From NCBI GenBank assembly GCA_000403335.2, contig KE159631.1:245229-309228 (forward strand): a stretch of DNA of 64,000 nt, in the 5' to 3' direction. The notes beneath the pieces were generated by a model. It had not been told where the DNA came from. It ran no database searches and worked only from the letters and a program-made list of their open reading frames with translations. Every line of letters starts with the position of its first letter. The first letter of the stretch is position 1. The DNA is from Lachnospiraceae bacterium MD335. Lineage in GTDB: Bacteria; Bacillota; Clostridia; Lachnospirales; Lachnospiraceae. Shown one piece after another: positions 1 to 64,000 of this stretch. Both the position numbers and the translations under genes were made by a program.

Positions 1-50
1 TGGCAATCTTGAAAAATATCTGTCAAAGAAAGCTGTTTGTATGGTATCAT
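1..50 (-). CDS. IS transposase, 5' end only (partial)
   Basis: Reading leftwards from an ATG whose first base is 50, the frame stays open to the window edge and gives MIPYKQLSLTDIFQDC. An AAAGGAG ribosome binding site lies about 14 bases upstream (complement of 65..71). The N-terminus resembles my memory of a large DDE transposase family of clostridial insertion sequences (IS1182-like group) that begin with a YKQLSLxDIF-type motif. Only 16 codons are visible, so the family is inferred. The element's terminal inverted repeat should lie somewhere in 60..150 but cannot be defined from one end. Confidence 0.5.
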   Translation of the reverse strand, partial: MIPYKQLSLTDIFQDC

Positions 51-59
51 AGGTATCAG

Positions 60-132
60 AATAACTCCTTTCTTGGATGGTGGTTTATAGTTTTTGACAA
101 CTTTATTATACCATATCCGGTGAGGAGTTATT
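60..132. repeat. 10-bp inverted repeat at the IS end
   Basis: The arms AATAACTCCT (60..69) and AGGAGTTATT (123..132) are perfectly complementary. The left arm contains the transposase ribosome binding site on the minus strand, so read-through transcripts entering the element could fold and hide it. That is a known way of limiting transposition from external promoters, but here it is inference from position only. Confidence 0.45.
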
Positions 133-152
133 TTATTTTAGAAACAAAAAAT

Positions 153-189
153 GCCGTATTTATGCGGCTTATGGCGTTTCGCAAACGCC
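153..189 (+). promoter_or_regulatory. Two hairpins in the leader of the poly-glycine peptide gene
   Basis: GCCGTA (153..158) can pair with TGCGGC (163..168) with one G-U pair. GGCGTTT (173..179) pairs perfectly with AAACGCC (183..189) around a CGC loop. Both lie directly upstream of the SD of the peptide gene at 227. No T-run follows, so they look like RNA structure or stability elements rather than terminators. A clear promoter was not identified in the 100 bases upstream. Confidence 0.4.
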
Positions 190-226
190 TATTTAACAGA
201 TTCCAATAGAGAGGAGGTGTAATGTA

Positions 227-376
227 ATGTCCCAAGAGCGTAACATTCTTGCAGTTTTCGATGAAGAAACCACAAAATTAACTGCTGAATATCATATAGA
301 AGAAACATATGATGACTGCCCAACCGCGATGTCAGGCGGCGGCGGCGGCGGTGGCGGTGGTGGCGGCGGCCGCTGA
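227..376 (+). CDS. 49-residue precursor-like peptide ending in twelve glycines
   Basis: A textbook AGGAGGT (212..218) lies eight bases before ATG 227. The peptide starts MSQERNILAVFDEET and has nine acidic residues in the first thirty. A short stretch DDCPTAMS (29..36) follows, then Gly37-Gly48 and a final Arg49. The glycines use nine GGC and three GGT codons in an AT-rich region, and they are uninterrupted except by synonymous change, which argues for coding rather than slippage. A minimal ATG-TAA (222..227) overlaps the start by one base. A 12-bp terminator begins seven bases after the stop. Acidic leader plus glycine tail is the layout of a ribosomally made, processed peptide precursor. 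No family is recognised, and no modifying enzyme or exporter is visible. Alternatives are a bacteriocin-like peptide or a small structural protein. Confidence 0.7.
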   Translation: MSQERNILAVFDEETTKLTAEYHIEETYDDCPTAMSGGGGGGGGGGGGR

Positions 377-382
377 CTATCA

Positions 383-418
383 GGGCACAGTAAATATAGG
401 TATACTTTTACTGTGCCC
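383..418. terminator. 12-bp terminator hairpin, probably bidirectional
   Basis: GGGCACAGTAAA (383..394) and TTTACTGTGCCC (407..418) pair perfectly. The hairpin sits between the convergent poly-glycine peptide gene and the pentapeptide-repeat gene (stop at 423), so it can serve both. Confidence 0.75.
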
Positions 419-422
419 CGTC

Positions 423-1883
423 TTATTTATAGTATCGAAGTTCTGTTGGCAAATCATTAATGGTTTTGATAATATAAGAAATATTTTTAATATCATTTGG
501 AAGCAGTATGCTGTGCGATTCTTGTTGTTTTTGTTGTTCTGCTTTTCGTTTTTCGAGTTCTAATTTTTTTAATGCCACTTCCAGTTTACCACGTTTAATT
601 TCCTGCCGATTTTTAAGAATATTTTGTATTTTTTCTATTATGTTGCATGACTTATTAAAAAATAATTCAAGTGCCATAAATACTAAAATTAATGTATATA
701 TATTGTCCGATACTAATAGTGTAAGATCTATTGGCGAATTATGTCTGACAGTTATGTGATTATTTGATTCAGGCGCATACAGCCCAAGTGTGCTATTTAT
801 AACATTAAATGTTTCTGTCAATTTATCTGCATCACTATAATCAAAATTTGTTTTTATATTTATTTCGATAATATCTCTATTAAAAGGACAATCAATAAGT
901 AAACTTTTCGCAATAGAGAGTTCGTTAAGATAATTGCGATATTCAACATATTGCAACTGTTGAACATTGACGTTGCTCTCCAAAAAATCATAAAACGATT
1001 TTAACTGCTGTAAATTAAAAAATTTATTCACAGAAGCAAATTTACAAAGATGCCGTATCAGACCAAAATCTTTTTTCCTGCAAGCATATGCTAAACCATT
1101 TAATATTGTACAATATGTGTTTTCTATTTCTCCATCAAAAGCATAGATATTAGCCAGTGCCAAAAAATTATTTTCGTAATAAAAAACAGGTTTAAGTAAT
1201 CTGATATCCTCGATATACTTTTCGCTTTTTACCTTATAATTAGAACTTGCCGGTTTAAAGAAAACTGTTTTCTTCCTGATTATTTGTTCAAATCCATTTA
1301 CTAAATTCAATATTCCAAAAAAGGGCAGAGTGACATTTTCAAAATTTGAATCAATAATCTCTGAAAAATCCAATGTAGTTAAAGATAAATCTATATCTCT
1401 AAAAGAGCATTTAATAAAAGTCGAATTTGCAAAATCACATTGGTTCATTTCAGAAGTTTCTAATGTACTCTTCCGAAAGTAACACTCCCGAAAAGAGGTT
1501 CCGTCTAGTATGCTTTTGCCAAAAACTGCACCTGTGAAATCAGAAAAATCATATCTGCTTGAGTACGAATTGATTTTCAGACTGCTGTCTGAAAAATCAG
1601 AGTATATAAAATTTGCATTTACAAAACTACAGTCTGTGAAATTAGAACTTTTAAAAATAGAATTATTTCCAATTGTTCCCTCAAAAGTTACATTTTTAAA
1701 CCTGCATTTATAATATGCACCATTCCGCATTAAAGAGCCTTTAAAGGTTTCATCATAATTCTGATTAGTCCCCTCGAATGAATTTGATGCATCTCTCAAA
1801 GGTTCTAACGGAACAATTGTTTTCAAAAAATCGGCAGCGGATGCTATTTCCAGCCTAGAAAAAACTTCTCCTAATTGTTTCAT
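423..1883 (-). CDS. Pentapeptide-repeat protein with C-terminal membrane/coiled-coil region
   Basis: 486 residues. Residues about 38-185 are a degenerate pentapeptide-repeat array with F or L at the centre of each unit (for example SNFTDCSFVNANFIYSDFSD, then CDFANSTFIKCSF), which predicts a right-handed quadrilateral beta helix. A helical region follows without a recognised domain. Next is a hydrophobic stretch (IYTLILVFMALELFF, about 395-410), then a Lys/Glu/Gln-rich coiled coil (about 425-460). Some pentapeptide proteins (Qnr, McbG, MfpA) mimic DNA and protect or inhibit gyrase; most have unknown roles. The gene converges on the poly-glycine peptide gene. A plausible promoter (TTGATG, 17-bp spacer, TTATGG on the minus strand) lies just upstream. 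The repeat call is firm; the function is not known. Confidence 0.8.
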   Translation of the reverse strand: MKQLGEVFSRLEIASAADFLKTIVPLEPLRDASNSFEGTNQNYDETFKGSLMRNGAYYKCRFKNVTFEGTIGNNSIFKSSNFTDCSFVNANFIYSDFSDSSLKINSYSSRYDFSDFTGAVFGKSILDGTSFRECYFRKSTLETSEMNQCDFANSTFIKCSFRDIDLSLTTLDFSEIIDSNFENVTLPFFGILNLVNGFEQIIRKKTVFFKPASSNYKVKSEKYIEDIRLLKPVFYYENNFLALANIYAFDGEIENTYCTILNGLAYACRKKDFGLIRHLCKFASVNKFFNLQQLKSFYDFLESNVNVQQLQYVEYRNYLNELSIAKSLLIDCPFNRDIIEINIKTNFDYSDADKLTETFNVINSTLGLYAPESNNHITVRHNSPIDLTLLVSDNIYTLILVFMALELFFNKSCNIIEKIQNILKNRQEIKRGKLEVALKKLELEKRKAEQQKQQESHSILLPNDIKNISYIIKTINDLPTELRYYK

Positions 1884-2192
1884 GATTTTTATGTACCTTT
1901 CTAATCTAATCCATCAAACATCCATAAATTAATCATACAATTACCATCAAAATTAACGGATAACACTTGATTATCTATTACCAACACCCAATCACCACAC
2001 CTATAAATTTATGGAATATAATAAGATGATCACAGATCAAACCAATTACTGACTTATGGAGCACAAATGAAATTTCTGAGATCTGTTACGCTTGAAAAGA
2101 ACAAATGTTTGTTATTGCTGTAATCGTTTGGATATTCCAAGTCATTTTTAAAGCAACATGTAAGGCATCTCCAATCTGAGAACAGATATAAA
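1884..2192. other. AT-rich intergenic stretch without a recognised gene
   Basis: No reading frame with a credible start and ribosome binding site was seen on either strand. It must contain the promoter of the minus-strand pentapeptide gene near its left end. Confidence 0.5.
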
Positions 2193-2227
2193 GAGCAGCA
2201 CTATTCCCAAAACCAAAAGTGCTGCTC
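2193..2227 (-). terminator. Terminator after the tyrosine recombinase
   Basis: GAGCAGCACT (2193..2202) pairs perfectly with AGTGCTGCTC (2218..2227). The stem ends six bases beyond the recombinase stop and is followed, in the minus direction, by TTTATAT. Confidence 0.75.
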
Positions 2228-2232
2228 AAAAA

Positions 2233-3156
2233 TTATATATGAAACCCGTTTCGGGGATGCTTATTAGCCAAAATATCCCTCTGCTTCGCCACCGTTACGT
2301 GCGTATAAATCTCCGTAATATTAATCGAACTATGTCCCAGCATCTCCTGAATATACCGAATATCCACATCTGCCTCAAGCAGACAAGTCGCAAACGTATG
2401 ACGAAACATATGCGGCGTAATATGCAAATCAATCGCAGCAAGTGAGGTATACTTATTAATCATTCTGCGAACCGCCTGATCTGACATTGCTTTTCCGTCC
2501 TGATTAGCGAAAAAATAGTTGCATTTCCCGACTTCGGCAGAAAATTCTTCTCGATACTCCTCCAAAACACGAATAACATTTCTGTTGCAAATCTGAATCC
2601 GCCGTTCCTTATCTCCTTTCCCATAAATCAAAATTGTTCCGTCATATAAATTCACATTTTTGTTCTGCAAAGCGCAAAGCTCTGATATTCGCATACCTGT
2701 CGCAAATAAAAGTTCCGAAACAGCCGCGTCTCGCAAAGCATTCCTCTTCTGATAAGCTGTCTTTGCATTTTGCTGCTGCATATAAATTGCAGAAAGAAAA
2801 GCTTCAACAGTATGTAACGGTATTGTTTTCGGAAGGATAACAGGCTCTCGAAAACGTACCCGTATTTTATTAAAAGGATTTTTTTCAATCAAGTCTTTAT
2901 ATTCAAGATAGTGAAAAAATGCTTTCAAAGACGCAATTTTCCGCTTAGCGGTCTTAGGTTTATACAAATTATGCAGGCGGGCAATATAGGTTTCGATCAT
3001 ATCTGTTGTAATGAGGGCAATTTCAGTGGCGGAAACTTGTTCTGAGAATTGCCTCAAATCAATCTGATAGGCTTTCAGGGTCTTTTCATCCAGGCGTTTT
3101 TGCGCAGTACAGTATTCCAAATAGTTTTTCATGTGTGTTTGTAAATTGTTCATCAT
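2233..3156 (-). CDS. Tyrosine recombinase / phage-type integrase
   Basis: 307 residues, the usual XerC/XerD-like length. An N-terminal SAM-like core-binding domain (about 10-90) precedes the catalytic domain. Catalytic motifs are present: TGMRISEL with the first Arg, YGKGDKERR with the Lys, HMFRHTFA (HxxR), LGHSSINITEIY with the His, and the nucleophilic Tyr in IYTHV. The protein cuts and rejoins DNA at a specific site, as an integrase of a mobile island or an inverter of nearby DNA. It is divergent from hsdM and at the edge of the defence region. Such recombinases sometimes invert hsdS segments, but no second hsdS copy is visible here, so integration of the island is the simpler reading. No target repeats could be located by eye. 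Confidence 0.9.
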   Translation of the reverse strand: MMNNLQTHMKNYLEYCTAQKRLDEKTLKAYQIDLRQFSEQVSATEIALITTDMIETYIARLHNLYKPKTAKRKIASLKAFFHYLEYKDLIEKNPFNKIRVRFREPVILPKTIPLHTVEAFLSAIYMQQQNAKTAYQKRNALRDAAVSELLFATGMRISELCALQNKNVNLYDGTILIYGKGDKERRIQICNRNVIRVLEEYREEFSAEVGKCNYFFANQDGKAMSDQAVRRMINKYTSLAAIDLHITPHMFRHTFATCLLEADVDIRYIQEMLGHSSINITEIYTHVTVAKQRDILANKHPRNGFHI

Positions 3157-3223
3157 AAAATCTCCTTGTCCTAGTATTTAAAATATATGGTACATGGATT
3201 TTTGTAATAATGCACTCCTTGGT

Positions 3224-3475
3224 ATGGAAATTCAATTAAATAATAGAAAACAGGTATCGGCAGAAGCATCAGTAAGCTTTTGCTTACCAATGATGGGAGC
3301 AGTATAATTTCTGTTTATATTTGTGGCATGGAGAAACGCTGCTGAATCGTTTAAACAACGCACAGAATGGAGAGCTTCATTGCCTACCGATAACGGAAAA
3401 AATGATGCGATGAAATTAGGAAATGCATTTCAAAATATAAGGCTGAGCGCGGCATTATTCTTGAATCAGCAATGA
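3224..3475 (+). pseudogene. Interrupted small membrane-protein-like frame
   Basis: ATG 3224 opens MEIQLNNRKQVSAEASVS and a hydrophobic stretch that is cut by TAA (3305 region). The same frame then resumes without shift as FLFIFVAWRNAAESFKQRTE and runs to TGA at 3473..3475. Ignoring the stop gives about 83 residues with one membrane segment split by it. No good ribosome binding site is seen. The gap from 3157 to 3860 holds this frame, a second open stretch without a good start (3484..3669, ending DEQIRSLQK) and the hsdM promoters. This looks like decayed cargo next to the recombinase. Confidence 0.3.
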
Positions 3476-3680
3476 TAGTATAAAGGAAATTGGAGAGAAA
3501 ATTAAATGAAACAGACACGGGTATTCCGCCCGTCAGTTTTACGCGTGCTCAATGCTATCTTAACTGCAAAAAAGGTTTTGAAAATAAAAGAAACGCGAAC
3601 CAAACAAAATTCAGACGAGAATGTAAAAAAACGGTGACAGACGAACAAATACGCAGTCTGCAAAAATGACACCGCTGTTT

Positions 3681-3710
3681 TTGGCATCGTTTTTTGCTTT
3701 ATGATATAAT
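3681..3710 (+). promoter_or_regulatory. Sigma-A promoter upstream of hsdM
   Basis: TTGGCA (3681..3686) and a perfect TATAAT (3705..3710) are separated by 18 bases. They lie about 150 bases before the hsdM start. Confidence 0.6.
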
Positions 3711-3760
3711 GAGCGCAAGAGAGTATAGTGTACCTGTTCATTTTGTGAACGGCGAATATA

Positions 3761-3789
3761 TATCATAAATCGCAAATTTATGATATAAT
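3761..3789 (+). promoter_or_regulatory. Operator-like palindrome overlapping a second -10 element
   Basis: TATCATAAAT (3761..3770) and ATTTATGATA (3776..3785) form a perfect 10-bp inverted repeat. The right arm overlaps a TATAAT at 3784..3789. The string TTTATGATATAAT also occurs at the first promoter, so both -10 regions share the half-site. This suggests repressor control of the restriction locus; no regulator gene is visible nearby. Confidence 0.45.
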
Positions 3790-3860
3790 AAATTTGGAAA
3801 ATTTATGTAGAAATTTAGAGAGTTTTAGAGGATGTACTCCTCTTTGGAGAAAATGCCACA

Positions 3861-5729
3861 ATGGATAATAAAAGTATTAAAAAACTGGAAAATGATTTAT
3901 GGGAGTCTGCCGATTTGCTTAGAGCCGGTTCAAAGTTGACTTCCAATCAATACTGCATGCCGGTACTTGGTTTGCTGTTTTTAAGATATGCCTACAGTAG
4001 ATTCAAAATGGTGGAAGGGGAAATATTAAATAACAGACCTGTGAGAAATGGGATTAAGATGCCGGTTGAGGCAAAGGATTTTGTAGCGAAGAGCGCTTTG
4101 TATCTTCCTCAAATGGCGCAGTATCATTGGCTTGTAAACTTACCTGAGAATGTGGCTTCACTTGGTCTTGAAAACGTTTCCGGTCAGATTATGGGGAGTC
4201 TTGGCGAAGTTGTAAACAATTCGATGGAGCTTGTGGAACGGCAGAGCACACAGCTTACAGGCGTACTTCCCAAAAGCTATACGGATTTCTCAGATGATTT
4301 ACTTGGAGAGCTACTTCGGATATTTAATAACAATGCTCTTGACGAGGTGGGCGGCGACGTAATTGGTCGTATCTATGAGTATTTCCTGAATAAATTTGCA
4401 AAAAATATCGCGTCAGATGATGGTGTATTCTTTACGCCGAAATCATTGGTAAAAATGATTGTGAATATCATAGAGCCTAGAAGTGGTGTTCTCCTAGATC
4501 CTGCCTGTGGATCAGGTGGTATGTTTGTACAGACAGGCGACTTTGTGAATGAATCCGGTTTACAGGCGAACAGCAGTATGACATTTTATGGACAGGAGAA
4601 AGTAGAATATAATGCACAGCTTTGCCTTATGAATATGGCGGTACATGGATTAAGCGGAGTCATTAAGTCAGGAGATGAAGCAAATAGTTTTTATCATGAC
4701 GCACATAACTTAGAAGGCTGTTGTGATTATGTTATGGCAAATCCTCCTTTTAATGTGGATAAAGTAAAAGCAGAGTCCGCCACGAATGCGGGCAGACTTC
4801 CTTTTGGCGTACCGAGAGAAAACAAGAACAAAGAAATCGGGAATGCAAATTATCTTTGGATTTCTTATTTTTATGCTTACTTAAATAATGCAGGAAGAGC
4901 AGGGTTTGTTATGGCATCTTCCGCTACAGATAGTCAGGGAAGTGATAGAGACATCAGGGAAAAACTTGTGAAAACAAATCATGTGGATGTAATGATCAGT
5001 GTCGGAAATAACTTTTTTTACACCAAAAGTTTACCCTGCTCGTTATGGTTCTTTGATAAAGGAAAAGCGGAAGAATTAAAGGATAAAATTCTTTTTATAG
5101 ACGCAAGAAATTATTATACAGTGGCAGACCGTACGCTCAATGAGTGGAATGAGTGGCAGCTCAAAAACATGAATGCGATTGTTCGGCTTTATAGAGGTGA
5201 GACAGATAAGTATAAAGCACTGCTTGAAGAGTATCAATCTGTTATGAAAGAATTGATTGACGAGATTGGTGATGATGTTCTTAATGTCATCATGGATGAT
5301 GTATTCACAGGTGGATTTGAAGCAGCTAAGAAGTATTTGAAAACACTTAGAGAGTCTGCAAAGAAAGAGATCGAAGTATGTGACAGGAAGGAAAAGAAGA
5401 AGTTACAAACCTCATGGGATGAAAAGATTGCATCTGTAGAAGAAATTGCAGAAGTAGCAAAGGAAGCGCAATGGCTTTATAGTAAGTTTGGTGAGGGAAA
5501 GTATGAAGATATTCCCGGGCTTTGCAGAATTGCAGATATGGAAACGGTAGAAAGCAAAGGATGGTCTCTTACTCCGGGGGCATATGTAGGAGTTGCACCA
5601 ACGGAGGATGATGGTATAGATTTTGCGAAAAGAATGAAAGAGATACATACAGAACTATTAAAATTGCAGGCAGAAAGTAATGAATTGATGGATACTATCT
5701 CACAAAATATGAAGGAGATGGGACTATGA
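3861..5729 (+). CDS. hsdM: Type I restriction-modification methyltransferase subunit
   Basis: 622 residues. An N-terminal helical domain (LENDLWESADLLRAGSKL, HsdM_N) precedes an N6-adenine methyltransferase fold. The SAM-binding motif DPACGSGGMF is at about 212 and the catalytic motif NPPFN at about 293. A long C-terminal helical tail follows. It methylates adenine in the sequence chosen by HsdS and is also part of the restriction complex. It overlaps hsdS by four bases (ATGA), so the two are translationally coupled. Length and motifs are complete, so the protein is probably active. Confidence 0.97.
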   Translation: MDNKSIKKLENDLWESADLLRAGSKLTSNQYCMPVLGLLFLRYAYSRFKMVEGEILNNRPVRNGIKMPVEAKDFVAKSALYLPQMAQYHWLVNLPENVASLGLENVSGQIMGSLGEVVNNSMELVERQSTQLTGVLPKSYTDFSDDLLGELLRIFNNNALDEVGGDVIGRIYEYFLNKFAKNIASDDGVFFTPKSLVKMIVNIIEPRSGVLLDPACGSGGMFVQTGDFVNESGLQANSSMTFYGQEKVEYNAQLCLMNMAVHGLSGVIKSGDEANSFYHDAHNLEGCCDYVMANPPFNVDKVKAESATNAGRLPFGVPRENKNKEIGNANYLWISYFYAYLNNAGRAGFVMASSATDSQGSDRDIREKLVKTNHVDVMISVGNNFFYTKSLPCSLWFFDKGKAEELKDKILFIDARNYYTVADRTLNEWNEWQLKNMNAIVRLYRGETDKYKALLEEYQSVMKELIDEIGDDVLNVIMDDVFTGGFEAAKKYLKTLRESAKKEIEVCDRKEKKKLQTSWDEKIASVEEIAEVAKEAQWLYSKFGEGKYEDIPGLCRIADMETVESKGWSLTPGAYVGVAPTEDDGIDFAKRMKEIHTELLKLQAESNELMDTISQNMKEMGL

Positions 5730-6961
5730 GCTGGAAAGAGGTATGTTTAGGTGATGTAATATCAACCAAGAAAGGCTTTGCTTTTAAAAGCAGTAAATAT
5801 GTACCTCAAGGAATTCCTATTGTTCGAGTATCTGACTTTACAATGGATAGTATTTCTGATGATGATTTAAGATTTTACCCACAGGAAGAAAGAGAACAGT
5901 ATAAAGAGTTTGAATTGAGAGAGAAAGATATTATTGTTCAGACGGTTGGTTCGTGGCAAAATAATCCTGCATCTGTTGTGGGAAAGGTAGTACGTGTACC
6001 ACATTTTCTAGACAGAGCATTGTTGAACCAAAATGCGGTGAAGATTATTCCAAATAAAGAAATAGATAGAGACTATATTTTTTACCGATTAAGGACAGAT
6101 GAATTTAAAGGACATATATTAGGTGAGGCAAGAGGGGCAGCTAATCAAGCGAGTATTACTCTTGAAACTATAAAATCTTTTAGATTTTTTTTGCCGGATC
6201 ATAATACACAGATAAAAATTGGACAGATACTTTCGGCATATGATAATTTAATCAAAAATAACCAAAAGCAGATTAAATTACTAGAGGAGGCGGCACAGCG
6301 TCTTTATAAAGAATGGTTTGTTAAATTGAGGTTTCCAAATTATGAGAAATGTATTATTGTTGATGGTTTGCCTAAAGGGTGGAAGATGGTACATATATTC
6401 GATGTATGTGAAACAATAGGAGGTGGTACTCCATCAACAAAGGTAAATGAATATTATCAAGATGGTGAAATTAGATGGGTTACACCAACTGATATTACAA
6501 GAAATAAGAGTTTAATATTGTTGGACTCGGAGAAGAAAATTACAAAATTAGGGCTAAAGAAAAGTTCAGCCAAAATGGTTCCACCATATACTATTTTGAT
6601 GACAAGCAGAGCAAGCATTGGCTATTTTGCTATATGTGAACATAAGGTTTGTACAAATCAAGGCATTATTTCATGCATTCCTTATGAAGAGAATGTTAGA
6701 TACTTTCTTTTGTATAATTTAATGAACCGTGTTGAAGAAATACGACAAAAAGCAAGCGGCTCAACATTTTTAGAAATTAGTAAAAAATCATTTGGAGAAT
6801 TGGAAATTGTTTTACCAGCTAGTAATGTACTTGAAATGTTTAATAGGGTTAATATTCTGTATATTAAGCAGATAGAAACATTTACAAAAAAAATAAACAA
6901 ATTAATGCAGGCAAGAGAAAGGTTATTACCGAAACTATTGAATGGGGAAATAGAAATTTAA
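5726..6961 (+). CDS. hsdS: Type I restriction-modification specificity subunit
   Basis: 411 residues with two target-recognition domains (about 1-165 and 215-385). Each is followed by a conserved helix: LLEEAAQRLYKEWFVKLRF near 190-205 and LMQARERLLPKLLNGEIEI at the C-terminus. It sets the bipartite DNA target shared by methylation and cleavage. The full two-domain length argues against truncation. The ATG overlaps the hsdM stop. The target sequence cannot be read from the protein. Confidence 0.96.
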   Translation: MSWKEVCLGDVISTKKGFAFKSSKYVPQGIPIVRVSDFTMDSISDDDLRFYPQEEREQYKEFELREKDIIVQTVGSWQNNPASVVGKVVRVPHFLDRALLNQNAVKIIPNKEIDRDYIFYRLRTDEFKGHILGEARGAANQASITLETIKSFRFFLPDHNTQIKIGQILSAYDNLIKNNQKQIKLLEEAAQRLYKEWFVKLRFPNYEKCIIVDGLPKGWKMVHIFDVCETIGGGTPSTKVNEYYQDGEIRWVTPTDITRNKSLILLDSEKKITKLGLKKSSAKMVPPYTILMTSRASIGYFAICEHKVCTNQGIISCIPYEENVRYFLLYNLMNRVEEIRQKASGSTFLEISKKSFGELEIVLPASNVLEMFNRVNILYIKQIETFTKKINKLMQARERLLPKLLNGEIEI

Positions 6962-6981
6962 AAAGGAGAAACGAAGGAACA

Positions 6982-8676
6982 ATGGGAAAGAATTTATCAA
7001 ATAATCAGCTTTTATTAAAAGAATGCATTCAGCAAGAATGTGTAGAGAGTGGTTTATATGAAAATGTAGATTTGTATTTTGAATACTTTGCATCAGCACA
7101 GGTTTTGAAGGATTATGATTTAAGTGATGATGAAATATTAAGCGGGATAATTGGTGGCAGTAATGATGGTGGATGTGATGGAATGTATATATTTCTTAAT
7201 AATGATCTTTTGATACAGGACCAAATTGCAAATTTGAGTGCACCAAAAGGAGCAGTGTTGAGTTTAATAATTGTTCAAGCTAAAAATACAACTGGTTTTG
7301 GTGAAAATGCAATAATGAAATGGAAAACAGTATCAAGTAATTTGTTAAGTATATCGAGTGATTTGAATAGTTTTTCAGACCGCTATAATGAACAAGTTAT
7401 AGATTCATTTATGATATTTAGGGATGCCATTACTAAATTGGTGCGTTCTCAGATTAAAGTGCAAATTCATTACTATTATGTAACTATAGCAAATGATAGG
7501 CATCCAAATGTAGACAGTCAAGCAGATGAGTTAAAGGATATTGTGAAACAGATGTATCCCTCGGCAAAGGTGGATGTTACTTTTGTTGGCGCGGATAGAT
7601 TAATGGAACTATATAATGCTGATACGGAAGTGTGTGCAAATTTAGAGTTTGCAGAAAATCCAATAGCAAGAGGTAAAAACACAGAATATGTTTCTTTAAT
7701 AAATTTGGGCACCTATTACAAGTTTATTACAGATGAAAGTAATAAGTTGAGAAGTAGTTTTTTTGAAGCTAACGTTCGAGATTATCAAGGAAAGAATTCG
7801 GTAAATACGTGTATAGCTGAAAGTCTTGCTTCAAACAATGGTGAAGATTTTTGGTGGCTTAATAATGGGATTACTATACTGGCAGAAAAAGTAATACCTG
7901 TTACAAATAAAGAATTATCAATTATTAATCCAGAGGTAGTAAATGGGCTTCAAACATCTACAGAAATATATAATTATTATTCTGAAAATTTGGGATTACT
8001 TGAGTCGGAAAATAGAAATGTTTTGATTCGTGTGATAGTGCCGGCTTCTGAGGAATCACGAGATAATATTATTTTTGCAACTAATAATCAAACTAATATA
8101 CCAAAGTCTTCATTGAGAGTGACAGACACAATTCATTTGCAGATTGAAATGTATTTTAAGAGTCGTGGTTTATACTATGATAGAAGAAAGAATTACTATA
8201 AAAACCAAAAGAAGAAAGCTGCTGATATTGTTGGAGTATCTTTTTTGGCACAATGCCTGATTAGTATATTTTTGAGAAAGCCTGATTTTGCTAGGGCAAG
8301 ACCTTCAACATTATTGACTGATGATGAAACGTATAAAAAGCTATATGAGTCAAATGCTGACCTAGAGGTATACTATAAAACAGCATTGTTGGGGAAGAAA
8401 GTACAGACTAATCTTGCAAAAACATCAGAAATGACGTCTGCTGAAAGAAATGATGTTTTGTATTATTTACTTTATGGTGTTTCGGCTAAAATTTTCTGTA
8501 AAAAGGATATTACATTTTTAGATGTTAAGAGTATGAATATGGATATTGTGACTGATGATTTGATAAATGAGTTAAAAATTGTAATTTATGCAAAATATAA
8601 AGAACTTGGTGGAAATGGAAGAGTTGCTAAAAGTGATACGTTTATCACTGAAATCGATAACATATTAGGATTATAG
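6982..8676 (+). CDS. AIPR-family protein embedded in the Type I RM locus
   Basis: 564 residues starting MGKNLSNNQLLLKECI after an AAAGGAG site, 20 bases after hsdS. Residues 55-100 look like a PD-(D/E)xK nuclease core: GGSNDGGCDGMYIF with an Asp at about 66, then a hydrophobic strand ending QAKN at about 98. The middle region (DFWWLNNGITILA, then NPEVVNGLQTS) matches the AIPR (abortive infection phage resistance) family. AIPR proteins are often found inside or beside Type I RM operons and act in phage defence; the mechanism is poorly known. Position and spacing suggest co-expression with hsdMS. The AIPR label is fairly sure; nuclease activity is inferred from the motif. Confidence 0.85.
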   Translation: MGKNLSNNQLLLKECIQQECVESGLYENVDLYFEYFASAQVLKDYDLSDDEILSGIIGGSNDGGCDGMYIFLNNDLLIQDQIANLSAPKGAVLSLIIVQAKNTTGFGENAIMKWKTVSSNLLSISSDLNSFSDRYNEQVIDSFMIFRDAITKLVRSQIKVQIHYYYVTIANDRHPNVDSQADELKDIVKQMYPSAKVDVTFVGADRLMELYNADTEVCANLEFAENPIARGKNTEYVSLINLGTYYKFITDESNKLRSSFFEANVRDYQGKNSVNTCIAESLASNNGEDFWWLNNGITILAEKVIPVTNKELSIINPEVVNGLQTSTEIYNYYSENLGLLESENRNVLIRVIVPASEESRDNIIFATNNQTNIPKSSLRVTDTIHLQIEMYFKSRGLYYDRRKNYYKNQKKKAADIVGVSFLAQCLISIFLRKPDFARARPSTLLTDDETYKKLYESNADLEVYYKTALLGKKVQTNLAKTSEMTSAERNDVLYYLLYGVSAKIFCKKDITFLDVKSMNMDIVTDDLINELKIVIYAKYKELGGNGRVAKSDTFITEIDNILGL

Positions 8677-8879
8677 AACATCAGGGGTTATATGTTATCT
8701 TCTTGAGGTTGAATTTGGATGGAAAGCCAAAGTTGTTTATTTTGTAGTTGGTAAACATTTACAATATTAATAATATTGATTATTTTGAATTGACATTAAA
8801 TTGCTCGATGTTATTCGAAACAGGTTTGAGATTTATAATTGCCAAAGTTTATGAGTGATAAAAATGTGAAATCAATGAT
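8677..8879 (+). other. Gap between the AIPR gene and the guest pair
   Basis: AT-rich, without a recognised gene or clear terminator. The promoter at 8880 suggests that a separate transcription unit starts here within the RM locus. Confidence 0.4.
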
Positions 8880-8908
8880 TTGTCTCAAAAGATCCTTTGT
8901 GTTATAGT
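8880..8908 (+). promoter_or_regulatory. Internal promoter for the 78-aa / retropepsin-like pair
   Basis: TTGTCT (8880..8885), a 17-base spacer and TATAGT (8903..8908). It lies about 60 bases before ATG 8971. Confidence 0.55.
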
Positions 8909-8970
8909 ACAAATAAAGAAAGTGCAGGGAATCATAAATTTTATAATAAATATAGGGAAGGGACGGTTAT

Positions 8971-9207
8971 ATGATAGAGAGATTAACGAGAGAACAGATG
9001 GCGCAAAAATATCCGGATATGTGGTTGGGGTTAAGCAACATTAAATATGCAAATGATGATGGTGTGACATTAGAATCGGCAGATGTAGTTTATACCGATA
9101 AAACAGAGGATGAATTGTTTGAAATTCAGTTGGATGGCGCTGAGGAAATTATAAGCTGGTACACAAATGACAATGCACTTCCATTAGGGGTGGCGGGGGT
9201 ATTATAA
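8971..9207 (+). CDS. Small acidic protein of unknown function
   Basis: 78 residues with an AAGGGA site eight bases upstream. The protein is acidic (runs such as TDKTEDELFEIQLDGAEE), has no membrane segment and no recognised motif. It ends in a Gly/Val-rich tail (LPLGVAGVL). The TAA at 9205..9207 overlaps the next ATG by one base, so the two proteins are coupled and probably act together. A partner, substrate or inhibitor of the aspartic-protease-like neighbour are all possible; none is shown by the sequence. Confidence 0.75.
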   Translation: MIERLTREQMAQKYPDMWLGLSNIKYANDDGVTLESADVVYTDKTEDELFEIQLDGAEEIISWYTNDNALPLGVAGVL

Positions 9208-9689
9208 TGCAGATAACACTACAATTAGATGATAAGGCAAGGAGACCAATAGTCAATTTGAATTGGTTTAATGGATGTCGTGCATTGATAGATACCGGTG
9301 CGCTTTTTCCAATATGGAATAAAAATGAAGATGTGCTCGTAAAAAAATTGGGAGCAGTACTCATAAAAAAGAATATAACATTCGGTGGTTTTGGAGGAGA
9401 AACGCAAGGCAATCTATATAGGATAAATTTTGAATTAAATGGGTTATATTTTCTTGATATGCCAATAGTAGCAAGCAAATTGATTAGAGCAAATTGGAGT
9501 ATGATTTTACCAGCAACAATGTTTGATGGTATGATATACGAGATTGATACAGTACGCAAAAAATTGAATATAAATATTGAAGACAATCAGCCGGTGAGGA
9601 TATTAAGACTTTCTGATGACAATAATAGTAATATTTCTGTATATTTAGCCGGAACATATGCAGTAAAAGCTGATTATAAAAATGTATAG
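9207..9689 (+). CDS. Retropepsin-like aspartic protease domain protein
   Basis: 160 residues. The motif CRALIDTGA (about 26-34) is the active-site signature of single-domain retropepsin-like (clan AA) aspartic proteases. A flap-like glycine-rich stretch FGGFGGETQG follows at about 59-68, and a second hydrophobic strand region later. Such proteins work as dimers with one catalytic Asp each. No signal peptide or membrane segment is present, so it would act in the cytoplasm. It is coupled to the 78-residue protein and inserted between hsdS and hsdR in the same orientation. Substrate unknown. The fold is inferred from the DTG motif and spacing. Confidence 0.7.
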   Translation: MQITLQLDDKARRPIVNLNWFNGCRALIDTGALFPIWNKNEDVLVKKLGAVLIKKNITFGGFGGETQGNLYRINFELNGLYFLDMPIVASKLIRANWSMILPATMFDGMIYEIDTVRKKLNINIEDNQPVRILRLSDDNNSNISVYLAGTYAVKADYKNV

Positions 9690-9787
9690 AATAAAGTAAG
9701 ACGTATATTTATATTGTTGTAGTATGTGTATCATGTAATGAGATTTTTTGAAGTATGATGAACTATGGGATAACAGGAGAAACGTAT

Positions 9788-12700
9788 ATGAGTTACGATT
9801 ATTCAGAAAATATATTAGTCCAAGAAAGTGTAGGACACCTTCTTGAAGAACTCGGCTGGAGAGTCGAGCTTGCTTATCATACAGAAGTTCTCGGTGACAA
9901 CGGTTCCTTTGGCAGAAAATCCTACAAGGACATTCTTTTGGTGCGCTATTTTAAAGAGGCTCTTAAAAGGCTTAATCCTTGGATAACGCCAGAACTTGCA
10001 GAGGACGCGCGAAAAACCTTTGAACAGCATCTGTCTACCTCCTCCTTAATGCAGATAAACGAAGAAAAGTATTTTATGATTCGTGATGGTATTCCGGTAA
10101 AGGTTAAAAATCCAAACGGAAAAATAGAAGAAAAGAAAGCGGCTATCATAGATTTTACCAATCCTGACAATAATGAGTTCCTTGCCATTAAAGAATTAAA
10201 AATACATGGAGACCTGTATCGCAGGCGTACAGACATCGTAGGATTTGTAAACGGTATCCCGCTTTTATTTGTGGAACTGAAAAAGAATACGGTAGATGTG
10301 CAGGATGCGTATACGAATAATTACACGGACTATTTGGATACAATCCCCCATTTGTTTTATTATAATGCGTTTTTGATTCTTTCCAACGGACTCCAGTCAA
10401 AAGTAGGTACACTTGCAAGTAAGTATGAATTTTTTCATGAGTGGAAGAGACTGAATGAGCAGGAAACAGGCAGTGTTGCATTGGAAACCATGCTTCGGGG
10501 AATCTGCAATAGAGCAAACTTCCTTGACTTATTAGAAAACTTTATTCTGTACGACCATTCCGGCGGAACCACAGTCAAGATACTTGCGAGGAATCATCAG
10601 TATCTTGGCGTGAATGAAGTAGTAAAGGCTTATGAGGCGCGTAAACTTAACAATGGTAAGCTCGGTGTATTTTGGCATACGCAGGGCTCCGGTAAAAGCT
10701 ATTCTATGGTATTTCTTTCTCAGAAAATACGCAGAAAGTTTGCTGGTTCGCCTACGATTGTGATACTCACCGACAGAGACGAGCTGAATACGCAGATTAG
10801 CGATACATTTGAAAACTGTGGTTTGTTGGGAAAAACAAAAGCTTCAGAGTTTATTGCCACAAGCGGTGATAATCTGATTAAAAAATTAGAGGGTAATCCA
10901 AGCTTTATCTTTACCCTGATTCAGAAATTCAATAGGAAAGTGGAAAAGCCGATTATTCCAGACCACGACATCATTATTATGTCGGATGAGGCGCACAGAA
11001 GCCACTATGGTATATTTGCAGATAATATGGCAGACCTGCTTCCGACAGCGTCGAAAATCGGTTTTACAGGAACTCCGCTTCTATCAAATGACAACATTAC
11101 AGAGCGTACTTTCGGCGGTTATATTTCTATTTATGATTTTAAACGTGCAGTAGAGGATAGAGCTACAGTACCTCTTTATTATGAAAATAGAGGCGAGAGG
11201 ATACTGGATATTCACAATCCCAATATTACAGATAGAATTCTTGATGCGATGGAAGCGGCGGACCTTGATGCAGAGCAAAGTGAAAAGATGGAACGCGAGT
11301 TCGAAAAAGAAATTCATCTTTTAACGGCAGAGCCAAGACTTCGTTCGATTGCCAAAGATTTTGTGTCACATTATTCCGACCTTTGGACAAGCGGTAAAGC
11401 AATGTTTGTATGTCTGAATAAGGTAACGTGCGTTCGTATGTACAATATGGTGCAGGAGTATTGGCAGGAAGAAATCGAACGATTAAAGATAAAACGAAAA
11501 ACGGTTACACAGCAGGAAGCTCAGGAGCTGGACCGTAAAATCAAGTGGATGACGGATACAGAAATGGCTGTGGTAATTTCACAGGAGCAGAACGAAATCC
11601 AAATATTTAAGAAATGGCATCTTGATATAAAATCGCATCGTGAGAAGATGGAAAAACGAGAGCTTGATAAAGAATTCAAGGATAGTGACAATCCTTTACG
11701 GATAGTTTTTGTCTGTGCAATGTGGCTGACAGGGTTTGATGTTAAGTGCATGTCATGCTTGTATTTAGACAAGCCTTTGAAAGCGCATACGTTGATGCAG
11801 ACGATTGCAAGGGCAAATCGTGTAGCAGAAGGCAAGAATAACGGACTTATTATTGACTATATCGGTATTGTAAAAGCACTTCGTAAAGCGCTTGCCGATT
11901 ATACGGCAAGTGTAGGTGTTAGAAATACCGATCCGACAGTCGATAAGGGTGAATTGATAGAGAGGGTATTAGAAGTTATAGCTGCTGCAATTGCGTTTTT
12001 GCACAGCAAAGATTTTAATTTAAATAATCTTGTAGCGGCTAAGGACTTTGAAAAACTTGCATTGTTACAAGAAGCGGCGAATGTTGTTTCTGAAAGCAGG
12101 GAGAGCATAAAGCAGTTTAGGACCTATGGAAATGAGTTAAGCCGTATGATGAAGTATCTCAACAGACATGATATTTCGTATGAGGACAGACAAAGGAAAG
12201 ATGCTATTATTGCGATATATAGTGAGCTGAAGAAAAAGAAGAAGCATGTGGATACGGTTGATTTGATGGTAGAAATTAATGGTATTATGGGCGAATATAT
12301 TTTGATGGAACCAACATCTCAAGACAGGAGTATGGAAAAGCGTTTTGACATCAGTAAGATTGATTTTGATATACTTCGAAGAGAGTTTGCTATGGTAAAA
12401 AAGAAAAATCTAATGTTCAAGGAGCTTGATGAGCTTATTCGAATGCGCTTGGACAAAATGCTCAGGGAAAATCCGAAACGTGTAGACTATTATGAGCGTT
12501 ATCAGAAGATTATTGAAGAATACAATCAAGACCAGGACAGAGCGAATATTGAAAAGGTATTTATGGAATTGATGGATTTGGCAAGTTCCATGAATCAGGA
12601 GGAACAGAGATATGTTCGGGAAGGCTTCACAAGTGATGAGGAATTATCCGTGTATGATATGCTTTTTGACGAAAACCTATCAAAGGAAGATATCAAGAAG

Positions 12701-12919
12701 ATGAAAAAGATTGCGGTAGATTTACTGGATAAGATTAAGAGTAAGATTTCGGAACTTGACCATTGGACCGATAAACAGGAAACGAAAGCAGAAGTCGATA
12801 CGCTGATTGGAAAGATTTTGTGGGAAGAGCTGCCGGAGTGTTATTCAGATCGTGCAATATTTACGTATCGGCAGAAGATATATGAATATGTCTATATGAG
12901 GTATAAAGTAGTGGCATAG
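9788..12919 (+). CDS. hsdR: Type I restriction enzyme endonuclease/translocase subunit
   Basis: 1043 residues from ATG 9788, chosen because AGGAG lies eight bases upstream; an upstream in-frame ATG at 9755 lacks such a site. The order is: PD-ExK nuclease (RRRTDIVGF at about 146, then VELKKN); Walker A (TQGSGKS) at about 299; DEAH-type box (MSDEAHRSHYG) at about 399; motif III GFTGTP; a second RecA lobe with TGFDVK and QTIARANR; then a long helical C-terminal region that docks on HsdM. It translocates and cuts unmethylated DNA with HsdM and HsdS. It is separated from hsdS by three guest genes, so expression may be independent. Confidence 0.96.
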   Translation: MSYDYSENILVQESVGHLLEELGWRVELAYHTEVLGDNGSFGRKSYKDILLVRYFKEALKRLNPWITPELAEDARKTFEQHLSTSSLMQINEEKYFMIRDGIPVKVKNPNGKIEEKKAAIIDFTNPDNNEFLAIKELKIHGDLYRRRTDIVGFVNGIPLLFVELKKNTVDVQDAYTNNYTDYLDTIPHLFYYNAFLILSNGLQSKVGTLASKYEFFHEWKRLNEQETGSVALETMLRGICNRANFLDLLENFILYDHSGGTTVKILARNHQYLGVNEVVKAYEARKLNNGKLGVFWHTQGSGKSYSMVFLSQKIRRKFAGSPTIVILTDRDELNTQISDTFENCGLLGKTKASEFIATSGDNLIKKLEGNPSFIFTLIQKFNRKVEKPIIPDHDIIIMSDEAHRSHYGIFADNMADLLPTASKIGFTGTPLLSNDNITERTFGGYISIYDFKRAVEDRATVPLYYENRGERILDIHNPNITDRILDAMEAADLDAEQSEKMEREFEKEIHLLTAEPRLRSIAKDFVSHYSDLWTSGKAMFVCLNKVTCVRMYNMVQEYWQEEIERLKIKRKTVTQQEAQELDRKIKWMTDTEMAVVISQEQNEIQIFKKWHLDIKSHREKMEKRELDKEFKDSDNPLRIVFVCAMWLTGFDVKCMSCLYLDKPLKAHTLMQTIARANRVAEGKNNGLIIDYIGIVKALRKALADYTASVGVRNTDPTVDKGELIERVLEVIAAAIAFLHSKDFNLNNLVAAKDFEKLALLQEAANVVSESRESIKQFRTYGNELSRMMKYLNRHDISYEDRQRKDAIIAIYSELKKKKKHVDTVDLMVEINGIMGEYILMEPTSQDRSMEKRFDISKIDFDILRREFAMVKKKNLMFKELDELIRMRLDKMLRENPKRVDYYERYQKIIEEYNQDQDRANIEKVFMELMDLASSMNQEEQRYVREGFTSDEELSVYDMLFDENLSKEDIKKMKKIAVDLLDKIKSKISELDHWTDKQETKAEVDTLIGKILWEELPECYSDRAIFTYRQKIYEYVYMRYKVVA

Positions 12920-12982
12920 TTGATGTTCCTATCAGGATATAGCATTTATTGGTAAGTCCGTAAGAAAACGTATAGCCAGCAG

Positions 12983-13037
12983 GTAAAAATCCATTTGCCT
13001 GGATTTTTACACATTACTGGAACGGAGTGAACAGTAA
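12983..13037 (+). repeat. Tandem hairpins after hsdR
   Basis: GTAAAAATCCA (12983..12993) pairs perfectly with TGGATTTTTAC (13000..13010). TTACTG (13014..13019) pairs with CAGTAA (13032..13037) around GAACGGAGTGAA. No T-run follows. The second hairpin looks like a dispersed palindromic element, but no second copy was noticed in this window. Confidence 0.5.
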
Positions 13038-13163
13038 CGTGGCGTAATCATATGATAGGGTAAGTTTTAATTGCGGAAAAAACTATGAGAGAATATAATG
13101 AAATTAGAAATTTTGCGGATATTTTTAGTCTATGCGTATGCTTACTTATAGGGAGGAATTGAA

Positions 13164-14270
13164 ATGGAAATAACGCAGATAGGAACGGTGCAGCAGTATA
13201 AATCAGATGTTGCTTTTAAAACATTGGTAGAAGGCGTCAATGATAATTTATATTTTATCCCCAAATATCAAAGAAAGTTCCGGTGGAAGATAGAGCAGGT
13301 TCAGGAACTTGCACGTTCTTTAGTAAGAGGATATCCAATTCCTCCGATTTATGCATATCGGAATGCAGACGGACAATTGGAAATTTTGGATGGACAACAG
13401 CGGGTTATGAGTCTGTTCTTTTATTATATTGGCAGGTTTATTGATATACAAAAGGCTTCCGCAGTCGATTATCGAAAAATGGACATTGAGAATATGAAGT
13501 ATCAGGAGGCATTAGAAAAAAATTTTGATTTGATAGAGATGCATACATATTTAGAAGAAGATGATGAAACAGGGGAGAAAACTGAAATTAGTTATGATGC
13601 ACTATCCACAAAATCAAGGCTAAAAGTAGATTATACGACAATTACGGTTGTCGAGCTTCGATGGGACACAATGGGAGAGCGTATAACAGATATACAAAGA
13701 ATTTTTGAAAATTTGAATTCAAGGGGAACGAAACTTTCTCCTCAAGAGATCAGAAACGGAGTATATAATTGTCCTTTTTATGATATGCTAAGAACCGTCA
13801 ATATGGAAAATAATGCTTGGAAAAAAATAAGGGGAAGGGAAAGCGATAAAGAAGAAGATATGGAGATGCTTTTGCGTCTTTGTACAGTGGAAAAAAATGT
13901 AGCGTATAAAAAAGGCGAGTTTATTATTAATAATTATCATAGTAAATATTCTGACTGGATGGACGAATTTTCGGAAAGCTCGCTAAAGATGAGTGATGCA
14001 GAAATTGAACGTTATAAATTGGTTTTAGAAGATTTTTTTGCACGTTTTCAATTAGGTAAGGTATTAGGTTTGCAGAAAGCATTAATCGAAAGTATGTTTG
14101 TAGTGATAGAAAAAGCGAATTTGGAAGTGCACATAACAGACGAGGTGGTGAATGCAATCTTGAATGATAGCAGATATAAGGATAGCTCCAGACAGGGAAT
14201 GGTTCAAAAAGGAAAAATGAATGAGAGGTGGAAGGGAACATATGAAGTTTTGTCAAAGTATGCTTCATGA
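13164..14270 (+). CDS. DUF262 (GmrS/ParB-like) protein
   Basis: 368 residues after a GGGAGG site seven bases before the ATG. The N-terminal domain has the DUF262 pattern: FIPKYQRKFRWK at about 32-43, then LEILDGQQRVMSL at about 72-84, where DGQQR is the ParB/Srx-type nucleotide-binding signature. NSRGTKLSPQEIRNGVY near 190 is also typical. DUF262 is the GmrS half of the GmrSD modification-dependent restriction enzymes, where it binds and hydrolyses nucleotides. The usual C-terminal DUF1524 nuclease half is absent; the remainder is helical. The last 29 bases overlap the start of the ATPase gene. It is first in a three-gene defence-like cassette. Confidence 0.88.
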   Translation: MEITQIGTVQQYKSDVAFKTLVEGVNDNLYFIPKYQRKFRWKIEQVQELARSLVRGYPIPPIYAYRNADGQLEILDGQQRVMSLFFYYIGRFIDIQKASAVDYRKMDIENMKYQEALEKNFDLIEMHTYLEEDDETGEKTEISYDALSTKSRLKVDYTTITVVELRWDTMGERITDIQRIFENLNSRGTKLSPQEIRNGVYNCPFYDMLRTVNMENNAWKKIRGRESDKEEDMEMLLRLCTVEKNVAYKKGEFIINNYHSKYSDWMDEFSESSLKMSDAEIERYKLVLEDFFARFQLGKVLGLQKALIESMFVVIEKANLEVHITDEVVNAILNDSRYKDSSRQGMVQKGKMNERWKGTYEVLSKYAS

Positions 14271-15183
14271 AACAGTGGAATTATTGAAGGGCAATCAGTT
14301 GCCATATTCGGATAGCATTCTCATCGGCGAGAACGCATCAGGAAAATCTGAGGCAATTAAGCGTTTTATGCAAGAGGCGGATAGAGTTATTTATTTTATT
14401 GATGCGATAAACCGCAACTTTAATATTCATGCAGTGAAAGCATTAGGAGAACAATTACAATACAAATCATCTATTTTGAGAAAACGCTTAGAAGATGATC
14501 ATTTCAATTTAAGAGATTCATGGGCATACTATGGCACTGCAACGGAGTGTGTTGAATTGATTTATCCGCATTTTGAAGAACGGATACAATCGTTACTTCG
14601 CAGTTGTTTTGGAATAGGATTTTCGATCTATTCACCTGAAACGCAGGAGGTTCAATATGATTCCGGAGATATTGGGAGAATATCAAATGGTTATCAGGCA
14701 ATCATACGCATTCTTTTAGAATTATTATATTTTCAGGAAGTGAATCCCGTAAAGAATCAAGAACGTGCACTTGTTATTATTGATGAAATTGATGAATATT
14801 TATCGCCTAATAATGCAGGGAAATTATTTGAATTGATGAAAAAAGAATTTCCAGAAACAGACTTTATCGTGACAACGCATTCACCGGAAGTAATAGCAGT
14901 TGCATCGAAATGTAATATTATAATTATGCATGAAAGCAGCGTTGAAATTTTAGATGCAGGTGATTTTCGGAACATTGATGAGGCTATGGTTGTTTTTAAA
15001 GGCGTATTTGGGAGAAGTCAGAATAGTGACGGTAGTCAATATGAGGAAATTTTGAGACAGCTTTTTAATAATCGGATTGCTGGTATTTGGGGAGAGAATG
15101 AACAGAGAAGTTATGCAATGATAAATGAAACAGAATTAACGAAGGCGGAAAAGGTTTTATATCGTCAAATTGGAGCGTGGTAA
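14242..15183 (+). CDS. Small RecF/OLD-like AAA ATPase
   Basis: 313 residues from ATG 14242, preceded by GGAAGGGA within the end of the DUF262 gene; a 21-base-longer frame begins at 14221 with no better site. Walker A is GENASGKS at about 29-36. A signature-like region (SNGYQAIIRILLELL) is near 155. Walker B is LVIIDEIDEYLSP at about 177, followed by a switch histidine in TTHSPEV. This is the AAA_15/AAA_21 class found in defence ATPases (OLD, PtuA, Gabija). It lacks a TOPRIM nuclease domain, so nuclease activity would come from the HNH partner next door, as in Septu. It is shorter than typical PtuA. Confidence 0.85.
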   Translation: MKFCQSMLHETVELLKGNQLPYSDSILIGENASGKSEAIKRFMQEADRVIYFIDAINRNFNIHAVKALGEQLQYKSSILRKRLEDDHFNLRDSWAYYGTATECVELIYPHFEERIQSLLRSCFGIGFSIYSPETQEVQYDSGDIGRISNGYQAIIRILLELLYFQEVNPVKNQERALVIIDEIDEYLSPNNAGKLFELMKKEFPETDFIVTTHSPEVIAVASKCNIIIMHESSVEILDAGDFRNIDEAMVVFKGVFGRSQNSDGSQYEEILRQLFNNRIAGIWGENEQRSYAMINETELTKAEKVLYRQIGAW

Positions 15184-15184
15184 A

Positions 15185-15988
15185 ATGGAAACGGATGTAC
15201 TGATGATAGATTTACCACAATATTGTGTGGAGTATTCGGACGAAAAATATTGCTATACGCATGGAAAAGGAAAAGAGAACCTAAAGAAAGTTTTGTATGA
15301 TGCAAGCAGTAATTACTGTATGTATTGCTATACCCGTATTAAAATTGACACAAATGATTTTGGACATTTGGAACATGCAATAGAACGTTCAATTGCACCT
15401 GAAAAACTTACAAATTGTATTCCAAACATAGGGATTGCCTGCCCACAATGTAATGACAAATATAAAAAAATTGGAGAGAAACAAAGATATCCTGATTATC
15501 AGGATATAGAAAACTTTAAGAAAGAGGCAGACTGTGGAAAGGGATTTTGTAAAAAGCCATGTGAGGCATATCAGAAATTGAAAAGGGCGTATTTGAAAAG
15601 AAGTAACGCACAGTTTTTAATGCAGCCATTAGGGGTAAATGTTGAGGATATAGGGATACATGAGAAAAGGACATTAAAGCTGCAATATGATGTGTTGAAC
15701 AATGCATATATCCCCAGTAAGAAAGAACAATACTCCCAAAAGGAAGAAGATTTTTTGCATCACCATATTGACATGTTTTGTTTGAATTCTGCGGAACGGA
15801 AATCTACACAGCTGGTAAAGTTTTTAAGAGATACGATTCAGAAAGAAGGGAATTATACAACAGTTGAATATAACAATCAAGTTGTGGAATTGTTTGTTGA
15901 AACAGTTTTAAAGGGTAAAAGTGCGGAACAAATTTTAAAAATATGTACATATTTGTATACCTATGTAAGTTTGAAGTTTCAGGCGTAA
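15185..15988 (+). CDS. HNH-type endonuclease with zinc ribbon
   Basis: 267 residues from ATG 15185, one base after the ATPase stop, with TTGGAGC upstream. The motif order fits an HNH nuclease with structural zinc: NYCMYCYTRI (CxxC, about 43-48), HLEHAIERS (about 61, the catalytic HxxH region), NCIPN and the Asn-bearing stretch, then IACPQCNDKYK (second CxxC). This resembles PtuB/RloB-type HNH proteins that pair with an ATPase. The C-terminal half is helical without recognised motifs. The likely role is the toxic or DNA-cutting effector of the cassette, controlled by the ATPase and the DUF262 protein. Confidence 0.85.
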   Translation: METDVLMIDLPQYCVEYSDEKYCYTHGKGKENLKKVLYDASSNYCMYCYTRIKIDTNDFGHLEHAIERSIAPEKLTNCIPNIGIACPQCNDKYKKIGEKQRYPDYQDIENFKKEADCGKGFCKKPCEAYQKLKRAYLKRSNAQFLMQPLGVNVEDIGIHEKRTLKLQYDVLNNAYIPSKKEQYSQKEEDFLHHHIDMFCLNSAERKSTQLVKFLRDTIQKEGNYTTVEYNNQVVELFVETVLKGKSAEQILKICTYLYTYVSLKFQA

Positions 15989-16180
15989 AAAATTTTTGCT
16001 CTCCGTACTTGATAAAACGCATTAGTGATGTCATCAGGCGTGTTGAGGGCTTTTAGTAATGGGTATGCGTATCTGATAAAATAAGCAGATTAAGACGGGG
16101 AATGGCAAAAGAATATTTTTATCAGATTCCCCCTACCCTGCATATCATATTGGTAAAAGCAAAACAGAGGTTGAAACGCA

Positions 16181-16675
16181 ATGACAGACGTAACACCCGG
16201 TATGATATTTACGGATATTTTAAGAAACGGCTCCCCCGAGGCAATTGCATGGATACGTGGAAACGGCGAAAACCCGCAGCTTAGCGGTATCGTGAAATTT
16301 TATCAGACACCCTATTCAGGCGTTTTGATTGAGGCGGAAATCTTCGGTATGCCAAATATCGCGACACAATTTTCGTCGGATTTTTATGCAATGCACATTC
16401 ATGAGAAAGGAGACTGCTCGCTGCCGTTTGACAAGACAGGCGACCATTATAATCCGACAAATGAGATGCATCCAAACCATGCAGGCGACATGATACCGTT
16501 GATGGCAAATCAGGGCTACGCATGGCTTGCTTTTTATGACAAGCGTTTTACGATACCGGATATTCTTGACAGAAGTGTTATCGTGCACAGAATGCCGGAC
16601 GATTTTAAGACACAGCCGTCAGGAGACGCAGGAACAAAAATCGGCTGCGGCGTCATCCGGAAAACGGAACAGTAA
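16181..16675 (+). CDS. sodC: Cu/Zn superoxide dismutase family protein
   Basis: 164 residues, close to the family's usual size. Metal-ligand motifs are in order: MHIHEKGDC (about 70-78), GDHYNP, HPNHAGDMI and VIVHRMPDDF. The disulfide partner cysteines lie in GDC and in IGCGVI near the end, after PSGDAGTKIG. The protein would convert superoxide to peroxide. No signal peptide is visible, which is unusual because bacterial SodC is normally exported. It starts just after the defence island and reads in the same direction. Confidence 0.85.
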   Translation: MTDVTPGMIFTDILRNGSPEAIAWIRGNGENPQLSGIVKFYQTPYSGVLIEAEIFGMPNIATQFSSDFYAMHIHEKGDCSLPFDKTGDHYNPTNEMHPNHAGDMIPLMANQGYAWLAFYDKRFTIPDILDRSVIVHRMPDDFKTQPSGDAGTKIGCGVIRKTEQ

Positions 16676-16698
16676 AATATGACACAGGTGTCATATTT
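16675..16698. promoter_or_regulatory. 11-bp palindrome between sodC and cfa
   Basis: AAATATGACAC (16675..16685) and GTGTCATATTT (16688..16698) form a perfect inverted repeat with a 2-base centre. The centre is too tight for a normal terminator and the T-run is short, so it could be an operator for cfa or a weak terminator for sodC. Confidence 0.45.
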
Positions 16699-16774
16699 GC
16701 TGCCTGCATAAAATCCTAAAATTTGGAAATTCTATCGGTAATACGAGAGGTCCAAAATATAGGAGGATTTTTGC

Positions 16775-17941
16775 ATGTCAGTAATGGAAAAAGAATTTAT
16801 CACGTTTATGGAGAGGTTTGATACCTGTCCGTTTGAAATTACGCTCCACGGTGAGCGTCATAAGATTGGCGACGGGACACCGAAGTTTTCCGTCGTCTTT
16901 CATAAGGCGCCGACTGCCGTGGAGCTTGCCACGAGTACGTCCCTTGCGCTTGGTGAGGGTTATATGGACGGAACGATTGAAATAGACGGCGACCTGTACC
17001 AGGCGCTGAATCTGTTTCTGAGTCAGCTTGGAAAATTCAGCACCGACCATAAAAAACTGAAAAAACTGATATTTACATCCATGTCCAAAGCAAATCAAAA
17101 GAAGGAGGTTTCGTCCCATTATGACATCGGAAACGATTTCTACAAAATGTGGCTTGATGAGACGATGAGCTATTCCTGCGGATATTTCGAACAGGACAAT
17201 GCAACGCTCTATGAGGCGCAGTGCCGTAAGGTGGGACGCATTTTGGAAAAGCTGGACTTGCATGAGGGTATGACTTTGTGTGATATTGGGTGCGGATGGG
17301 GTTTTTTGCTGATTGAGGCGGCAAAGAAATACAAAGTGCGCGGCGTGGGCATTACGCTGAGTGTTGAGCAGAAAAAGCGCTTTGAGGAGCGGATTAAAAC
17401 CGAAGGGCTGGAGGATGTCCTGACGGTAGAGCTTATGGATTACAGGGAGCTGCCGAAATACAAAACGCAGTTTGACCGGATTGTGAGCGTGGGAATGGTG
17501 GAGCACGTGGGACGGGGCTGTTATGAGGAATTTATGCACTGTGTTCAGAACGCATTAAAACCGGGCGGATTGTTTTTATTGCATTTTATCAGCGCGCTGA
17601 AGGAATATCCGGGTGACGCATGGATTAAAAAATACATTTTTCCGGGCGGCGTTATTCCAAGCCTTCGGGAGCTGATTGGCATTGCCGGTGAGCTGGGGTT
17701 TTATACACTGGATGTTGAGAGTCTGCGCAGGCATTATACCAAAACGCTTTTGTGCTGGAACAAGTCGTTTCAGGAGCACAGGGGCGAGGTGGTTTCCATG
17801 TTTGACGAGCGGTTTGCGCGTATGTGGGAGCTGTATCTTTGCGCGTGCGCCGCAGTTTTTCAAAACGGAATCGTGGACTTGCATCAGGTTTTGTTTTCTA
17901 ACGGGGTAAACAACACGCTTCCTATGACGCGGTGGTATTAA
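16775..17941 (+). CDS. cfa: Cyclopropane-fatty-acyl-phospholipid synthase
   Basis: 388 residues, AGGAGG upstream. A SAM-dependent methyltransferase fold is clear: LCDIGCGWGFLLIEAAK at about 167, SVGMVEHVG, and LHFISAL in the later core. The N-terminal lipid-binding region includes the LGEGYMDG motif, and KANQKKEVSSHYDIGNDFYK is typical of the family. It adds a methylene bridge to unsaturated membrane acyl chains, using SAM, at the membrane surface. It probably adapts membranes to acid or solvent stress. Confidence 0.95.
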   Translation: MSVMEKEFITFMERFDTCPFEITLHGERHKIGDGTPKFSVVFHKAPTAVELATSTSLALGEGYMDGTIEIDGDLYQALNLFLSQLGKFSTDHKKLKKLIFTSMSKANQKKEVSSHYDIGNDFYKMWLDETMSYSCGYFEQDNATLYEAQCRKVGRILEKLDLHEGMTLCDIGCGWGFLLIEAAKKYKVRGVGITLSVEQKKRFEERIKTEGLEDVLTVELMDYRELPKYKTQFDRIVSVGMVEHVGRGCYEEFMHCVQNALKPGGLFLLHFISALKEYPGDAWIKKYIFPGGVIPSLRELIGIAGELGFYTLDVESLRRHYTKTLLCWNKSFQEHRGEVVSMFDERFARMWELYLCACAAVFQNGIVDLHQVLFSNGVNNTLPMTRWY

Positions 17942-18032
17942 CAGGGGGGTGAGCTGATAAACTGCTTGACTTTGCCAAGTATGTGTAATACGATAAAAAG
18001 AAAACAGAACAAACAGGCACAGGAGGCTAAAT

Positions 18033-18683
18033 ATGACAGCGGAAAAATACGTAAAGGAAGTGGCAAAACTGCTCAAATGCAGGGCATCAAAAAAGAAAGA
18101 AATAAAGGACAAGCTGCTGGCGGACATTCACAGCGCGGTTGCGTCGGGGGAAAAGCTTGAGGATGTGCTTGCGAAAATGGGCATTCCGTGGGACTATGCA
18201 AACCGTTATAACGACAATTTCGACAAGGCGGAGCAGACGGCGGCAAGGCGTGAAAAAAACAGGAAAATTTTGGGGATTGTCATTGCAGTCCTTGTCATTG
18301 CAGGCGTGCTGATTTACTGGAATATGCCAAAGTGGAGCGACATCAGCGAGAGCACGGTTTTCAGTGAAGAGACAGTGCAAAAGGCAGCGCAGGAAATCAT
18401 AACATTGTACGGAAATGATGACTATGAAGGCGTTGTGGCATACATGACGGACGATATGAAAAAGGTGTTAAATGCGCCGACGCTCCAGCTCTCAAAGTCG
18501 CAGCTTGCAACGGCGGATTTTGGGGATTTTCAGTCATTTGGCGAGTTTTATATTTCTGAGGCAAAGCAGGGCAGTAAGCGTTTTGCAATGGTTCAGGTAA
18601 GCGTGTCATACACGAAGACGAGTATTACCTACACACTGACGTTTGATGAGGAAATGAAGCTTGCCGGATTCTATATTAAATAG
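18033..18683 (+). CDS. Membrane-anchored DUF1700/DUF3887-like protein
   Basis: 216 residues, AGGAGG upstream. The N-terminal about 65 residues (MTAEKYVKEVAKLLKCR, then ASGEKLEDVLAKMGIPWDYA) resemble the short helical DUF1700/HAAS segment. One membrane helix follows (ILGIVIAVLVIAGVLIYW, about 73-90). The extracytoplasmic part (about 100-216) has a DUF3887-like pattern of an alpha segment followed by beta strands. Function unknown; such proteins are common in clostridia. The domain names are from pattern memory. Confidence 0.65.
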   Translation: MTAEKYVKEVAKLLKCRASKKKEIKDKLLADIHSAVASGEKLEDVLAKMGIPWDYANRYNDNFDKAEQTAARREKNRKILGIVIAVLVIAGVLIYWNMPKWSDISESTVFSEETVQKAAQEIITLYGNDDYEGVVAYMTDDMKKVLNAPTLQLSKSQLATADFGDFQSFGEFYISEAKQGSKRFAMVQVSVSYTKTSITYTLTFDEEMKLAGFYIK

Positions 18684-18758
18684 GTGGCGGAAAAAAGGCG
18701 CAATAACAGGCAAAAAACAGGCAGGAAAAAACATGTATCGCATATCTCTAAAAATCAC

Positions 18759-18787
18759 TTGCAACGATGCGGTAAACGCGATATGAT
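18759..18787 (+). promoter_or_regulatory. galE promoter
   Basis: TTGCAA (18759..18764), a 17-base spacer and TATGAT (18782..18787), about 90 bases before the galE start. Confidence 0.6.
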
Positions 18788-18876
18788 AAAGCTGTATCAA
18801 TTATGATAATAATTTAACACATTGCGAAGCATATCATGTTTAAAAATCATAATAGAAGAAACGGAGGTATTTGATT

Positions 18877-19893
18877 ATGGCAATTTTAGTGACAGGCGGA
18901 GCGGGCTTTATCGGAAGTCATACGGTAGTGGAGCTGCAGAACGCAGGCTACGACGTGGTGGTGCTTGACAATCTTTCCAATGCGAGCGAGAAATCTCTGC
19001 AGCGTGTGGAAAAGATTACGGGAAAGCCGGTTACGTTTTATAAAGCGGATATCCGCGACAGGGAAGCGCTTGAGGACATCTTTGCAAAGGAGCAGATTGA
19101 TTCATGCATCCACTTTGCAGGTTTAAAGGCGGTCGGTGAATCCGTTCAGAAACCGTGGGAATATTACAGCAACAATATTTCCGGAACGCTTACGCTTGTG
19201 GACGTGATGCGCAGGCACAACTGTAAGAATATTATTTTCTCGTCATCGGCAACCGTGTACGGCGACCCTGCGTTTATTCCGATTACGGAGGAGTGTCCGA
19301 AGGGACAGTGCACCAATCCGTACGGCTGGACGAAATCGATGCTGGAGCAGATTTTGTCGGATATGCAGAAAGCGGACAATGAGTGGAACGTGATTTTGCT
19401 GCGTTATTTTAATCCGATTGGTGCGCATAAGAGCGGCACAATGGGCGAAAATCCAAACGGCATTCCGAATAATCTTATGCCGTATATCACGCAGGTTGCG
19501 GTTGGAAAGCTTGAGAAGCTTGGCGTATTCGGAAATGATTATGACACACACGATGGAACGGGAGTTCGAGACTATATTCATGTAGTGGACCTTGCAGTCG
19601 GCCATGTGAAAGCGCTCAAGAAGATAGAAGAGAAGGCAGGGCTTTGCATTTATAATCTTGGAACGGGCGTAGGGTACAGCGTGCTCGATATTGTGAAGAA
19701 CTTTGAGGAAGCGACCGGTGTCAAAATTCCGTATGAGATAAAGCCAAGACGTGCCGGTGATATTGCGACATGCTATGCGGATGCGGCAAAGGCGAAGGAG
19801 GAGCTTGGCTGGACGGCGCAGTACGGCATCAAGGATATGTGTGCGGACAGCTGGAGATGGCAGTCGAACAATCCGAACGGGTATGATGATTAA
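18877..19893 (+). CDS. galE: UDP-glucose 4-epimerase
   Basis: 338 residues from ATG 18877, which lies nine bases after GGAGG; a TTG six bases earlier is in frame but unlikely. The Rossmann motif GGAGFIGSH is at the start. The active site has SSSATVYG and YGWTK (YxxxK at about 149). RYFNPIGAH and the C-terminal substrate-binding stretch RPRRAGD-type ([14 protein letters not shown]) are complete. It interconverts UDP-glucose and UDP-galactose for galactose use and for cell-surface sugars. Confidence 0.97.
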
Positions 19894-19914
19894 GATTATT
19901 TAGTGGATAATAAA

Positions 19915-19966
19915 AGGACCGCATCGCTTTTCTGTTACAAAGAAGCCATACGGTCCTGTATTTTTT
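19915..19966 (+). terminator. galE terminator
   Basis: AGGACCG (19915..19921) pairs with CGGTCCT (19951..19957), with further partial pairing inside. A TTTTTT run at 19961..19966 follows; that run is also the first part of the structured repeat. Confidence 0.6.
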
Positions 19967-20094
19967 ACTTTATAGGAAATTACGTCCTATAAAGTAAAAA
20001 ACCCTCCGGGGGATGCGCACTCCGCGCTAAGGAATATGGTTGCTAAAGCAACCGCGCTCCGGCGCGAGAGTCCGGCGAGCCGGACTCTTTTTTA
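19961..20094. repeat. 134-bp structured intergenic repeat, copy 1
   Basis: It is identical to 51153..51285 apart from one extra A in the A-run after AAAGT. It contains four hairpins in order: TTTTTTACTTTATAGGA against TCCTATAAAGTAAAAAA; GGTTGC against GCAACC; GCGC..GCGC; and GAGTCCGGC against GCCGGACTC followed by TTTTTT. It lies between convergent galE and prs and ends two bases before the prs stop codon, so it can terminate transcription from either side. It could be a REP/MITE-like element domesticated as a bidirectional terminator. Confidence 0.9.
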
Positions 20095-20095
20095 A

Positions 20096-21286
20096 TTAAC
20101 CCTTCAGTTCGCCCTTTTGATACTTGTCAATAATACTATGTATTCTGTCAAGCGGGTTCAGCAAATCGCTGATAGACGAATCATGGTTTAACGTATCAAT
20201 AATATAGGCAATATACTTACTCATATCGCAACTGATATACCACGGCTTTTCAAGAAGCTCCGGTCTTTGGTAAATCAGGTTTGTGGTGAGAAGGCGATAG
20301 ATTAAACCGTCCTCATAAGCCTTGTCGAAGCCTTCCAGCCCGTTTGTAAAAAGTCCGAATGTCGCTGCGACAAAAATACGGTTTACCTTGCGCTTCTTCA
20401 AATCGGCGGCAACTTCAAGCACGCTTTCGCCCGATGAAATCATATCATCAACAATAATCACGTCCTTGCCCTCGACATTGCTTCCAAGGAATTCATGCGC
20501 CACAATCGGGTTCCTGCCGTTTACAATCTGTGTGTAATCGCGGCGCTTATAGAACATACCCATATCAAGCCCCATAACGTTTGCCATATAAATTGCACGG
20601 CTCATGCCGCCCTCGTCGGGACTGATAATCATCATGTGGTCCGCGTCAATCGTGAGGTCGTCCACATTATTTAAAAGCCCTTTGATAAACTGGTACGTAG
20701 GAGAAACCGTCTCAAATCCGTGAAGCGGGATTGCATTCTGCACACGGGCATCATGCGCGTCGAAGGTAATGATATTGTCAACACCCATGTCCACCATTTC
20801 CTGAAGCGCGAGCGCACAGTCAAGCGATTCCCTTGCGGTCCTTTTGTGCTGGCGGCTTTCGTAAAGAAACGGCATAATCACGGTGATGCGTCTAGCCTTG
20901 CCGCCTACCGCGGCAATAATACGCTTTAAATTCTGATAATGGTCGTCCGGAGACATATGGTTTTCCTGTCCGCAAAGGGAATAGGTCATGCTGTAGTTGG
21001 TGACATCCACAATTAAGTAGAGATCGTCCCCGCGCACGGATTGCAAAATCTCGCCCTTCGCTTCACCTGTGCCAAAACGCGGCACACGCGCCTGTATAAT
21101 GTAAGAATCGCGTTGGTATCCGGAGAAGGCAAGCGAGTTTTTGTGCTCATTTTCACGTTCGGTCCGCCATTTGACAAGATACTGGTCAACGTTATCACCC
21201 AGTTCCTCACATCCCTTTAAAGGAATAATTCCTAAGGAACCTACAGGGATCGAATTTAAGTTTCTTTTTTCCTCACGAACAGACAT
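20096..21286 (-). CDS. prs: Ribose-phosphate pyrophosphokinase
   Basis: 396 residues from the ATG at 21286, which has TGAGGAA eight bases upstream; an in-frame GTG at 21301 overlaps that site. The PRPP-binding loop VIIVDDMISSGES and the catalytic-flap region FLYESRQHKR are clear. ITFDAHDARVQ and ISPDEGGMSRA are typical. It makes PRPP from ribose 5-phosphate and ATP for nucleotide and amino-acid synthesis. It is about 80 residues longer than the classical 315-residue enzyme, with an extra N-terminal segment and insertions. It follows dnaI by 18 bases and is probably in one operon with dnaD and dnaI. Confidence 0.93.
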   Translation of the reverse strand: MSVREEKRNLNSIPVGSLGIIPLKGCEELGDNVDQYLVKWRTERENEHKNSLAFSGYQRDSYIIQARVPRFGTGEAKGEILQSVRGDDLYLIVDVTNYSMTYSLCGQENHMSPDDHYQNLKRIIAAVGGKARRITVIMPFLYESRQHKRTARESLDCALALQEMVDMGVDNIITFDAHDARVQNAIPLHGFETVSPTYQFIKGLLNNVDDLTIDADHMMIISPDEGGMSRAIYMANVMGLDMGMFYKRRDYTQIVNGRNPIVAHEFLGSNVEGKDVIIVDDMISSGESVLEVAADLKKRKVNRIFVAATFGLFTNGLEGFDKAYEDGLIYRLLTTNLIYQRPELLEKPWYISCDMSKYIAYIIDTLNHDSSISDLLNPLDRIHSIIDKYQKGELKG

Positions 21287-21304
21287 TGGAAAATTCCTCA
21301 CTTT

Positions 21305-22294
21305 CTAATTGTTGGGGGTTCCGCTTTTGGAAGCCGGTGCTGTTTTCTTTTTCATTCGAATATCGGGTCCTGTCAGCTTACATACTGTATAGTTGCTCGT
21401 TATGCGGGAAAATATCCGGTCGGAATAACGATCCCGCAGCTCGCCCAGCGAAAGATTAGTCGTGATGATCGTTGCCTTTTTTCGCATATGACGATTGTTC
21501 AGACAGGAGAAAAGGCGGGAGGAAACAAATGCATTGGTCAGTTCCGTTCCCAAGTCATCGATAATCAGCAGGTCGCAGTCATAAATATCCTCCGAGATGC
21601 CGGATAGCGCTTCGGCGCTGTCCTTATCGAATGTACTCTTTGACAACGTATCAAAGAGCTGTGATGCACTAAAGTAGATGACAAGGTTTCCCCTGTCCAT
21701 CAGTTCCTTTGCCACGCAACAGGATAAAAAAGATTTACCCGTTCCTACTGTACCATAAAAAAAGAGATTTCGGTAGTCCAAATGAAAATTTTTCACAAAA
21801 CTTTGGCAAATTTGTACAGCTTTTGTAAATTTTTCAAGCTCGTCTCCGGCATAATAGTCATAAGAGAGAGCCTCAAAATTTTCGGTTTTTAACAGCGATT
21901 TAATGTGCGACTGCTCATAAATCAGCTCTACCTCCGCAGCGCGGAAGCAGCTGCACTTCTGACTGTCAACATACCCTGTGTCCCGACATTTTTCACATTC
22001 GTAGACGGGGGTAAGAAAGTCCTCGGGAAAACCGTTTTCACGCAGCAAGAAAGCCTTCCTTTCGGAGAGCTTCCTTAATTCCGTTTTTAATTCGTTTAAA
22101 GCGTCCTGCTCACCGCCAAGAAGCCTGCGCCCGTGCGCAATGGACGTTGTGGCAGCCTGCCGGTCCAGCTCCTCATAGGAGGGAATTTTGGCGTAGACCT
22201 CCAGCGTATTTTTTTCCAGGCGGTATCTTGCGGCGCGCTGCTTTTCCTCGTAGGAACGCATAATCGCGTCGTACTGGCTGTTTGTAAGTGGCAT
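21305..22294 (-). CDS. dnaI: Primosomal helicase loader, DnaC/DnaI type
   Basis: 329 residues. An N-terminal helical region precedes a zinc-binding CEKCRDTGYV...KCSC motif (about 98-115). The AAA+ module has Walker A FYGTVGTGKSFLS at about 178, Walker B LLIIDDLGTE and the sensor TTNLSLGEL with the arginine-finger region DRIFSRI. It loads the replicative helicase during initiation and restart. It lies immediately downstream of the dnaD-like gene, the usual arrangement of primosome genes in Firmicutes. Confidence 0.92.
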   Translation of the reverse strand: MPLTNSQYDAIMRSYEEKQRAARYRLEKNTLEVYAKIPSYEELDRQAATTSIAHGRRLLGGEQDALNELKTELRKLSERKAFLLRENGFPEDFLTPVYECEKCRDTGYVDSQKCSCFRAAEVELIYEQSHIKSLLKTENFEALSYDYYAGDELEKFTKAVQICQSFVKNFHLDYRNLFFYGTVGTGKSFLSCCVAKELMDRGNLVIYFSASQLFDTLSKSTFDKDSAEALSGISEDIYDCDLLIIDDLGTELTNAFVSSRLFSCLNNRHMRKKATIITTNLSLGELRDRYSDRIFSRITSNYTVCKLTGPDIRMKKKTAPASKSGTPNN

Positions 22295-22326
22295 GGGAAA
22301 CCTCGTTTTCTTGTCTGTAGTACAGT

Positions 22327-23406
22327 TTAGTTACTAAGAATATTCTGTTCAAGCTCGTCAAAGTCGTAGGTATTCTGCGCAAAACTGTTGAAGCTGTTTT
22401 TTATGACACGCGTGTCATTTTTTTGAGTGCGCCTTCCGGTTTGCGCCTGTTTCTGAAATGCACTGTCTGCTGTTTCAATATCGGCTTTACGCTGTACGCC
22501 TGCTTGGTACCATTTACTCAAAATGCCGTCCGCATAAGCAAAACGGTGTGTGTCCGTGTTCATTACGGTCTTATCACAGGCTTCCTGAATAACGTCAAGC
22601 AAAAAGCCGTATTCTTTCGTCCATTTGTTAATATATTCAAGCTCCTTTGGAGCCGGATTTGCGTTTTTTCCAAGTGATTTCATAATGGTATAGACAACCT
22701 TGTCATATTTGCGCGAAGCGCTCTGTGCGTCCTTTGCAGATGTAATTCCCTGCTCATGCCACGCAAGCGCTACCTTTTCAATATACCGGAAATCCTTTTT
22801 GCCGCGCTCTACACAGTGTTGGATAAGATAATCAATCAGGTCCGCGGAAAAGTGAAGCTTGTCATAAAAAAAGAGAATGGTTTCCATATCGGAACGCGTA
22901 AGCTGCTTTCCGACATACTGCTCTGCTACCATTAAAAGCTGTTCCGCCTCTTCATTGTTACGAAAGCGTTTCAGCTCATCAAGCGAATATTGTGTTTTTT
23001 CCGGCGTTTTCTGCTGTGCGCGGTCAGTCAGCCCCGTATTCATGGAAGCCGGGCGGATAAAGGATAAAACCGGTGTGATGCGGGGAGCCGGCTTAGGCGT
23101 TTCGTTAGAGCTGCTCAAAGCAAGTACCCGGATGCCCGACAGATTGTGCGCCGCGTCAAAATCCAGTGCCAAAAGCTGCCTGGATTCCCAGTACATTAAA
23201 GCCCGAAGCACGTCCTTTTCCGTGTAATTAAACTTGTCCGCAATGTCGGGAACGCTGGTCGGAAGATTTGCGTCCATCATGCGGATTAAAAAGAGATAGA
23301 TTTTGAGCTGTGCGTCGTTTGCGTCCGCCATATACTCGTCAATAAACAGATTGGAAACCGCAGTCTGCTCCTTTGCGGCAGTGCGGTAGATGTTGACACG
23401 GTTCAT
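22327..23406 (-). CDS. DnaD/DnaB-type replication initiation protein
   Basis: 359 residues from ATG 23406 (AGGTG upstream); an upstream extension to 23496 lacks a site. The N-terminal winged-helix-like region (FIDEYMADANDAQLKIYLFL) and the DnaB_2/DnaD domain (about 150-240) are recognisable. The hallmark motif FRYIEKVALAWHEQGI is at about 222-237. A second DnaD-like repeat follows (LEYINKWTKEYGF), with a polar tail. It remodels DNA and recruits the helicase loader. It is the first gene of the dnaD-dnaI-prs unit, with a DnaA-box cluster upstream. Confidence 0.88.
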   Translation of the reverse strand: MNRVNIYRTAAKEQTAVSNLFIDEYMADANDAQLKIYLFLIRMMDANLPTSVPDIADKFNYTEKDVLRALMYWESRQLLALDFDAAHNLSGIRVLALSSSNETPKPAPRITPVLSFIRPASMNTGLTDRAQQKTPEKTQYSLDELKRFRNNEEAEQLLMVAEQYVGKQLTRSDMETILFFYDKLHFSADLIDYLIQHCVERGKKDFRYIEKVALAWHEQGITSAKDAQSASRKYDKVVYTIMKSLGKNANPAPKELEYINKWTKEYGFLLDVIQEACDKTVMNTDTHRFAYADGILSKWYQAGVQRKADIETADSAFQKQAQTGRRTQKNDTRVIKNSFNSFAQNTYDFDELEQNILSN

Positions 23407-23545
23407 GATTTTCACCTGTTTTAATATGTATTCCCCACAAGGCATTCCGTAAGGTACATGTATTGTAGCATACCTGCCCGAAAAAGCAAGTCCCAAACCC
23501 CCTTTCGGGCTTGTGAACAGAGGGAGTCGGGGGTCTTGTGGAAAT

Positions 23546-23705
23546 TGTGGATAATGTGGAAAAATTCGTGCAAAAAATCAGAAAATCCCAGTGCTGTCAT
23601 AATCGAAACAGGATAAGCTTTTTACGGCAATTGTGGATGAAAAGAAAAACTATCCACATCATTTTTCGCGGATTACCGCATAAAAACTGTGGATAGTGTG
23701 GATAA
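23546..23705. promoter_or_regulatory. Cluster of five DnaA boxes upstream of the dnaD-dnaI unit
   Basis: Two exact DnaA boxes (TTATCCACA, on the minus strand) are at 23546..23554 and 23697..23705. One-mismatch boxes are at 23632..23640, 23650..23658 (opposite orientation) and 23688..23696. The last two are directly adjacent and end at the murC stop. The gap 23407..23705 holds no gene. It is probably a DnaA-controlled promoter region or a DnaA titration site; a replication origin is unlikely because dnaA-dnaN are not here. Confidence 0.85.
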
Positions 23706-25094
23706 CTAATTTCCGATTAAATTTTCACCGATTTTTACGACATCTCCTGCTCCCATAGTTATCAACAAATCTCCGTTGATACAATTTTTTAATAAAAAAT
23801 TTTCAATCTCGTCAAAAGAGGGAAAATAATAGCAGTCTACGCCAAGTTTTTCCAGTTCGGCAAGCAAATCCGTTGAGGAGATGCCGATGGTGTTTTTTTC
23901 GCGTGCGGCATATATATCCGTGAGCACAACCTTGTCGGCAAGCGAGAGCGCTTTTGCAAAATCAGTTAAAAATGCTTTTGTCCTTGTGTATGTATGCGGC
24001 TGAAATACGCACCAAAGGGTTTTATGCGGATAATTTGCGGCCGCTTTTAGGGTTGCCTTAATTTCCGTCGGATGGTGCGCATAATCGTCAAGAACGGTCA
24101 CGCCGCAGACTTCGCCCTTGTACTCAAAGCGTCTGTCCGTTCCGGAAAACGTGCAGAGTGCGTTTAAAACTACATTAAAGTCAATGCCGAGAAGATCCGT
24201 CAGCGCGATAACGGAGAGTGAGTTTATAATATTGTGTTCTCCGACAACGCCAAGCGAAACGCGCCCGCAGTCTTTCCCGTGCTTTAAGAGTGTGTAGGAG
24301 CCGCGCCCGAACGCATCGTAGGATGCGTCCTTGTAGCCGTAGTCCGCCGTGCTGGTTTCATTGTCGTTTCCGAAGGTAATGATATTGCAGCGCAGACCTT
24401 CGGTGAGCTGCGCCAAGTGTTCAATATCGTTATTGACAATTAGAAATCCGTCGTCCGGAAGAATGTCCGCAAACTTTCGGAAGGAATTGCGAATATCGTT
24501 GATGTCTTTAAAGAAATCCATGTGGTCTTCTTCTATATTTAAAATAATGCTGATACGCGGAAAAAAGCTTAAAAAGGAATTTGTGTACTCGCACGCTTCC
24601 GTGACAAAATATTCGGATTTTCCCACGCGGATGTTTCCGCCGATGGACTTTAAAATGCCGCCGATAGATAATGTGGGGTCGGCATCTGCGGCGAGCAGGA
24701 CCTCTGAAACCATTGAAGTGGTGGTGGTCTTTCCGTGTGTGCCGCTGATTGCAATCGGCGTCTTATAATTTTTCATAATCTGTCCAAGCAGGTCTGCGCG
24801 CGTCATCATGGAGAGTTGTTTTTCTTCTGCGCGCGCAAATTCGGGATTATCTTTCGCAATGGCGGCAGTATAAACCACTAAGTCAATATCATCCGTGATG
24901 TTGCTTGCCATTTGCGGATAATTGATTTTGGCGCCCTTAGCGGCAAGATGCTGTGTGAGCGGCGATTTTCTAGCATCGGAGCCGCTTACCGTAAAGCCGG
25001 CGTCCATTAATATTTCGGCAAGACCGGACATGCTGATACCGCCGATACCGATGAAGTGCACATGGATTGGAGTGTCAAAATTTATCTGATACAT
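23706..25094 (-). CDS. murC: UDP-N-acetylmuramate--L-alanine ligase
   Basis: 462 residues from ATG 25094 with AAAGGAAG upstream; a 22-codon upstream extension is open but has no site. The order is: UDP-binding HFIGIGGISMSGLAE (about 10-24), ATP loop GTHGKTTTTSM (about 115), ILNIEEDHMDFF in the central domain, and C-terminal DDYAHHPTEI. It adds the first L-alanine to UDP-MurNAc in cytoplasmic peptidoglycan-precursor synthesis. Length and motifs are complete. Confidence 0.97.
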   Translation of the reverse strand: MYQINFDTPIHVHFIGIGGISMSGLAEILMDAGFTVSGSDARKSPLTQHLAAKGAKINYPQMASNITDDIDLVVYTAAIAKDNPEFARAEEKQLSMMTRADLLGQIMKNYKTPIAISGTHGKTTTTSMVSEVLLAADADPTLSIGGILKSIGGNIRVGKSEYFVTEACEYTNSFLSFFPRISIILNIEEDHMDFFKDINDIRNSFRKFADILPDDGFLIVNNDIEHLAQLTEGLRCNIITFGNDNETSTADYGYKDASYDAFGRGSYTLLKHGKDCGRVSLGVVGEHNIINSLSVIALTDLLGIDFNVVLNALCTFSGTDRRFEYKGEVCGVTVLDDYAHHPTEIKATLKAAANYPHKTLWCVFQPHTYTRTKAFLTDFAKALSLADKVVLTDIYAAREKNTIGISSTDLLAELEKLGVDCYYFPSFDEIENFLLKNCINGDLLITMGAGDVVKIGENLIGN

Positions 25095-25471
25095 GAAATG
25101 TTTCTTCCTTTCGCTTTTAAAATTCGATGATACGTTATTAATATACATCATACACCTCAAACGGTTACTTTTCCATAGAAAAATAAATTGATAGACATAA
25201 TAATTAGAAATAATGAATTTTCAGAAAAAAACCGGAAAAATATATAGTTAAAATAATCACAAGCTATTTCCATTGTTGAAATTGTATGCTATAATATATT
25301 CAACGGTCTGCTTTTATGTGAAAACTACTATAACATTTACATTGGCTGGGACCAGTTAAATATTGGTTTATGGAATTGTCCGGCGTTGCCTTTCAGCGGA
25401 AATAAAGACATTATATTTGCCCGAATGGACATGCAATTGTGGTTGGACAGTTACAAGAATGGGGTGACAAC
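25095..25471. other. murC-glgC divergent intergenic region with a long glgC leader
   Basis: The 377 bases hold promoters for both genes. An extended -10 (TGC TATAAT, 25287..25295) reads towards glgC, without a convincing -35. It implies an untranslated leader of about 165 bases. The leader has some inverted repeats but no known riboswitch was recognised. Confidence 0.45.
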
Positions 25472-26740
25472 ATGATTAAAAAAGAAATGATTGCCATGCT
25501 TTTAGCAGGTGGACAGGGTTCGAGACTGGGAGTTCTGACATCAAAAATGGCGAAACCGGCAGTTGCCTTTGGCGGCAAGTACAGAATTATCGATTTTCCC
25601 CTGAGCAACTGTATTAATTCTGGTATTGACACAGTCGGAGTGCTTACACAATATCAGCCATTAAAGTTAAACACGCATATCGGTATCGGTATCCCGTGGG
25701 ATTTGGACAGAAATATCGGTGGTGTGACCATTCTTCCGCCGTATGAAAAGAGCAGTGAGAGCGAATGGTACACAGGCACGGCAAATGCCATATTCCAAAA
25801 TTTAGAATACATGGAAAGCCTGCATCCCGATTATGTGCTCATTCTTTCCGGCGATCATATCTATAAAATGGATTATGAGGTCATGCTTGATTTCCACAAA
25901 GAAAACGGTTCGGAGGTAACAATTGCATCAATGCCCGTGCCGATTGAGGAAGCAAAGCGCTTTGGCATTGTTATCACGGATGAAAATAAGAAGATTGTCG
26001 ATTTTGAGGAGAAACCCGAGAATCCGCGCAGCAATTTGGCTTCTATGGGAATCTATATATTTAATTGGAAAACGCTCAAGGATGCGCTGATTGCAAAAGC
26101 GGACCAGCCGGCGCTTGACTTCGGCAAGCATGTCATACCGTACTGCTTTGACAAGGGCAGTCCGATGTACTCCTATGAATTCAATGGCTATTGGAAAGAT
26201 GTGGGAACGTTAAACTCTTATTGGGAGGCAAATATGGAGCTGATTGACATCGTTCCCGAGTTTAACCTTTATGAGGAATATTGGAAGATTTATACCAAGA
26301 GCGAGACGCTTCCTCCGCAGTATATTTCTGACAGGAGTGTGATTGAGCGCTGTATTATCGGAGAGGGCTCTGAGATTTACGGAAAGGTGTACAATTCCGT
26401 AATCGGCTGCGGTGTGGTTATCGGGGAGGACACGGTTGTGCGCGACTCGATTATCATGAATCAGACTCAAATTGGAAGCGGGTGTGTAATTGAGAAGGCT
26501 ATTATTGACGAATATACAAAGGTTGGCGATAACACCCAGATTGGAACAATGCCTGAGAAGGAAAATGATACAAGACCGGATATTTACAACAATGGGATTG
26601 TGACAATCGGTGAGAAAACCGTAGTTCCCGCAAATGTTAAAATAGGAAAGAATGCGGTTGTTTTTGGAGAAACGATTGCTGCGGATTATGTGGATGGCAT
26701 TTTGGACAGCGGCAGGACATTGATTAAGGTGGGCGATTAA
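25472..26740 (+). CDS. glgC: Glucose-1-phosphate adenylyltransferase
   Basis: 422 residues from ATG 25472 (GGGGTG upstream; an in-frame GTG at 25439 is less likely). The nucleotidyltransferase domain has [14 protein letters not shown] at the start, [11 protein letters not shown] and the substrate-binding region [11 protein letters not shown]. The C-terminal left-handed beta helix has hexapeptide-type repeats ([17 protein letters not shown]). It makes ADP-glucose, the committed step of glycogen synthesis. It is paired with glgD downstream, typical of Firmicutes, where the two probably form one complex. Confidence 0.97.
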
Positions 26741-26791
26741 CATCAAAAACAATTGTTTTTGATGCGGCAAATTTGTGCACGGCACAAATTC
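26741..26791 (+). repeat. Two hairpins between glgC and glgD
   Basis: CATCAAAAAC and GTTTTTGATG form a perfect palindrome around AATT (26741..26764), starting directly after the glgC stop. AATTTGTGC and GCACAAATT pair around ACG further on. They may set the ratio of GlgC to GlgD by partial termination or RNA stability; this is inference. Confidence 0.55.
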
Positions 26792-26822
26792 GCACGTAGT
26801 GGAAAGGATATAGGTTTTTGTT

Positions 26823-27941
26823 ATGAGAGCATTAGGAATAGTTTTGGCAGGCGGAAACAGCAGAAGAATGGGAGCGCTTTCCTATAAGAGGGCGATTTCA
26901 GCGATGCCGATTGCGGGCAGTTATCGAAGCATTGATTTTGTGCTGAGCAATATGTCAAATTCCCATATACAGAAAGTGGCGGTGATTACGCAGTACAATT
27001 CGCGCAGCCTTCACGAGCATTTAAGTTCGTCAAAGTGGTGGGATTTCGGACGAAAGCAGGGAGGGCTTTACACCTTCACGCCGACCGTGACGCCGGACAA
27101 CAGCAACTGGTACCAGGGCACGGCGGACAGTATTTATCAAAATCTTTTGTTTTTGAAAAGAAGCCATGAGCCGTATGTAGTCATTGCAACGGGTGACTGT
27201 GTATATAAGATGGACTTTAACAAGGTTTTGGAATATCACATTGCGAAAAAGGCGGACATTACCGTGGCGGTTAAGGAGATGCCAAGCGACGCAAATGTGG
27301 ACAGGTACGGCGTTGTTCGGATGAACGACGACGGACGGATTGAAGAGTATGAGGAGAAGCCGGTAGTGGCAAAATCAAAGACGGTTTCCTGCGGAATTTA
27401 TGTAATCCGCAGACGGCAGCTGATTGAGCTGATTGAAAAGAGTGCCGAAGAGGGACGCCATGATTTGGTTCAGGACATCCTGATACGTTACAAAGATTTA
27501 AAGAGAATTTACGGATATAAGATTGAGACATACTGGAGAAATATCGCTACTGTGGAAGATTATTACGGTACGAATATGGACTTTTTAAAGAAGGACATTC
27601 GTGACTATTTCTTTAAGCAGTATCCTGATATTTATTCAAAGGTCGATGATTTGCCGCCTGCAAAGTACAATCCGGGCGCGCAGGTAAGGAACAGTTTGAT
27701 TTCTAGCGGCTGCATTATCAATGGGACGGTAGAAAACTCAGTGCTGTTCAAGGAAGTTTTTGTCGGCAACAATTGTACTATTAAAAACTCCATCATTTTA
27801 AATGATGTGTATCTTGGCGATAACACCCACATTGAAAATTGTATTGTAGAGAGCCGCGATACAATAAGAGCAAATTCTCACCATGTTGGCGAGACCGGTA
27901 TCAAGGTTGTCGTCGAGAAAAATGAGAGATATGTTCTGTAA
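26823..27941 (+). CDS. glgD: GlgD, regulatory partner of ADP-glucose pyrophosphorylase
   Basis: 372 residues with the same two-domain layout as GlgC. The nucleotide loop is degenerate (VLAGGNSRRMGALS), and the remaining sequence (ISAMPIAGSYRSIDFVLSN, then YQGTADSIYQNL) matches the GlgD branch. A short left-handed beta helix closes the protein. In Firmicutes GlgD is weakly active or inactive alone and raises the activity of GlgC. It is 82 bases after glgC and in the same direction. Confidence 0.95.
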   Translation: MRALGIVLAGGNSRRMGALSYKRAISAMPIAGSYRSIDFVLSNMSNSHIQKVAVITQYNSRSLHEHLSSSKWWDFGRKQGGLYTFTPTVTPDNSNWYQGTADSIYQNLLFLKRSHEPYVVIATGDCVYKMDFNKVLEYHIAKKADITVAVKEMPSDANVDRYGVVRMNDDGRIEEYEEKPVVAKSKTVSCGIYVIRRRQLIELIEKSAEEGRHDLVQDILIRYKDLKRIYGYKIETYWRNIATVEDYYGTNMDFLKKDIRDYFFKQYPDIYSKVDDLPPAKYNPGAQVRNSLISSGCIINGTVENSVLFKEVFVGNNCTIKNSIILNDVYLGDNTHIENCIVESRDTIRANSHHVGETGIKVVVEKNERYVL

Positions 27942-28009
27942 GCAGTAGAGCCTGCACATAAGATAATGTTAAAATAAGAACGATTTGTAACTAAAGGGGG
28001 ACAAAAAGA

Positions 28010-28291
28010 ATGAGAATAACAGACGTTCGCGTTCGTAAAATTACGAAAGAGGGAAAGATGAAAGCAGTGGTTTCCATTACGCTTGACGATGAATTTGTAG
28101 TGCATGACATCAAGGTAATTGAAGGCGAAAAGGGACTTTTCATTGCAATGCCAAGCAAGAAATCTGCTGACGGCGAGTACAGAGATATCGCTCATCCGAT
28201 TAACTCAAACACAAGAGACACGATTCAGAAGACTATCCTCGAGAGCTATGAGAAGGCGCTCTTGGAGCCTGATGAAGAATTGACAGTTTAG
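28010..28291 (+). CDS. spoVG: SpoVG, RNA/DNA-binding regulator
   Basis: 93 residues, AAAGGGGG upstream. The opening [11 protein letters not shown] and the stretch [20 protein letters not shown], then FIAMPSKK and YRDIAHPIN, identify SpoVG. It is a small conserved regulator that affects septation in sporulation and binds nucleic acids. It is monocistronic with its own terminator. Confidence 0.97.
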
Positions 28292-28322
28292 GAAATTGAT
28301 GACATAAGATAAATGTGGGTAG

Positions 28323-28353
28323 AAAGGGCATCCGTTATTTGCGGGTGTCCTTT
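28323..28353 (+). terminator. spoVG terminator
   Basis: AAAGGGCATCCG (28323..28334) pairs with CGGGTGTCCTTT (28342..28353) over 12 positions with two G-U pairs, followed by TTG. Confidence 0.7.
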
Positions 28354-28473
28354 TGTTGACGGCACATATAATTTGTGATACGCTTTAAATATTGAAAAAT
28401 CGCGGATATTGGGATAGAGAGAGGCTTCAAAAAGCATGGAATATGCAAAACGCGGGAGGAAAGAGGAAGGGAA

Positions 28474-29178
28474 ATGAAACGTTACCGGAATGAGTGGAAA
28501 TACCGTGTGCAGGAAGCGGATTTGGCGGTAATTGAGAACCGTATTGCCGCTGTTATGGCTTTGGATTTTCATAGTGGACAATCGGGAAACTATGAGATAC
28601 ACAGCCTGTACTTTGATGATTATAAGGACGCCTGTGCAAAGGAGAATGAGGCGGGAGTGTCACGCAGGTTTAAATACCGAATTCGGTACTATGGAAATGC
28701 ACCGGACGTTTTGAAGCTGGAGCGAAAAGAAAAGCTTGACGGACGCTGCCATAAAGACAGTACGGTTATCACAAAGGAGACATGCCAAAAGATATTGGAT
28801 GGCAGGGCGGACGAGCTGTATTGGGAAACGGATAATCCTTTGCTCAGAAGATTCTGCGCACATATGATGACGCGGCTGTTTGCAGCGAGGGCGATTGTGA
28901 GTTATGAGCGGTCTGCTTATGTGGAGGAGATTACCAATATCAGAATTACACTGGATAAAAATATATCCGTTTCGGACAATATTGATGCATTTTTGTCGGG
29001 GAATTTTATGCGGTATCCGATACAGGAAAAAAGTGAACATGTGCTGGAGGTAAAATTTGATGACATTCTTCCAGGGTATATCAAGGGTATCATAACAAAC
29101 AAGTGTTTAATACAGTCATCTTTTTCCAAATATTATTTGGGGAGATTAAAATTACAGGAAATGAGGAGATTTTCATGA
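28474..29178 (+). CDS. VTC-domain polyphosphate polymerase-like protein
   Basis: 234 residues, GGAAGGG upstream. The whole protein is a VTC catalytic tunnel domain with its basic strands: YRNEWKYRV, IHSLYFDDYKD, RRFKYRIRYYG, LKLERKEKLDGRCHKDS, RAIVSYERSAY, RITLDKNIS and HVLEVKFDD. The family polymerises ATP gamma-phosphate into polyphosphate in yeast; bacterial versions are assumed to do something similar. The stop overlaps the DUF4956 start by four bases. Confidence 0.88.
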   Translation: MKRYRNEWKYRVQEADLAVIENRIAAVMALDFHSGQSGNYEIHSLYFDDYKDACAKENEAGVSRRFKYRIRYYGNAPDVLKLERKEKLDGRCHKDSTVITKETCQKILDGRADELYWETDNPLLRRFCAHMMTRLFAARAIVSYERSAYVEEITNIRITLDKNISVSDNIDAFLSGNFMRYPIQEKSEHVLEVKFDDILPGYIKGIITNKCLIQSSFSKYYLGRLKLQEMRRFS

Positions 29179-29843
29179 ATACATTAGAGAAAGCAATAGA
29201 AAGTATTTTAAATTCCTATACCAGTCAGACAATCGGCACTGCGCAGGTAGTTTCCGTGCTGATTGTGGTATTGGCGCTGGCGTTGTATGAGTTTGTCGTT
29301 TACAGGGTGGTATCACACAGGGCGTTTTATAATAAGTCATTTAATATCTGCATTGTCGTGCTGCCGTTTTTCATTGCCACGATTGTGATGTGTCTGCAGT
29401 CAAACATTGTGATTACGCTTGGTACAATCGGTGCGCTGGCAATCCTGCGGTTCCGTACTGCCGTAAAAGATCCGGTGGACATGTTGTATCTGTTGTGGTC
29501 AGTTCATATCGGGATTGTGTGCGGCTGCCAGCTTTATGAGATTGCGGTTCTGACTTCCCTGATTGTTACGGTGGTGCTGCTTTTGATGAACTATATTTCA
29601 ATTGGAAGAAAGCCGTTCGTATTGGTGTTCCAATGCGCGACGGACAAGGACTTGGAGATTTTGAGCAATATCAGGGAGATTACCTCAAAGTTTCGCATTA
29701 AAAGCAGAAATTACACGGCGCGGGGAATGAATTACGTCATAGAGTTTTCCGTAAAAGATCCGGCGGCGCTCACGGAGCGGTTGAAGGAACTGGAGATTGA
29801 GAAGTTTTCCGTGATTGAGTATGACAGTGAAGACGTGATTTAG
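29175..29843 (+). CDS. DUF4956 membrane protein
   Basis: 222 residues from ATG 29175, which overlaps the VTC gene stop (ATGA). About four membrane helices lie in the first 150 residues (VVSVLIVVLALALYEFVVY, then FNICIVVLPFFIATIVMC, ITLGTIGALAILRF and AVLTSLIVTVVLLLM). RFRTAVKDPVDMLYLLW is a typical signature. A soluble C-terminal ferredoxin-like part follows. DUF4956 proteins are regularly encoded between VTC and CotH genes, suggesting that a membrane complex handles or exports the polymer. Confidence 0.88.
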   Translation: MNTLEKAIESILNSYTSQTIGTAQVVSVLIVVLALALYEFVVYRVVSHRAFYNKSFNICIVVLPFFIATIVMCLQSNIVITLGTIGALAILRFRTAVKDPVDMLYLLWSVHIGIVCGCQLYEIAVLTSLIVTVVLLLMNYISIGRKPFVLVFQCATDKDLEILSNIREITSKFRIKSRNYTARGMNYVIEFSVKDPAALTERLKELEIEKFSVIEYDSEDVI

Positions 29844-29894
29844 GGAACGCCAATGATGAATGGTTCCTGTGCAGTGATAGAATGAAGGTTAGTG

Positions 29895-32363
29895 ATGAAG
29901 AAGAAGATTGGGATTGTGCTGCTGCTTGTTTCGGGTGTTTTGGCAGTATATTTGATGTGTTTTTTTGGGGGAGCTGTCCGGTTTGAGACGCTGTGCGTAG
30001 ATGAGGAGCGCTATCATATGATTACGGACAGCCGCCGCTATGCGAGCGGAGAGGAGCTGTTGGACGAACTTTTTTTTGACGAACAGCAGCTCTTTTTTGA
30101 CGCGTCCTCGGATACGTTTTATTATTCCTTGGAGGAGGACAGCAGGAGTGCATATAATCCGCGTGTGGAGATTCGGGCGGCTGACGGTATGCATGTTGCG
30201 GTGCTGGGAGAGCGGATTTTGCCGGAGGATGTGCGGGCGGCGGAAACGATGCAGCTGATAGCATATAATGAATCGGCGTACCGCGAATATCATCTTGTCT
30301 GCACGACGCTGCCCTTGATGAATATTGAGAGTGATACGCAAATCGGTGACGAGGACGTGCCGGTGCATATGACGCTGTTTGACAACAGCAGGGGCGCGGC
30401 GCAGCGGCTTACGCAGTCGGACGGCGCCATGCATATACGGGGCGGCTCGACGCGGACATATCCGAAAAAGGGATATAAGCTTTCGCTTACGAAAGAGTCG
30501 CTGGGGAACAATGTGCGGCTGAATAAGGTTTCGCTTTTGGGAATGCGTCAGGACGACGACTGGATTTTGTACGCGGCGTACAATGACCCGGAGAAAATCA
30601 GGAACGTTTTTTCGTCGGCATTGTGGAAGAATACCTGTGCGGGAGATAATGCGCTTGGGATTGACAACGGTATGGAATACCGTTATGTTGAGCTGTTTTT
30701 GAATAATGAGTATTGGGGCTTGTATGCACTGGGGTATCCAATTGATGATTTGCAGCTTTCGATTGACGCGTCAAAAAATGAGCGTCTTTATAAAAAGAGT
30801 ACGTGGGACAGTGAGGATTATATGCTGTCGTTGCCGGACGTGGGAGTTGCCGGATATAAGGCGGACGAGGACGCGGATAATGCGTGGTCGCCTTTGAAGG
30901 AGCATTTTGCCGCACTGCATGCGGAGTGGGACAATGCGGAGCGCATGTATGAGGGAATCGACATTGACAATGCGGTTGATATGTATCTGTTTCTGAACCT
31001 GATACAAGGAATTGACCATGTGGGTGTGATTAACAGTCTGTCGGCAAAGAACATGTTTCTTTCGTTTCACAAGAGGGACGGAAGGGAGATTGCACTGTAT
31101 ACGCCGTGGGATATGGATATTACATGGGGATTGCAGTGGACGGGCGACGCGGAAACAAATATGTGCAAGGCATACGGCATTCCGTGCAGTCAGAATACGG
31201 TTTGGGGGCTTGGAAATCTTCCGTCGCTGATTTTAAACGGGGACGATGAGATTTGGAGCCTGATTTTTGAGAAGTATTGGAAGCTGCGGGAGGACTTGTG
31301 GTCGGAGGAAAATCTGAATGCGCTGCTTGACGGCTATGAGGAGGATATTTACGGTTCGGGGGCGTTTTTGCGTGACATGGAACGCTGGGAGAACGGCAGC
31401 TATTGGGATGCGGATAAGGGCTTAACGGATTTTCGCGCGTTTGTCGCTGCGAGACTTCGGGAAACGGACGATTATTACAGGCGCGTGGAGGCGCTTGTTT
31501 CGGGGAAGGATGCAACAACAAATGTTTATATTGTTCGAAGTGCGCAGTATAAGGACTTTTTAAATTCTGATTTTTTGGTGGCGGTGAATGATACGGCGTT
31601 TTTGGAAAACAGCGATTACGTGGACTTTTTGTCGTATATCGGGGTCGATATAAAACGCTTGAAAGACGGTGTGCGGTATGCGGTGGTGCGCGGTGCGGAC
31701 AAAAAGGCGGAATATTTTGAGTCGCTTTCCCTGCCGGAGGGTGTCGATACCTGCATAGGGAATGTGCGGATTGAGGAGGACGCCGAGGCTTCGGGGAGCT
31801 GCCGGATTTTTGTGGATCATGTGCTTTGGCGCACGCTGGATTTGCGCGGGCAGAATGGCGTGGAACTGGTGTTTGATAATCGTGAAACGCAGGAGACACT
31901 GCGGTTTGATTTCTCCAGGGAATATATTATGTGGTCGAAGCTGTGTGAGGACGGCGAGCCTGCGCGGTGGTGTGCGGAGGTCAAAAATAAAGGCTGTGAT
32001 GTTTTGATAGAAATCGTCAATCATGATATGATAAAGGACAAGCGGTTTTTGGCGCTGCTTGAGGAATTTGGCGTGGATACGTCACAGGTTTCGGGGCATA
32101 CGGATTTTATTGCTGTTTCAAATACCGGTGGGGGACATTCAACGATTTTGAACGACAGTCATGTTTCGGGTGCAAGGTTCGATACGGTGGTCGGGGCGTT
32201 CAGTATTTTTTATAACGACGAGGGCGGTTACGGCGTTTATATGGATGGGAACGAGTGTATTTTGGTGCAGCCGCAGGAGAATGAATATGCGGATGTAAGG
32301 GTTTCGGTTTTTTACCGGGAGCCGTATGAAGTGGTTTGGTGCCCGGAATTTTGTTATGATTAG
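29895..32363 (+). CDS. CotH-family kinase-like secreted protein
   Basis: 822 residues from ATG 29895 (GAAGG upstream). An N-terminal membrane anchor or signal (IGIVLLLVSGVLAVYLMCFF) precedes a long extracytoplasmic part. The CotH domain is clear: MHIRGGSTRTYPKKGYKL, LLGMRQDDDWILYAAYND, YVELFLNNEYWGLYAL, and the catalytic-type TPWDMDITWG at about 402. CotH proteins are atypical kinases; in Bacillus CotH phosphorylates spore-coat proteins. The C-terminal 250 residues have no recognised domain. It is third in the VTC-DUF4956-CotH unit. Confidence 0.9.
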   Translation: MKKKIGIVLLLVSGVLAVYLMCFFGGAVRFETLCVDEERYHMITDSRRYASGEELLDELFFDEQQLFFDASSDTFYYSLEEDSRSAYNPRVEIRAADGMHVAVLGERILPEDVRAAETMQLIAYNESAYREYHLVCTTLPLMNIESDTQIGDEDVPVHMTLFDNSRGAAQRLTQSDGAMHIRGGSTRTYPKKGYKLSLTKESLGNNVRLNKVSLLGMRQDDDWILYAAYNDPEKIRNVFSSALWKNTCAGDNALGIDNGMEYRYVELFLNNEYWGLYALGYPIDDLQLSIDASKNERLYKKSTWDSEDYMLSLPDVGVAGYKADEDADNAWSPLKEHFAALHAEWDNAERMYEGIDIDNAVDMYLFLNLIQGIDHVGVINSLSAKNMFLSFHKRDGREIALYTPWDMDITWGLQWTGDAETNMCKAYGIPCSQNTVWGLGNLPSLILNGDDEIWSLIFEKYWKLREDLWSEENLNALLDGYEEDIYGSGAFLRDMERWENGSYWDADKGLTDFRAFVAARLRETDDYYRRVEALVSGKDATTNVYIVRSAQYKDFLNSDFLVAVNDTAFLENSDYVDFLSYIGVDIKRLKDGVRYAVVRGADKKAEYFESLSLPEGVDTCIGNVRIEEDAEASGSCRIFVDHVLWRTLDLRGQNGVELVFDNRETQETLRFDFSREYIMWSKLCEDGEPARWCAEVKNKGCDVLIEIVNHDMIKDKRFLALLEEFGVDTSQVSGHTDFIAVSNTGGGHSTILNDSHVSGARFDTVVGAFSIFYNDEGGYGVYMDGNECILVQPQENEYADVRVSVFYREPYEVVWCPEFCYD

Positions 32364-32463
32364 TTTTTGGAGACTGACGGGCGGAACAGGAATGGAGACG
32401 AATATGTGGTGGTTCGGCATCAAATTTAAGAGACGGAAAACGCAACAGGAGGAGTGTGGGAAA

Positions 32464-33051
32464 ATGAATATTATTGTAGGTCTTGGAAATCCCACGAGGG
32501 AATATGAGAACACAAGGCACAATATCGGTTTTATGGCAATCGACGCGCTTGCGGAGAAATACAATATCAGTGTTTTGGACTGCAAGCATAAGGCGCTGAT
32601 TGGCAAGGGCATTATCAACGGAAATAAGGTTGTGCTTGTGAAACCTTTAACATACATGAATTTGAGTGGTGAGGCAGTGCGCGCCGTCATAGATTATTAT
32701 AAGGCGGACGCGGAGAGTGAGCTGATTGTGATTTATGACGATGTGAGCCTTGACGTAGGACAGCTTCGTATCCGCAAAAAGGGCAGCGCGGGCGGTCATA
32801 ACGGGATTAAGAACATTATCGCGCATTTGGGGCATGATGTGTTTATGCGCATTAAAATCGGCGTCGGGGAAAAGCCTAAGGGATATGACCTTGCGGATTA
32901 TGTGCTTGGGCATTTCAGTAAAGACGAGCTTGGCGTGATGAAGGAAAGTCTTGAAAAGGTTGACGGCGCGGTGAACCTGATGATGGCAGGAGAGGTTGAC
33001 AAGGCGATGAATGATTATAATAAAAAACCGGGCAAGGAGGAGAACGGGTGA
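32464..33051 (+). CDS. pth: Peptidyl-tRNA hydrolase
   Basis: 195 residues from ATG 32464, preceded by AGGAGG; the open frame extends upstream into the CotH gene without another good site. MNIIVGLGNPTREYENTRHN holds the catalytic Asn and His. KPLTYMNLSGEAV, IYDDVSLDVGQLRI and GSAGGHNGIK complete the family pattern. It frees peptides from stalled peptidyl-tRNA. The stop overlaps the mfd GTG start by four bases, as in many Firmicutes pth-mfd operons. Confidence 0.96.
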   Translation: MNIIVGLGNPTREYENTRHNIGFMAIDALAEKYNISVLDCKHKALIGKGIINGNKVVLVKPLTYMNLSGEAVRAVIDYYKADAESELIVIYDDVSLDVGQLRIRKKGSAGGHNGIKNIIAHLGHDVFMRIKIGVGEKPKGYDLADYVLGHFSKDELGVMKESLEKVDGAVNLMMAGEVDKAMNDYNKKPGKEENG

Positions 33052-36000
33052 ATTTATTATTTGCACCTCTGAAGGAGCTTGGCGAATACGAAGAGATTGT
33101 AAAGGGACTGGCGGCAGCAGACGGCAAAGTCAGTATCAGCGGCTGTGTGGATACGCAGAAGCTGCATATGGTTTTCGGTCTTGGCGCGGGGGAAATGTGC
33201 ACGGATTTCGACGTGCGGCTGATTGTGACATACAGTGATATGAAGGCTCGGGAGTTGTTGGAAGACTGCCGGCTTTATTGTCGTGATTCTTATTTTTATC
33301 CGGCAAAGGATTTGATTTTTTATCAGGCGGACATTCACGGCAGACAGCTCTCAAAAGAGCGGCTGGAGGTCCAGCGGCGTATTTTGGAGGGGGCGCCGAT
33401 TACGATTGTGACGACGTTTGCCGCGTTGATGGCGCATCAGGTACCGCTGTCGGTGCTGCAGGAGAATATTATTGAAATCAGCAAAGACAGTGTGATTGAG
33501 GAGAATGCGCTTGCACGAAAGCTTGTGGCGATGGGGTATGAAAAATCGTATCAGGTGGAGGCTGCGGGGCAGTTTTCGATACGCGGCGGCATTGTGGATA
33601 TTTTTGACTTGACGGCGGATAATCCGGTGCGGATTGAGCTGTGGGGCGATACGGTAGAGTCGATTCGTTCGTTTGACGTGCTCAGCCAACGCTCTATTGA
33701 GGAAAATATGACGCATGTGTCAGTTTATCCGGCGACGGAGCTGATTCTCTCCCAAAAAAGTCTTGATAAGGGGTTTCATCAGATTGAGCGGGACTGCAAG
33801 GAGCGGGCGGCGTATTTCCGCAAGAATACGAAGCCGGAGGAGGCGCACCGGCTGGAGCTGTATATTCAGGATTTGAAGGAGCAGGTGACGCAGTTTCAAA
33901 GCTATATCAATTTGGAGAGCTTTCTTGGATATTTTTATGACAATACGATGTCATTTGCGGACTTTTTTGCAGACAGGAAGTGCTGCGTTTACATTGACGA
34001 GCCGCTGCGGGTGGAGGAGCATGCGCGGGCGGTGGAGCTGGAGTTTCGTGAGAGCATGTCGAGCAGGGCGATGGGCGGATATATTCTTCCAAAGCAGCAG
34101 GACGTGCTTTTTGGCGTGCCGCAGATTATGGCGCGGCTTGAGGGAATGCGCGTTTTGGCGCTTTCCACGATGGAGTTTAAGAACTTTGGGTTGCGGTTCG
34201 CAAATCGTTTTTCGGTGAATGCGCGCAATATTTCTTCCTATAATAACAGCTTTCCGGAGCTTGTGAAGGATTTAAAGATTTATAAAAAGAAAGGGTTCCG
34301 CGTTTTGCTGTTGTCGACGTCCGCAACGCGCGCAAAAAGACTTGCCAGCGATTTGATGGACGAGGGGCTTGGTGCGTTTTACACGGAGGACTGTGAGCGT
34401 GCGCAGCAGCCGGGTGAGATTATCACGTATCACGGTTCGGCTCTGAAGGGGTTTGAATATCCGTATTTAAAGCTTGCGGTAATTTCGGAGACGGATATTT
34501 TCGGAAAGCAGCAAAAGAAAAAGAAACGCAAGAAAAGCTTTAGCGGCGGCGTTAAGATACAGGACTTTTCCGACCTCAAGGTGGGCGACTATGTGGTGCA
34601 TGAAAACCACGGGTTGGGCATCTACAAGGGGATTGAGAAGGTTGAGGTTGACAAGGTTGTAAAGGATTATATCAAGATTGCGTACCGTGACGGCGGCAAC
34701 CTTTATATTTTGGCGACGGGGCTTGACGTTATACAGAAGTATGCGGCGGCGGACGCGGCAAAGAAGCCGAAGCTCAATAAGCTTGGCACGCAGGAGTGGG
34801 CAAAGACAAAGTCGCGGGTGAAGACTGCGGTCAATGAGATTGCAAGGGACTTGGTGGAGCTGTATGCGGTGCGGCAGAAGAAGCAGGGCTTTGTGTTCAG
34901 CAAGGATACAGTGTGGCAGCAGGAGTTTGAGGAGATGTTTCCGTTTGAGGAGACGGACGACCAGCTGCTTGCGATTGAGGCGACGAAGAGTGATATGGAA
35001 AGTCCGCGCATTATGGACCGCCTGATTTGCGGCGATGTCGGTTACGGGAAGACGGAAATTGCGATTCGCGCGGCGTTTAAGGCAGTGCAGGACGGAAAGC
35101 AGGTGGCATATCTTGTGCCGACGACGATTCTTGCGCAGCAGCACTACAATACGTTTTTGCAGCGCATGAAGGATTTTCCGGTGACGGTGGAGATGATGTC
35201 GCGGTTTCGGACGGCGGGTGAGATGAAAAAGACCATAGAAGGCCTGAAAAAGGGTATGGTGGATATTGTCATCGGGACGCACAGGCTGCTGTCGGAGGAT
35301 GTGAAGTATAAGGAATTGGGGCTTTTGATTATTGACGAGGAGCAGCGGTTCGGCGTTCGCCACAAGGAGAAAATTAAGCAGATTAAGGATGATGTGGATG
35401 TGCTGACGCTGACGGCGACGCCCATTCCGCGTACGCTGCACATGAGTCTTTTGGGTATCCGCGATATGAGTGTTTTGGAGGAGGCGCCGGGGGAGCGCCA
35501 GCCGATTCAGACGTATGTGATGGAGTATAATGAGGAGCTTGTCCGGGAGGCGGTTTTGCGAGAGCTTTCCAGGGGCGGGCAGGTTTACTATGTCTACAAC
35601 CGCGTGAACAATATTGACGATGTGACGGACCGGATTGCAAAGCTTGTGCCGGAGGCGAATGTGGCATTTGCACACGGGCAGATGAAGGAGCATGAGCTGG
35701 AAAAGATTATGTTTGAGTTTATCAACGGGGAGATTGATGTGCTAGTCTCGACGACGATTATCGAGACGGGGCTTGATATTTCCAATGTCAATACGATGAT
35801 TATTCATGACTCGGACAATATGGGGCTTTCGCAGCTTTATCAGCTTCGCGGAAGGGTAGGCAGGTCGAACCGCACGGCGTACGCGTTTTTGATGTACAAA
35901 AAGGATAAGATGCTGAAGGAAGTGGCGGAGAAGCGGCTGCAGGCGATTAAGGAGTTTACGGATTTAGGCAGCGGCTTTAAGATTGCGATGCGCGACCTTG

Positions 36001-36602
36001 AAATCCGGGGTGCGGGAAATCTTTTGGGCGAGCGTCAGCACGGGCATATGGAGGCGGTCGGGTACGACTTGTACTGCAAGATGCTCAATGAGGCGGTGAA
36101 AACGCTCAAAGGCGTTAAGACGGCGGACGAGGATTTCAATACGTATGTGGATATGGACGTGGACGCGTTTATTCCGGCTTCGTATATTGTGAACGAGGTG
36201 CAGAAGCTTGATATTTATAAGCGCATTGCAAGCCTTGAGAATGAGGCGGAGTGCGATGATATGCGCAAGGAGCTGAAAGACCGTTTCGGAAATGTGCCAA
36301 AGTCGGTGGAGAATTTGATAAAAATTTCATTAATCAGGGTGACGGCGCATAAGCGGTATGTGACGGAGATTAAGGGGAAGGTCGGGCAGATTACGTTCTT
36401 TATGGAAGCGTATGCGCCGGTTCATGTGGAAAAGCTGCCGGAGTTTATGGGGCGTTATCAGGGGACGATGGAGTTTAGCGCGAAGGGGACGCCGAACTTT
36501 GTGTTCCGGTATAAGAAGTACGGGCTGGTGGAGAAAGAGGCGGAGCTGATGATGGAGCATACGAACAGGGTGCTTGAGGATATGGCGGTGTTGTATGTGT
36601 AG
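33048..36602 (+). CDS. mfd: Transcription-repair coupling factor
   Basis: 1184 residues from GTG 33048, overlapping the pth stop, with AGGAGG nine bases upstream. The order is: UvrB-like N-terminal domains; the RNA-polymerase-interacting domain (LKVGDYVVHENHGLGIYKGI, about 508); a RecG-like translocase with Walker A GDVGYGKTE at about 661, DEEQRFGV at about 762 and ATPIPRTLHMS; and the TRG motif region (RGAGNLLGERQHGHMEAVGY). A C-terminal autoinhibitory domain closes it. It removes RNA polymerase stalled at lesions and recruits UvrA. Full length. Confidence 0.98.
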   Translation: MNLLFAPLKELGEYEEIVKGLAAADGKVSISGCVDTQKLHMVFGLGAGEMCTDFDVRLIVTYSDMKARELLEDCRLYCRDSYFYPAKDLIFYQADIHGRQLSKERLEVQRRILEGAPITIVTTFAALMAHQVPLSVLQENIIEISKDSVIEENALARKLVAMGYEKSYQVEAAGQFSIRGGIVDIFDLTADNPVRIELWGDTVESIRSFDVLSQRSIEENMTHVSVYPATELILSQKSLDKGFHQIERDCKERAAYFRKNTKPEEAHRLELYIQDLKEQVTQFQSYINLESFLGYFYDNTMSFADFFADRKCCVYIDEPLRVEEHARAVELEFRESMSSRAMGGYILPKQQDVLFGVPQIMARLEGMRVLALSTMEFKNFGLRFANRFSVNARNISSYNNSFPELVKDLKIYKKKGFRVLLLSTSATRAKRLASDLMDEGLGAFYTEDCERAQQPGEIITYHGSALKGFEYPYLKLAVISETDIFGKQQKKKKRKKSFSGGVKIQDFSDLKVGDYVVHENHGLGIYKGIEKVEVDKVVKDYIKIAYRDGGNLYILATGLDVIQKYAAADAAKKPKLNKLGTQEWAKTKSRVKTAVNEIARDLVELYAVRQKKQGFVFSKDTVWQQEFEEMFPFEETDDQLLAIEATKSDMESPRIMDRLICGDVGYGKTEIAIRAAFKAVQDGKQVAYLVPTTILAQQHYNTFLQRMKDFPVTVEMMSRFRTAGEMKKTIEGLKKGMVDIVIGTHRLLSEDVKYKELGLLIIDEEQRFGVRHKEKIKQIKDDVDVLTLTATPIPRTLHMSLLGIRDMSVLEEAPGERQPIQTYVMEYNEELVREAVLRELSRGGQVYYVYNRVNNIDDVTDRIAKLVPEANVAFAHGQMKEHELEKIMFEFINGEIDVLVSTTIIETGLDISNVNTMIIHDSDNMGLSQLYQLRGRVGRSNRTAYAFLMYKKDKMLKEVAEKRLQAIKEFTDLGSGFKIAMRDLEIRGAGNLLGERQHGHMEAVGYDLYCKMLNEAVKTLKGVKTADEDFNTYVDMDVDAFIPASYIVNEVQKLDIYKRIASLENEAECDDMRKELKDRFGNVPKSVENLIKISLIRVTAHKRYVTEIKGKVGQITFFMEAYAPVHVEKLPEFMGRYQGTMEFSAKGTPNFVFRYKKYGLVEKEAELMMEHTNRVLEDMAVLYV

Positions 36603-36613
36603 ACGCGCAAGGC

Positions 36614-36642
36614 TTTACAATTTTTCTGCAATCTGCTATGAT
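36614..36642 (+). promoter_or_regulatory. Promoter of the first small paralogue
   Basis: TTTACA (36614..36619), 17 bases, TATGAT (36637..36642) preceded by TGC (extended -10). It has the same architecture as the promoter at 37142. Confidence 0.6.
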
Positions 36643-36691
36643 GAAATTGAAACAATCAATACGGATTTTAGTATAGAAAGTAGGCGATTGT

Positions 36692-36877
36692 ATGACGGAA
36701 AAAGAAATGTTGAAAATATCAGTAGAAGAATTTTCAAGGCTTCAGCGGTACATGATGTTAATGACAGATAAAGAATCGGAAGCATATAAGGCTATGAAAG
36801 AGCGGTATATAGATTTGAAAGTCATTTTGACCTCTTCGGGTATTAATTTGACGGAAATTGACAGAATAAAGGAATAG
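36692..36877 (+). CDS. Small protein, paralogue 1
   Basis: 61 residues. It shares with the 62-residue protein at 37221 the core EFSRLQ, a spaced Met, Tyr-x-x-Met, then RYIxLKVxLxSxGxNLTExDRIKE to the C-terminus. It is predicted all-helical and soluble. No family recognised. It has its own promoter at 36614 and lies after mfd. Conservation of both paralogues supports real coding. Confidence 0.7.
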   Translation: MTEKEMLKISVEEFSRLQRYMMLMTDKESEAYKAMKERYIDLKVILTSSGINLTEIDRIKE

Positions 36878-36990
36878 TAGTGGTTAAAAGGTGCAAAGCC
36901 TAAATGAAGGAAGGCTATAAGCAATTTAACAATCGGAGATAAGCTATTATTTCTAAAAAACAGTGGAAAGAGTATGGTTGGCAGCAGGAA

Positions 36991-37131
36991 ATGATACACG
37001 TGATTGTGTTGCTGCATGAAAATAAGGATGCGGAGGCATTGGAGTATTTGGCGGGGAGGAAAATCAGGGATTTTGTTATTGGGGATAAGAGTTTTTCAGA
37101 GTTGGCGGCGGAATATGTGAACGGGCGGTAA
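36991..37131 (+). CDS. Possible 46-residue protein between the paralogues
   Basis: ATG 36991 opens MIHVIVLLHENKDAEALEYL and runs to TAA 37129. An AGGAA lies too close to the ATG to be a good site. The open frame extends upstream (SKKQWKEYGWQQE) to a possible ATT start behind CGGAGAT near 36940. The amino-acid pattern is protein-like, but the start is unclear, so it may be a decayed gene. No function recognised. Confidence 0.35.
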   Translation: MIHVIVLLHENKDAEALEYLAGRKIRDFVIGDKSFSELAAEYVNGR

Positions 37132-37141
37132 AATGTTAGAC

Positions 37142-37170
37142 TTTACACTGTTTTAACCGTTTGCTATAAT
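37142..37170 (+). promoter_or_regulatory. Promoter of the second small paralogue
   Basis: TTTACA (37142..37147), 17 bases, perfect TATAAT (37165..37170) with TGC in front. Confidence 0.7.
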
Positions 37171-37220
37171 ATAGATATCAGATGTTGCAGGAAATAGCAG
37201 AATAGAAAGCAGGTGATGAT

Positions 37221-37409
37221 ATGCCAAGTGCAGCAGATATTATAAAGGACTATGTAACTGAATTTTCGCGATTGCAGGACTGGATGATACCGATTAAGGA
37301 AGCAGTGCCGGACACATACGCATCAATGCATAAACGGTATATTGAATTGAAAGTAACATTATCAAGCTTGGGGGTAAATCTTACGGAACTTGACAGAATT
37401 AAGGAATAA
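37221..37409 (+). CDS. Small protein, paralogue 2
   Basis: 62 residues with AGGTGAT upstream. It matches the protein at 36692 in the central EFSRLQ and in the C-terminal RYIELKVTLSSLGVNLTELD region. The N-termini differ. It has a strong promoter and a strong terminator, so it is a free-standing gene. It is helical, soluble and without a recognised family. Confidence 0.75.
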   Translation: MPSAADIIKDYVTEFSRLQDWMIPIKEAVPDTYASMHKRYIELKVTLSSLGVNLTELDRIKE

Positions 37410-37422
37410 TGCGTAAATTAAG

Positions 37423-37462
37423 CAGGAAAACGACTGAAAACAGGTTGTTTTCCTGTTTTTTT
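37423..37462 (+). terminator. Terminator of paralogue 2
   Basis: CAGGAAAAC (37423..37431) pairs with GTTTTCCTG (37447..37455), followed by seven T. Confidence 0.85.
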
Positions 37463-37887
37463 GCGCTAATCCGTGCGGCAGATACAATTCATACTGATCA
37501 TGCGATGACCACAGTGTCAGAGGCATGATGGAAGGGATAACGGAATTTTGGAATAAAACATCACTGGAGGCTTTGCTGGTTATGACAGAGGAAGCTCTCG
37601 TTTCTGAAGACCAGATAAGCTTTGACTGTACGAACGAACTTAATTAACTTAACAATTACGAAAACGCGAAGTGTTTATGTCAAATTGACAAAATATTGCG
37701 CGTTTTTTGACACAAAACGACGGTATCGACCAACATTTTCAACAAACTTGCAAGAAAATTGCCTAAATTGTAGAAATTTTTTAAATAATATATTATAATA
37801 ACCTAAAATGATTTACATAACAAGTTTACAAGATTGAATTATAAGCGTTGACAGAACTTACAGCAGTCATAATAATGGAGGATTCAA
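37463..37887 (+). other. Intergenic region upstream of the DUF4391 gene
   Basis: 425 bases. A 39-codon frame (37528..37647, MEGITEFWNKTSLEALLVMT) lacks a ribosome binding site and may be a gene remnant. The palindrome TGTCAAATTGACA (37678..37690) is operator-like, and a half-site TTGACA follows near 37717. TTGTAG, 17 bases, TATTAT near 37768..37796 is a plausible promoter for 37888. Confidence 0.4.
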
Positions 37888-38520
37888 ATGAGCGAGGGAC
37901 GATACAATATACCAAGACAGTACAAGGTTGAAAAAGGAATGCCTTTGAGTACGCTGTTTGAAAAAATTGACAATTTAAAATGCCGCCGTATTTTTGAGAG
38001 TGAGATTGCAAGCGTGGAGTGGTGCTATCATCTTGTGGATAAGGAAGGTATCACAAATGTGGCGGAGCTTGTGCGGGAGAAGGGGATTTCCGTATTTGAG
38101 GTTCAGATGAAGCGAAAGATTTCTACCGATTTGCTGACGGAAATTTTTGCGGGGCTTCTTCGGAGACCAATAGTGATAACGTATCTGTGTGACGGCGAGC
38201 TGTCGATGGGCGTGTTTATTCCAAGCGGCGAAACGGGTGCGGGAAGAATGTGCGCAACGGACTTTTATCCGTATGATGCGGACCGCATGATTGAGCTGAT
38301 TGATTATGCGGCAGACAGTGATAAAACCACAGAACAAATCCATAAACGGATTTTTGCGATGATTCGCCAGCAAAGGCGGGTGATTATGATTGAGAAGGCG
38401 TTTGAACGGCTGAGCCAGGAGAAGGAAAAGGAACAGATGTCGTTCGAATTCAGCTTTGAAAACCTTGACAAAATCAGGGCTGACGCAGACTTTGTGCAGT
38501 CCCAGTTAAGGGTTGTGTAA
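37888..38520 (+). CDS. DUF4391-like protein
   Basis: 210 residues, TGGAGG upstream. The sequence (LFEKIDNLKCRRIFESEIAS, then IFAGLLRRPIVITYLCDGELS, then a Lys/Glu-rich helical tail ending in a Phe-rich segment) fits my recollection of DUF4391, found beside helicases and ATPases in defence-like loci. No catalytic motif is evident. It is followed 57 bases later by a BrxD-like ATPase in the same direction, so the two probably form a unit. Confidence 0.65.
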   Translation: MSEGRYNIPRQYKVEKGMPLSTLFEKIDNLKCRRIFESEIASVEWCYHLVDKEGITNVAELVREKGISVFEVQMKRKISTDLLTEIFAGLLRRPIVITYLCDGELSMGVFIPSGETGAGRMCATDFYPYDADRMIELIDYAADSDKTTEQIHKRIFAMIRQQRRVIMIEKAFERLSQEKEKEQMSFEFSFENLDKIRADADFVQSQLRVV

Positions 38521-38576
38521 ATTTGGTAAAGAAATTGATGTTTTCAATTTTTTTACATAGATAAGGGGGAGGACGA

Positions 38577-39848
38577 ATGGGTTGTATGGACAGCGGTGTA
38601 TCAAGGGCGACTGCAGCCACGGTTTTAAATTCCTTAAAAGGCGGAGTCGTTCCAAGAATTGGGCTTGAATACATTACTGTGGGGAGAAGAAATGAAATTC
38701 AGGCGCTTTTACAGGACGTTTCCATTATTGAGCAGGGAGGAGCGGCGGTCCGTTTTATTGAGGGGAAATACGGAAGCGGCAAAACCTTTCTTATGCATGC
38801 ACTGCGCAATCACGTGGTGGAGCGGAACTTTGTCGTGACCGATGTGGAGCTTTCAGTGGACAAACGTTTTGTCGGAAACAAAGGACAGGGGCTTGCTACT
38901 TATAAGGAATTAATCCGAAACATGGCGACGCATGCGTGTCCTGACAATGGGGCATTACAGCTTATTCTTGACAAGTGGATCGGCGCGCTCGAAAACGAGG
39001 TGGTACAGTATGAGGGGCTGGTACCGGGACATGAAGTTTTTGATGTGAGAGTGAGTCAGAAAATCTACAAAATCACTTCCTCAATGGAGGAACGGGTAAA
39101 CGGCTTTGATTTCGGAAAGGTGTTGGCTTCTTATTACAAGGGACACCGTACCGGTGATATGGAGCTTCAGAAAAAAGCGCTGCGCTGGCTCTGCGGGGAG
39201 TACAGAACGAGGACAGAGGCGAAAACGGATTTGGGGGTAAATCTGATTATTTCTGACGATAACTGGTACGAGTTCATCAAGCTGTTTGCGGATTTCGTGG
39301 TGAAGGCAGGATATGCCGGGCTTTATGTGTGTATGGACGAGCTTGCGACGTTATATGAAATTCCCAGCCGTGTGGGACGGGAATATAATTACAATAAGCT
39401 GCTGTCCATTTACAATGATGCGCTGCAGGGCAAGGCGTCACATCTCGGGATTATTATCAGTGTGACGAAGGAAGCGATGGAGGACCCTGCGCGCGGTGTA
39501 TTCAGCTTTGGACCGCTGAAATCGAGACTTGAGGACACAGTCTTTGCCCAAGGAGGAGCGGCGGGACTGCGTGATATGGCATCGCCTGTAATCAAGCTTG
39601 CAGCGCTGAATCCGGGGGAGATGTATGTGCTGTTGGAGAAGCTCGCGGGAATGCACGGAAAACTATACGGTTATTCGCCGAAGCTCGAGCATGATGATTA
39701 TATCTATTTTTTGAAGCAGCAGTATAATAAAACGGCGGAAGGCGAAGAGACGACTGTGCGGGATATGATTAAAAACTATATTACGCTTTTGAATCTGATC
39801 CAGCAAAATCAGGAGGTTCCAAAGGAGAAAATCCTGTACGCAAATTAA
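38577..39848 (+). CDS. BrxD-like (DUF2791) ATP-binding protein
   Basis: 423 residues from ATG 38577 behind GGGGGAGGA; an ATG nine bases later is possible. VPRIGLEYITVGRRNEIQAL at about 26-45 is the entry of the DUF2791/BREX ATP-binding family. Walker A is IEGKYGSGKTF at about 61-71. Walker B is LYVCMDELATLYE at about 243-255, and IIISVTKEA is a sensor strand. BrxD-type ATPases belong to BREX and to related helicase/TerB gene clusters. No PglX, PglZ or helicase is encoded here, so only a two-gene remnant or a separate small system is visible. Confidence 0.8.
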   Translation: MGCMDSGVSRATAATVLNSLKGGVVPRIGLEYITVGRRNEIQALLQDVSIIEQGGAAVRFIEGKYGSGKTFLMHALRNHVVERNFVVTDVELSVDKRFVGNKGQGLATYKELIRNMATHACPDNGALQLILDKWIGALENEVVQYEGLVPGHEVFDVRVSQKIYKITSSMEERVNGFDFGKVLASYYKGHRTGDMELQKKALRWLCGEYRTRTEAKTDLGVNLIISDDNWYEFIKLFADFVVKAGYAGLYVCMDELATLYEIPSRVGREYNYNKLLSIYNDALQGKASHLGIIISVTKEAMEDPARGVFSFGPLKSRLEDTVFAQGGAAGLRDMASPVIKLAALNPGEMYVLLEKLAGMHGKLYGYSPKLEHDDYIYFLKQQYNKTAEGEETTVRDMIKNYITLLNLIQQNQEVPKEKILYAN

Positions 39849-39864
39849 AATATAAGGGTTGTAA

Positions 39865-39948
39865 AGTTGAAAAATCATGTGTCAAAATTTTTCAACTTGC
39901 AAGTTTGTGTGCACACGCCCAAACTTGTGATGCACAAAAGGCGTGTGC
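39865..39948 (+). repeat. Three inverted repeats, two mutually exclusive
   Basis: A: AGTTGAAAAAT (39865..39875) with ATTTTTCAACT (39887..39897). B: CAAGTTTG (39900..39907) with CAAACTTG (39920..39927). C: GCACACGCC (39911..39919) with GGCGTGTGC (39940..39948). All are perfect. B and C interlock and cannot both form as simple hairpins. The HAD gene starts 16 bases later. Confidence 0.6.
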
Positions 39949-39964
39949 AAGAAAGCAGAAAAGA

Positions 39965-40624
39965 ATGATTAACGCAGTAATTTTTGACATGGACGGAGTG
40001 CTCATTGATACGGAAAAACATTATAATGCAGCATGGTGCGAAGCGGCGCGCAGTGCGGGCTTTGATTTTACAAGCCGGCACGCGCTCCTTCTTCGCAGCC
40101 TTGACGCAAGGCTCGCCTCGAAGATGATGAAGGACATTTTCGGGGAGGGCTTTGATTATTTTGCAATCCGCGAGGTACGGCGCAGGCTGGTGGCGGAACG
40201 CCTTGCGCAGTACGGTTTGGAGAAAAAGCCCGGCATTGATGCGCTGCTGGCATTTTTGCGGGAAAAAGGCATTAAGACAGCGGTTGCGACAGCGACGCCG
40301 ATTGAACTGACTTATCGGCATTTAGAAAATATCGGTATCAAAGATAAATTTGATAAAATCGTAAGCGCAAAGCAGGTGCCGAACGGAAAACCCGCGCCGG
40401 ATGTGTATTTATACGCTTGTGAACAGATTAACGAAACACCGCAGGACTGTATTGCGGTGGAAGATTCGCCAAACGGGATTAAATCGGCATATGCGGCAGG
40501 CTGCAGACCTGTAATGGTGCCGGATTTGACGCAGCCGGATGAGGAGATAACGCCGCTGCTTTACGGAGTGGCTAAGACGCTTGCGGATATTCAATACATT
40601 GTTGAAAAAGAACTGATCCGATAA
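39965..40624 (+). CDS. HAD-superfamily hydrolase, beta-phosphoglucomutase-like
   Basis: 219 residues from ATG 39965 (a weak purine-rich AGAAAAGA site; an upstream extension to 39905 would cover inverted repeats and is unlikely). HAD motif I is FDMDGVLIDTE, motif II TATATP (AVATATPIE), the Lys motif is GKPAPDVYLYA, and motif IV is VEDSPNGIKSA. The alpha-helical cap is typical of subfamily I. It is probably a sugar-phosphate phosphatase or mutase; the substrate is unknown. Confidence 0.9.
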   Translation: MINAVIFDMDGVLIDTEKHYNAAWCEAARSAGFDFTSRHALLLRSLDARLASKMMKDIFGEGFDYFAIREVRRRLVAERLAQYGLEKKPGIDALLAFLREKGIKTAVATATPIELTYRHLENIGIKDKFDKIVSAKQVPNGKPAPDVYLYACEQINETPQDCIAVEDSPNGIKSAYAAGCRPVMVPDLTQPDEEITPLLYGVAKTLADIQYIVEKELIR

Positions 40625-40652
40625 AAATATTCCAATTTTCATTTCTGAAAGT

Positions 40653-40670
40653 ATGCCGCTTTTGCGGCAT
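40653..40670 (+). terminator. Hairpin after the HAD gene
   Basis: ATGCCGC and GCGGCAT pair around TTTT (40653..40670). A short T-rich stretch follows; it may be a weak terminator. Confidence 0.5.
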
Positions 40671-40791
40671 TAATTCGTTTTGAAGCAAATATGCTCCTGT
40701 TATTCTCATAAGAAATTCCAATATTATAAAATATTTTGACAAAAAAATCACAAAAATACTGTGCAAAAGCGCAAAATTGTGCGGTAGCTAC

Positions 40792-40880
40792 TTGTTTTTC
40801 AAATGCAGTACGATATAATAAAAAGTGAGAATATGTAATTTTTTTACATGTAACAATTTTCCAGTAGAAAAACATGTAAA
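40792..40880 (+). promoter_or_regulatory. Promoter and inverted repeat upstream of the cyclase operon
   Basis: TTGTTT (40792..40797), 16 bases, TATAAT (40814..40819). In the leader TTTACATGT (40843..40851) pairs with ACATGTAAA (40872..40880), which ends just before the ribosome binding site, so a hairpin or a repressor could control entry into the four-gene operon. Confidence 0.5.
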
Positions 40881-40888
40881 GGGTTACA

Positions 40889-42715
40889 ATGCGAAAGGAA
40901 CATGAAAACCTGGTGGAAAAGAAACAAAAGCTGCGTACGGCATTGATTGCGCTCCTGATTGCCGCGGTAACGGGACTGCTTGGCTTTGCAAGGGCAGGAT
41001 ACTCCATAGATGTCATGGTATCGGATGCTTTATGTCAGCGCGCGTCCGTTGCCAGTAAAAATATTTATATTATTGCAATTGACGACGAAACGCTTGCCCA
41101 ATACGGTTCAATTACGTCGTGGAGCAGGCAGCTTTCGGCGGATTTGGTGCGGATTTTGAATAAAGACGCGCAGACAAAACCTGCGGTAATTGCATTCGAC
41201 GTGATTTTCAGTGAGAAGGGCGACGAGAAGGGCGATGCGGCGTTTGCAGATGCCTGCCGTGAGGCGGGAAACGTTGTGACGGCGATGTCGTACCGTTTTA
41301 AGGAGCAGCCGGAGTACGGCGAAAACGGGAGGGTGACGTTCAACAAATACCATGTGGACGGCGTGATTATGCCGTATGAGGCGCTGCGGGAGGCGACAAA
41401 GCAGGGATACGCCAACACTTTGGTCGGCACGGACGGTTATGTGCGCCGTGCGATGGCATACATAGACGACGAGGAGGGGCAGCGCAGTTACAGCCTTGCT
41501 TCCCAGGCATATAAAACATATCAGGAAGGGCGCGGGGCGTCCGCAGAATGGCCCAAGGTAGACGAAAATAACCAGTATCTGTTTTCTTATTCCGGCAAAA
41601 CGGGATGTTACAGCACGGTTTCCATGACAGATGTTATGGATGGAACGGTCAATCCGGCAGTGTTTGCGGACGGTATTGTGTTTGTTGGCGCATATGCGGC
41701 AGGAATGCAGGATTCCTATATGCCGGCGATTTCGCACGGAACGCAGATGTATGGAGTAGAAATTCAGGCAAACATCGTGGAGGCGCTGTTGGAGAAAAAA
41801 ACGCAGCAACAGATGCCGACAGGTATTTTTGCGGTACTTGCGGCAGCGCTTGCAGCGGTGTTTTACCTTGCGATACGGCGGATGAAGATTATTCCTGCGA
41901 CAATCCTGATGTTGGCGGCTGTGGCGGCAGTCGGGCCCGCTTTTGCAATGCTGATGTATACGCGCGGGATTGTAACACCTGTTATTTTACTTCCCGTTGT
42001 GTTTTTCGTGATATATGCGGCACATTTGATTTACGGATATGTGCAGGAAATTATGCGGCGGCAGAAGGTTGTAAACGTGTTTAAGCAGTATGTTGCGCCG
42101 CAGGTTGTGGATAAAATCAGCAAGGATAAGGATTTTGAGTTAGTGCTTGGCGGCGAGAACCGTCATATTGCGTGTCTGTTTGTGGATATCCGCGGATTTA
42201 CCACGATGTCGGAGAGTCTGAAACCGGAAGAGGTCGTGGAAATTTTAAACGAGTATTTGAGTCTGACGACAAGTTCGATTTTCCAAAACGGCGGAACACT
42301 GGATAAATTTGTGGGTGACGCCACAATGGCTGTGTTTAATGCGCCGTTTGATTTGGAAGATTATATTTATAAGGCAGTCTGTACGGCGCGCGATATGAAA
42401 GCGGGCGCGGACGCGATTGCCGAGAAGTTTGAACAGCAATTTGGGAAAAGCGTAGGCTTTGGCATCGGCGTCAACTGCGGCAACGCGGTCGTCGGCAATA
42501 TCGGCTGTGATTTCCGTATGGATTATACGGCAATCGGCGACACCGTCAATACGGCGGCGCGCCTGGAGAGCAATGCTAAGCGGGGGCAGATTTTAATCAG
42601 CGGGGAAGTTTATGAGGCGGTGAAAGACCGGGTGGAGGTTACGCCGATTGGGGAAATCCCGTTAAAGGGCAAATCGCAGGGTGTATTTGTATATCAGTTG
42701 GATGAGGTGAAATAA
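40889..42715 (+). CDS. CHASE2-domain class III adenylate/guanylate cyclase
   Basis: 608 residues. An N-terminal membrane helix (about 16-35) is followed by an extracytoplasmic CHASE2 sensor (about 40-300; YIIAIDDETLAQYGS, FDVIFSEKGD, FADGIVFVGAYA). Three membrane helices (about 310-385) lead to a class III cyclase domain (about 425-605). The metal Asp is in LFVDIRGFTTMSE, the second in DKFVGDATMAVFN, and YTAIGDTVNTAARLE holds the transition-state Asn and Arg. The Thr in DYTAIGD suggests ATP as substrate, hence cAMP. First gene of a signalling operon ending in a FecR protein; CHASE2 and FecR often occur together. Confidence 0.93.
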   Translation: MRKEHENLVEKKQKLRTALIALLIAAVTGLLGFARAGYSIDVMVSDALCQRASVASKNIYIIAIDDETLAQYGSITSWSRQLSADLVRILNKDAQTKPAVIAFDVIFSEKGDEKGDAAFADACREAGNVVTAMSYRFKEQPEYGENGRVTFNKYHVDGVIMPYEALREATKQGYANTLVGTDGYVRRAMAYIDDEEGQRSYSLASQAYKTYQEGRGASAEWPKVDENNQYLFSYSGKTGCYSTVSMTDVMDGTVNPAVFADGIVFVGAYAAGMQDSYMPAISHGTQMYGVEIQANIVEALLEKKTQQQMPTGIFAVLAAALAAVFYLAIRRMKIIPATILMLAAVAAVGPAFAMLMYTRGIVTPVILLPVVFFVIYAAHLIYGYVQEIMRRQKVVNVFKQYVAPQVVDKISKDKDFELVLGGENRHIACLFVDIRGFTTMSESLKPEEVVEILNEYLSLTTSSIFQNGGTLDKFVGDATMAVFNAPFDLEDYIYKAVCTARDMKAGADAIAEKFEQQFGKSVGFGIGVNCGNAVVGNIGCDFRMDYTAIGDTVNTAARLESNAKRGQILISGEVYEAVKDRVEVTPIGEIPLKGKSQGVFVYQLDEVK

Positions 42716-43522
42716 ATGGAACAGCTGCACATCATTCCGGACAGAAGCCGGATCGGGGAAACGCTGGAATTGGCGGAAGATTATCACGCCGCCTTTGAAT
42801 ATAATGATTTTTTTAATCCGGCAGTATTGGATGACAAAAGGAAGGTTGACGAATTGATTTCGTTTTATGTAAAACAGCCGCATGACCGTTCGCGGGATAC
42901 GATGCACGGCGCGTTTTTGGACATTACCATTCACAGTGAGGATTCGTTAATCCGGCAGGCATCGGAGCGCCGGATCAGGCAGTCGATGGAGATTGCGCGG
43001 GAACTGGGAGTGCGGGGCGTCGTATTTCATACGGGCAGGCTGTATGGCTTCCGCGATGAACGGTACCTTACAAACTGGCTGGATGTCAACGAAGCATTTT
43101 TCGGGGGATTATTGCAGGAGTATCCGAAACAGCAGATATATATGGAAAATATGTTCGATGAGGCGCCTGATATTTTGGCGCGGCTTGCAAAACGGCTGGA
43201 GCGTGAGCCGCGTTTCGGCGTCTGTCTTGACTATGCACATGCTGCGGTTACCGGTATTGCGGGAGAACAGTGGGTGGAGGCTCTGGCGCCTTATATCCGC
43301 CATATGCACATCAATGATAACGACAGGGTAAACGATCTGCATCAGCAGATTGGAACAGGACAAATTGACTGGCATGCATTTGACCGTGAAATGCGCACGT
43401 TTCGGGTAAAGACAAGTATTTTGATTGAAATGAAAGATTTGGAGCGCCAAAGACGCTCTATAGAATATCTGAAAAAAAATAAATTGTATCCTTTTGCGGA
43501 AAAAACGGACGAAACATTGTGA
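42716..43522 (+). CDS. Sugar phosphate isomerase/epimerase-like TIM barrel
   Basis: 268 residues; ATG directly follows the cyclase stop. The AP_endonuc_2 fold is visible: FEYNDFFNP, MHGAFLDITIHS, GVVFHTGRLYG, IYMENMFDE, FGVCLDYAHAAVTG with a metal His/Asp, and HMHINDNDRVNDLHQQIGTG. It is probably a divalent-metal isomerase/epimerase acting on a small sugar or inositol-like substrate. Its place inside a second-messenger operon is unexplained. Confidence 0.85.
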   Translation: MEQLHIIPDRSRIGETLELAEDYHAAFEYNDFFNPAVLDDKRKVDELISFYVKQPHDRSRDTMHGAFLDITIHSEDSLIRQASERRIRQSMEIARELGVRGVVFHTGRLYGFRDERYLTNWLDVNEAFFGGLLQEYPKQQIYMENMFDEAPDILARLAKRLEREPRFGVCLDYAHAAVTGIAGEQWVEALAPYIRHMHINDNDRVNDLHQQIGTGQIDWHAFDREMRTFRVKTSILIEMKDLERQRRSIEYLKKNKLYPFAEKTDETL

Positions 43523-43561
43523 CAACAAAATTTTGCAGGTTACGGAAAGGCATGATTATTT

Positions 43562-45070
43562 ATGTGGACAATGACAGAGGAAAAAGTAAAGCCGACAAAT
43601 GCAGAACTAAAGAAAATATTGAATATTGGCATTAAGCTGTCTACCGAAAAAAATCGGGATCATCTGCTGGCATCTATATTAGAAAGCGGAATGGATATTA
43701 CGCACTGTGATGCAAGTACACTGTATCTTTTTGAGGATGGTAAGCTGCATTTCAAGATTATGAAAACGCTGTCCCAACATATCAGCCGCGGTGAGGACGG
43801 TGAACTGATTGACGACATGCCGCCGGTTCCGATGACGGAGCGCAATGTATGCTCTTATGCCGCGTTGCATCGGGAAATTATTAATATTCCCGATGTATAT
43901 GATAACACCCGTTTTGATTTTTCGGGACCGAAAAAGTACGATGCACTGACCGGTTATCACACACAGTCGCTTTTGGTGATTCCCATTGAAAATAATGAAG
44001 ATGAACTGATTGGCGTGCTGCAGCTGCTCAACGCAATGGACGAAGAGGGGAAAGTGATTCCGTTTGATTCGGAGTATGAAATTATCATTCGTTCGCTTGG
44101 CGCGCAGGCAGCGATTGAAATGACAAATTTAAAATATGTGCAGGAGGTTAAGCGGCAGCTGCGTTCGTTTGTGGAGGCAATGTCAACCGCGATTGACGAG
44201 AGGACGCCCTACAACGGCTCCCATACGAGAAAGGTCGCGGAGTATGCCGGAATGATTGCGGATTATATCAATAAGCAGCATCAGGCAGGAGCATGTGACG
44301 ATTATTTTGACGAGAACCGCAAGGATAAGCTGGAGCTTGCGGCGCTTTTGCATGACATCGGGAAAATGGTCGTGCCCCTGTCTATTATGAACCGGGCAAC
44401 GCGGCTCGACAGGGATCTTGGAACGGTGGAAACGCGGTTTCGGCTGCTGGAAGCATATTACATGATTGATAAAATGAAGGGCAGGATTGATGAGGCAGAA
44501 TATCAGAAACGGATCGCTTATCTGCGTGAGAGCATGGACTTTATCCACAGGATAGACGGCAAGGGAGTTCTTGATGATGCGGATTACGACCGTGTACAGG
44601 AGCTTGCGGGCCACAGTTATGTCAATGACGCGGGCGAACCGCTTCCATATTTGACAAAGCGGGAGAAAGACCGTCTGAGCATCCGTAAGGGAACGCTTAC
44701 GGAGGACGACCGCAGGCAGATGGAGTACCATGTGGTGATGACGGAAAAAATACTGGGTAAGGTAAGGTTCAACAAGAACTATGAGGATATACCAAAGTGG
44801 GCTGCGTCCCATCATGAGCTGCTGGACGGTTCCGGTTATCCAAGACATTTAAAGGGAGCGGATTTGGCGTTGGAAACCAGGATGATTACGGTAGCGGATG
44901 TGTATGACGCGCTTACGGCGAGGGACCGTCCCTACAAGAAACCGGTTTCGCAGGAAAAGGCATTGGGCATTTTGAAGGATATGGCGGATGAGGGAAAGCT
45001 GGACTGCCGTTTGGTAGAGTATTTGGCGGCAGCGGTTCGTGAGAAAGAAGTGAAAGGAAAGGAGTCGTGA
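43562..45070 (+). CDS. GAF-HD-GYP phosphodiesterase
   Basis: 502 residues (ATG 43562; ATG 43571 is also possible). An N-terminal GAF domain (about 20-195; HCDASTLYLFEDGKLHF) precedes an HD-GYP domain. SHTRKV and LLHDIGKMVVP (about 265) carry the HD ligands; HHELLDGSGYP (about 420) is the GYP loop. HD-GYP enzymes hydrolyse c-di-GMP. The distance from HDIGK to HHE is about 155 residues instead of about 60, so a helical insertion of about 95 residues sits in the catalytic domain. It is in the same operon as the cyclase and FecR protein. Confidence 0.92.
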   Translation: MWTMTEEKVKPTNAELKKILNIGIKLSTEKNRDHLLASILESGMDITHCDASTLYLFEDGKLHFKIMKTLSQHISRGEDGELIDDMPPVPMTERNVCSYAALHREIINIPDVYDNTRFDFSGPKKYDALTGYHTQSLLVIPIENNEDELIGVLQLLNAMDEEGKVIPFDSEYEIIIRSLGAQAAIEMTNLKYVQEVKRQLRSFVEAMSTAIDERTPYNGSHTRKVAEYAGMIADYINKQHQAGACDDYFDENRKDKLELAALLHDIGKMVVPLSIMNRATRLDRDLGTVETRFRLLEAYYMIDKMKGRIDEAEYQKRIAYLRESMDFIHRIDGKGVLDDADYDRVQELAGHSYVNDAGEPLPYLTKREKDRLSIRKGTLTEDDRRQMEYHVVMTEKILGKVRFNKNYEDIPKWAASHHELLDGSGYPRHLKGADLALETRMITVADVYDALTARDRPYKKPVSQEKALGILKDMADEGKLDCRLVEYLAAAVREKEVKGKES

Positions 45071-45074
45071 AAAC

Positions 45075-46364
45075 ATGTCAAAGAAAGCAGGAGTTGTGAT
45101 TGGCGCGGTTTTAGCGGCAGTGGTGGCTGTCGCAGTGTGCTGTGTGGTACTGATGGGAGGAAAGAACGAAGCATACCGCTCGATTATGGTGTATCAGGTA
45201 GACGGTAATGCGACGATAACGAGAGAACGCGTCGGTGAAATGGCAGCGTATGAAAACCTGATGCTGCAGTCGGGAGACAGTGTGGCGGTTGCGTCAGAAA
45301 GCAGTATGCGGTTAAAGCTTGACGATGACAAGTACCTTTTGGCAGAGCAGGATACGCTGATGAACATTGTCGCCGACGGAGACGATGCGGATGCGAAAAC
45401 ATATATTGACTTGAAACAAGGTTCGGTTACCAGTGAGATTCAAAATAAGCTTGGACCGAATGCTTCTTATGAGGTTAATACGCCGAACTCCATAATGGCG
45501 GTGCGCGGAACAATCTTTCGCGTGGAGGTTGCCAAAAACGAGAGCGGGGAGACTGACACAAGGCTGACTGTTTTTGAGGGAACGGTAAGCGCCAGGGCAG
45601 TGATGCCTGACGGAACGGTTTCGGACGAGGAAGTCATGGTGGAAGCCGGTCAGGAGCTGTATGTTGAGGGAACGGTGATGTCCTTTAGCGATTTAGGCGA
45701 GCCGACGAATACCGATTATGAGAGCCTGCCGCAGGTTTTGCAGGAATACATAGAAGAGCTGGGGGGTGATACGGCTAAGAACGCGCAGGGAATAGAGGAA
45801 CAAGAGCAGCAGATGCAGGCAAAGGCAGAAGAGGCGCAGGAGGAAGACCGGAAAGAAGAGGCGCAGCAGGCGCCAGGGCAGCAGGATACGGAAGAAAAAC
45901 CGGAAGCACAGGAACAGGAGCGGACAGAAAATACGCCAAAGCCTCAGTCAAAAGCGCCGGAAATGACACAAAAACAGCAGCCGTCTGAAAAGCCGGATGA
46001 GGAAGCAAACCAGGTGCCTGAGCAGGGATTGGAGGAGCAGCAGCAAACCCAGCCGCAGGAAGTAATGCAGCCGGAAACGCCGCAGACCCAGCCCTCAAAG
46101 CCTCAGCCGCAGCCCCAGCCGCAAGGCTCCGATCCAAATAAGGATTCGTCCTCGGACGGACAGTCAGGAGGCGGAGGAAAGAAGAAAACACAGTATTATA
46201 CGGTGACATTCCAGTACAACGGAAGTACGTTCGGAACGCAGAAAGTGAAAAAGGGAGAGAAAGCGGAGGAGCCGAAGCTGAGTCCGACAGAAAATGGTGC
46301 GTGGGATTATGACTTCTCAACGAAAGTAAACAAAAATCTGACCGTTGTGTGGATTGAGAAATAA
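45075..46364 (+). CDS. Membrane-anchored FecR-domain protein with Gln/Glu/Pro-rich stalk
   Basis: 429 residues starting four bases after the HD-GYP stop (AAAGGAG upstream). An N-terminal membrane helix (about 5-27) precedes a FecR-like domain (about 40-200; LLAEQDTLMNIV, YEVNTPNSIMAVRGTIFRVE, VFEGTVSA). A low-complexity Gln/Glu/Pro stalk (about 235-355) and a Gly/Lys hinge lead to a C-terminal beta-strand repeat (TVTFQYNGSTFGTQKVKKGE) of Listeria-Bacteroides type. It is exposed outside the membrane, a likely partner of the CHASE2 sensor. Confidence 0.85.
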   Translation: MSKKAGVVIGAVLAAVVAVAVCCVVLMGGKNEAYRSIMVYQVDGNATITRERVGEMAAYENLMLQSGDSVAVASESSMRLKLDDDKYLLAEQDTLMNIVADGDDADAKTYIDLKQGSVTSEIQNKLGPNASYEVNTPNSIMAVRGTIFRVEVAKNESGETDTRLTVFEGTVSARAVMPDGTVSDEEVMVEAGQELYVEGTVMSFSDLGEPTNTDYESLPQVLQEYIEELGGDTAKNAQGIEEQEQQMQAKAEEAQEEDRKEEAQQAPGQQDTEEKPEAQEQERTENTPKPQSKAPEMTQKQQPSEKPDEEANQVPEQGLEEQQQTQPQEVMQPETPQTQPSKPQPQPQPQGSDPNKDSSSDGQSGGGGKKKTQYYTVTFQYNGSTFGTQKVKKGEKAEEPKLSPTENGAWDYDFSTKVNKNLTVVWIEK

Positions 46365-46427
46365 TTCAGTTCACATTGTGGTTTCTCGTATAGAGTTTAT
46401 AGTATGGAAAAGAGAGGAATGAAATCA

Positions 46428-48683
46428 ATGCATAGGAGAATCAAAGGACTATTATCATTGGCGTTGGTGTTTGTAATGGTAACTGCGACGGTAAATCCGG
46501 TTTTGGCGGATGAGCTGCCGCAAGAGCCGTTGACAGAGGAAGCTGTAGAACAGCCGCAGGAACCGGAACAGCCGCAAACCACTGTTGAAACGGCGGCTGC
46601 GCAGGAACAGCCCCAAACATGGCAGGAGATCATGGAAGAGCAGCCAAAGACGGAAGAAACGCAGACAGAAACCGAACAGCAGACTACAGTAGAAACACAG
46701 ATTACACAGCTGGAAACGGAGTCTGTCACGGAAACACAGGCTGAAGCACAGCAGCCGACAACAGAGGAAGAGACGGGGACAGAAGAACTGCCTCCAGTGG
46801 AAACAGATCCTGTTGTCGAGACGGAGCAGGTTGTGTCAACGGGTTCAGAAACAAATTCAAGCGATCCGATTGATTTTCTGACGGCGGAACAGAAACAGTT
46901 TCGTGTATATAGCGGAACGCAGCCCATAAAGCTTTTAAGTGAGATGACGGATGACATGCTCGCACAACTGAAGTTTATGGATGGCGGCATTGTTCCCGAT
47001 TCTGCAAATATGCCTGCGCAGTCGGGAACCATTATAAAGAAAATTTTGGAAAGCAGGGAAGGGGACGCAAGGTTTTATATGCTGGCCGGATGGAATTTAT
47101 GGGATGTGCGTTATGACGGAATTCCAAATTCAGTATATGCAAATGCAGGACCGACTGCATTGGGAGATCTTGCAACATTGCAGAATTTTAAGAATTCGAT
47201 GTTCTTTAATAATAACGGAACAGGAACTGAGCCTGATATTACATTTTATCAACCGATATTGGAGCCTGTTTGGAGCTGCATTGATTACCCCATACCTGTA
47301 TATGATGCACAGGGACAGAATACAGGACTGACTGTTACAGTCAACGCTGAGAATTATAATGACCCGTCAAAAGTAGCATTTCCCGATATAGAAGCGGACA
47401 GCTGGAAGCTGGTGTATGAAGGTTCAGAATATGTGCTGAACAGTGCGAGCGAAATATGGACGAATACAACCAACGGCATCGGAACGATTGGACGCAATTT
47501 TAATGAACGAAATGCAAAGCTTCAGGCATATAAGCTTCCCGCACAGGAAGAAAGCAAATACGAAATTATAGGACCGCAGGTTACGCAAGGCTGGTATACA
47601 GGTGCGGTAACCATACATGCAAAGGACGGCTATCAGGTCCGCCTTTCGGAGACGGATGCGTGGGCGGAAGCTGTCACGGTAACACAGAGCGGCAATATCA
47701 TGCTTTATATAAAGAAAACGGATGCAACAGAATACCCTGCAGAAGCGTTACAGTTCCTCATTGACGAAACAGCTCCGGTAATTATTGGCGTGCAGAATGG
47801 CGGGACGTATTATGGGGACACGGCGGCGGCAGTTACGGACGCGTTTCTTCTCAAGGTTACGGTAAATGACGAGCTGCAGACAGTTGCGGAAAATCAGGCA
47901 GGCTTTGTGCTCAAGCCGTCTGAGCAGCCGTATAGTATCAAGGCGGAAGATATGGCAGGCAACCGGATTGAATGCATCGTGTGGGTTATGGAAAAAGAGG
48001 CGGATGTTCCGCCGGTTTTGCAGGAGGGAATTGCGGAGTTTGTGCAGCCTGGCTGGTATGCCGGTGAAGAAATGCCCGCTCCCTTGGTAAGCTCCGAGAC
48101 AAACGGCATTGACCATATTACGTATTATTACAAGGAAGCGGGGGCGGATGACAGCGCTTATACGATGACTGTACCCGACAAACCGGGAAAATATACGGCA
48201 AAAGCAGTGTTTGCGGCAACGCTGCTTTATCAGGAAGTCGTAAAAGTTTCGGATTTTGAAATTTGGGTAAAGGTGCTGCCTGATGAAACGGCACCGGTTA
48301 TCAGCGGCGTGTCGGATGGTCAAACGTATTATGGAGATCAGACGGTGACGGTAACAGATGAAAATCTCCGTTCCGTTACGGTAAACGGTGAAGTGGCAGT
48401 TATATCGGACAATCGTGCGGAAGTTACGCTCAAGCCTTCGGATAATGTGTATAAGATTATTGCAGAGGATATGGCGGGCAACCGGACAGAGTATACGGTA
48501 GAAGTGTTGGAAACATGGGTTCGCGATGGAATTACCAGCGACGGAAAAAAGAATCTGCGGGCCGCAAGAATTTATAAGCTTGGCGGCGGAAAGTGGACCG
48601 TTGCCGGAGATAAAACGGTTTATCAGGGCGGCAGAACATTCTATGTGAAAACGGGCGGCGTTTATGATTTTAAAAAGAAATAA
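46428..48683 (+). CDS. Large secreted protein with Ig-like repeats
   Basis: 751 residues from ATG 46428, nine bases after GAGAGGA; in-frame ATGs at 46404 and 46419 are less well placed. It has a clear signal peptide (IKGLLSLALVFVMVTATVNP, cleavage near ADE). A Glu/Gln/Thr-rich stretch follows (about 33-145). A domain without recognised relatives precedes two related Ig-like repeats starting DETAPVI at about 445 and 618, each with YYGD and DMAGNR motifs. No LPxTG motif or membrane tail is seen, so it is probably released or held non-covalently. Separate from, but next to, the FecR operon. Confidence 0.8.
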   Translation: MHRRIKGLLSLALVFVMVTATVNPVLADELPQEPLTEEAVEQPQEPEQPQTTVETAAAQEQPQTWQEIMEEQPKTEETQTETEQQTTVETQITQLETESVTETQAEAQQPTTEEETGTEELPPVETDPVVETEQVVSTGSETNSSDPIDFLTAEQKQFRVYSGTQPIKLLSEMTDDMLAQLKFMDGGIVPDSANMPAQSGTIIKKILESREGDARFYMLAGWNLWDVRYDGIPNSVYANAGPTALGDLATLQNFKNSMFFNNNGTGTEPDITFYQPILEPVWSCIDYPIPVYDAQGQNTGLTVTVNAENYNDPSKVAFPDIEADSWKLVYEGSEYVLNSASEIWTNTTNGIGTIGRNFNERNAKLQAYKLPAQEESKYEIIGPQVTQGWYTGAVTIHAKDGYQVRLSETDAWAEAVTVTQSGNIMLYIKKTDATEYPAEALQFLIDETAPVIIGVQNGGTYYGDTAAAVTDAFLLKVTVNDELQTVAENQAGFVLKPSEQPYSIKAEDMAGNRIECIVWVMEKEADVPPVLQEGIAEFVQPGWYAGEEMPAPLVSSETNGIDHITYYYKEAGADDSAYTMTVPDKPGKYTAKAVFAATLLYQEVVKVSDFEIWVKVLPDETAPVISGVSDGQTYYGDQTVTVTDENLRSVTVNGEVAVISDNRAEVTLKPSDNVYKIIAEDMAGNRTEYTVEVLETWVRDGITSDGKKNLRAARIYKLGGGKWTVAGDKTVYQGGRTFYVKTGGVYDFKKK

Positions 48684-48688
48684 AGAGA

Positions 48689-48720
48689 AATCCCCATCTG
48701 TCAATGGTGGGGATTTTTTT
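48689..48720 (+). terminator. Terminator of the Ig-like-repeat protein gene
   Basis: AATCCCCA (48689..48696) pairs with TGGGGATT (48708..48715) with a run of seven T. Confidence 0.9.
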
Positions 48721-48794
48721 ATATAAATTTCGGTATACAAATAGCAGGTTAGGGTGTAAAATAAATTATATGGAAAATAAGAACACGGAAAGGA

Positions 48795-48981
48795 GTGTAT
48801 TGTTGCATGGACGGTTGTGACAGTTATGGGCAGCGAAATATGGGTGAATACACGAAAATAAGGTGTTCTTTTTCTGTGAAAAACAGGACGCCTTAGGTTT
48901 GCTGTGCGTACCGCGCATAGAGAAAAAGCTTGTGATATTCGCCCTTGGAACGAAAATACGATAATAGGGGGCGATTTTTTT
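48795..48981 (+). promoter_or_regulatory. Structured mgtE leader ending in a terminator at the start codon
   Basis: GTGTATT (48795..48801) pairs with AATACAC (48847..48853) and encloses 45 bases. A long hairpin follows: AAGGTGTTC (48860..48868) with GGACGCCTT (48886..48894) and an inner TTTTTC/GAAAAA stem. Finally TCGCCC (48939..48944) pairs with GGGCGA (48969..48974) followed by seven T and then the mgtE ATG. That last stem is terminator-like and covers the G-rich ribosome binding site. The layout is that of a riboswitch-controlled gene, but the sequence does not match the M-box as I know it. Confidence 0.5.
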
Positions 48982-50376
48982 ATGGAAAACGAAATTTTAA
49001 ACGAACCGGACTATATCCGCGAACTGGTCGCGCTTTTGCGCAGCGAAGACACGGCGCACAACATTGCAGAGGCGCTCACCAATTACCATGACAATGATAT
49101 TGCAAGCGCGCTTGATGAGCTGCGGGCGGATGAGCGGGCGCTGCTGTATCACATTCTCGGCGTGGAGCGCGTTTCGGAAATTTTTGCATATCTTGATGAT
49201 CCGCAGAAGTATATCGGAGAACTGGAACTCGAGCTTGCGGCGGACATTATCGAAAACATGGATGCTGACGATGCGGTAGACGTGCTTGAGGAGATGGACG
49301 ACGAAATCGCCAATCAGTTGATTGAGCTGATTGACGAAGAGTCGAAGGAGGACATCAACTTAATCCGTTCCTATGAGGAAGATGAAATCGGAAGCCGCAT
49401 GACGACTAATTTTATTGAAATTGAGCGCAGTCTTACGATAAAACAGGCGATGCGTTCGCTGATTGCGCAGGCGGAGGAAAACGATAACATTACGACAATT
49501 TTTGTGAAAGACAACGATGAGACTTTTTACGGTGCAATTGACCTGAAGGATTTGATCGTGGCGCGCAATTATATTGATTTGGAGACGCTGATTACGCAGT
49601 CGTTCCCCTATGTGCGCGATCATGAGACGGTGGAGGACTGTATTGAGCGTTTAAAGGACTATGCGGAGGATTCGATTCCCGTTTTGGACGATAAAAATAT
49701 ACTGCTTGGCGTCATTACGGCGCAGGACATCGTGGAGGCGGTCGATGACGAGCTGGGCGAGGACTATGCAAGGCTTGCAGGTATGACCGAGGAGGCGGAG
49801 CTTGAGGAAACGCTTGCGGAGAGTATCAAGAAAAGGCTGCCGTGGCTGATTGTGCTTTTGGCGCTGAGCATGTGCGTTTCAACGGTCACAAGCTTGTTTG
49901 AGCCGGTGATTGCGCAGCTTGCGATTATCGTGAGTTTTCAGTCCGTAATCCTTGGTATGTCGGGAAATGTGGGCACGCAGTCGCTTGCCGTGACGATTCG
50001 TCTTTTGATGGACGAGAATTTGGAGGCAGGACAGAAGGTTACGATGGTGTTTCGGGAAATGCGGATCGGCTTTTCCAACGGACTTATACTTGGGACGCTT
50101 TCGTTTGTGTTTATTGGTGTATATTTGTGTTTTGTGCGGGGAAATGCACCGGAGTATGCTTTTGCAATATCGCTTTGCGCAGGTGCGGCGCTCCTGATTG
50201 CAATGACGATTTCAAGCATTGTGGGAACATCAGTTCCGATGTTTTTCAAAAAAATACATGTGGACCCGGCAGTCGCGTCCGGTCCGCTGATTACTACGGT
50301 CAATGACTTAATCGGCGTTGTCACATACTACGGTGTGGCGTGGCTTCTGCTGATGAACCTGCTCGGCTTGGGATAA
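48982..50376 (+). CDS. mgtE: Magnesium transporter MgtE
   Basis: 464 residues from ATG 48982 (a longer frame from 48904 would run through the leader hairpins). The N-terminal superhelical domain (about 1-130; LADIIENMDADDAVDVLEEM) and CBS pair (about 135-255; SIPVLDDKNILLGVITAQD) sense magnesium. Five membrane helices (about 285-464) include the pore signature SGNVGTQSLAVTIR. It imports Mg2+ and is gated shut when cytoplasmic Mg2+ is high. Confidence 0.96.
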   Translation: MENEILNEPDYIRELVALLRSEDTAHNIAEALTNYHDNDIASALDELRADERALLYHILGVERVSEIFAYLDDPQKYIGELELELAADIIENMDADDAVDVLEEMDDEIANQLIELIDEESKEDINLIRSYEEDEIGSRMTTNFIEIERSLTIKQAMRSLIAQAEENDNITTIFVKDNDETFYGAIDLKDLIVARNYIDLETLITQSFPYVRDHETVEDCIERLKDYAEDSIPVLDDKNILLGVITAQDIVEAVDDELGEDYARLAGMTEEAELEETLAESIKKRLPWLIVLLALSMCVSTVTSLFEPVIAQLAIIVSFQSVILGMSGNVGTQSLAVTIRLLMDENLEAGQKVTMVFREMRIGFSNGLILGTLSFVFIGVYLCFVRGNAPEYAFAISLCAGAALLIAMTISSIVGTSVPMFFKKIHVDPAVASGPLITTVNDLIGVVTYYGVAWLLLMNLLGLG

Positions 50377-50394
50377 ACACATGCTAAAATAATA

Positions 50395-50424
50395 CGAATA
50401 AAAATCTATTATATACAAATACTA
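50395..50424 (+). promoter_or_regulatory. Sigma-G-like promoter of spoVT
   Basis: CGAATA (50395..50400), 17 bases, AATACTA (50418..50424). The forespore sigma-G consensus is about TGAATA-N17-CATACTA, so each element has one mismatch. spoVT is sigma-G dependent in Bacillus subtilis. It leaves a leader of about 140 bases with small hairpins. Confidence 0.55.
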
Positions 50425-50571
50425 GCAATACGGTAAGACGGGATGCCTGTAAAAGCCGCTGTTTTACTATTAACAACAGAAATAACTGAAAACCGTTCGG
50501 CCTTCGGCGCGGCACTTACTGCATAGGCCGGGCTGTTACAAACAACTAGATTTGAAATGGAGGAAATACCG

Positions 50572-51120
50572 GTGAAAGCTACGGGAATAGTGCGTAGAAT
50601 CGATGATTTGGGACGCGTTGTGATACCAAAGGAAATAAGAAGAACACTGAGGATAAGGGAATCGGACCCGCTGGAAATATTCACTGACCACGATGGGTCG
50701 ATTATCCTGAGAAAATATTCTCCCGTAGGGGAGATGGGAAGCTTTGCAAAGCAGTATGCGGAAAGTCTTTCGCAGGTGACCGGGCATTTGGCACTGATTG
50801 CGGACCGCGATCAGTTTATCGCGGCAGCAGGCGGAGGCAGCAAGCAGATTATTGGAAAATCAGTGAGCAAGGCGCTCGAAGAGAAAATGAACTCACGCGA
50901 GGTAGTGTGCAGTTCACGCAATGATAAAGACTATATTGCTGTCATGGACGATGAGGTGGAGGAATATCAGCACGAAGTGATTATTCCGATTATTACACAA
51001 GGCGACATTATGGGTGCGGTAGTGCTTCTGTCCGCAAACGAAGAAGACAGAATGAATGAAGTGGAAATGAAGCTTGCGCAGTCTGCGGCTGGTTTTTTGA
51101 GCAAGCAGATGGAACAATAG
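50572..51120 (+). CDS. spoVT: Stage V sporulation protein T, AbrB-type regulator
   Basis: 182 residues from GTG 50572, eight bases after GGAGG; the ATG at 50557 overlaps that site. The N-terminal AbrB-like DNA-binding domain KATGIVRRIDDLGRVVIPKE is almost the canonical SpoVT start. A GAF-like C-terminal domain (about 55-180) follows. It tunes sigma-G-dependent genes in the forespore. It ends in its own terminator, beside copy 2 of the structured repeat. Confidence 0.97.
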   Translation: MKATGIVRRIDDLGRVVIPKEIRRTLRIRESDPLEIFTDHDGSIILRKYSPVGEMGSFAKQYAESLSQVTGHLALIADRDQFIAAAGGGSKQIIGKSVSKALEEKMNSREVVCSSRNDKDYIAVMDDEVEEYQHEVIIPIITQGDIMGAVVLLSANEEDRMNEVEMKLAQSAAGFLSKQMEQ

Positions 51121-51130
51121 CGAAAATATA

Positions 51131-51158
51131 AAAAAAGTGACATGCATGTCACTTTTTT
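51131..51158 (+). terminator. spoVT terminator
   Basis: AAAAAAGTGACA (51131..51142) pairs perfectly with TGTCACTTTTTT (51147..51158). The six terminal T are also the first bases of repeat copy 2. Confidence 0.85.
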
Positions 51159-51285
51159 ACTTTATAGGAAATTACGTCCTATAAAGTAAAAACCCTCCGG
51201 GGGATGCGCACTCCGCGCTAAGGAATATGGTTGCTAAAGCAACCGCGCTCCGGCGCGAGAGTCCGGCGAGCCGGACTCTTTTTTA
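51153..51285. repeat. 133-bp structured intergenic repeat, copy 2
   Basis: Same sequence and orientation as 19961..20094 with one A fewer. It again lies between convergent genes (spoVT and the GGDEF gene) and begins inside a terminator T-run, exactly as in copy 1. The near identity over 31 kb indicates recent spread or gene conversion. Confidence 0.9.
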
Positions 51286-51318
51286 TTTCCGCAGGCAATG
51301 AATGCCATGAGGGTCAAA

Positions 51319-53100
51319 TTAAATTAAATGTTCCCGCAGGAATACGGCGTTCAGAGTACGGCACATGTCCGCAAAAAGCGTAATGGCAATCTTGGGAAAT
51401 GCCGAGCTTCGGTCAAAAACGTCCGCGGAAATCAGACCGACAGGTTCCCCTTCCCTGTCGCGGACAATGTACTGCATAAAGCAGGCAACGCCGGTATCGG
51501 AGAGGAGCTTGTATACTTCGGGCGTCGAGAACTCCAGCGACTGCAGGTTGCTTACCGCAAGCAGGTTGTTTGTAAACAGGTAAAGGTATTTGACATTTTT
51601 CAGCACGGAAGGATCCGCCATAGGAACATCGGCAGGAAGCGTGTTCGTATAAGCAGGAGCGCCGCTGTCGCTCAAAAATACCGAAACACGGTTGATTGTC
51701 ATCACATGTGCAAAAAAGTCAAGTACTTCCGTAACGGAATCGGTTCCATATACAATCAAATCCGAAAGCATATTGTGGAGTGCATTGATGTCCGTCTCGG
51801 AATAAAACGTGTTTGACACGTTGATAATATCATCATCGTTCTGCAGGTTAAAATCGCCGTGCAGCTCTGGCTTGTAGATAATATAACGGTTTTTGCCCTT
51901 CACCTTTGCAAGATAGAGGGAGCGGTCCGCAATTTTAAACAAATCATGGTATGTTGTGGAAAACGGTCCGACACCGTAACGCGCAAGACCAATCGAACAG
52001 CTCAGCTTGCGTTCCATTTGGTCATGATAAACCGTTGCCACATTTGTTTTGATGCAGCGCAGTACGTTTCGAAATTCCAACTCGTCCGTAAACTGTTCAA
52101 ATACAATAAAGAACTCGTCGCCGCCCATGCGTCCGGCAACGGCGTTTGTTCCGACTGCGTTTTTGATGACGTTGCCGACAGCTTTAATAACTTTATCACC
52201 GAACATGTGTCCGAAATTATCATTGACACTCTTAAAGTCGTCAATATCGATAATTGCAAATGCAGTGCGGTCCCGGTTTTTTCCTTTGAGCGCATCTTCG
52301 GCATACTTCATAATAGACTTTTTATTTAAAAGACCGGTCAGGCTGTCAATGTAAGAATCCTCAAGAATGGTCGCATTGACATCACCGGTTGCTTCATGGA
52401 TGATTGCCCATGTGCCGATAACGACCTGGTCTCCGTTTTCATAATTTTTTGGTTTGAAACTCACACGGTAGCGTTCCAGTATGTTTGCATCGGATATAAT
52501 GCAGCCGTGGAACGTATAAGACTGGCTGAACTTTCCGTTGCGCAAAATGGAACAGAAGGTTTCGAAAGTCTCAAAATCTTCTTTTGCAACACGGTTTTGC
52601 TCCAGCATCTGTGTTTCCCACTCGCCGAAATTTTCGTCAAAAATGGTGACGTTTTGCTGATGATTTATATAATACAGATGAAACCGCTGTGTATCGGGAT
52701 AGTATGCAAAGACCGCTTCTCCGGTCAGCGATATGTATTCCCGTGCGGTAATAAGCCGTCTGTTCAGCTCATTTATACGATTTTCGGTGTTGCTGACATT
52801 GATAAGCGCAAGATCGTAGGAATTACCGTCCTGTGCAAGCTGAATGGTCAGAATATAACAGCACCGTTTTCCGTCCACTGTGATGTGCACACATTCGTCA
52901 CAGACCAGCCCGGGATGTTCAAGGCATTGGGCAGCGGCGGAGGCAATCTTTTTTTGTTCGTCGTCGCTTAACATTTTATAAACCGAATAATAGCTGTCCA
53001 TTCCCATCAAATTAAATATCTGAGGATTTCCGTCAATAATATTGAGTGACAGGTTAAAACGTCCTGCCGCATACGCAATGTCAAATTTTGTGTCAATCAC
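51319..53100 (-). CDS. GGDEF diguanylate cyclase with N- and C-terminal sensor regions
   Basis: 593 residues from GTG 53100 with AGGAGG seven bases upstream. The N-terminal 230 residues are PAS-like (two repeats suggested). The GGDEF domain (about 255-420) has DSLTGLLNKKSIMKYAED, IDIDDFKSVNDNFGH and an intact RMGGDEFFIVFE active site, so it should make c-di-GMP. The RxxD inhibitory site that usually lies five residues before GGDEF is absent. The C-terminal about 160 residues resemble a GAF-type domain. No membrane segments. It may oppose the HD-GYP enzyme at 43562. Confidence 0.93.
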   Translation of the reverse strand: MIDTKFDIAYAAGRFNLSLNIIDGNPQIFNLMGMDSYYSVYKMLSDDEQKKIASAAAQCLEHPGLVCDECVHITVDGKRCCYILTIQLAQDGNSYDLALINVSNTENRINELNRRLITAREYISLTGEAVFAYYPDTQRFHLYYINHQQNVTIFDENFGEWETQMLEQNRVAKEDFETFETFCSILRNGKFSQSYTFHGCIISDANILERYRVSFKPKNYENGDQVVIGTWAIIHEATGDVNATILEDSYIDSLTGLLNKKSIMKYAEDALKGKNRDRTAFAIIDIDDFKSVNDNFGHMFGDKVIKAVGNVIKNAVGTNAVAGRMGGDEFFIVFEQFTDELEFRNVLRCIKTNVATVYHDQMERKLSCSIGLARYGVGPFSTTYHDLFKIADRSLYLAKVKGKNRYIIYKPELHGDFNLQNDDDIINVSNTFYSETDINALHNMLSDLIVYGTDSVTEVLDFFAHVMTINRVSVFLSDSGAPAYTNTLPADVPMADPSVLKNVKYLYLFTNNLLAVSNLQSLEFSTPEVYKLLSDTGVACFMQYIVRDREGEPVGLISADVFDRSSAFPKIAITLFADMCRTLNAVFLREHLI

Positions 53101-53185
53101 AAGTGAACCTCCTACAATAGGAATACTAAAAACATATTATTTTAATGATAACAATTTTGGGGGAAAATGTAAAGGAAATAGACAA

Positions 53186-53230
53186 AAAACATGCATTTTT
53201 TTGTATTTTTATATACAAAATGCATGTTTT
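53186..53230. terminator. Hairpin between the GGDEF and hemolysin III genes
   Basis: AAAACATGCAT (53186..53196) pairs with ATGCATGTTTT (53220..53230), with further A/T pairing inside. It lies 35 bases after the end of the minus-strand hemolysin III gene, as a terminator would. Confidence 0.6.
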
Positions 53231-53264
53231 TGACAGAAAGCTTTTTGGTTTTCGTTCCAATTAG

Positions 53265-53906
53265 TCAGGCGATGTAAAAATACATAAAGATAAAATGACA
53301 AATACTGCCGCCCATAACGAAAAGGTGGAAAATTTCGTGAGAGCCGAAATTTTTATGGAGCGCGTTGAAAACAGGGAGCTTGAGCGCATAAATGACGCCG
53401 CCGATTGTGTAGATGACACCGCCTGCAAGCAGCCATCCGAATGCTGCGTGAGGAAGCGTGTTCCAAAGCGTTCCGAATACCAGGAGGCAAATCCAGCCCA
53501 TTGCGATGTAGATTGCGGAAGAAAACCATTTCGGACAGGTAATCCAACACATATTGACACACATTCCGGCAAGGGCGACACCCCATACGAGGGCGAGCAG
53601 GGTGTATCCCATGCTTCCGCCGAGTACGATAAGGCACACGGGGGTGTACGATCCGGCAATCAGTACAAAAATCATCATATGGTCAATTTTGCGGAAAATA
53701 TTAAGAACCTTTCCTGTAACGTTTACGCTGTGATAGAGCGTGCTTGCGCCGTACAGTAAAATCATGCTGACGGCAAAAACTGCCAAAGCTGCCGCGGCGG
53801 TACCTGTGGAAGCCTTGATGATAAGCGGAGATGCGGCAATTGACGCCATAAGGCAGGCAATAAAATGAGTTAGGGCGCTGCCCGGTTCACGTATTGTTAA
53901 TTGCAT
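53265..53906 (-). CDS. Hemolysin III / PAQR-family membrane protein
   Basis: 213 residues, GGAGGAGG upstream. Seven membrane helices. The family motifs are LLYGASTLYHS with the zinc Ser/His, IFRKIDHMMIF, IAGSYTPVCL, and the C-terminal HEIFHLFVMGGSICHF with the two other histidines. PAQR proteins are probably zinc-dependent hydrolases of membrane lipids; the hemolysin name is historical. Confidence 0.93.
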   Translation of the reverse strand: MQLTIREPGSALTHFIACLMASIAASPLIIKASTGTAAAALAVFAVSMILLYGASTLYHSVNVTGKVLNIFRKIDHMMIFVLIAGSYTPVCLIVLGGSMGYTLLALVWGVALAGMCVNMCWITCPKWFSSAIYIAMGWICLLVFGTLWNTLPHAAFGWLLAGGVIYTIGGVIYALKLPVFNALHKNFGSHEIFHLFVMGGSICHFIFMYFYIA

Positions 53907-54076
53907 AATAATCCTCCTCCTTGTAGCTTGTAATTTATAGAAATAAAACTAATTTGGTTTTGATAAACTGTGCATGTGGTAATCAATACTACGTTCTAAT
54001 TACAATAATACTACTCCTTATCATATTCAATGTCAAGAATAAAATACAAAAAATTATAAAAAATTATAAAATTATT

Positions 54077-55420
54077 TTAGCCGTAATGATATTGCCCGCG
54101 ATACTTTACAAAGCATACAACAGTGACAAGCAGTGCAAGAAACTCCGCCGCTGCAATCGAAAGCCAAATGCCGTCAAGTCCCAAAATAAGAGGAAGGATC
54201 AATACCGCGGCGATTTGAAACACTAATGTCCGCAAAAAGGAAATTGCAGCGGAGACAACGCCATTTCCAAGCGCTGTAAAAAAAGCGGAAGCGAAAATGT
54301 TAAAGCCGGTTATCAGAAACGACAGCGAATATAGACAGAATCCCCGTCTTGTAAGTGCGGTCAACTCTGCATCATATCCAACGAAAATTTGTGCAAGCGG
54401 CTGTGCCGTAATAATGGCGGCAGTAGTCAGCATCATATTCCAAAGGGTAATCAGACAAATGCTTTTTCGGAACAATCCTTTTAGTTCGCCATGATTGCCG
54501 GCGCCGTAATGATAACCGACGACTGGGGCGCTGCCAATGGCATAGCCGATAAAAATCGCCGCAAAAATAAAACTTACATACATAATGACGCCGTATGCAG
54601 CGATACCGTCCTCGCCCACATAGCGTATAAGTTGAAAGTTATACAGGATATTGACTAAGGACATGGATATGTTGGTCATTAATTCCGACGAGCCGTTAAT
54701 ACATGTTTTTAATAAAACGCGCGTGTCTGTTTTCGTTTTCACCAGTCTTAAACGGCTTGTGTTTGGTCTGTAAAAATAAATAAGCGGTGCAAAACCGCCA
54801 ATCAACTGGCTTACAGCCGTGGCAGCGGCAGCGCCCACAATTCCCCACTGGAAAATGGCAATAAAAACAAAATCAAGGACCATGTTGGCAGCTCCCGACG
54901 CAACGGTGACGGCAAGACCAAACTGCGGGCGTTCCGCGGTAACGAGAAAACTTTGAAATACATTTTGCAGCATAAACGCAGTCTCTGCGCACAGGATAAT
55001 ACGTCCGTAGATAACACAGTTGTCAAGCATTTCGCCCGTGGCGCCGAAAGCGGCTGCAATCGGACGCAGAAAAAGAAATCCGATTACCGTCAGGACAATG
55101 CCGCATCCGATGACGACATAAACAATCATGGAAAAGTATTGATTTGCTTTATCCGGCTTGCCTTCGCCGAGCGCCTGTGAGACAACGGCGCTGCCGCCGG
55201 TGCCGAACATAAAGCCGACAGCGCCCATAATCATCAAAAACGGATAAATCAGATTAAGCGCCGCAAACGGTGTTTTTCCTACATAATTGGACACGAACAA
55301 ACCGTCCACGACACCGTAGATTGACGTAAAAATCATCATGACGATAGACGGGAAAACAAATCGCAGCAGCCGTGCGTATGTAAAATGATCGGATAATTGA
55401 ATTTTTGTCTGTTTTTTCAT
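54077..55420 (-). CDS. MATE-family efflux transporter
   Basis: 447 residues, AGGAGA upstream. About twelve membrane helices in two related halves, opening LLRFVFPSIVMMIFTSIYGV with the conserved Asp-Gly in VDGLFVSNYVG and FMFGTGGSAVVSQALGEG. It exports cationic drugs or metabolites using a Na+ or H+ gradient. It lies 26 bases after a MarR-family regulator and is probably repressed by it. Confidence 0.95.
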   Translation of the reverse strand: MKKQTKIQLSDHFTYARLLRFVFPSIVMMIFTSIYGVVDGLFVSNYVGKTPFAALNLIYPFLMIMGAVGFMFGTGGSAVVSQALGEGKPDKANQYFSMIVYVVIGCGIVLTVIGFLFLRPIAAAFGATGEMLDNCVIYGRIILCAETAFMLQNVFQSFLVTAERPQFGLAVTVASGAANMVLDFVFIAIFQWGIVGAAAATAVSQLIGGFAPLIYFYRPNTSRLRLVKTKTDTRVLLKTCINGSSELMTNISMSLVNILYNFQLIRYVGEDGIAAYGVIMYVSFIFAAIFIGYAIGSAPVVGYHYGAGNHGELKGLFRKSICLITLWNMMLTTAAIITAQPLAQIFVGYDAELTALTRRGFCLYSLSFLITGFNIFASAFFTALGNGVVSAAISFLRTLVFQIAAVLILPLILGLDGIWLSIAAAEFLALLVTVVCFVKYRGQYHYG

Positions 55421-55446
55421 TATGTAAATTCTCCTCTTATCAGTTG

Positions 55447-55914
55447 TTAGGTTTTCTTTTCATCCTGTATATAAAATGGCAGATTTGCGGCCTGAGCGCG
55501 CAGTTGGCATAGATATTGTTCCGTCAGCAAAAGCAGCGTGTCAAGCTCATTGGCATTCATACCAGAGCAGACCTGATTTTCCATGTCAATAACGGGGACA
55601 ATTTTTTCCTCCGAAAAAGATATGCCTTTTGGTGTCAGGAAAATCTGCATTTCCCGCCCCTTTGCGGATTTCAGATAAAGAAACCCTTCTTTTTCAAGCC
55701 GGTGAATGGCAGAATGAATGGTCTGCTTACTGGTAAATGCGTAGTCGCAGATGTCTTTTTGACAGCAGCCGTCACCAAGGGCGATAATAGCGTAAAAAAT
55801 ATCGAACACACTGTCGGAGCTTCCGATTTGGACACAAATATCATGATAAAATTCCGAAAGCGCTTTATTCAGGCGATTGAGTTGATTTTGTTTTTGTGAA
55901 AGATAAGGCGTCAT
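55447..55914 (-). CDS. MarR-family transcriptional regulator
   Basis: 155 residues, AAAGGAA upstream. A winged helix-turn-helix (about 50-110; QKDICDYAFTSKQTIHSAIH, then LEKEGFLYLKSAKGREMQI) lies between dimerisation helices. The AKGREMQIFLTPKG wing is typical. The promoter contains a perfect 13-bp inverted repeat, the likely autoregulatory operator. It probably controls the MATE gene in the same operon. Confidence 0.94.
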   Translation of the reverse strand: MTPYLSQKQNQLNRLNKALSEFYHDICVQIGSSDSVFDIFYAIIALGDGCCQKDICDYAFTSKQTIHSAIHRLEKEGFLYLKSAKGREMQIFLTPKGISFSEEKIVPVIDMENQVCSGMNANELDTLLLLTEQYLCQLRAQAANLPFYIQDEKKT

Positions 55915-55943
55915 ATTTATAGTTCCTTTCCAAATGTTATTTC

Positions 55944-55995
55944 AAGTCTGATTTCGTACTTATTACAGTATAGTCCGAAATCAGACTTGTGTCAA
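55944..55995 (-). promoter_or_regulatory. MarR-MATE promoter with 13-bp operator arms
   Basis: On the minus strand TTGACA (55990..55995), a 17-base spacer and TATACT (55967..55972). The inverted repeat AAGTCTGATTTCG (55944..55956) and CGAAATCAGACTT (55976..55988) flanks the -10, with one arm inside the spacer, so a bound dimer would block RNA polymerase. Confidence 0.8.
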
Positions 55996-56014
55996 GAGGA
56001 AAAAGAATATAATA

Positions 56015-56042
56015 AAAAGGACTATCACGCGACAGTCCTTTT
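56015..56042 (-). terminator. spoIIID terminator
   Basis: AAAAGGACT (56015..56023) and AGTCCTTTT (56034..56042) pair perfectly. It lies 22 bases after the spoIIID stop. Confidence 0.8.
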
Positions 56043-56064
56043 ATGGCATGACGCTTCGGGAACC

Positions 56065-56316
56065 TTATGCCCGATGCAGGTATTTCTCGCGGGTGGCAAG
56101 TCCCCCTCTTATGTGGCGCTCCGATTTATTGACGTCAAGCACGGCGCGCGCCTGTTTTGCAAGCGTTGGATTAACCTGCATCAGGCGTGAGGTGACATCC
56201 TTATGTACGGTTGATTTCGATACACCAAACGCTTTTGCAGTCTGCCTCACAGTCGTGTTATTATCAATAATATACATAGCAATATTGATGGCTCGTTCCT
56301 CAATATAATCCTTCAT
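56065..56316 (-). CDS. spoIIID: Stage III sporulation protein D
   Basis: 83 residues with AAGGAGAA upstream. MKDYIEERAINIAMYIIDNN and the helix-turn-helix region TVRQTAKAFGVSKSTVHKDV are near-canonical. It is a DNA-binding regulator of mother-cell gene expression. It is monocistronic, with a sigma-E-like promoter and its own terminator. Confidence 0.97.
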   Translation of the reverse strand: MKDYIEERAINIAMYIIDNNTTVRQTAKAFGVSKSTVHKDVTSRLMQVNPTLAKQARAVLDVNKSERHIRGGLATREKYLHRA

Positions 56317-56352
56317 GGTTTGGAAAAGGTTCTCCTTTTTGATGCTTTGTAC

Positions 56353-56380
56353 ATTCTATGAACGGTTGCGGGGAATTATG
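56353..56380 (-). promoter_or_regulatory. Sigma-E-like promoter of spoIIID
   Basis: On the minus strand CATAATT (56374..56380) and CATAGAAT (56353..56360) are 13 bases apart, giving 16 bases between the ATA and CATA cores. This fits mother-cell sigma-E promoters, which drive spoIIID in Bacillus. Confidence 0.5.
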
Positions 56381-56395
56381 AAAAGAAAGTGCGGG

Positions 56396-56424
56396 TTGTT
56401 AAAAGACAGGCTTTTCATTATAAT
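56396..56424 (+). promoter_or_regulatory. sbcDC promoter
   Basis: TTGTTA (56396..56401), 17 bases, TATAAT (56419..56424), ending 23 bases before the sbcD start. Confidence 0.7.
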
Positions 56425-56447
56425 AAAATGAATGGAGGGTTATTATC

Positions 56448-57614
56448 ATGCGTTTTTTTCATTTATCAGATTTACATATCGGACTGAAATTAATGAACCG
56501 CGATTTGAGTGCGGATCAGGAATACATCTTAAAACAGATTGCAGCGCTGGCGGCGGAGCATAAACCCGACGCAGTCGTGATTGCGGGTGACATCTATGAC
56601 AGGCCGGTCCCGTCTGCGGAAGCGGTGGATTTGTTTGATAAATTCGTAACGGACCTGACAGAAACACTTCCCGACAGTGCGGTTATGATGATTAGCGGCA
56701 ATCATGACAGTGCGCAGCGGGTGGACTGTTTTCGGAATGTTTTGTCAAAGCACAGGCTGTACATGATCGGTATGCCGCCAAGGACGCAGGAAGAACATAT
56801 TGAGAAAGTTGTTTTGGAGGATTCGTATGGAACGGTAAATTTTTATCTGCTTCCGTTTGTCAAACCGTCCATGGTCAGACAGATTGCCGGCGAGGCTGAA
56901 AACGGAAATAACTTGTCATACAATGAAACGCTGCATCGGCTGATTGACAGGGAGAACATTGATGAGAATGAAAGAAACGTGATGGTCAGCCACCAGTTTT
57001 ATCTGCCGAAGGGAAAAAATGCGGACGAGGTTGACCGCATGGATTCCGAGATTAGAACGGTCGGTAATATCGATGAAATCTGTGCCGACGTGCTGGAGCG
57101 CTTTGACTATGCGGCGTTGGGGCACATCCATAAACCGATGAAGGTCGGGAGGGAAACCATCCGCTATTGCGGTACGCCGCTGGCATGTTCTGTCAGTGAG
57201 GCGGGGCAGCAGAAGGGGATTATCATGGTGGATATGGCAAACAAAGGGGAGATAGCGACAACTGTGCTTCCATTAAAGCCGTTGCGCGAGGTACGTGTGA
57301 TTAAGGGTGATTTGAAAGACGTACTGAAAAAAGGCTGCGAAGACTATGTGACCGTGGTATTGTGCGATAAGGCGGATTTGGATGTAATTGACATGCAGGA
57401 CAAACTGCGGTTTGCGTTTCCGAACCTGTTGGAGATTCGCAGGGAATGTCAGGGAAGACCGGATTATCAGCCGGTGATTGCCGAAAAGGAGATTTTAGAC
57501 CCATTTGCACTGTGCTGTTCGTTTATGAAGGACAGAATTGACGGGGAGGAAGCGGACGCATATCGCAGTATTCTTGCGGATGTTGTGAATGCGGTCAACA
57601 ATAGGGAGGATTAA
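56448..57614 (+). CDS. sbcD: Exonuclease subunit SbcD (Mre11 family)
   Basis: 388 residues. The calcineurin-like phosphoesterase motifs are complete: HLSDLHIG at the start, VIAGDIYDRP (about 45), ISGNHDSAQR (about 84), MVSHQFY and LGHIHKPMK with the metal histidines. A C-terminal capping domain follows. With SbcC it cuts hairpins and protein-blocked DNA ends. The stop is one base before the sbcC ATG. Confidence 0.97.
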   Translation: MRFFHLSDLHIGLKLMNRDLSADQEYILKQIAALAAEHKPDAVVIAGDIYDRPVPSAEAVDLFDKFVTDLTETLPDSAVMMISGNHDSAQRVDCFRNVLSKHRLYMIGMPPRTQEEHIEKVVLEDSYGTVNFYLLPFVKPSMVRQIAGEAENGNNLSYNETLHRLIDRENIDENERNVMVSHQFYLPKGKNADEVDRMDSEIRTVGNIDEICADVLERFDYAALGHIHKPMKVGRETIRYCGTPLACSVSEAGQQKGIIMVDMANKGEIATTVLPLKPLREVRVIKGDLKDVLKKGCEDYVTVVLCDKADLDVIDMQDKLRFAFPNLLEIRRECQGRPDYQPVIAEKEILDPFALCCSFMKDRIDGEEADAYRSILADVVNAVNNRED

Positions 57615-57615
57615 A

Positions 57616-60600
57616 ATGAAACCAATCAAACTGGTTATGGAGGCGTTCGGCTCCTATGGAGCGCGGACAACCATCGACTTTACACAGCCCGGTCAAAATC
57701 TTTTTTTGATAACGGGCGATACCGGGGCAGGGAAGAGCACGATTTTTGATGCGATTGTGTTTGCGCTTTACGGAAAGGCAAGTTCTGCGGAAAATGAAAA
57801 GAAAGGTGAAATTTTGCGCAGCCAATATGCGCCGCTTGGCGTGGAGCCGTTTGTAATGTTAGTGTTTTCGGAGGGAGAGGATACCTATACCATAAAACGA
57901 ATTCCGGCATATCGGAAGCTGCGGGAAAAGGGCGAAGGAAAGGGAACATTAAAGGATAAGGCGGAAACGGAAAAGGTATCATTGTTTTTGCCAAACGGGC
58001 AGGAGTATGCAAACGGAATCGAGGAAACAAACAAAAAAATAGAGGAACTTACAGGTCTTACAAGGGCGCAGTTTATGCAGATTGCGATGATTGCGCAGGG
58101 AGAGTTTATGAAAATTCTGCGTGCCGAATCAAAGCAGAAAAAAGAAATTTTCCGCAAGCTGTTTCACACGGAAATTTTTGAAAAGATAGTCAGGGAGTTG
58201 GAGAACCGTAAGAGTGAAAAAGGCAAAGTGCTTGAGCGCATGAAAACGGAGTGCAGGATGATTGTTTCGGGTGCGGCGATTCCTAAGGACTGTGAGAACG
58301 AAGCGTGCCTGAACGCGATAAAGGGGCAGATAACAGACGGCTCACTGGCAAACATGGACCAGTTTATTGCGGAGCTTGGAACGCTATGCAAAAGACTTGA
58401 GGAGGAACGAAACAGTCTTGGAGAGCATGTGCAAAAAGCGGAGGAACAAAGGGACCATGCAAGGGAGGCGTACACGAGAGCAGAGGGAATTGTTAAGTAT
58501 TTCACACAGTTGGAGAACGCTGAAGATACGCTAAGGGAATGCGAGCGTATCAGCGGTGCAATCAAGCAGAAGGAAACGCTGATCCGGGATATTCGCTCGG
58601 CGTATGAAATACAGGCATTGTTTCTGCGGTATGAGGAGGCGGAGAAAAAGGCAAAGGAAACCGCTTTGAATATTGAACATAAGAAAGCGGTTCTGCCCAA
58701 ATTGACTGCCGCCGCAAGCGATGCGGAGGATGCAGAGAAGAGAGCAAAGACTGCGCTGGAAACGGAGCAGAGCGGCTTGAACCGGATTCAGGAGCGTGTT
58801 GCGGAAGCAAAAAAGACCTTTGATAAAATCAGGCTTGCAAAGGAAGCGCTGCAAAAAAGCAAGGCTGCGCTTGAGGTTGCGGCAAAGGCTGAGACGGATG
58901 CGCGAAAGTCGCTGGAGAACTTAAAGATAAAAGAAATGAACTGGAAAGAAAGAGCCAGGGAACTGGGGAATGCGGAGGCGGCATACGAGGCGTGGAAAGG
59001 CAAAAACGCGGAACTGGAACGGATTGGAGCGGATGTAGAAAGTTTAAAAAAGCAGAAGGCAGAGCTGTCGCAGTGTGAAGTCAGAAAGCAGAAAGCACAG
59101 GCGGATTTTGCGAAGGCGGCAGGCGCATATGAGGCGAAAAACGAAGAATATCAGATGTGGAACAGACGTTATATGGCATCAAAGGCAAAGTATTTCCTTG
59201 ACCGGCTTGAGGACGGAAAGCCTTGTCCGATTTGCGGCGCAACACAGCATCCGAACCCCTGCCGGATTGCGGCAGATACAGGGGATATTTCGGAAGAACG
59301 TTTGGAGGAGCTGAAAAATGCGGCACAACAGTTGAACAAAGCGCAGCTTGAATTTGCGGGGCGTTCGAATGCCGCCGCGGCTGCATGGGAGGAAAAAAAG
59401 AAATCATTTGACGAAAGCTTTGCAAAATTACGCCATTGCGAAAGCTTAAAGGCGCATAGCGGCGCGGCGGAGCAGGAGATTACGGACGAAACGGTTTTGG
59501 ATATTTTCAAGCGTTGGAAAGCTGCGGTTTTAAAAGAGGGAACGCGGTTGGAGAAAAACAGAATGCAGCAGAAGGAGATTGAGAACGCCCTTTTCGACGC
59601 GGCAGAGGAAAAGGAGCGGCTTGGCGAAACGATAGAGCGCCATCATCAGGCAGCAGGAGCTGCGAATACGGATTTAAAAAGCTGCGAACGGGAAATTGAA
59701 AGCCTGACGAAAGGATTGCAGTACGCATCTGAGAAAGACGCCGAAAACGATCTGCAGGCAGCAAAAGAAAAATATGACGAAAAAAAGCACGAATATGATA
59801 AGGCGGCGAAAGACGCATTGAAAACAGCGAAGGATAAGACGGAGATGGAAACGTCCATTCGCCAGTATGAACAGGAGCTTCCCAAACTGACTGCGGATAC
59901 GGCAGAAAAGAAAGAGGCGTATGTAACAGCCATGCAGGAAAAGGACTTATCGGAAGCAGAATGGGAAGAGATTGTCAAAAAGCACCGCAAAGACGAACCG
60001 GATCAACTCCAAAAAGAGGTTCAGAAGTACGGAGAGAAAAGCGCGTCGGCAAAGAGTTTAAAGGACGCCGCTGAAAAAGCAGTTGCAGGAAAAGCGCGCC
60101 CGGATTTGGATGCGCTAAAGCAGGCACAGGAAACCGCGCAGGAGGTATACCGCAATGCGCGTGAAACATATGACACGGTAAGAACGCTGTGTCAGGATAA
60201 CCAAAAGGTATATGAGCAGTTAAAACCGCGCAACCGCGAATGCACTGCTTTCGCATCGGAATACAATCAATTGGAAAAATTGTATAAGTTGTTTTCGGGA
60301 ACCGTGAGCGGAGGACGCATGGACTTGGAAACGTATGTTCAGAGATATTATTTGGAACAAATTTTATATGCGGCAAACAAACGCTTTCAGAGCATGTCAG
60401 CAGGACAGTTTGAATTGCGCATGACTGATTTGGAGAAAGCCGGAGAAGGAAAAAATAAGGGACTGGATTTAATGGTGTACTCCACCGTTACCGGAAAGAC
60501 GCGGGAAATCCGTACGCTTTCCGGCGGGGAATCATTTATGGCAGCGCTCGCCCTGTCCTTAGGTATGGCAGACCAAATACAGCAAAGCGCTGCGGCATTG

Positions 60601-60810
60601 AATCTTGACATCATGTTTATCGATGAAGGGTTCGGTTCCCTTGACGAGCACTCCAGAAGTCAAGCCGTAAAAGTTTTAAAGGAAATGGCAGGCGGTGCAA
60701 GACTTGTTGGTATTATCTCGCATGTTACGGAGCTGAAACAGGAAATTGATAATCAGCTGCTTGTCAGCCGTGACGAAACCGGCAGTCATATCAAGTGGCA
60801 GACGAGTTAA
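57616..60810 (+). CDS. sbcC: Exonuclease subunit SbcC (Rad50 family)
   Basis: 1064 residues from ATG 57616 (GGGAGG upstream). N-terminal ATPase half with ITGDTGAGKSTIFDAI (about 35-50). Two long coiled-coil arms, rich in Lys, Glu and Ala, surround the zinc hook KPCPICGATQHP at about 535. The C-terminal half has the signature LSGGESFMAALALSLGMAD and Walker B DIMFIDEGFGSLDE. It works with SbcD in DNA end processing. The TAA shares a TTAA with the convergent SulP gene stop. Confidence 0.97.
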   Translation: MKPIKLVMEAFGSYGARTTIDFTQPGQNLFLITGDTGAGKSTIFDAIVFALYGKASSAENEKKGEILRSQYAPLGVEPFVMLVFSEGEDTYTIKRIPAYRKLREKGEGKGTLKDKAETEKVSLFLPNGQEYANGIEETNKKIEELTGLTRAQFMQIAMIAQGEFMKILRAESKQKKEIFRKLFHTEIFEKIVRELENRKSEKGKVLERMKTECRMIVSGAAIPKDCENEACLNAIKGQITDGSLANMDQFIAELGTLCKRLEEERNSLGEHVQKAEEQRDHAREAYTRAEGIVKYFTQLENAEDTLRECERISGAIKQKETLIRDIRSAYEIQALFLRYEEAEKKAKETALNIEHKKAVLPKLTAAASDAEDAEKRAKTALETEQSGLNRIQERVAEAKKTFDKIRLAKEALQKSKAALEVAAKAETDARKSLENLKIKEMNWKERARELGNAEAAYEAWKGKNAELERIGADVESLKKQKAELSQCEVRKQKAQADFAKAAGAYEAKNEEYQMWNRRYMASKAKYFLDRLEDGKPCPICGATQHPNPCRIAADTGDISEERLEELKNAAQQLNKAQLEFAGRSNAAAAAWEEKKKSFDESFAKLRHCESLKAHSGAAEQEITDETVLDIFKRWKAAVLKEGTRLEKNRMQQKEIENALFDAAEEKERLGETIERHHQAAGAANTDLKSCEREIESLTKGLQYASEKDAENDLQAAKEKYDEKKHEYDKAAKDALKTAKDKTEMETSIRQYEQELPKLTADTAEKKEAYVTAMQEKDLSEAEWEEIVKKHRKDEPDQLQKEVQKYGEKSASAKSLKDAAEKAVAGKARPDLDALKQAQETAQEVYRNARETYDTVRTLCQDNQKVYEQLKPRNRECTAFASEYNQLEKLYKLFSGTVSGGRMDLETYVQRYYLEQILYAANKRFQSMSAGQFELRMTDLEKAGEGKNKGLDLMVYSTVTGKTREIRTLSGGESFMAALALSLGMADQIQQSAAALNLDIMFIDEGFGSLDEHSRSQAVKVLKEMAGGARLVGIISHVTELKQEIDNQLLVSRDETGSHIKWQTS

Positions 60811-62963
60811 ATTTTTTTGTCTATTTCACTGCGCAGCCGAATGATTTTTTCATATATATCCGGACGATGCTCCTTTAAGTGCGCATCTAACAGCTCGCGG
60901 CGCTCCATAAACCGTTTTGCCAGATTGGGGTGCTCGCGGGCAATTTTTTCGGCAAGGCGGACTCTGCGCCGCTCAAATTCCAATGCAATCTGATGTTCGT
61001 CTTTGCCGGAAATCCGTGCAATTTCCGCAAGATGTGCCTCAAGATGCTCCAGCCACTCATCTTCATCCATCTCGCCAAGCTGGTTCCAGCTTCCGTGTAT
61101 CAATGTTTCAATATTGCCTGTTTTCTGCAACTCTTCAATCTGCTTATGGATTTGCCGTTCCAGTTCCGCCTCGCAGTCCGAACCGTAAGCCCACACAAAT
61201 TCATGCAGCGTGCTTTCTGCGCGTTTTTTTGCAACCGAACGGTAGCTTGTATGTACGCCTTTTATCGGGTAAGGCTTTTCAATGCCAAGTTCCGCAAGCG
61301 CCGTTTCAATGGTGCGCCGAACGGCTCCTTTTTGAATCAGGCTGCCGATGCCAAGCGCGCGCATTTGGTCATTTAATTCCGCCACGTGTTCTGTAAGATA
61401 AAATGCAATCTTGCGCTTTTGAAGCGATTCGTAAAACAGCATCAGCCGTTCCGCTGCAGTGCTGTCAATGCTTCCAATGCCCGACGCGTCCACAATGACG
61501 GCGTGCGTATCATCGGACAGATTTCGCTCAATATCCGATTGGAAAACGCCTACATTTGCAAAGAATAAGTCGCTTGTAAAACGGTAGAGAACAACGTGCT
61601 TCAACGGATAAACGTGATTAAACTGCGAAAGGTCGTGAAAATCATCATGCCCCGGAATGACGCCCAAAAAACATCTTGGCGGATTGGAGGCGCGCAGTAT
61701 GACTGCCGTAAAAGAAAGAATAATTCCGACAAGAACGCCGTTTATCGTACCCAAAACCAGTACTGCGAAAAACGCACCCATGAAGATATAAAACTCTCTT
61801 TTGCTCGAATGCCTTAGTTTTGCTGCAAGCTTAAATTCCAGTCCGCCAATCAGCGCCGTCATTACGACTGCCGTGAGAACGGGAACCGGCAGATAGCCGA
61901 TAAATCCGGTGCAGAACAGGAGTACGAAAATCATGGTTATGCCTGCGATAATGCCTGTAAGCTGTGTTTTTCCGTCATACTGGTCGTTCATTGCCGTGCG
62001 CGGCACGGAGCCGTTTACAGGGCAGCAGCCCGTAAATGCGGACGCGAAATTTCCCAGTGAAAACGCAAGGATTTCCTGATTGTCATTTAGTTTATAGCCG
62101 CGTTTCAGCGCGTAGTTATTTTCCGCAAGCAGAGTCTGCGCCATAATCACGACGGCAACGGAAAGGCTTGCGCCGATTGCGTCCGTAAAATGTACGGCAA
62201 GCAGGTTGGGAAACGAAAAACGCGGAAGTCCGGTTTCGACAGCCGAAAGACAGGCAATGCCCAAACGTTCCATCGGAGCAAAATAGGAAAAGAGCGCGCC
62301 CAAAGCAATCATCACAACTGCCATCGGAAATTTAGGGCAGATACGCTTTGACGTAAGCACGACGACGAGCGTAATGATGCCAAGAATGAGCGAAGGCAGG
62401 TTAAACACGGGCAGCTCGCTGATAATGTGCTCCAAAAGCTCAAACAGCTCCCCCGTTCCCGCCGTGCCGCCGAACAGCTTTGGAACCTGCATTAAAATAA
62501 CCGTGCAGCACACGCCGGAAATAAAGCCGCCCATAACAGGCTTTGATATAAAATTAACAAGCTTTCCGGCGCCGAGCACAAAAAACAGCAGCAGCCACGC
62601 CCCGACGTAAAACGTCAGCACAGGCACAACCGTCATTGCCTCGGCGGACTGTGCTTCAATTTCAAAGGATAAGAGCGCTCCGCCAATCAGCGCCGCAGGC
62701 GCGGCGTCCACGCCAAAGATAAACTGCGGCGAGGTGGAAAAGAGCGCAAACAAAATAATCGGGAAAACGGAGCCGTAAAGTCCGTAGACCGCAGGAAGTC
62801 CTGCAATCTGTGCATATCCCATCGCAATCGGAATGGACACGGCAGCTATGATAATCCCGGCGAGAATATCCTTTGGCAGATTTTTCTTTTTGTAGTTTTT
62901 TAAAGTATGTCCAAACTGGACCTGTGCAAAAGAGATGTTCGTGCAAAATCTTTTCATAACCAC
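60807..62963 (-). CDS. SulP-family anion transporter with STAS and long C-terminal extension
   Basis: 718 residues. The start is GTG 62963 (AGGAAAGG upstream) or ATG 62957, six bases inside. About 12-14 membrane helices with the SulP signature IAAVSIPIAMGYAQIAGLP AVYGLYGS region and SFTGCCPVNGSVPRTA-type loop. A STAS domain (about 455-555; TSDLFFANVG, IVDASGIGSIDSTAAERL) follows. After STAS there are about 160 further residues, helical and rich in Glu, Arg and His, without a recognised domain. It carries sulfate, bicarbonate or dicarboxylates; the substrate is uncertain. Confidence 0.93.
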   Translation of the reverse strand: MVMKRFCTNISFAQVQFGHTLKNYKKKNLPKDILAGIIIAAVSIPIAMGYAQIAGLPAVYGLYGSVFPIILFALFSTSPQFIFGVDAAPAALIGGALLSFEIEAQSAEAMTVVPVLTFYVGAWLLLFFVLGAGKLVNFISKPVMGGFISGVCCTVILMQVPKLFGGTAGTGELFELLEHIISELPVFNLPSLILGIITLVVVLTSKRICPKFPMAVVMIALGALFSYFAPMERLGIACLSAVETGLPRFSFPNLLAVHFTDAIGASLSVAVVIMAQTLLAENNYALKRGYKLNDNQEILAFSLGNFASAFTGCCPVNGSVPRTAMNDQYDGKTQLTGIIAGITMIFVLLFCTGFIGYLPVPVLTAVVMTALIGGLEFKLAAKLRHSSKREFYIFMGAFFAVLVLGTINGVLVGIILSFTAVILRASNPPRCFLGVIPGHDDFHDLSQFNHVYPLKHVVLYRFTSDLFFANVGVFQSDIERNLSDDTHAVIVDASGIGSIDSTAAERLMLFYESLQKRKIAFYLTEHVAELNDQMRALGIGSLIQKGAVRRTIETALAELGIEKPYPIKGVHTSYRSVAKKRAESTLHEFVWAYGSDCEAELERQIHKQIEELQKTGNIETLIHGSWNQLGEMDEDEWLEHLEAHLAEIARISGKDEHQIALEFERRRVRLAEKIAREHPNLAKRFMERRELLDAHLKEHRPDIYEKIIRLRSEIDKKI

Positions 62964-63011
62964 CTTGCCCTTTCCTAATACATTATTGCGATTGACGTTG
63001 ACTTTGTTAGG

Positions 63012-63063
63012 GAGAATGCGTTATAGCGCATTCTCTTGGAATTTTCGCCGCCGGGCGAAAATT
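63012..63063 (-). terminator. Two hairpins after the NTF2-like gene
   Basis: AATTTTCGCC (63040..63049) pairs with GGCGAAAATT (63054..63063) directly at the NTF2-like stop. GAGAATGCG (63012..63020) pairs with CGCATTCTC (63027..63035). No strong T-run follows on the minus strand, so they may be protective 3' structures, or part of the SulP leader. Confidence 0.5.
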
Positions 63064-63396
63064 TTATTTCGGTCTTACCGTCAACCGTTCAATCAAACCG
63101 TTTTCATCAACACGCCGGACAGTTGCAATTGCCATAACGTTATAACCGCCGATAGAGGCGATAAATTCCGCCTGTTCGTCATTTACGACCTCCGCATTGG
63201 AAATCAGATATTGACGGAACGAAAATTTATTCTTAAAAAACATGTCAATCGCTTCTCTTCCATACACATGGTACTCATGATGACCGGAGCTGTTCGGGCA
63301 GTAGTCGGCGAGGCTTCCCTCCACCGTGAATAATTCCGACAATCCCTTATTATCGCATTTCTGCAATGCATCAATATATTTTTCAATTGCTTTCAT
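63064..63396 (-). CDS. NTF2/SnoaL-like protein
   Basis: 110 residues, GGAGGG upstream. The cone-shaped NTF2-like fold is suggested by the N-terminal helix (AIEKYIDALQKCDNKGLSEL), FTVEGSLADYCP, GREAIDMFF and later strands ending in RLTVRPK. Such proteins bind or isomerise small hydrophobic molecules. It is 18 bases downstream of an SDR dehydrogenase, so the two probably act on the same compound. Confidence 0.8.
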   Translation of the reverse strand: MKAIEKYIDALQKCDNKGLSELFTVEGSLADYCPNSSGHHEYHVYGREAIDMFFKNKFSFRQYLISNAEVVNDEQAEFIASIGGYNVMAIATVRRVDENGLIERLTVRPK

Positions 63397-63414
63397 ATTT
63401 TACATGCCCTCCAT

Positions 63415-64000
63415 TTAATATACTTTTTCAGAGTTCAACAGTGCGTCTGTTCCGCCGTCCGTGAAGAGGATAATGCCATTGATGCCTCTTGCCGAATCGG
63501 ATAACAGGAACTTCATAGACTCCGCGATTTCCGCCGGGTCCATCAATGCGTCCGAACCATATCTGGTCGGTATTGGAAGCGCGCTTACCGCAAACTTTGC
63601 GGCATCGCTCAAACTGTCGGTCATCGCCGTACGCACATTTCCCGGCGCAACCGCATTCACACGCACGCCGTTTGCCGCCCATGAAGATGAAATTCTGCGC
63701 ACCCACCTTGCCAGTGCATACTTTGTCGCCATGTACATAGACTGTCCGACTGTTTGGTTTGATGTATCGAACGTGCTTACAATATTGCAGATGCGCTGTT
63801 CGTCGCCGATATTGTTGAGCAGGTCCACAATGTCCATTCTGCCTGTCCCCTGTGAAATCGTGTTGGAAACGGTAACAACAACACTGCCGTGTTTTTTCTT
63901 CAAAAGGTCATACACGCCCCTTGCAAGCCGTACTGTTCCGAAATAATTGAGCGAAATTACAAGCTCATAATTTCCGCAGTTGCCCGAAACACCCGCATTA
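63415..64000 (-). CDS. Short-chain dehydrogenase/reductase, 5' end outside the window
   Basis: The frame is open from the right edge: NAGVSGNCGNYELVISLNYF, with the NAG motif of SDR enzymes. The catalytic Ser lies near TVSNTISQG and YxxxK is YMATKYALA. VRVNAVAPGNVRTAM and a C-terminal FTDGGTDALL complete the classical pattern. About 195 codons are visible; the N-terminal NAD(P)-binding GxxxGxG is beyond the window. An internal GTG at 63915 is not the start. Substrate unknown. Confidence 0.92.
   Translation of the reverse strand, partial: NAGVSGNCGNYELVISLNYFGTVRLARGVYDLLKKKHGSVVVTVSNTISQGTGRMDIVDLLNNIGDEQRICNIVSTFDTSNQTVGQSMYMATKYALARWVRRISSSWAANGVRVNAVAPGNVRTAMTDSLSDAAKFAVSALPIPTRYGSDALMDPAEIAESMKFLLSDSARGINGIILFTDGGTDALLNSEKVY

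What the first reader, a model, noticed from the sequence alone, without database searches (positions are those of the whole stretch)
227..376. Hidden 49-residue peptide gene ending in twelve glycines
Seen directly: a perfect AGGAGGT ribosome binding site, an ATG, an acidic 36-residue leader with one Cys, Gly x12 plus Arg, a stop, and a 12-bp terminator seven bases later. It is a complete one-gene unit, too short for usual ORF cut-offs. The glycine codons mix GGC and GGT in AT-rich DNA, which argues for selection on the protein. The layout suggests a processed peptide precursor of no class I recognise; maturation or export genes may lie beyond the IS to the left.
Basis: partly seen in the sequence, partly recalled or inferred. 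Interest (0 to 1): 0.72.

Follow-up and report, generated by a model that had tools for sequence, protein, structure and literature searches.

The report
Glycine-tailed peptide in invertible enzyme cassette
A tiny bacterial gene for a peptide ending in twelve glycines is real: it belongs with a neighbouring radical enzyme that probably modifies it, and the pair lies in a DNA cassette that looks built to be flipped by a recombinase, so that either the pair or a pentapeptide-repeat protein is made.

Summary
The ORF is real but not a one-gene unit. Just left of the window, behind an internally deleted IS1182-type element and a scaffold gap, lies a 670-aa radical SAM enzyme. Exact 15-bp duplications flanking the IS show that it split an enzyme-peptide operon. 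A Blautia genome without the IS has the enzyme (77% identical) ending 1 nt before a peptide with the same leader and 17 glycines. Of 8 enzyme loci, 6 carry a Gly-rich short ORF directly downstream. The enzyme resembles cobalamin-type RiPP methyltransferases and ends in a PqqD/RRE-like domain, so the peptide is most likely a RiPP precursor.

In 5 of those 6 loci the pair faces a pentapeptide-repeat protein (PRP), and perfect inverted repeats (22-71 bp) bound the whole; they share the core GATAA-N7-TTATC (two copies imperfect), and 4 of the 5 have a tyrosine recombinase beside them. Searching from the PRP found further repeat-bounded cassettes, mostly with an ATP-grasp-radical SAM partner; in all, 12 of 13 PRP loci have the repeats. 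Three assemblies break at the repeats, as expected if the segment flips.

I infer a switch between peptide pathway and PRP. Glycine chemistry, PRP role, promoter position and inversion itself are untested.

The parts
1..189 (-). End of an internally deleted IS1182-type element (the rest lies left of the scaffold gap, L004 9928-11017)
   Evidence: a fuller copy of about 1.83 kb at G000:C1:1200103-1201928 has the same ends; the copy here lacks an internal stretch (junction at query 1023/1024)
190..204 (.). 15-bp target-site duplication (tatttaacagattcc); the other copy is at the 3' end of the radical SAM gene (L004 11018-11032)
   Evidence: (exact 15-bp match L004 11018-11032 / 13419-13433)
212..218 (+). 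AGGAGGT ribosome binding site
227..376 (+). Gly-tailed precursor peptide, 49 aa (36-residue leader, G12, R)
   Evidence: orthologue in L019 8033-8200; dN/dS
383..418 (.). Hairpin between the two convergent genes (12-bp stem), terminator-like without a T-run
   Evidence: z -4.3; hairpins also follow the peptide in L019, L022, L023 and L024
423..1883 (-). Pentapeptide-repeat protein, 486 aa, with a helical and alpha/beta C-terminal region
1908..1978 (.). 71-bp repeat bounding the cassette, core GATAATCAAGTGTTATC at 1959-1975; inverted partner upstream of the radical SAM gene (L004 13045-13115 in the scaffold as assembled, and 8139-8209)
2233..3156 (-). Tyrosine recombinase, 307 aa, the presumed invertase
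   Evidence: Pfam PF00589 E 1.6e-41; homologues beside the L019, L024 and L022 cassettes, 74/56/49% identical

Best explanation
The ORF is the precursor gene of a RiPP-like pathway. Upstream of it, now separated by an inserted and internally deleted IS, is its cobalamin-type radical SAM enzyme. That enzyme would hold the acidic leader with its C-terminal RRE-like domain and act on the glycine tail, whose alpha C-H bonds are the easiest in a peptide for a radical to attack; C-methylation of some glycines is my best guess. Enzyme-peptide and a convergent pentapeptide-repeat protein form a cassette bounded by inverted repeats that a neighbouring tyrosine recombinase inverts, so that transcription entering from one flank makes either the peptide pathway or the PRP. 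Shown by sequence: the gene and its selection, the split operon, the recurrence of enzyme plus Gly-rich ORF, the PRP, the repeats, the recombinase. Inferred: that the enzyme modifies this peptide, which residues, that the segment inverts in living cells, the outside promoter, and that the PRP protects a target (such as gyrase) or otherwise counteracts the product. In this strain the IS probably lowers peptide expression.
For: Operon: 15-bp duplications at the IS ends place the peptide ribosome binding site directly after the radical SAM gene; Blautia L019 shows that arrangement with no IS, 1 nt between stop and ATG. Recurrence: 6 of 8 enzyme loci have a Gly-rich ORF directly downstream, with tails G12R, G17R, G17CSGR, broken Gly runs ending NK or KTK, and a short GGGSGG. 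Selection on the leader. Enzyme class: all 6 members scanned match PhpK (TIGR04479) and RiPP C-methyltransferase (TIGR03975) models; Foldseek top hits TsrM, MgmA, AprD4, OxsB, CysS. RRE: C-terminal profile against 22 PqqD sequences, hhalign probability 88%, seven control segments at most 4.5%, leave-one-out 81-89%. Switch: shared stretches of 95 (71-bp repeat plus 24 bp of flank), 53, 23, 22 and 32 bp upstream of the two convergent genes in 5 of 5 cassettes against shuffle maxima of 13, 15, 12, 14 and 12; 16 of 17 exact GATAA-N7-TTATC sites in 146,627 bases lie in the repeats; the recombinase adjoins the PRP in some loci and the partner in others; three assemblies break at the repeats.
Against: No experiment. 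L021 has the enzyme without a Gly-rich ORF and L020 has enzyme plus Gly-tailed ORF without PRP or repeats, so neither pairing is obligate; L022's tail is very short. Pfam finds no PqqD and no B12-binding domain in the separated segments even at E 10, and all NCBIfam matches are far below their cut-offs. The enzyme model is weak (mean pLDDT 68, TM-scores about 0.2). A strong inward promoter was found in only a minority of flanks (2 of 17 at shuffle p <= 0.04). The junction between enzyme side and right flank was not seen in the window genome. No exporter or peptidase was seen inside the cassettes. If the PRP were the only immunity, producers would lack it in the ON state.
Confidence: 0.68

Rival explanations
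1. The Gly-tailed peptide is the end product itself: an unmodified, aggregation-prone or regulatory peptide. The radical SAM enzyme acts on another substrate and only shares the transcript.
For: L021 has the enzyme in a larger cluster with no Gly-rich ORF in the locus held, and in the sister cassettes the ATP-grasp-radical SAM partner has no Gly-rich precursor (only two unrelated Gly-rich frames in L069).
Against: Six of eight enzyme loci keep a Gly-rich ORF directly downstream; the enzyme C-terminus resembles an RRE, a leader-binding domain; leader and enzyme evolve under similar constraint.
Confidence: 0.15
2. The cassettes are a phase-variable anti-phage or toxin-antidote system: enzyme (plus peptide) makes an intracellular toxic or antiviral compound and the PRP is antidote or second effector.
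For: Neighbouring defence genes in two loci: HsdM, HsdS and AbiU/AIPR in the window, SIR2-like and ThsA-macro-like genes beside L069. No exporter seen in the cassettes.
Against: PADLOC matches none of PRP, enzyme or recombinase. Other cassettes lie beside what look like housekeeping genes (L019, by eye) or a conjugative coupling gene (L022). No phage contact was tested.
Confidence: 0.2
3. The PRP is dedicated immunity against a gyrase-targeting peptide, as McbG is for microcin B17, a RiPP with a polyglycine stretch.
For: The PRP beta-helix region matches AlbG, QnrB1 and MfpA structures; PRPs occur as self-resistance genes in topoisomerase-poison clusters (PMC9231227, passages) and mcbE-G encode export and immunity in the microcin B17 operon (PMC3622597, passages).
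Against: Foldseek TM-scores are low and the fold is shared by many PRPs; this PRP has a long C-terminal region absent from those, and SV2 luminal domains scored as well. Polyglycine in microcin B17 is a spacer, whereas here it is the tail. The switch would make producer and PRP states alternate.
Confidence: 0.2
4. The 1978-bp inverted duplication in the scaffold is a real second copy of peptide and PRP, not a mixture of two orientations.
For: It is present as assembled, 100% identical.
Against: A scaffold gap lies inside it, the contig end beyond the enzyme-side repeat carries 24 bp of the far left flank, and two other assemblies also end in these repeats.
Confidence: 0.15

Closest known systems
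B12-dependent radical SAM RiPP maturases (NCBIfam TIGR03975; TsrM and MgmA as solved enzyme relatives)
   Same: Sequence matches over the radical SAM core, a precursor ORF adjacent, Foldseek top hits TsrM and MgmA
   Different: Far below the family cut-off (TIGR03975 28.5 and 31.8 bits in the two members whose scores were shown, cut-off 281.85); cluster motif CX4CX2C (Cys 299, 304, 307) rather than CX3CX2C (recalled as canonical); C-terminal RRE-like domain; polyglycine tail
PhpK family radical SAM P-methyltransferases (TIGR04479)
   Same: Best NCBIfam match (1.3e-18 to 1.9e-24)
   Different: 66.6 and 75.3 bits shown against a cut-off of 600; peptide gene context instead of phosphinate biosynthesis (context of PhpK recalled)
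Microcin B17 (McbA/McbG)
   Same: RiPP with a polyglycine run, and a cluster with a pentapeptide-repeat immunity protein (PMC3622597, passages; McbG as a PRP is recalled and from the listing)
   Different: Azole-forming synthetase instead of radical SAM; glycine run is a spacer; no invertible cassette known to me
Recombinase-driven invertons of gut bacteria
   Same: Tyrosine recombinase beside inverted repeats that bound a switchable segment
   Different: The segment here carries two whole convergent transcription units. I found no report of this; PMC11892184 searched inside for pentapeptide, radical, Blautia and tyrosine recombinase with no occurrence
Poly-cyclopropylglycine peptide of radical SAM origin (PMC9062424; listing and start of abstract seen)
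   Same: Radical SAM enzyme making an unusual glycine-like polymer in a ribosomal peptide
   Different: Recalled as starting from other residues, with another enzyme class

Membership tests
RiPP precursor with dedicated maturase | Short precursor with separable leader and core next to a modifying enzyme in several genomes | tested here: met
   6 of 8 enzyme loci
RiPP precursor with dedicated maturase | RiPP recognition element in the pathway | tested here: met
   C-terminal domain against PqqD, hhalign 88%, controls <= 4.5%; predicted strands then three helices. Against: no Pfam PqqD hit
RiPP precursor with dedicated maturase | Enzymatic modification of the core | not testable with these tools
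   needs mass spectrometry
RiPP precursor with dedicated maturase | Leader protease and exporter | tested here: not met
   None seen among the ORFs listed inside the cassettes; genes elsewhere in the genome were not searched
B12-dependent radical SAM methyltransferase (TIGR03975) | Score above the curated cut-off | tested here: not met
B12-dependent radical SAM methyltransferase (TIGR03975) | N-terminal cobalamin-binding domain | tested here: inconclusive
   No Pfam hit in 3 N-terminal segments; HpnJ and TIGR04190 models align over residues about 180-270; Foldseek finds cobalamin enzymes first
Invertible DNA cassette (inverton) | Inverted repeats bounding the segment | tested here: met
   5 of 5 peptide cassettes, shuffle control; 12 of 13 PRP loci in all (the 7 further ones by BLAST E-value, without shuffles)
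Invertible DNA cassette (inverton) | Site-specific recombinase beside it | tested here: met
   9 of 13 PRP loci (L071 and L072 by reading the sequence)
Invertible DNA cassette (inverton) | Both orientations in one population | tested here: inconclusive
   Assembly breaks and junctions in 3 loci; no reads available
Gyrase-protecting PRP (Qnr/MfpA/AlbG type) | Pentapeptide beta-helix | tested here: met
   Pfam, Foldseek
Gyrase-protecting PRP (Qnr/MfpA/AlbG type) | Score above the curated Qnr/MfpA cut-offs | tested here: not met

The most novel reading that the evidence does not exclude
A family of recombinase-flipped cassettes in Lachnospirales in which a radical SAM biosynthetic unit (cobalamin-type enzyme plus polyglycine precursor, or an ATP-grasp-radical SAM fusion) and a dedicated pentapeptide-repeat protein are alternative outputs of one switch, the peptide version being a new RiPP class whose core is a glycine homopolymer converted at its alpha carbons.
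Probability: 0.35. Interest if true: 0.88.

Novelty: new variant of a known kind. Interest (0 to 1): 0.74.

Why it matters
If right, it adds a RiPP-like family whose core is a run of glycine, the simplest residue and the one most open to radical chemistry, with an enzyme that can be tested in a laboratory host. It also shows production and a PRP set against each other by DNA inversion, which makes producer/non-producer phase variation of a biosynthetic pathway testable by counting orientations. The PRP-repeat signature gives a search handle for further cassettes that short-ORF filters and single-orientation assemblies hide.

Tried and rejected
Rejected: stand-alone peptide gene (IS insertion explains its isolation). 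Leader alone as tblastn query in 38 genus genomes: 7 of 38 with E <= 1, of which only the own genome (two copies) was strong; the other six (E 0.013-0.78) lie in long reading frames of 250-542 aa and were dismissed as chance. Rfam on the window: nothing at gathering score. Pfam YxzE-like bacteriocin (E 0.0064) and NCBIfam MtsC (0.22) for the whole peptide: below cut-off, and nothing remained with the leader alone, so a Gly-tail effect. Plasmids: only generic radical SAM proteins, no place over 80% of the query, no PRP; phages none; viral contigs none. Genome samples with the enzyme: genus 2 of 38 at 1e-10 (own and a partial 28% match, G014, not followed), family 2 of 397 and order 2 of 392 at 1e-25 (own included), class 1 of 391 at 1e-60 (own), family of G492 1 of 48 and genus of G421 1 of 9 (themselves). 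PRP in the BFVD structure library: pentapeptide-type matches only, no lead. Outside promoter: L019 enzyme side 11 of 12 with TG and 0 of 200 shuffles as good; L018 PRP side 10 of 12; L072 PRP side p 0.04. The other 15 of 17 flanks scored were unremarkable, its loop also left out the bases nearest the repeats (so it missed the L018 site), and total promoter counts were near the shuffle means; promoter position is therefore open. First RRE comparison used rows that were not turned to the right strand; it was repeated with 22 of 23 rows (one short locus left out; two further hits, L049 and L052, were not in that list). Four weak PRP hits (about 1e-13, frames of 200-234 aa) were not followed.

Full report
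Observation. The hairpin lacks a T-run and lies between two convergent genes, the peptide and a 486-aa pentapeptide-repeat protein (PRP) ending at window 423.

What was cut off. The window begins directly after a 90-N scaffold gap in a 424,905-bp contig. Left of the gap lies an identical, inverted 1978-bp copy of peptide plus PRP, then an IS1182-type element and a 670-aa radical SAM protein. The IS is an internally deleted copy of one about 1.83 kb long elsewhere in the genome, which fixes its ends; exact 15-bp duplications flank it. One duplication is at the end of the radical SAM frame, the other directly before the peptide's ribosome binding site, so before insertion the peptide followed the enzyme gene. 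The Blautia locus L019 has this order with no IS: enzyme 6001-8031, peptide 8033-8200.

The family. An alignment of three enzymes, used on 84,980 species genomes, gave 149 pattern matches and 7 confirmed loci, two of which (L023, L024) have the contig lengths of G492 and G421 found before. With the window genome that makes 8 enzyme loci. Six have a Gly-rich ORF directly downstream: window genome, L019, L020, L022, L023, L024. L021 has none in the locus held and L025 ends inside the enzyme. The leader pair window/L019 shows dN 0.18 and dS about 1.6. The enzyme is rare: at the thresholds used, no further clear member appeared in samples of 38 genus, 397 family, 392 order and 391 class genomes beyond own, G421 and G492.

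The enzyme. Pfam sees Radical_SAM. NCBIfam matches cobalamin-type families, all below cut-off. The cluster cysteines are CX4CX2C, invariant in 7 sequences. AlphaFold2 with 6 sequences gave mean pLDDT 68, with the core poorly modelled; Foldseek still ranks TsrM, MgmA, AprD4, OxsB and CysS first, with low TM-scores. The C-terminal 95 residues, predicted as strands followed by three helices at pLDDT about 75-85, match a profile of 22 PqqD sequences at 88% probability, seven control segments at most 4.5%. Pfam sees no PqqD there in the four C-terminal segments sent. I read this as an RRE.

The cassette. In five of the six peptide loci (not L020) a PRP gene faces the pair, and perfect repeats of 71, 53, 23, 22 and 32 bp lie just upstream of both outer genes in inverted orientation. 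Longest shared stretches, 95 (71 plus 24 bp of flank in the window genome), 53, 23, 22 and 32, compare with maxima of 12-15 in 200 shuffles each. A tyrosine recombinase lies beside four of the five (window, L019, L024, L022; 74/56/49% identical to the window's); none was seen in the 18 kb around the L023 cassette.

Wider family. Searching with the PRP profile: 10 of 299 family genomes at E <= 1e-12, own included, five of the others full-length; 6 of 315 order genomes at 1e-20, of which three (own, G492, G097) were known and three new. The five all have the PRP convergent with a protein of about 765 aa that is an ATP-grasp-radical SAM fusion, and all have terminal inverted repeats of 21-112 bp (96-100% identical). 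Of the three new ones, L080 has an ATP-grasp-only partner and a 51-bp repeat, L078 has a 37-bp repeat around the PRP alone beside a separate enzyme cluster, and L079 ends inside the PRP. In all, 12 of 13 PRP loci have bounding repeats, 11 of 13 a convergent enzyme partner, and 9 of 13 a recombinase beside them. Repeats of the seven later loci rest on BLAST E-values (1.4e-4 to 2e-59), without shuffles. Sixteen of 17 exact GATAA-N7-TTATC sites in the 12 loci searched lie in the repeats; L015 and one L018 repeat have an imperfect core, and the L073 repeat, cut by contig ends, and the L078 repeat have none.

Does it flip? The recombinase adjoins the PRP in window, L019, L022, L078 and L079, and the partner in L024, L071, L072 and L080. 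Contigs end in the repeat in G421 (one end) and G229 (both ends; the whole 4377-bp contig is the cassette), and in the window genome the gap lies 24 bp beyond it. In the window genome the left flank is joined to the PRP side in one place, and 24 bp of the same left flank to the enzyme side in another. This is what a mixture of orientations would give, and then the 1978-bp duplicate is a scaffold artefact. The fourth junction was not seen and no reads were at hand.

Mechanism and rivals. Enzyme and precursor make a modified Gly-tailed peptide; inversion chooses between this and the PRP. Methylation of glycine alpha carbons is a guess from enzyme class and bond strength (recalled chemistry). PRP as gyrase protection is a lead from fold and from known clusters. 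Defence genes near two cassettes keep an anti-phage reading open. In this strain the IS separates the peptide from the enzyme's promoter, and the scan of L004 9690-10250 found no promoter pointing from the IS end to the peptide, so expression here may be impaired.

Print record. Searches with combinations of pentapeptide repeat, radical SAM, precursor peptide, polyglycine, invertible, inverton, ATP-grasp, tyrosine recombinase and Lachnospiraceae found no description of this system in the open-licence library; subscription papers and preprint servers were not covered.

Noticed in passing
L004 8139-10116 and 13230-15207 (window 1-1978): 100% identical inverted duplication of 1978 bp around a scaffold gap, probably an assembly artefact of a mixed-orientation cassette.
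   Followed up: partly
L069, L070, L071, L072, L073: Sister cassettes in which the PRP faces an ATP-grasp-radical SAM fusion protein of about 765 aa; in L071 with a nitroreductase and a second radical SAM gene in the same operon.
   Followed up: partly
L078 2049-3745 and 3770-9000: PRP alone bounded by 37-bp inverted repeats beside a cluster with a gene related by eye to the second radical SAM gene of L071, a carrier-protein-like and an AMP-ligase-like gene (the latter two read by eye).
   Followed up: no
L080 4906-5997: Partner with only the ATP-grasp half, in a repeat-bounded cassette of another family of the order.
   Followed up: no
L021 74-9982: The same radical SAM family inside a larger cluster (two hydrolase-like genes by eye, phosphotriesterase-like, SPASM radical SAM, AMP ligase, glycosyltransferase, ABC transporter); L025 from a Bacteroidales bin starts alike.
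   Followed up: partly
window 3861-8676: HsdM, HsdS and an AbiU/AIPR protein next to the cassette.
   Followed up: partly
L069 460-3091: SIR2-like gene and ThsA-macro-like gene directly beside a cassette (Thoeris-like).
   Followed up: no
L020 3373-8339: Enzyme and G17-CSGR peptide downstream of an LRR protein, with no PRP and no bounding repeats.
   Followed up: no
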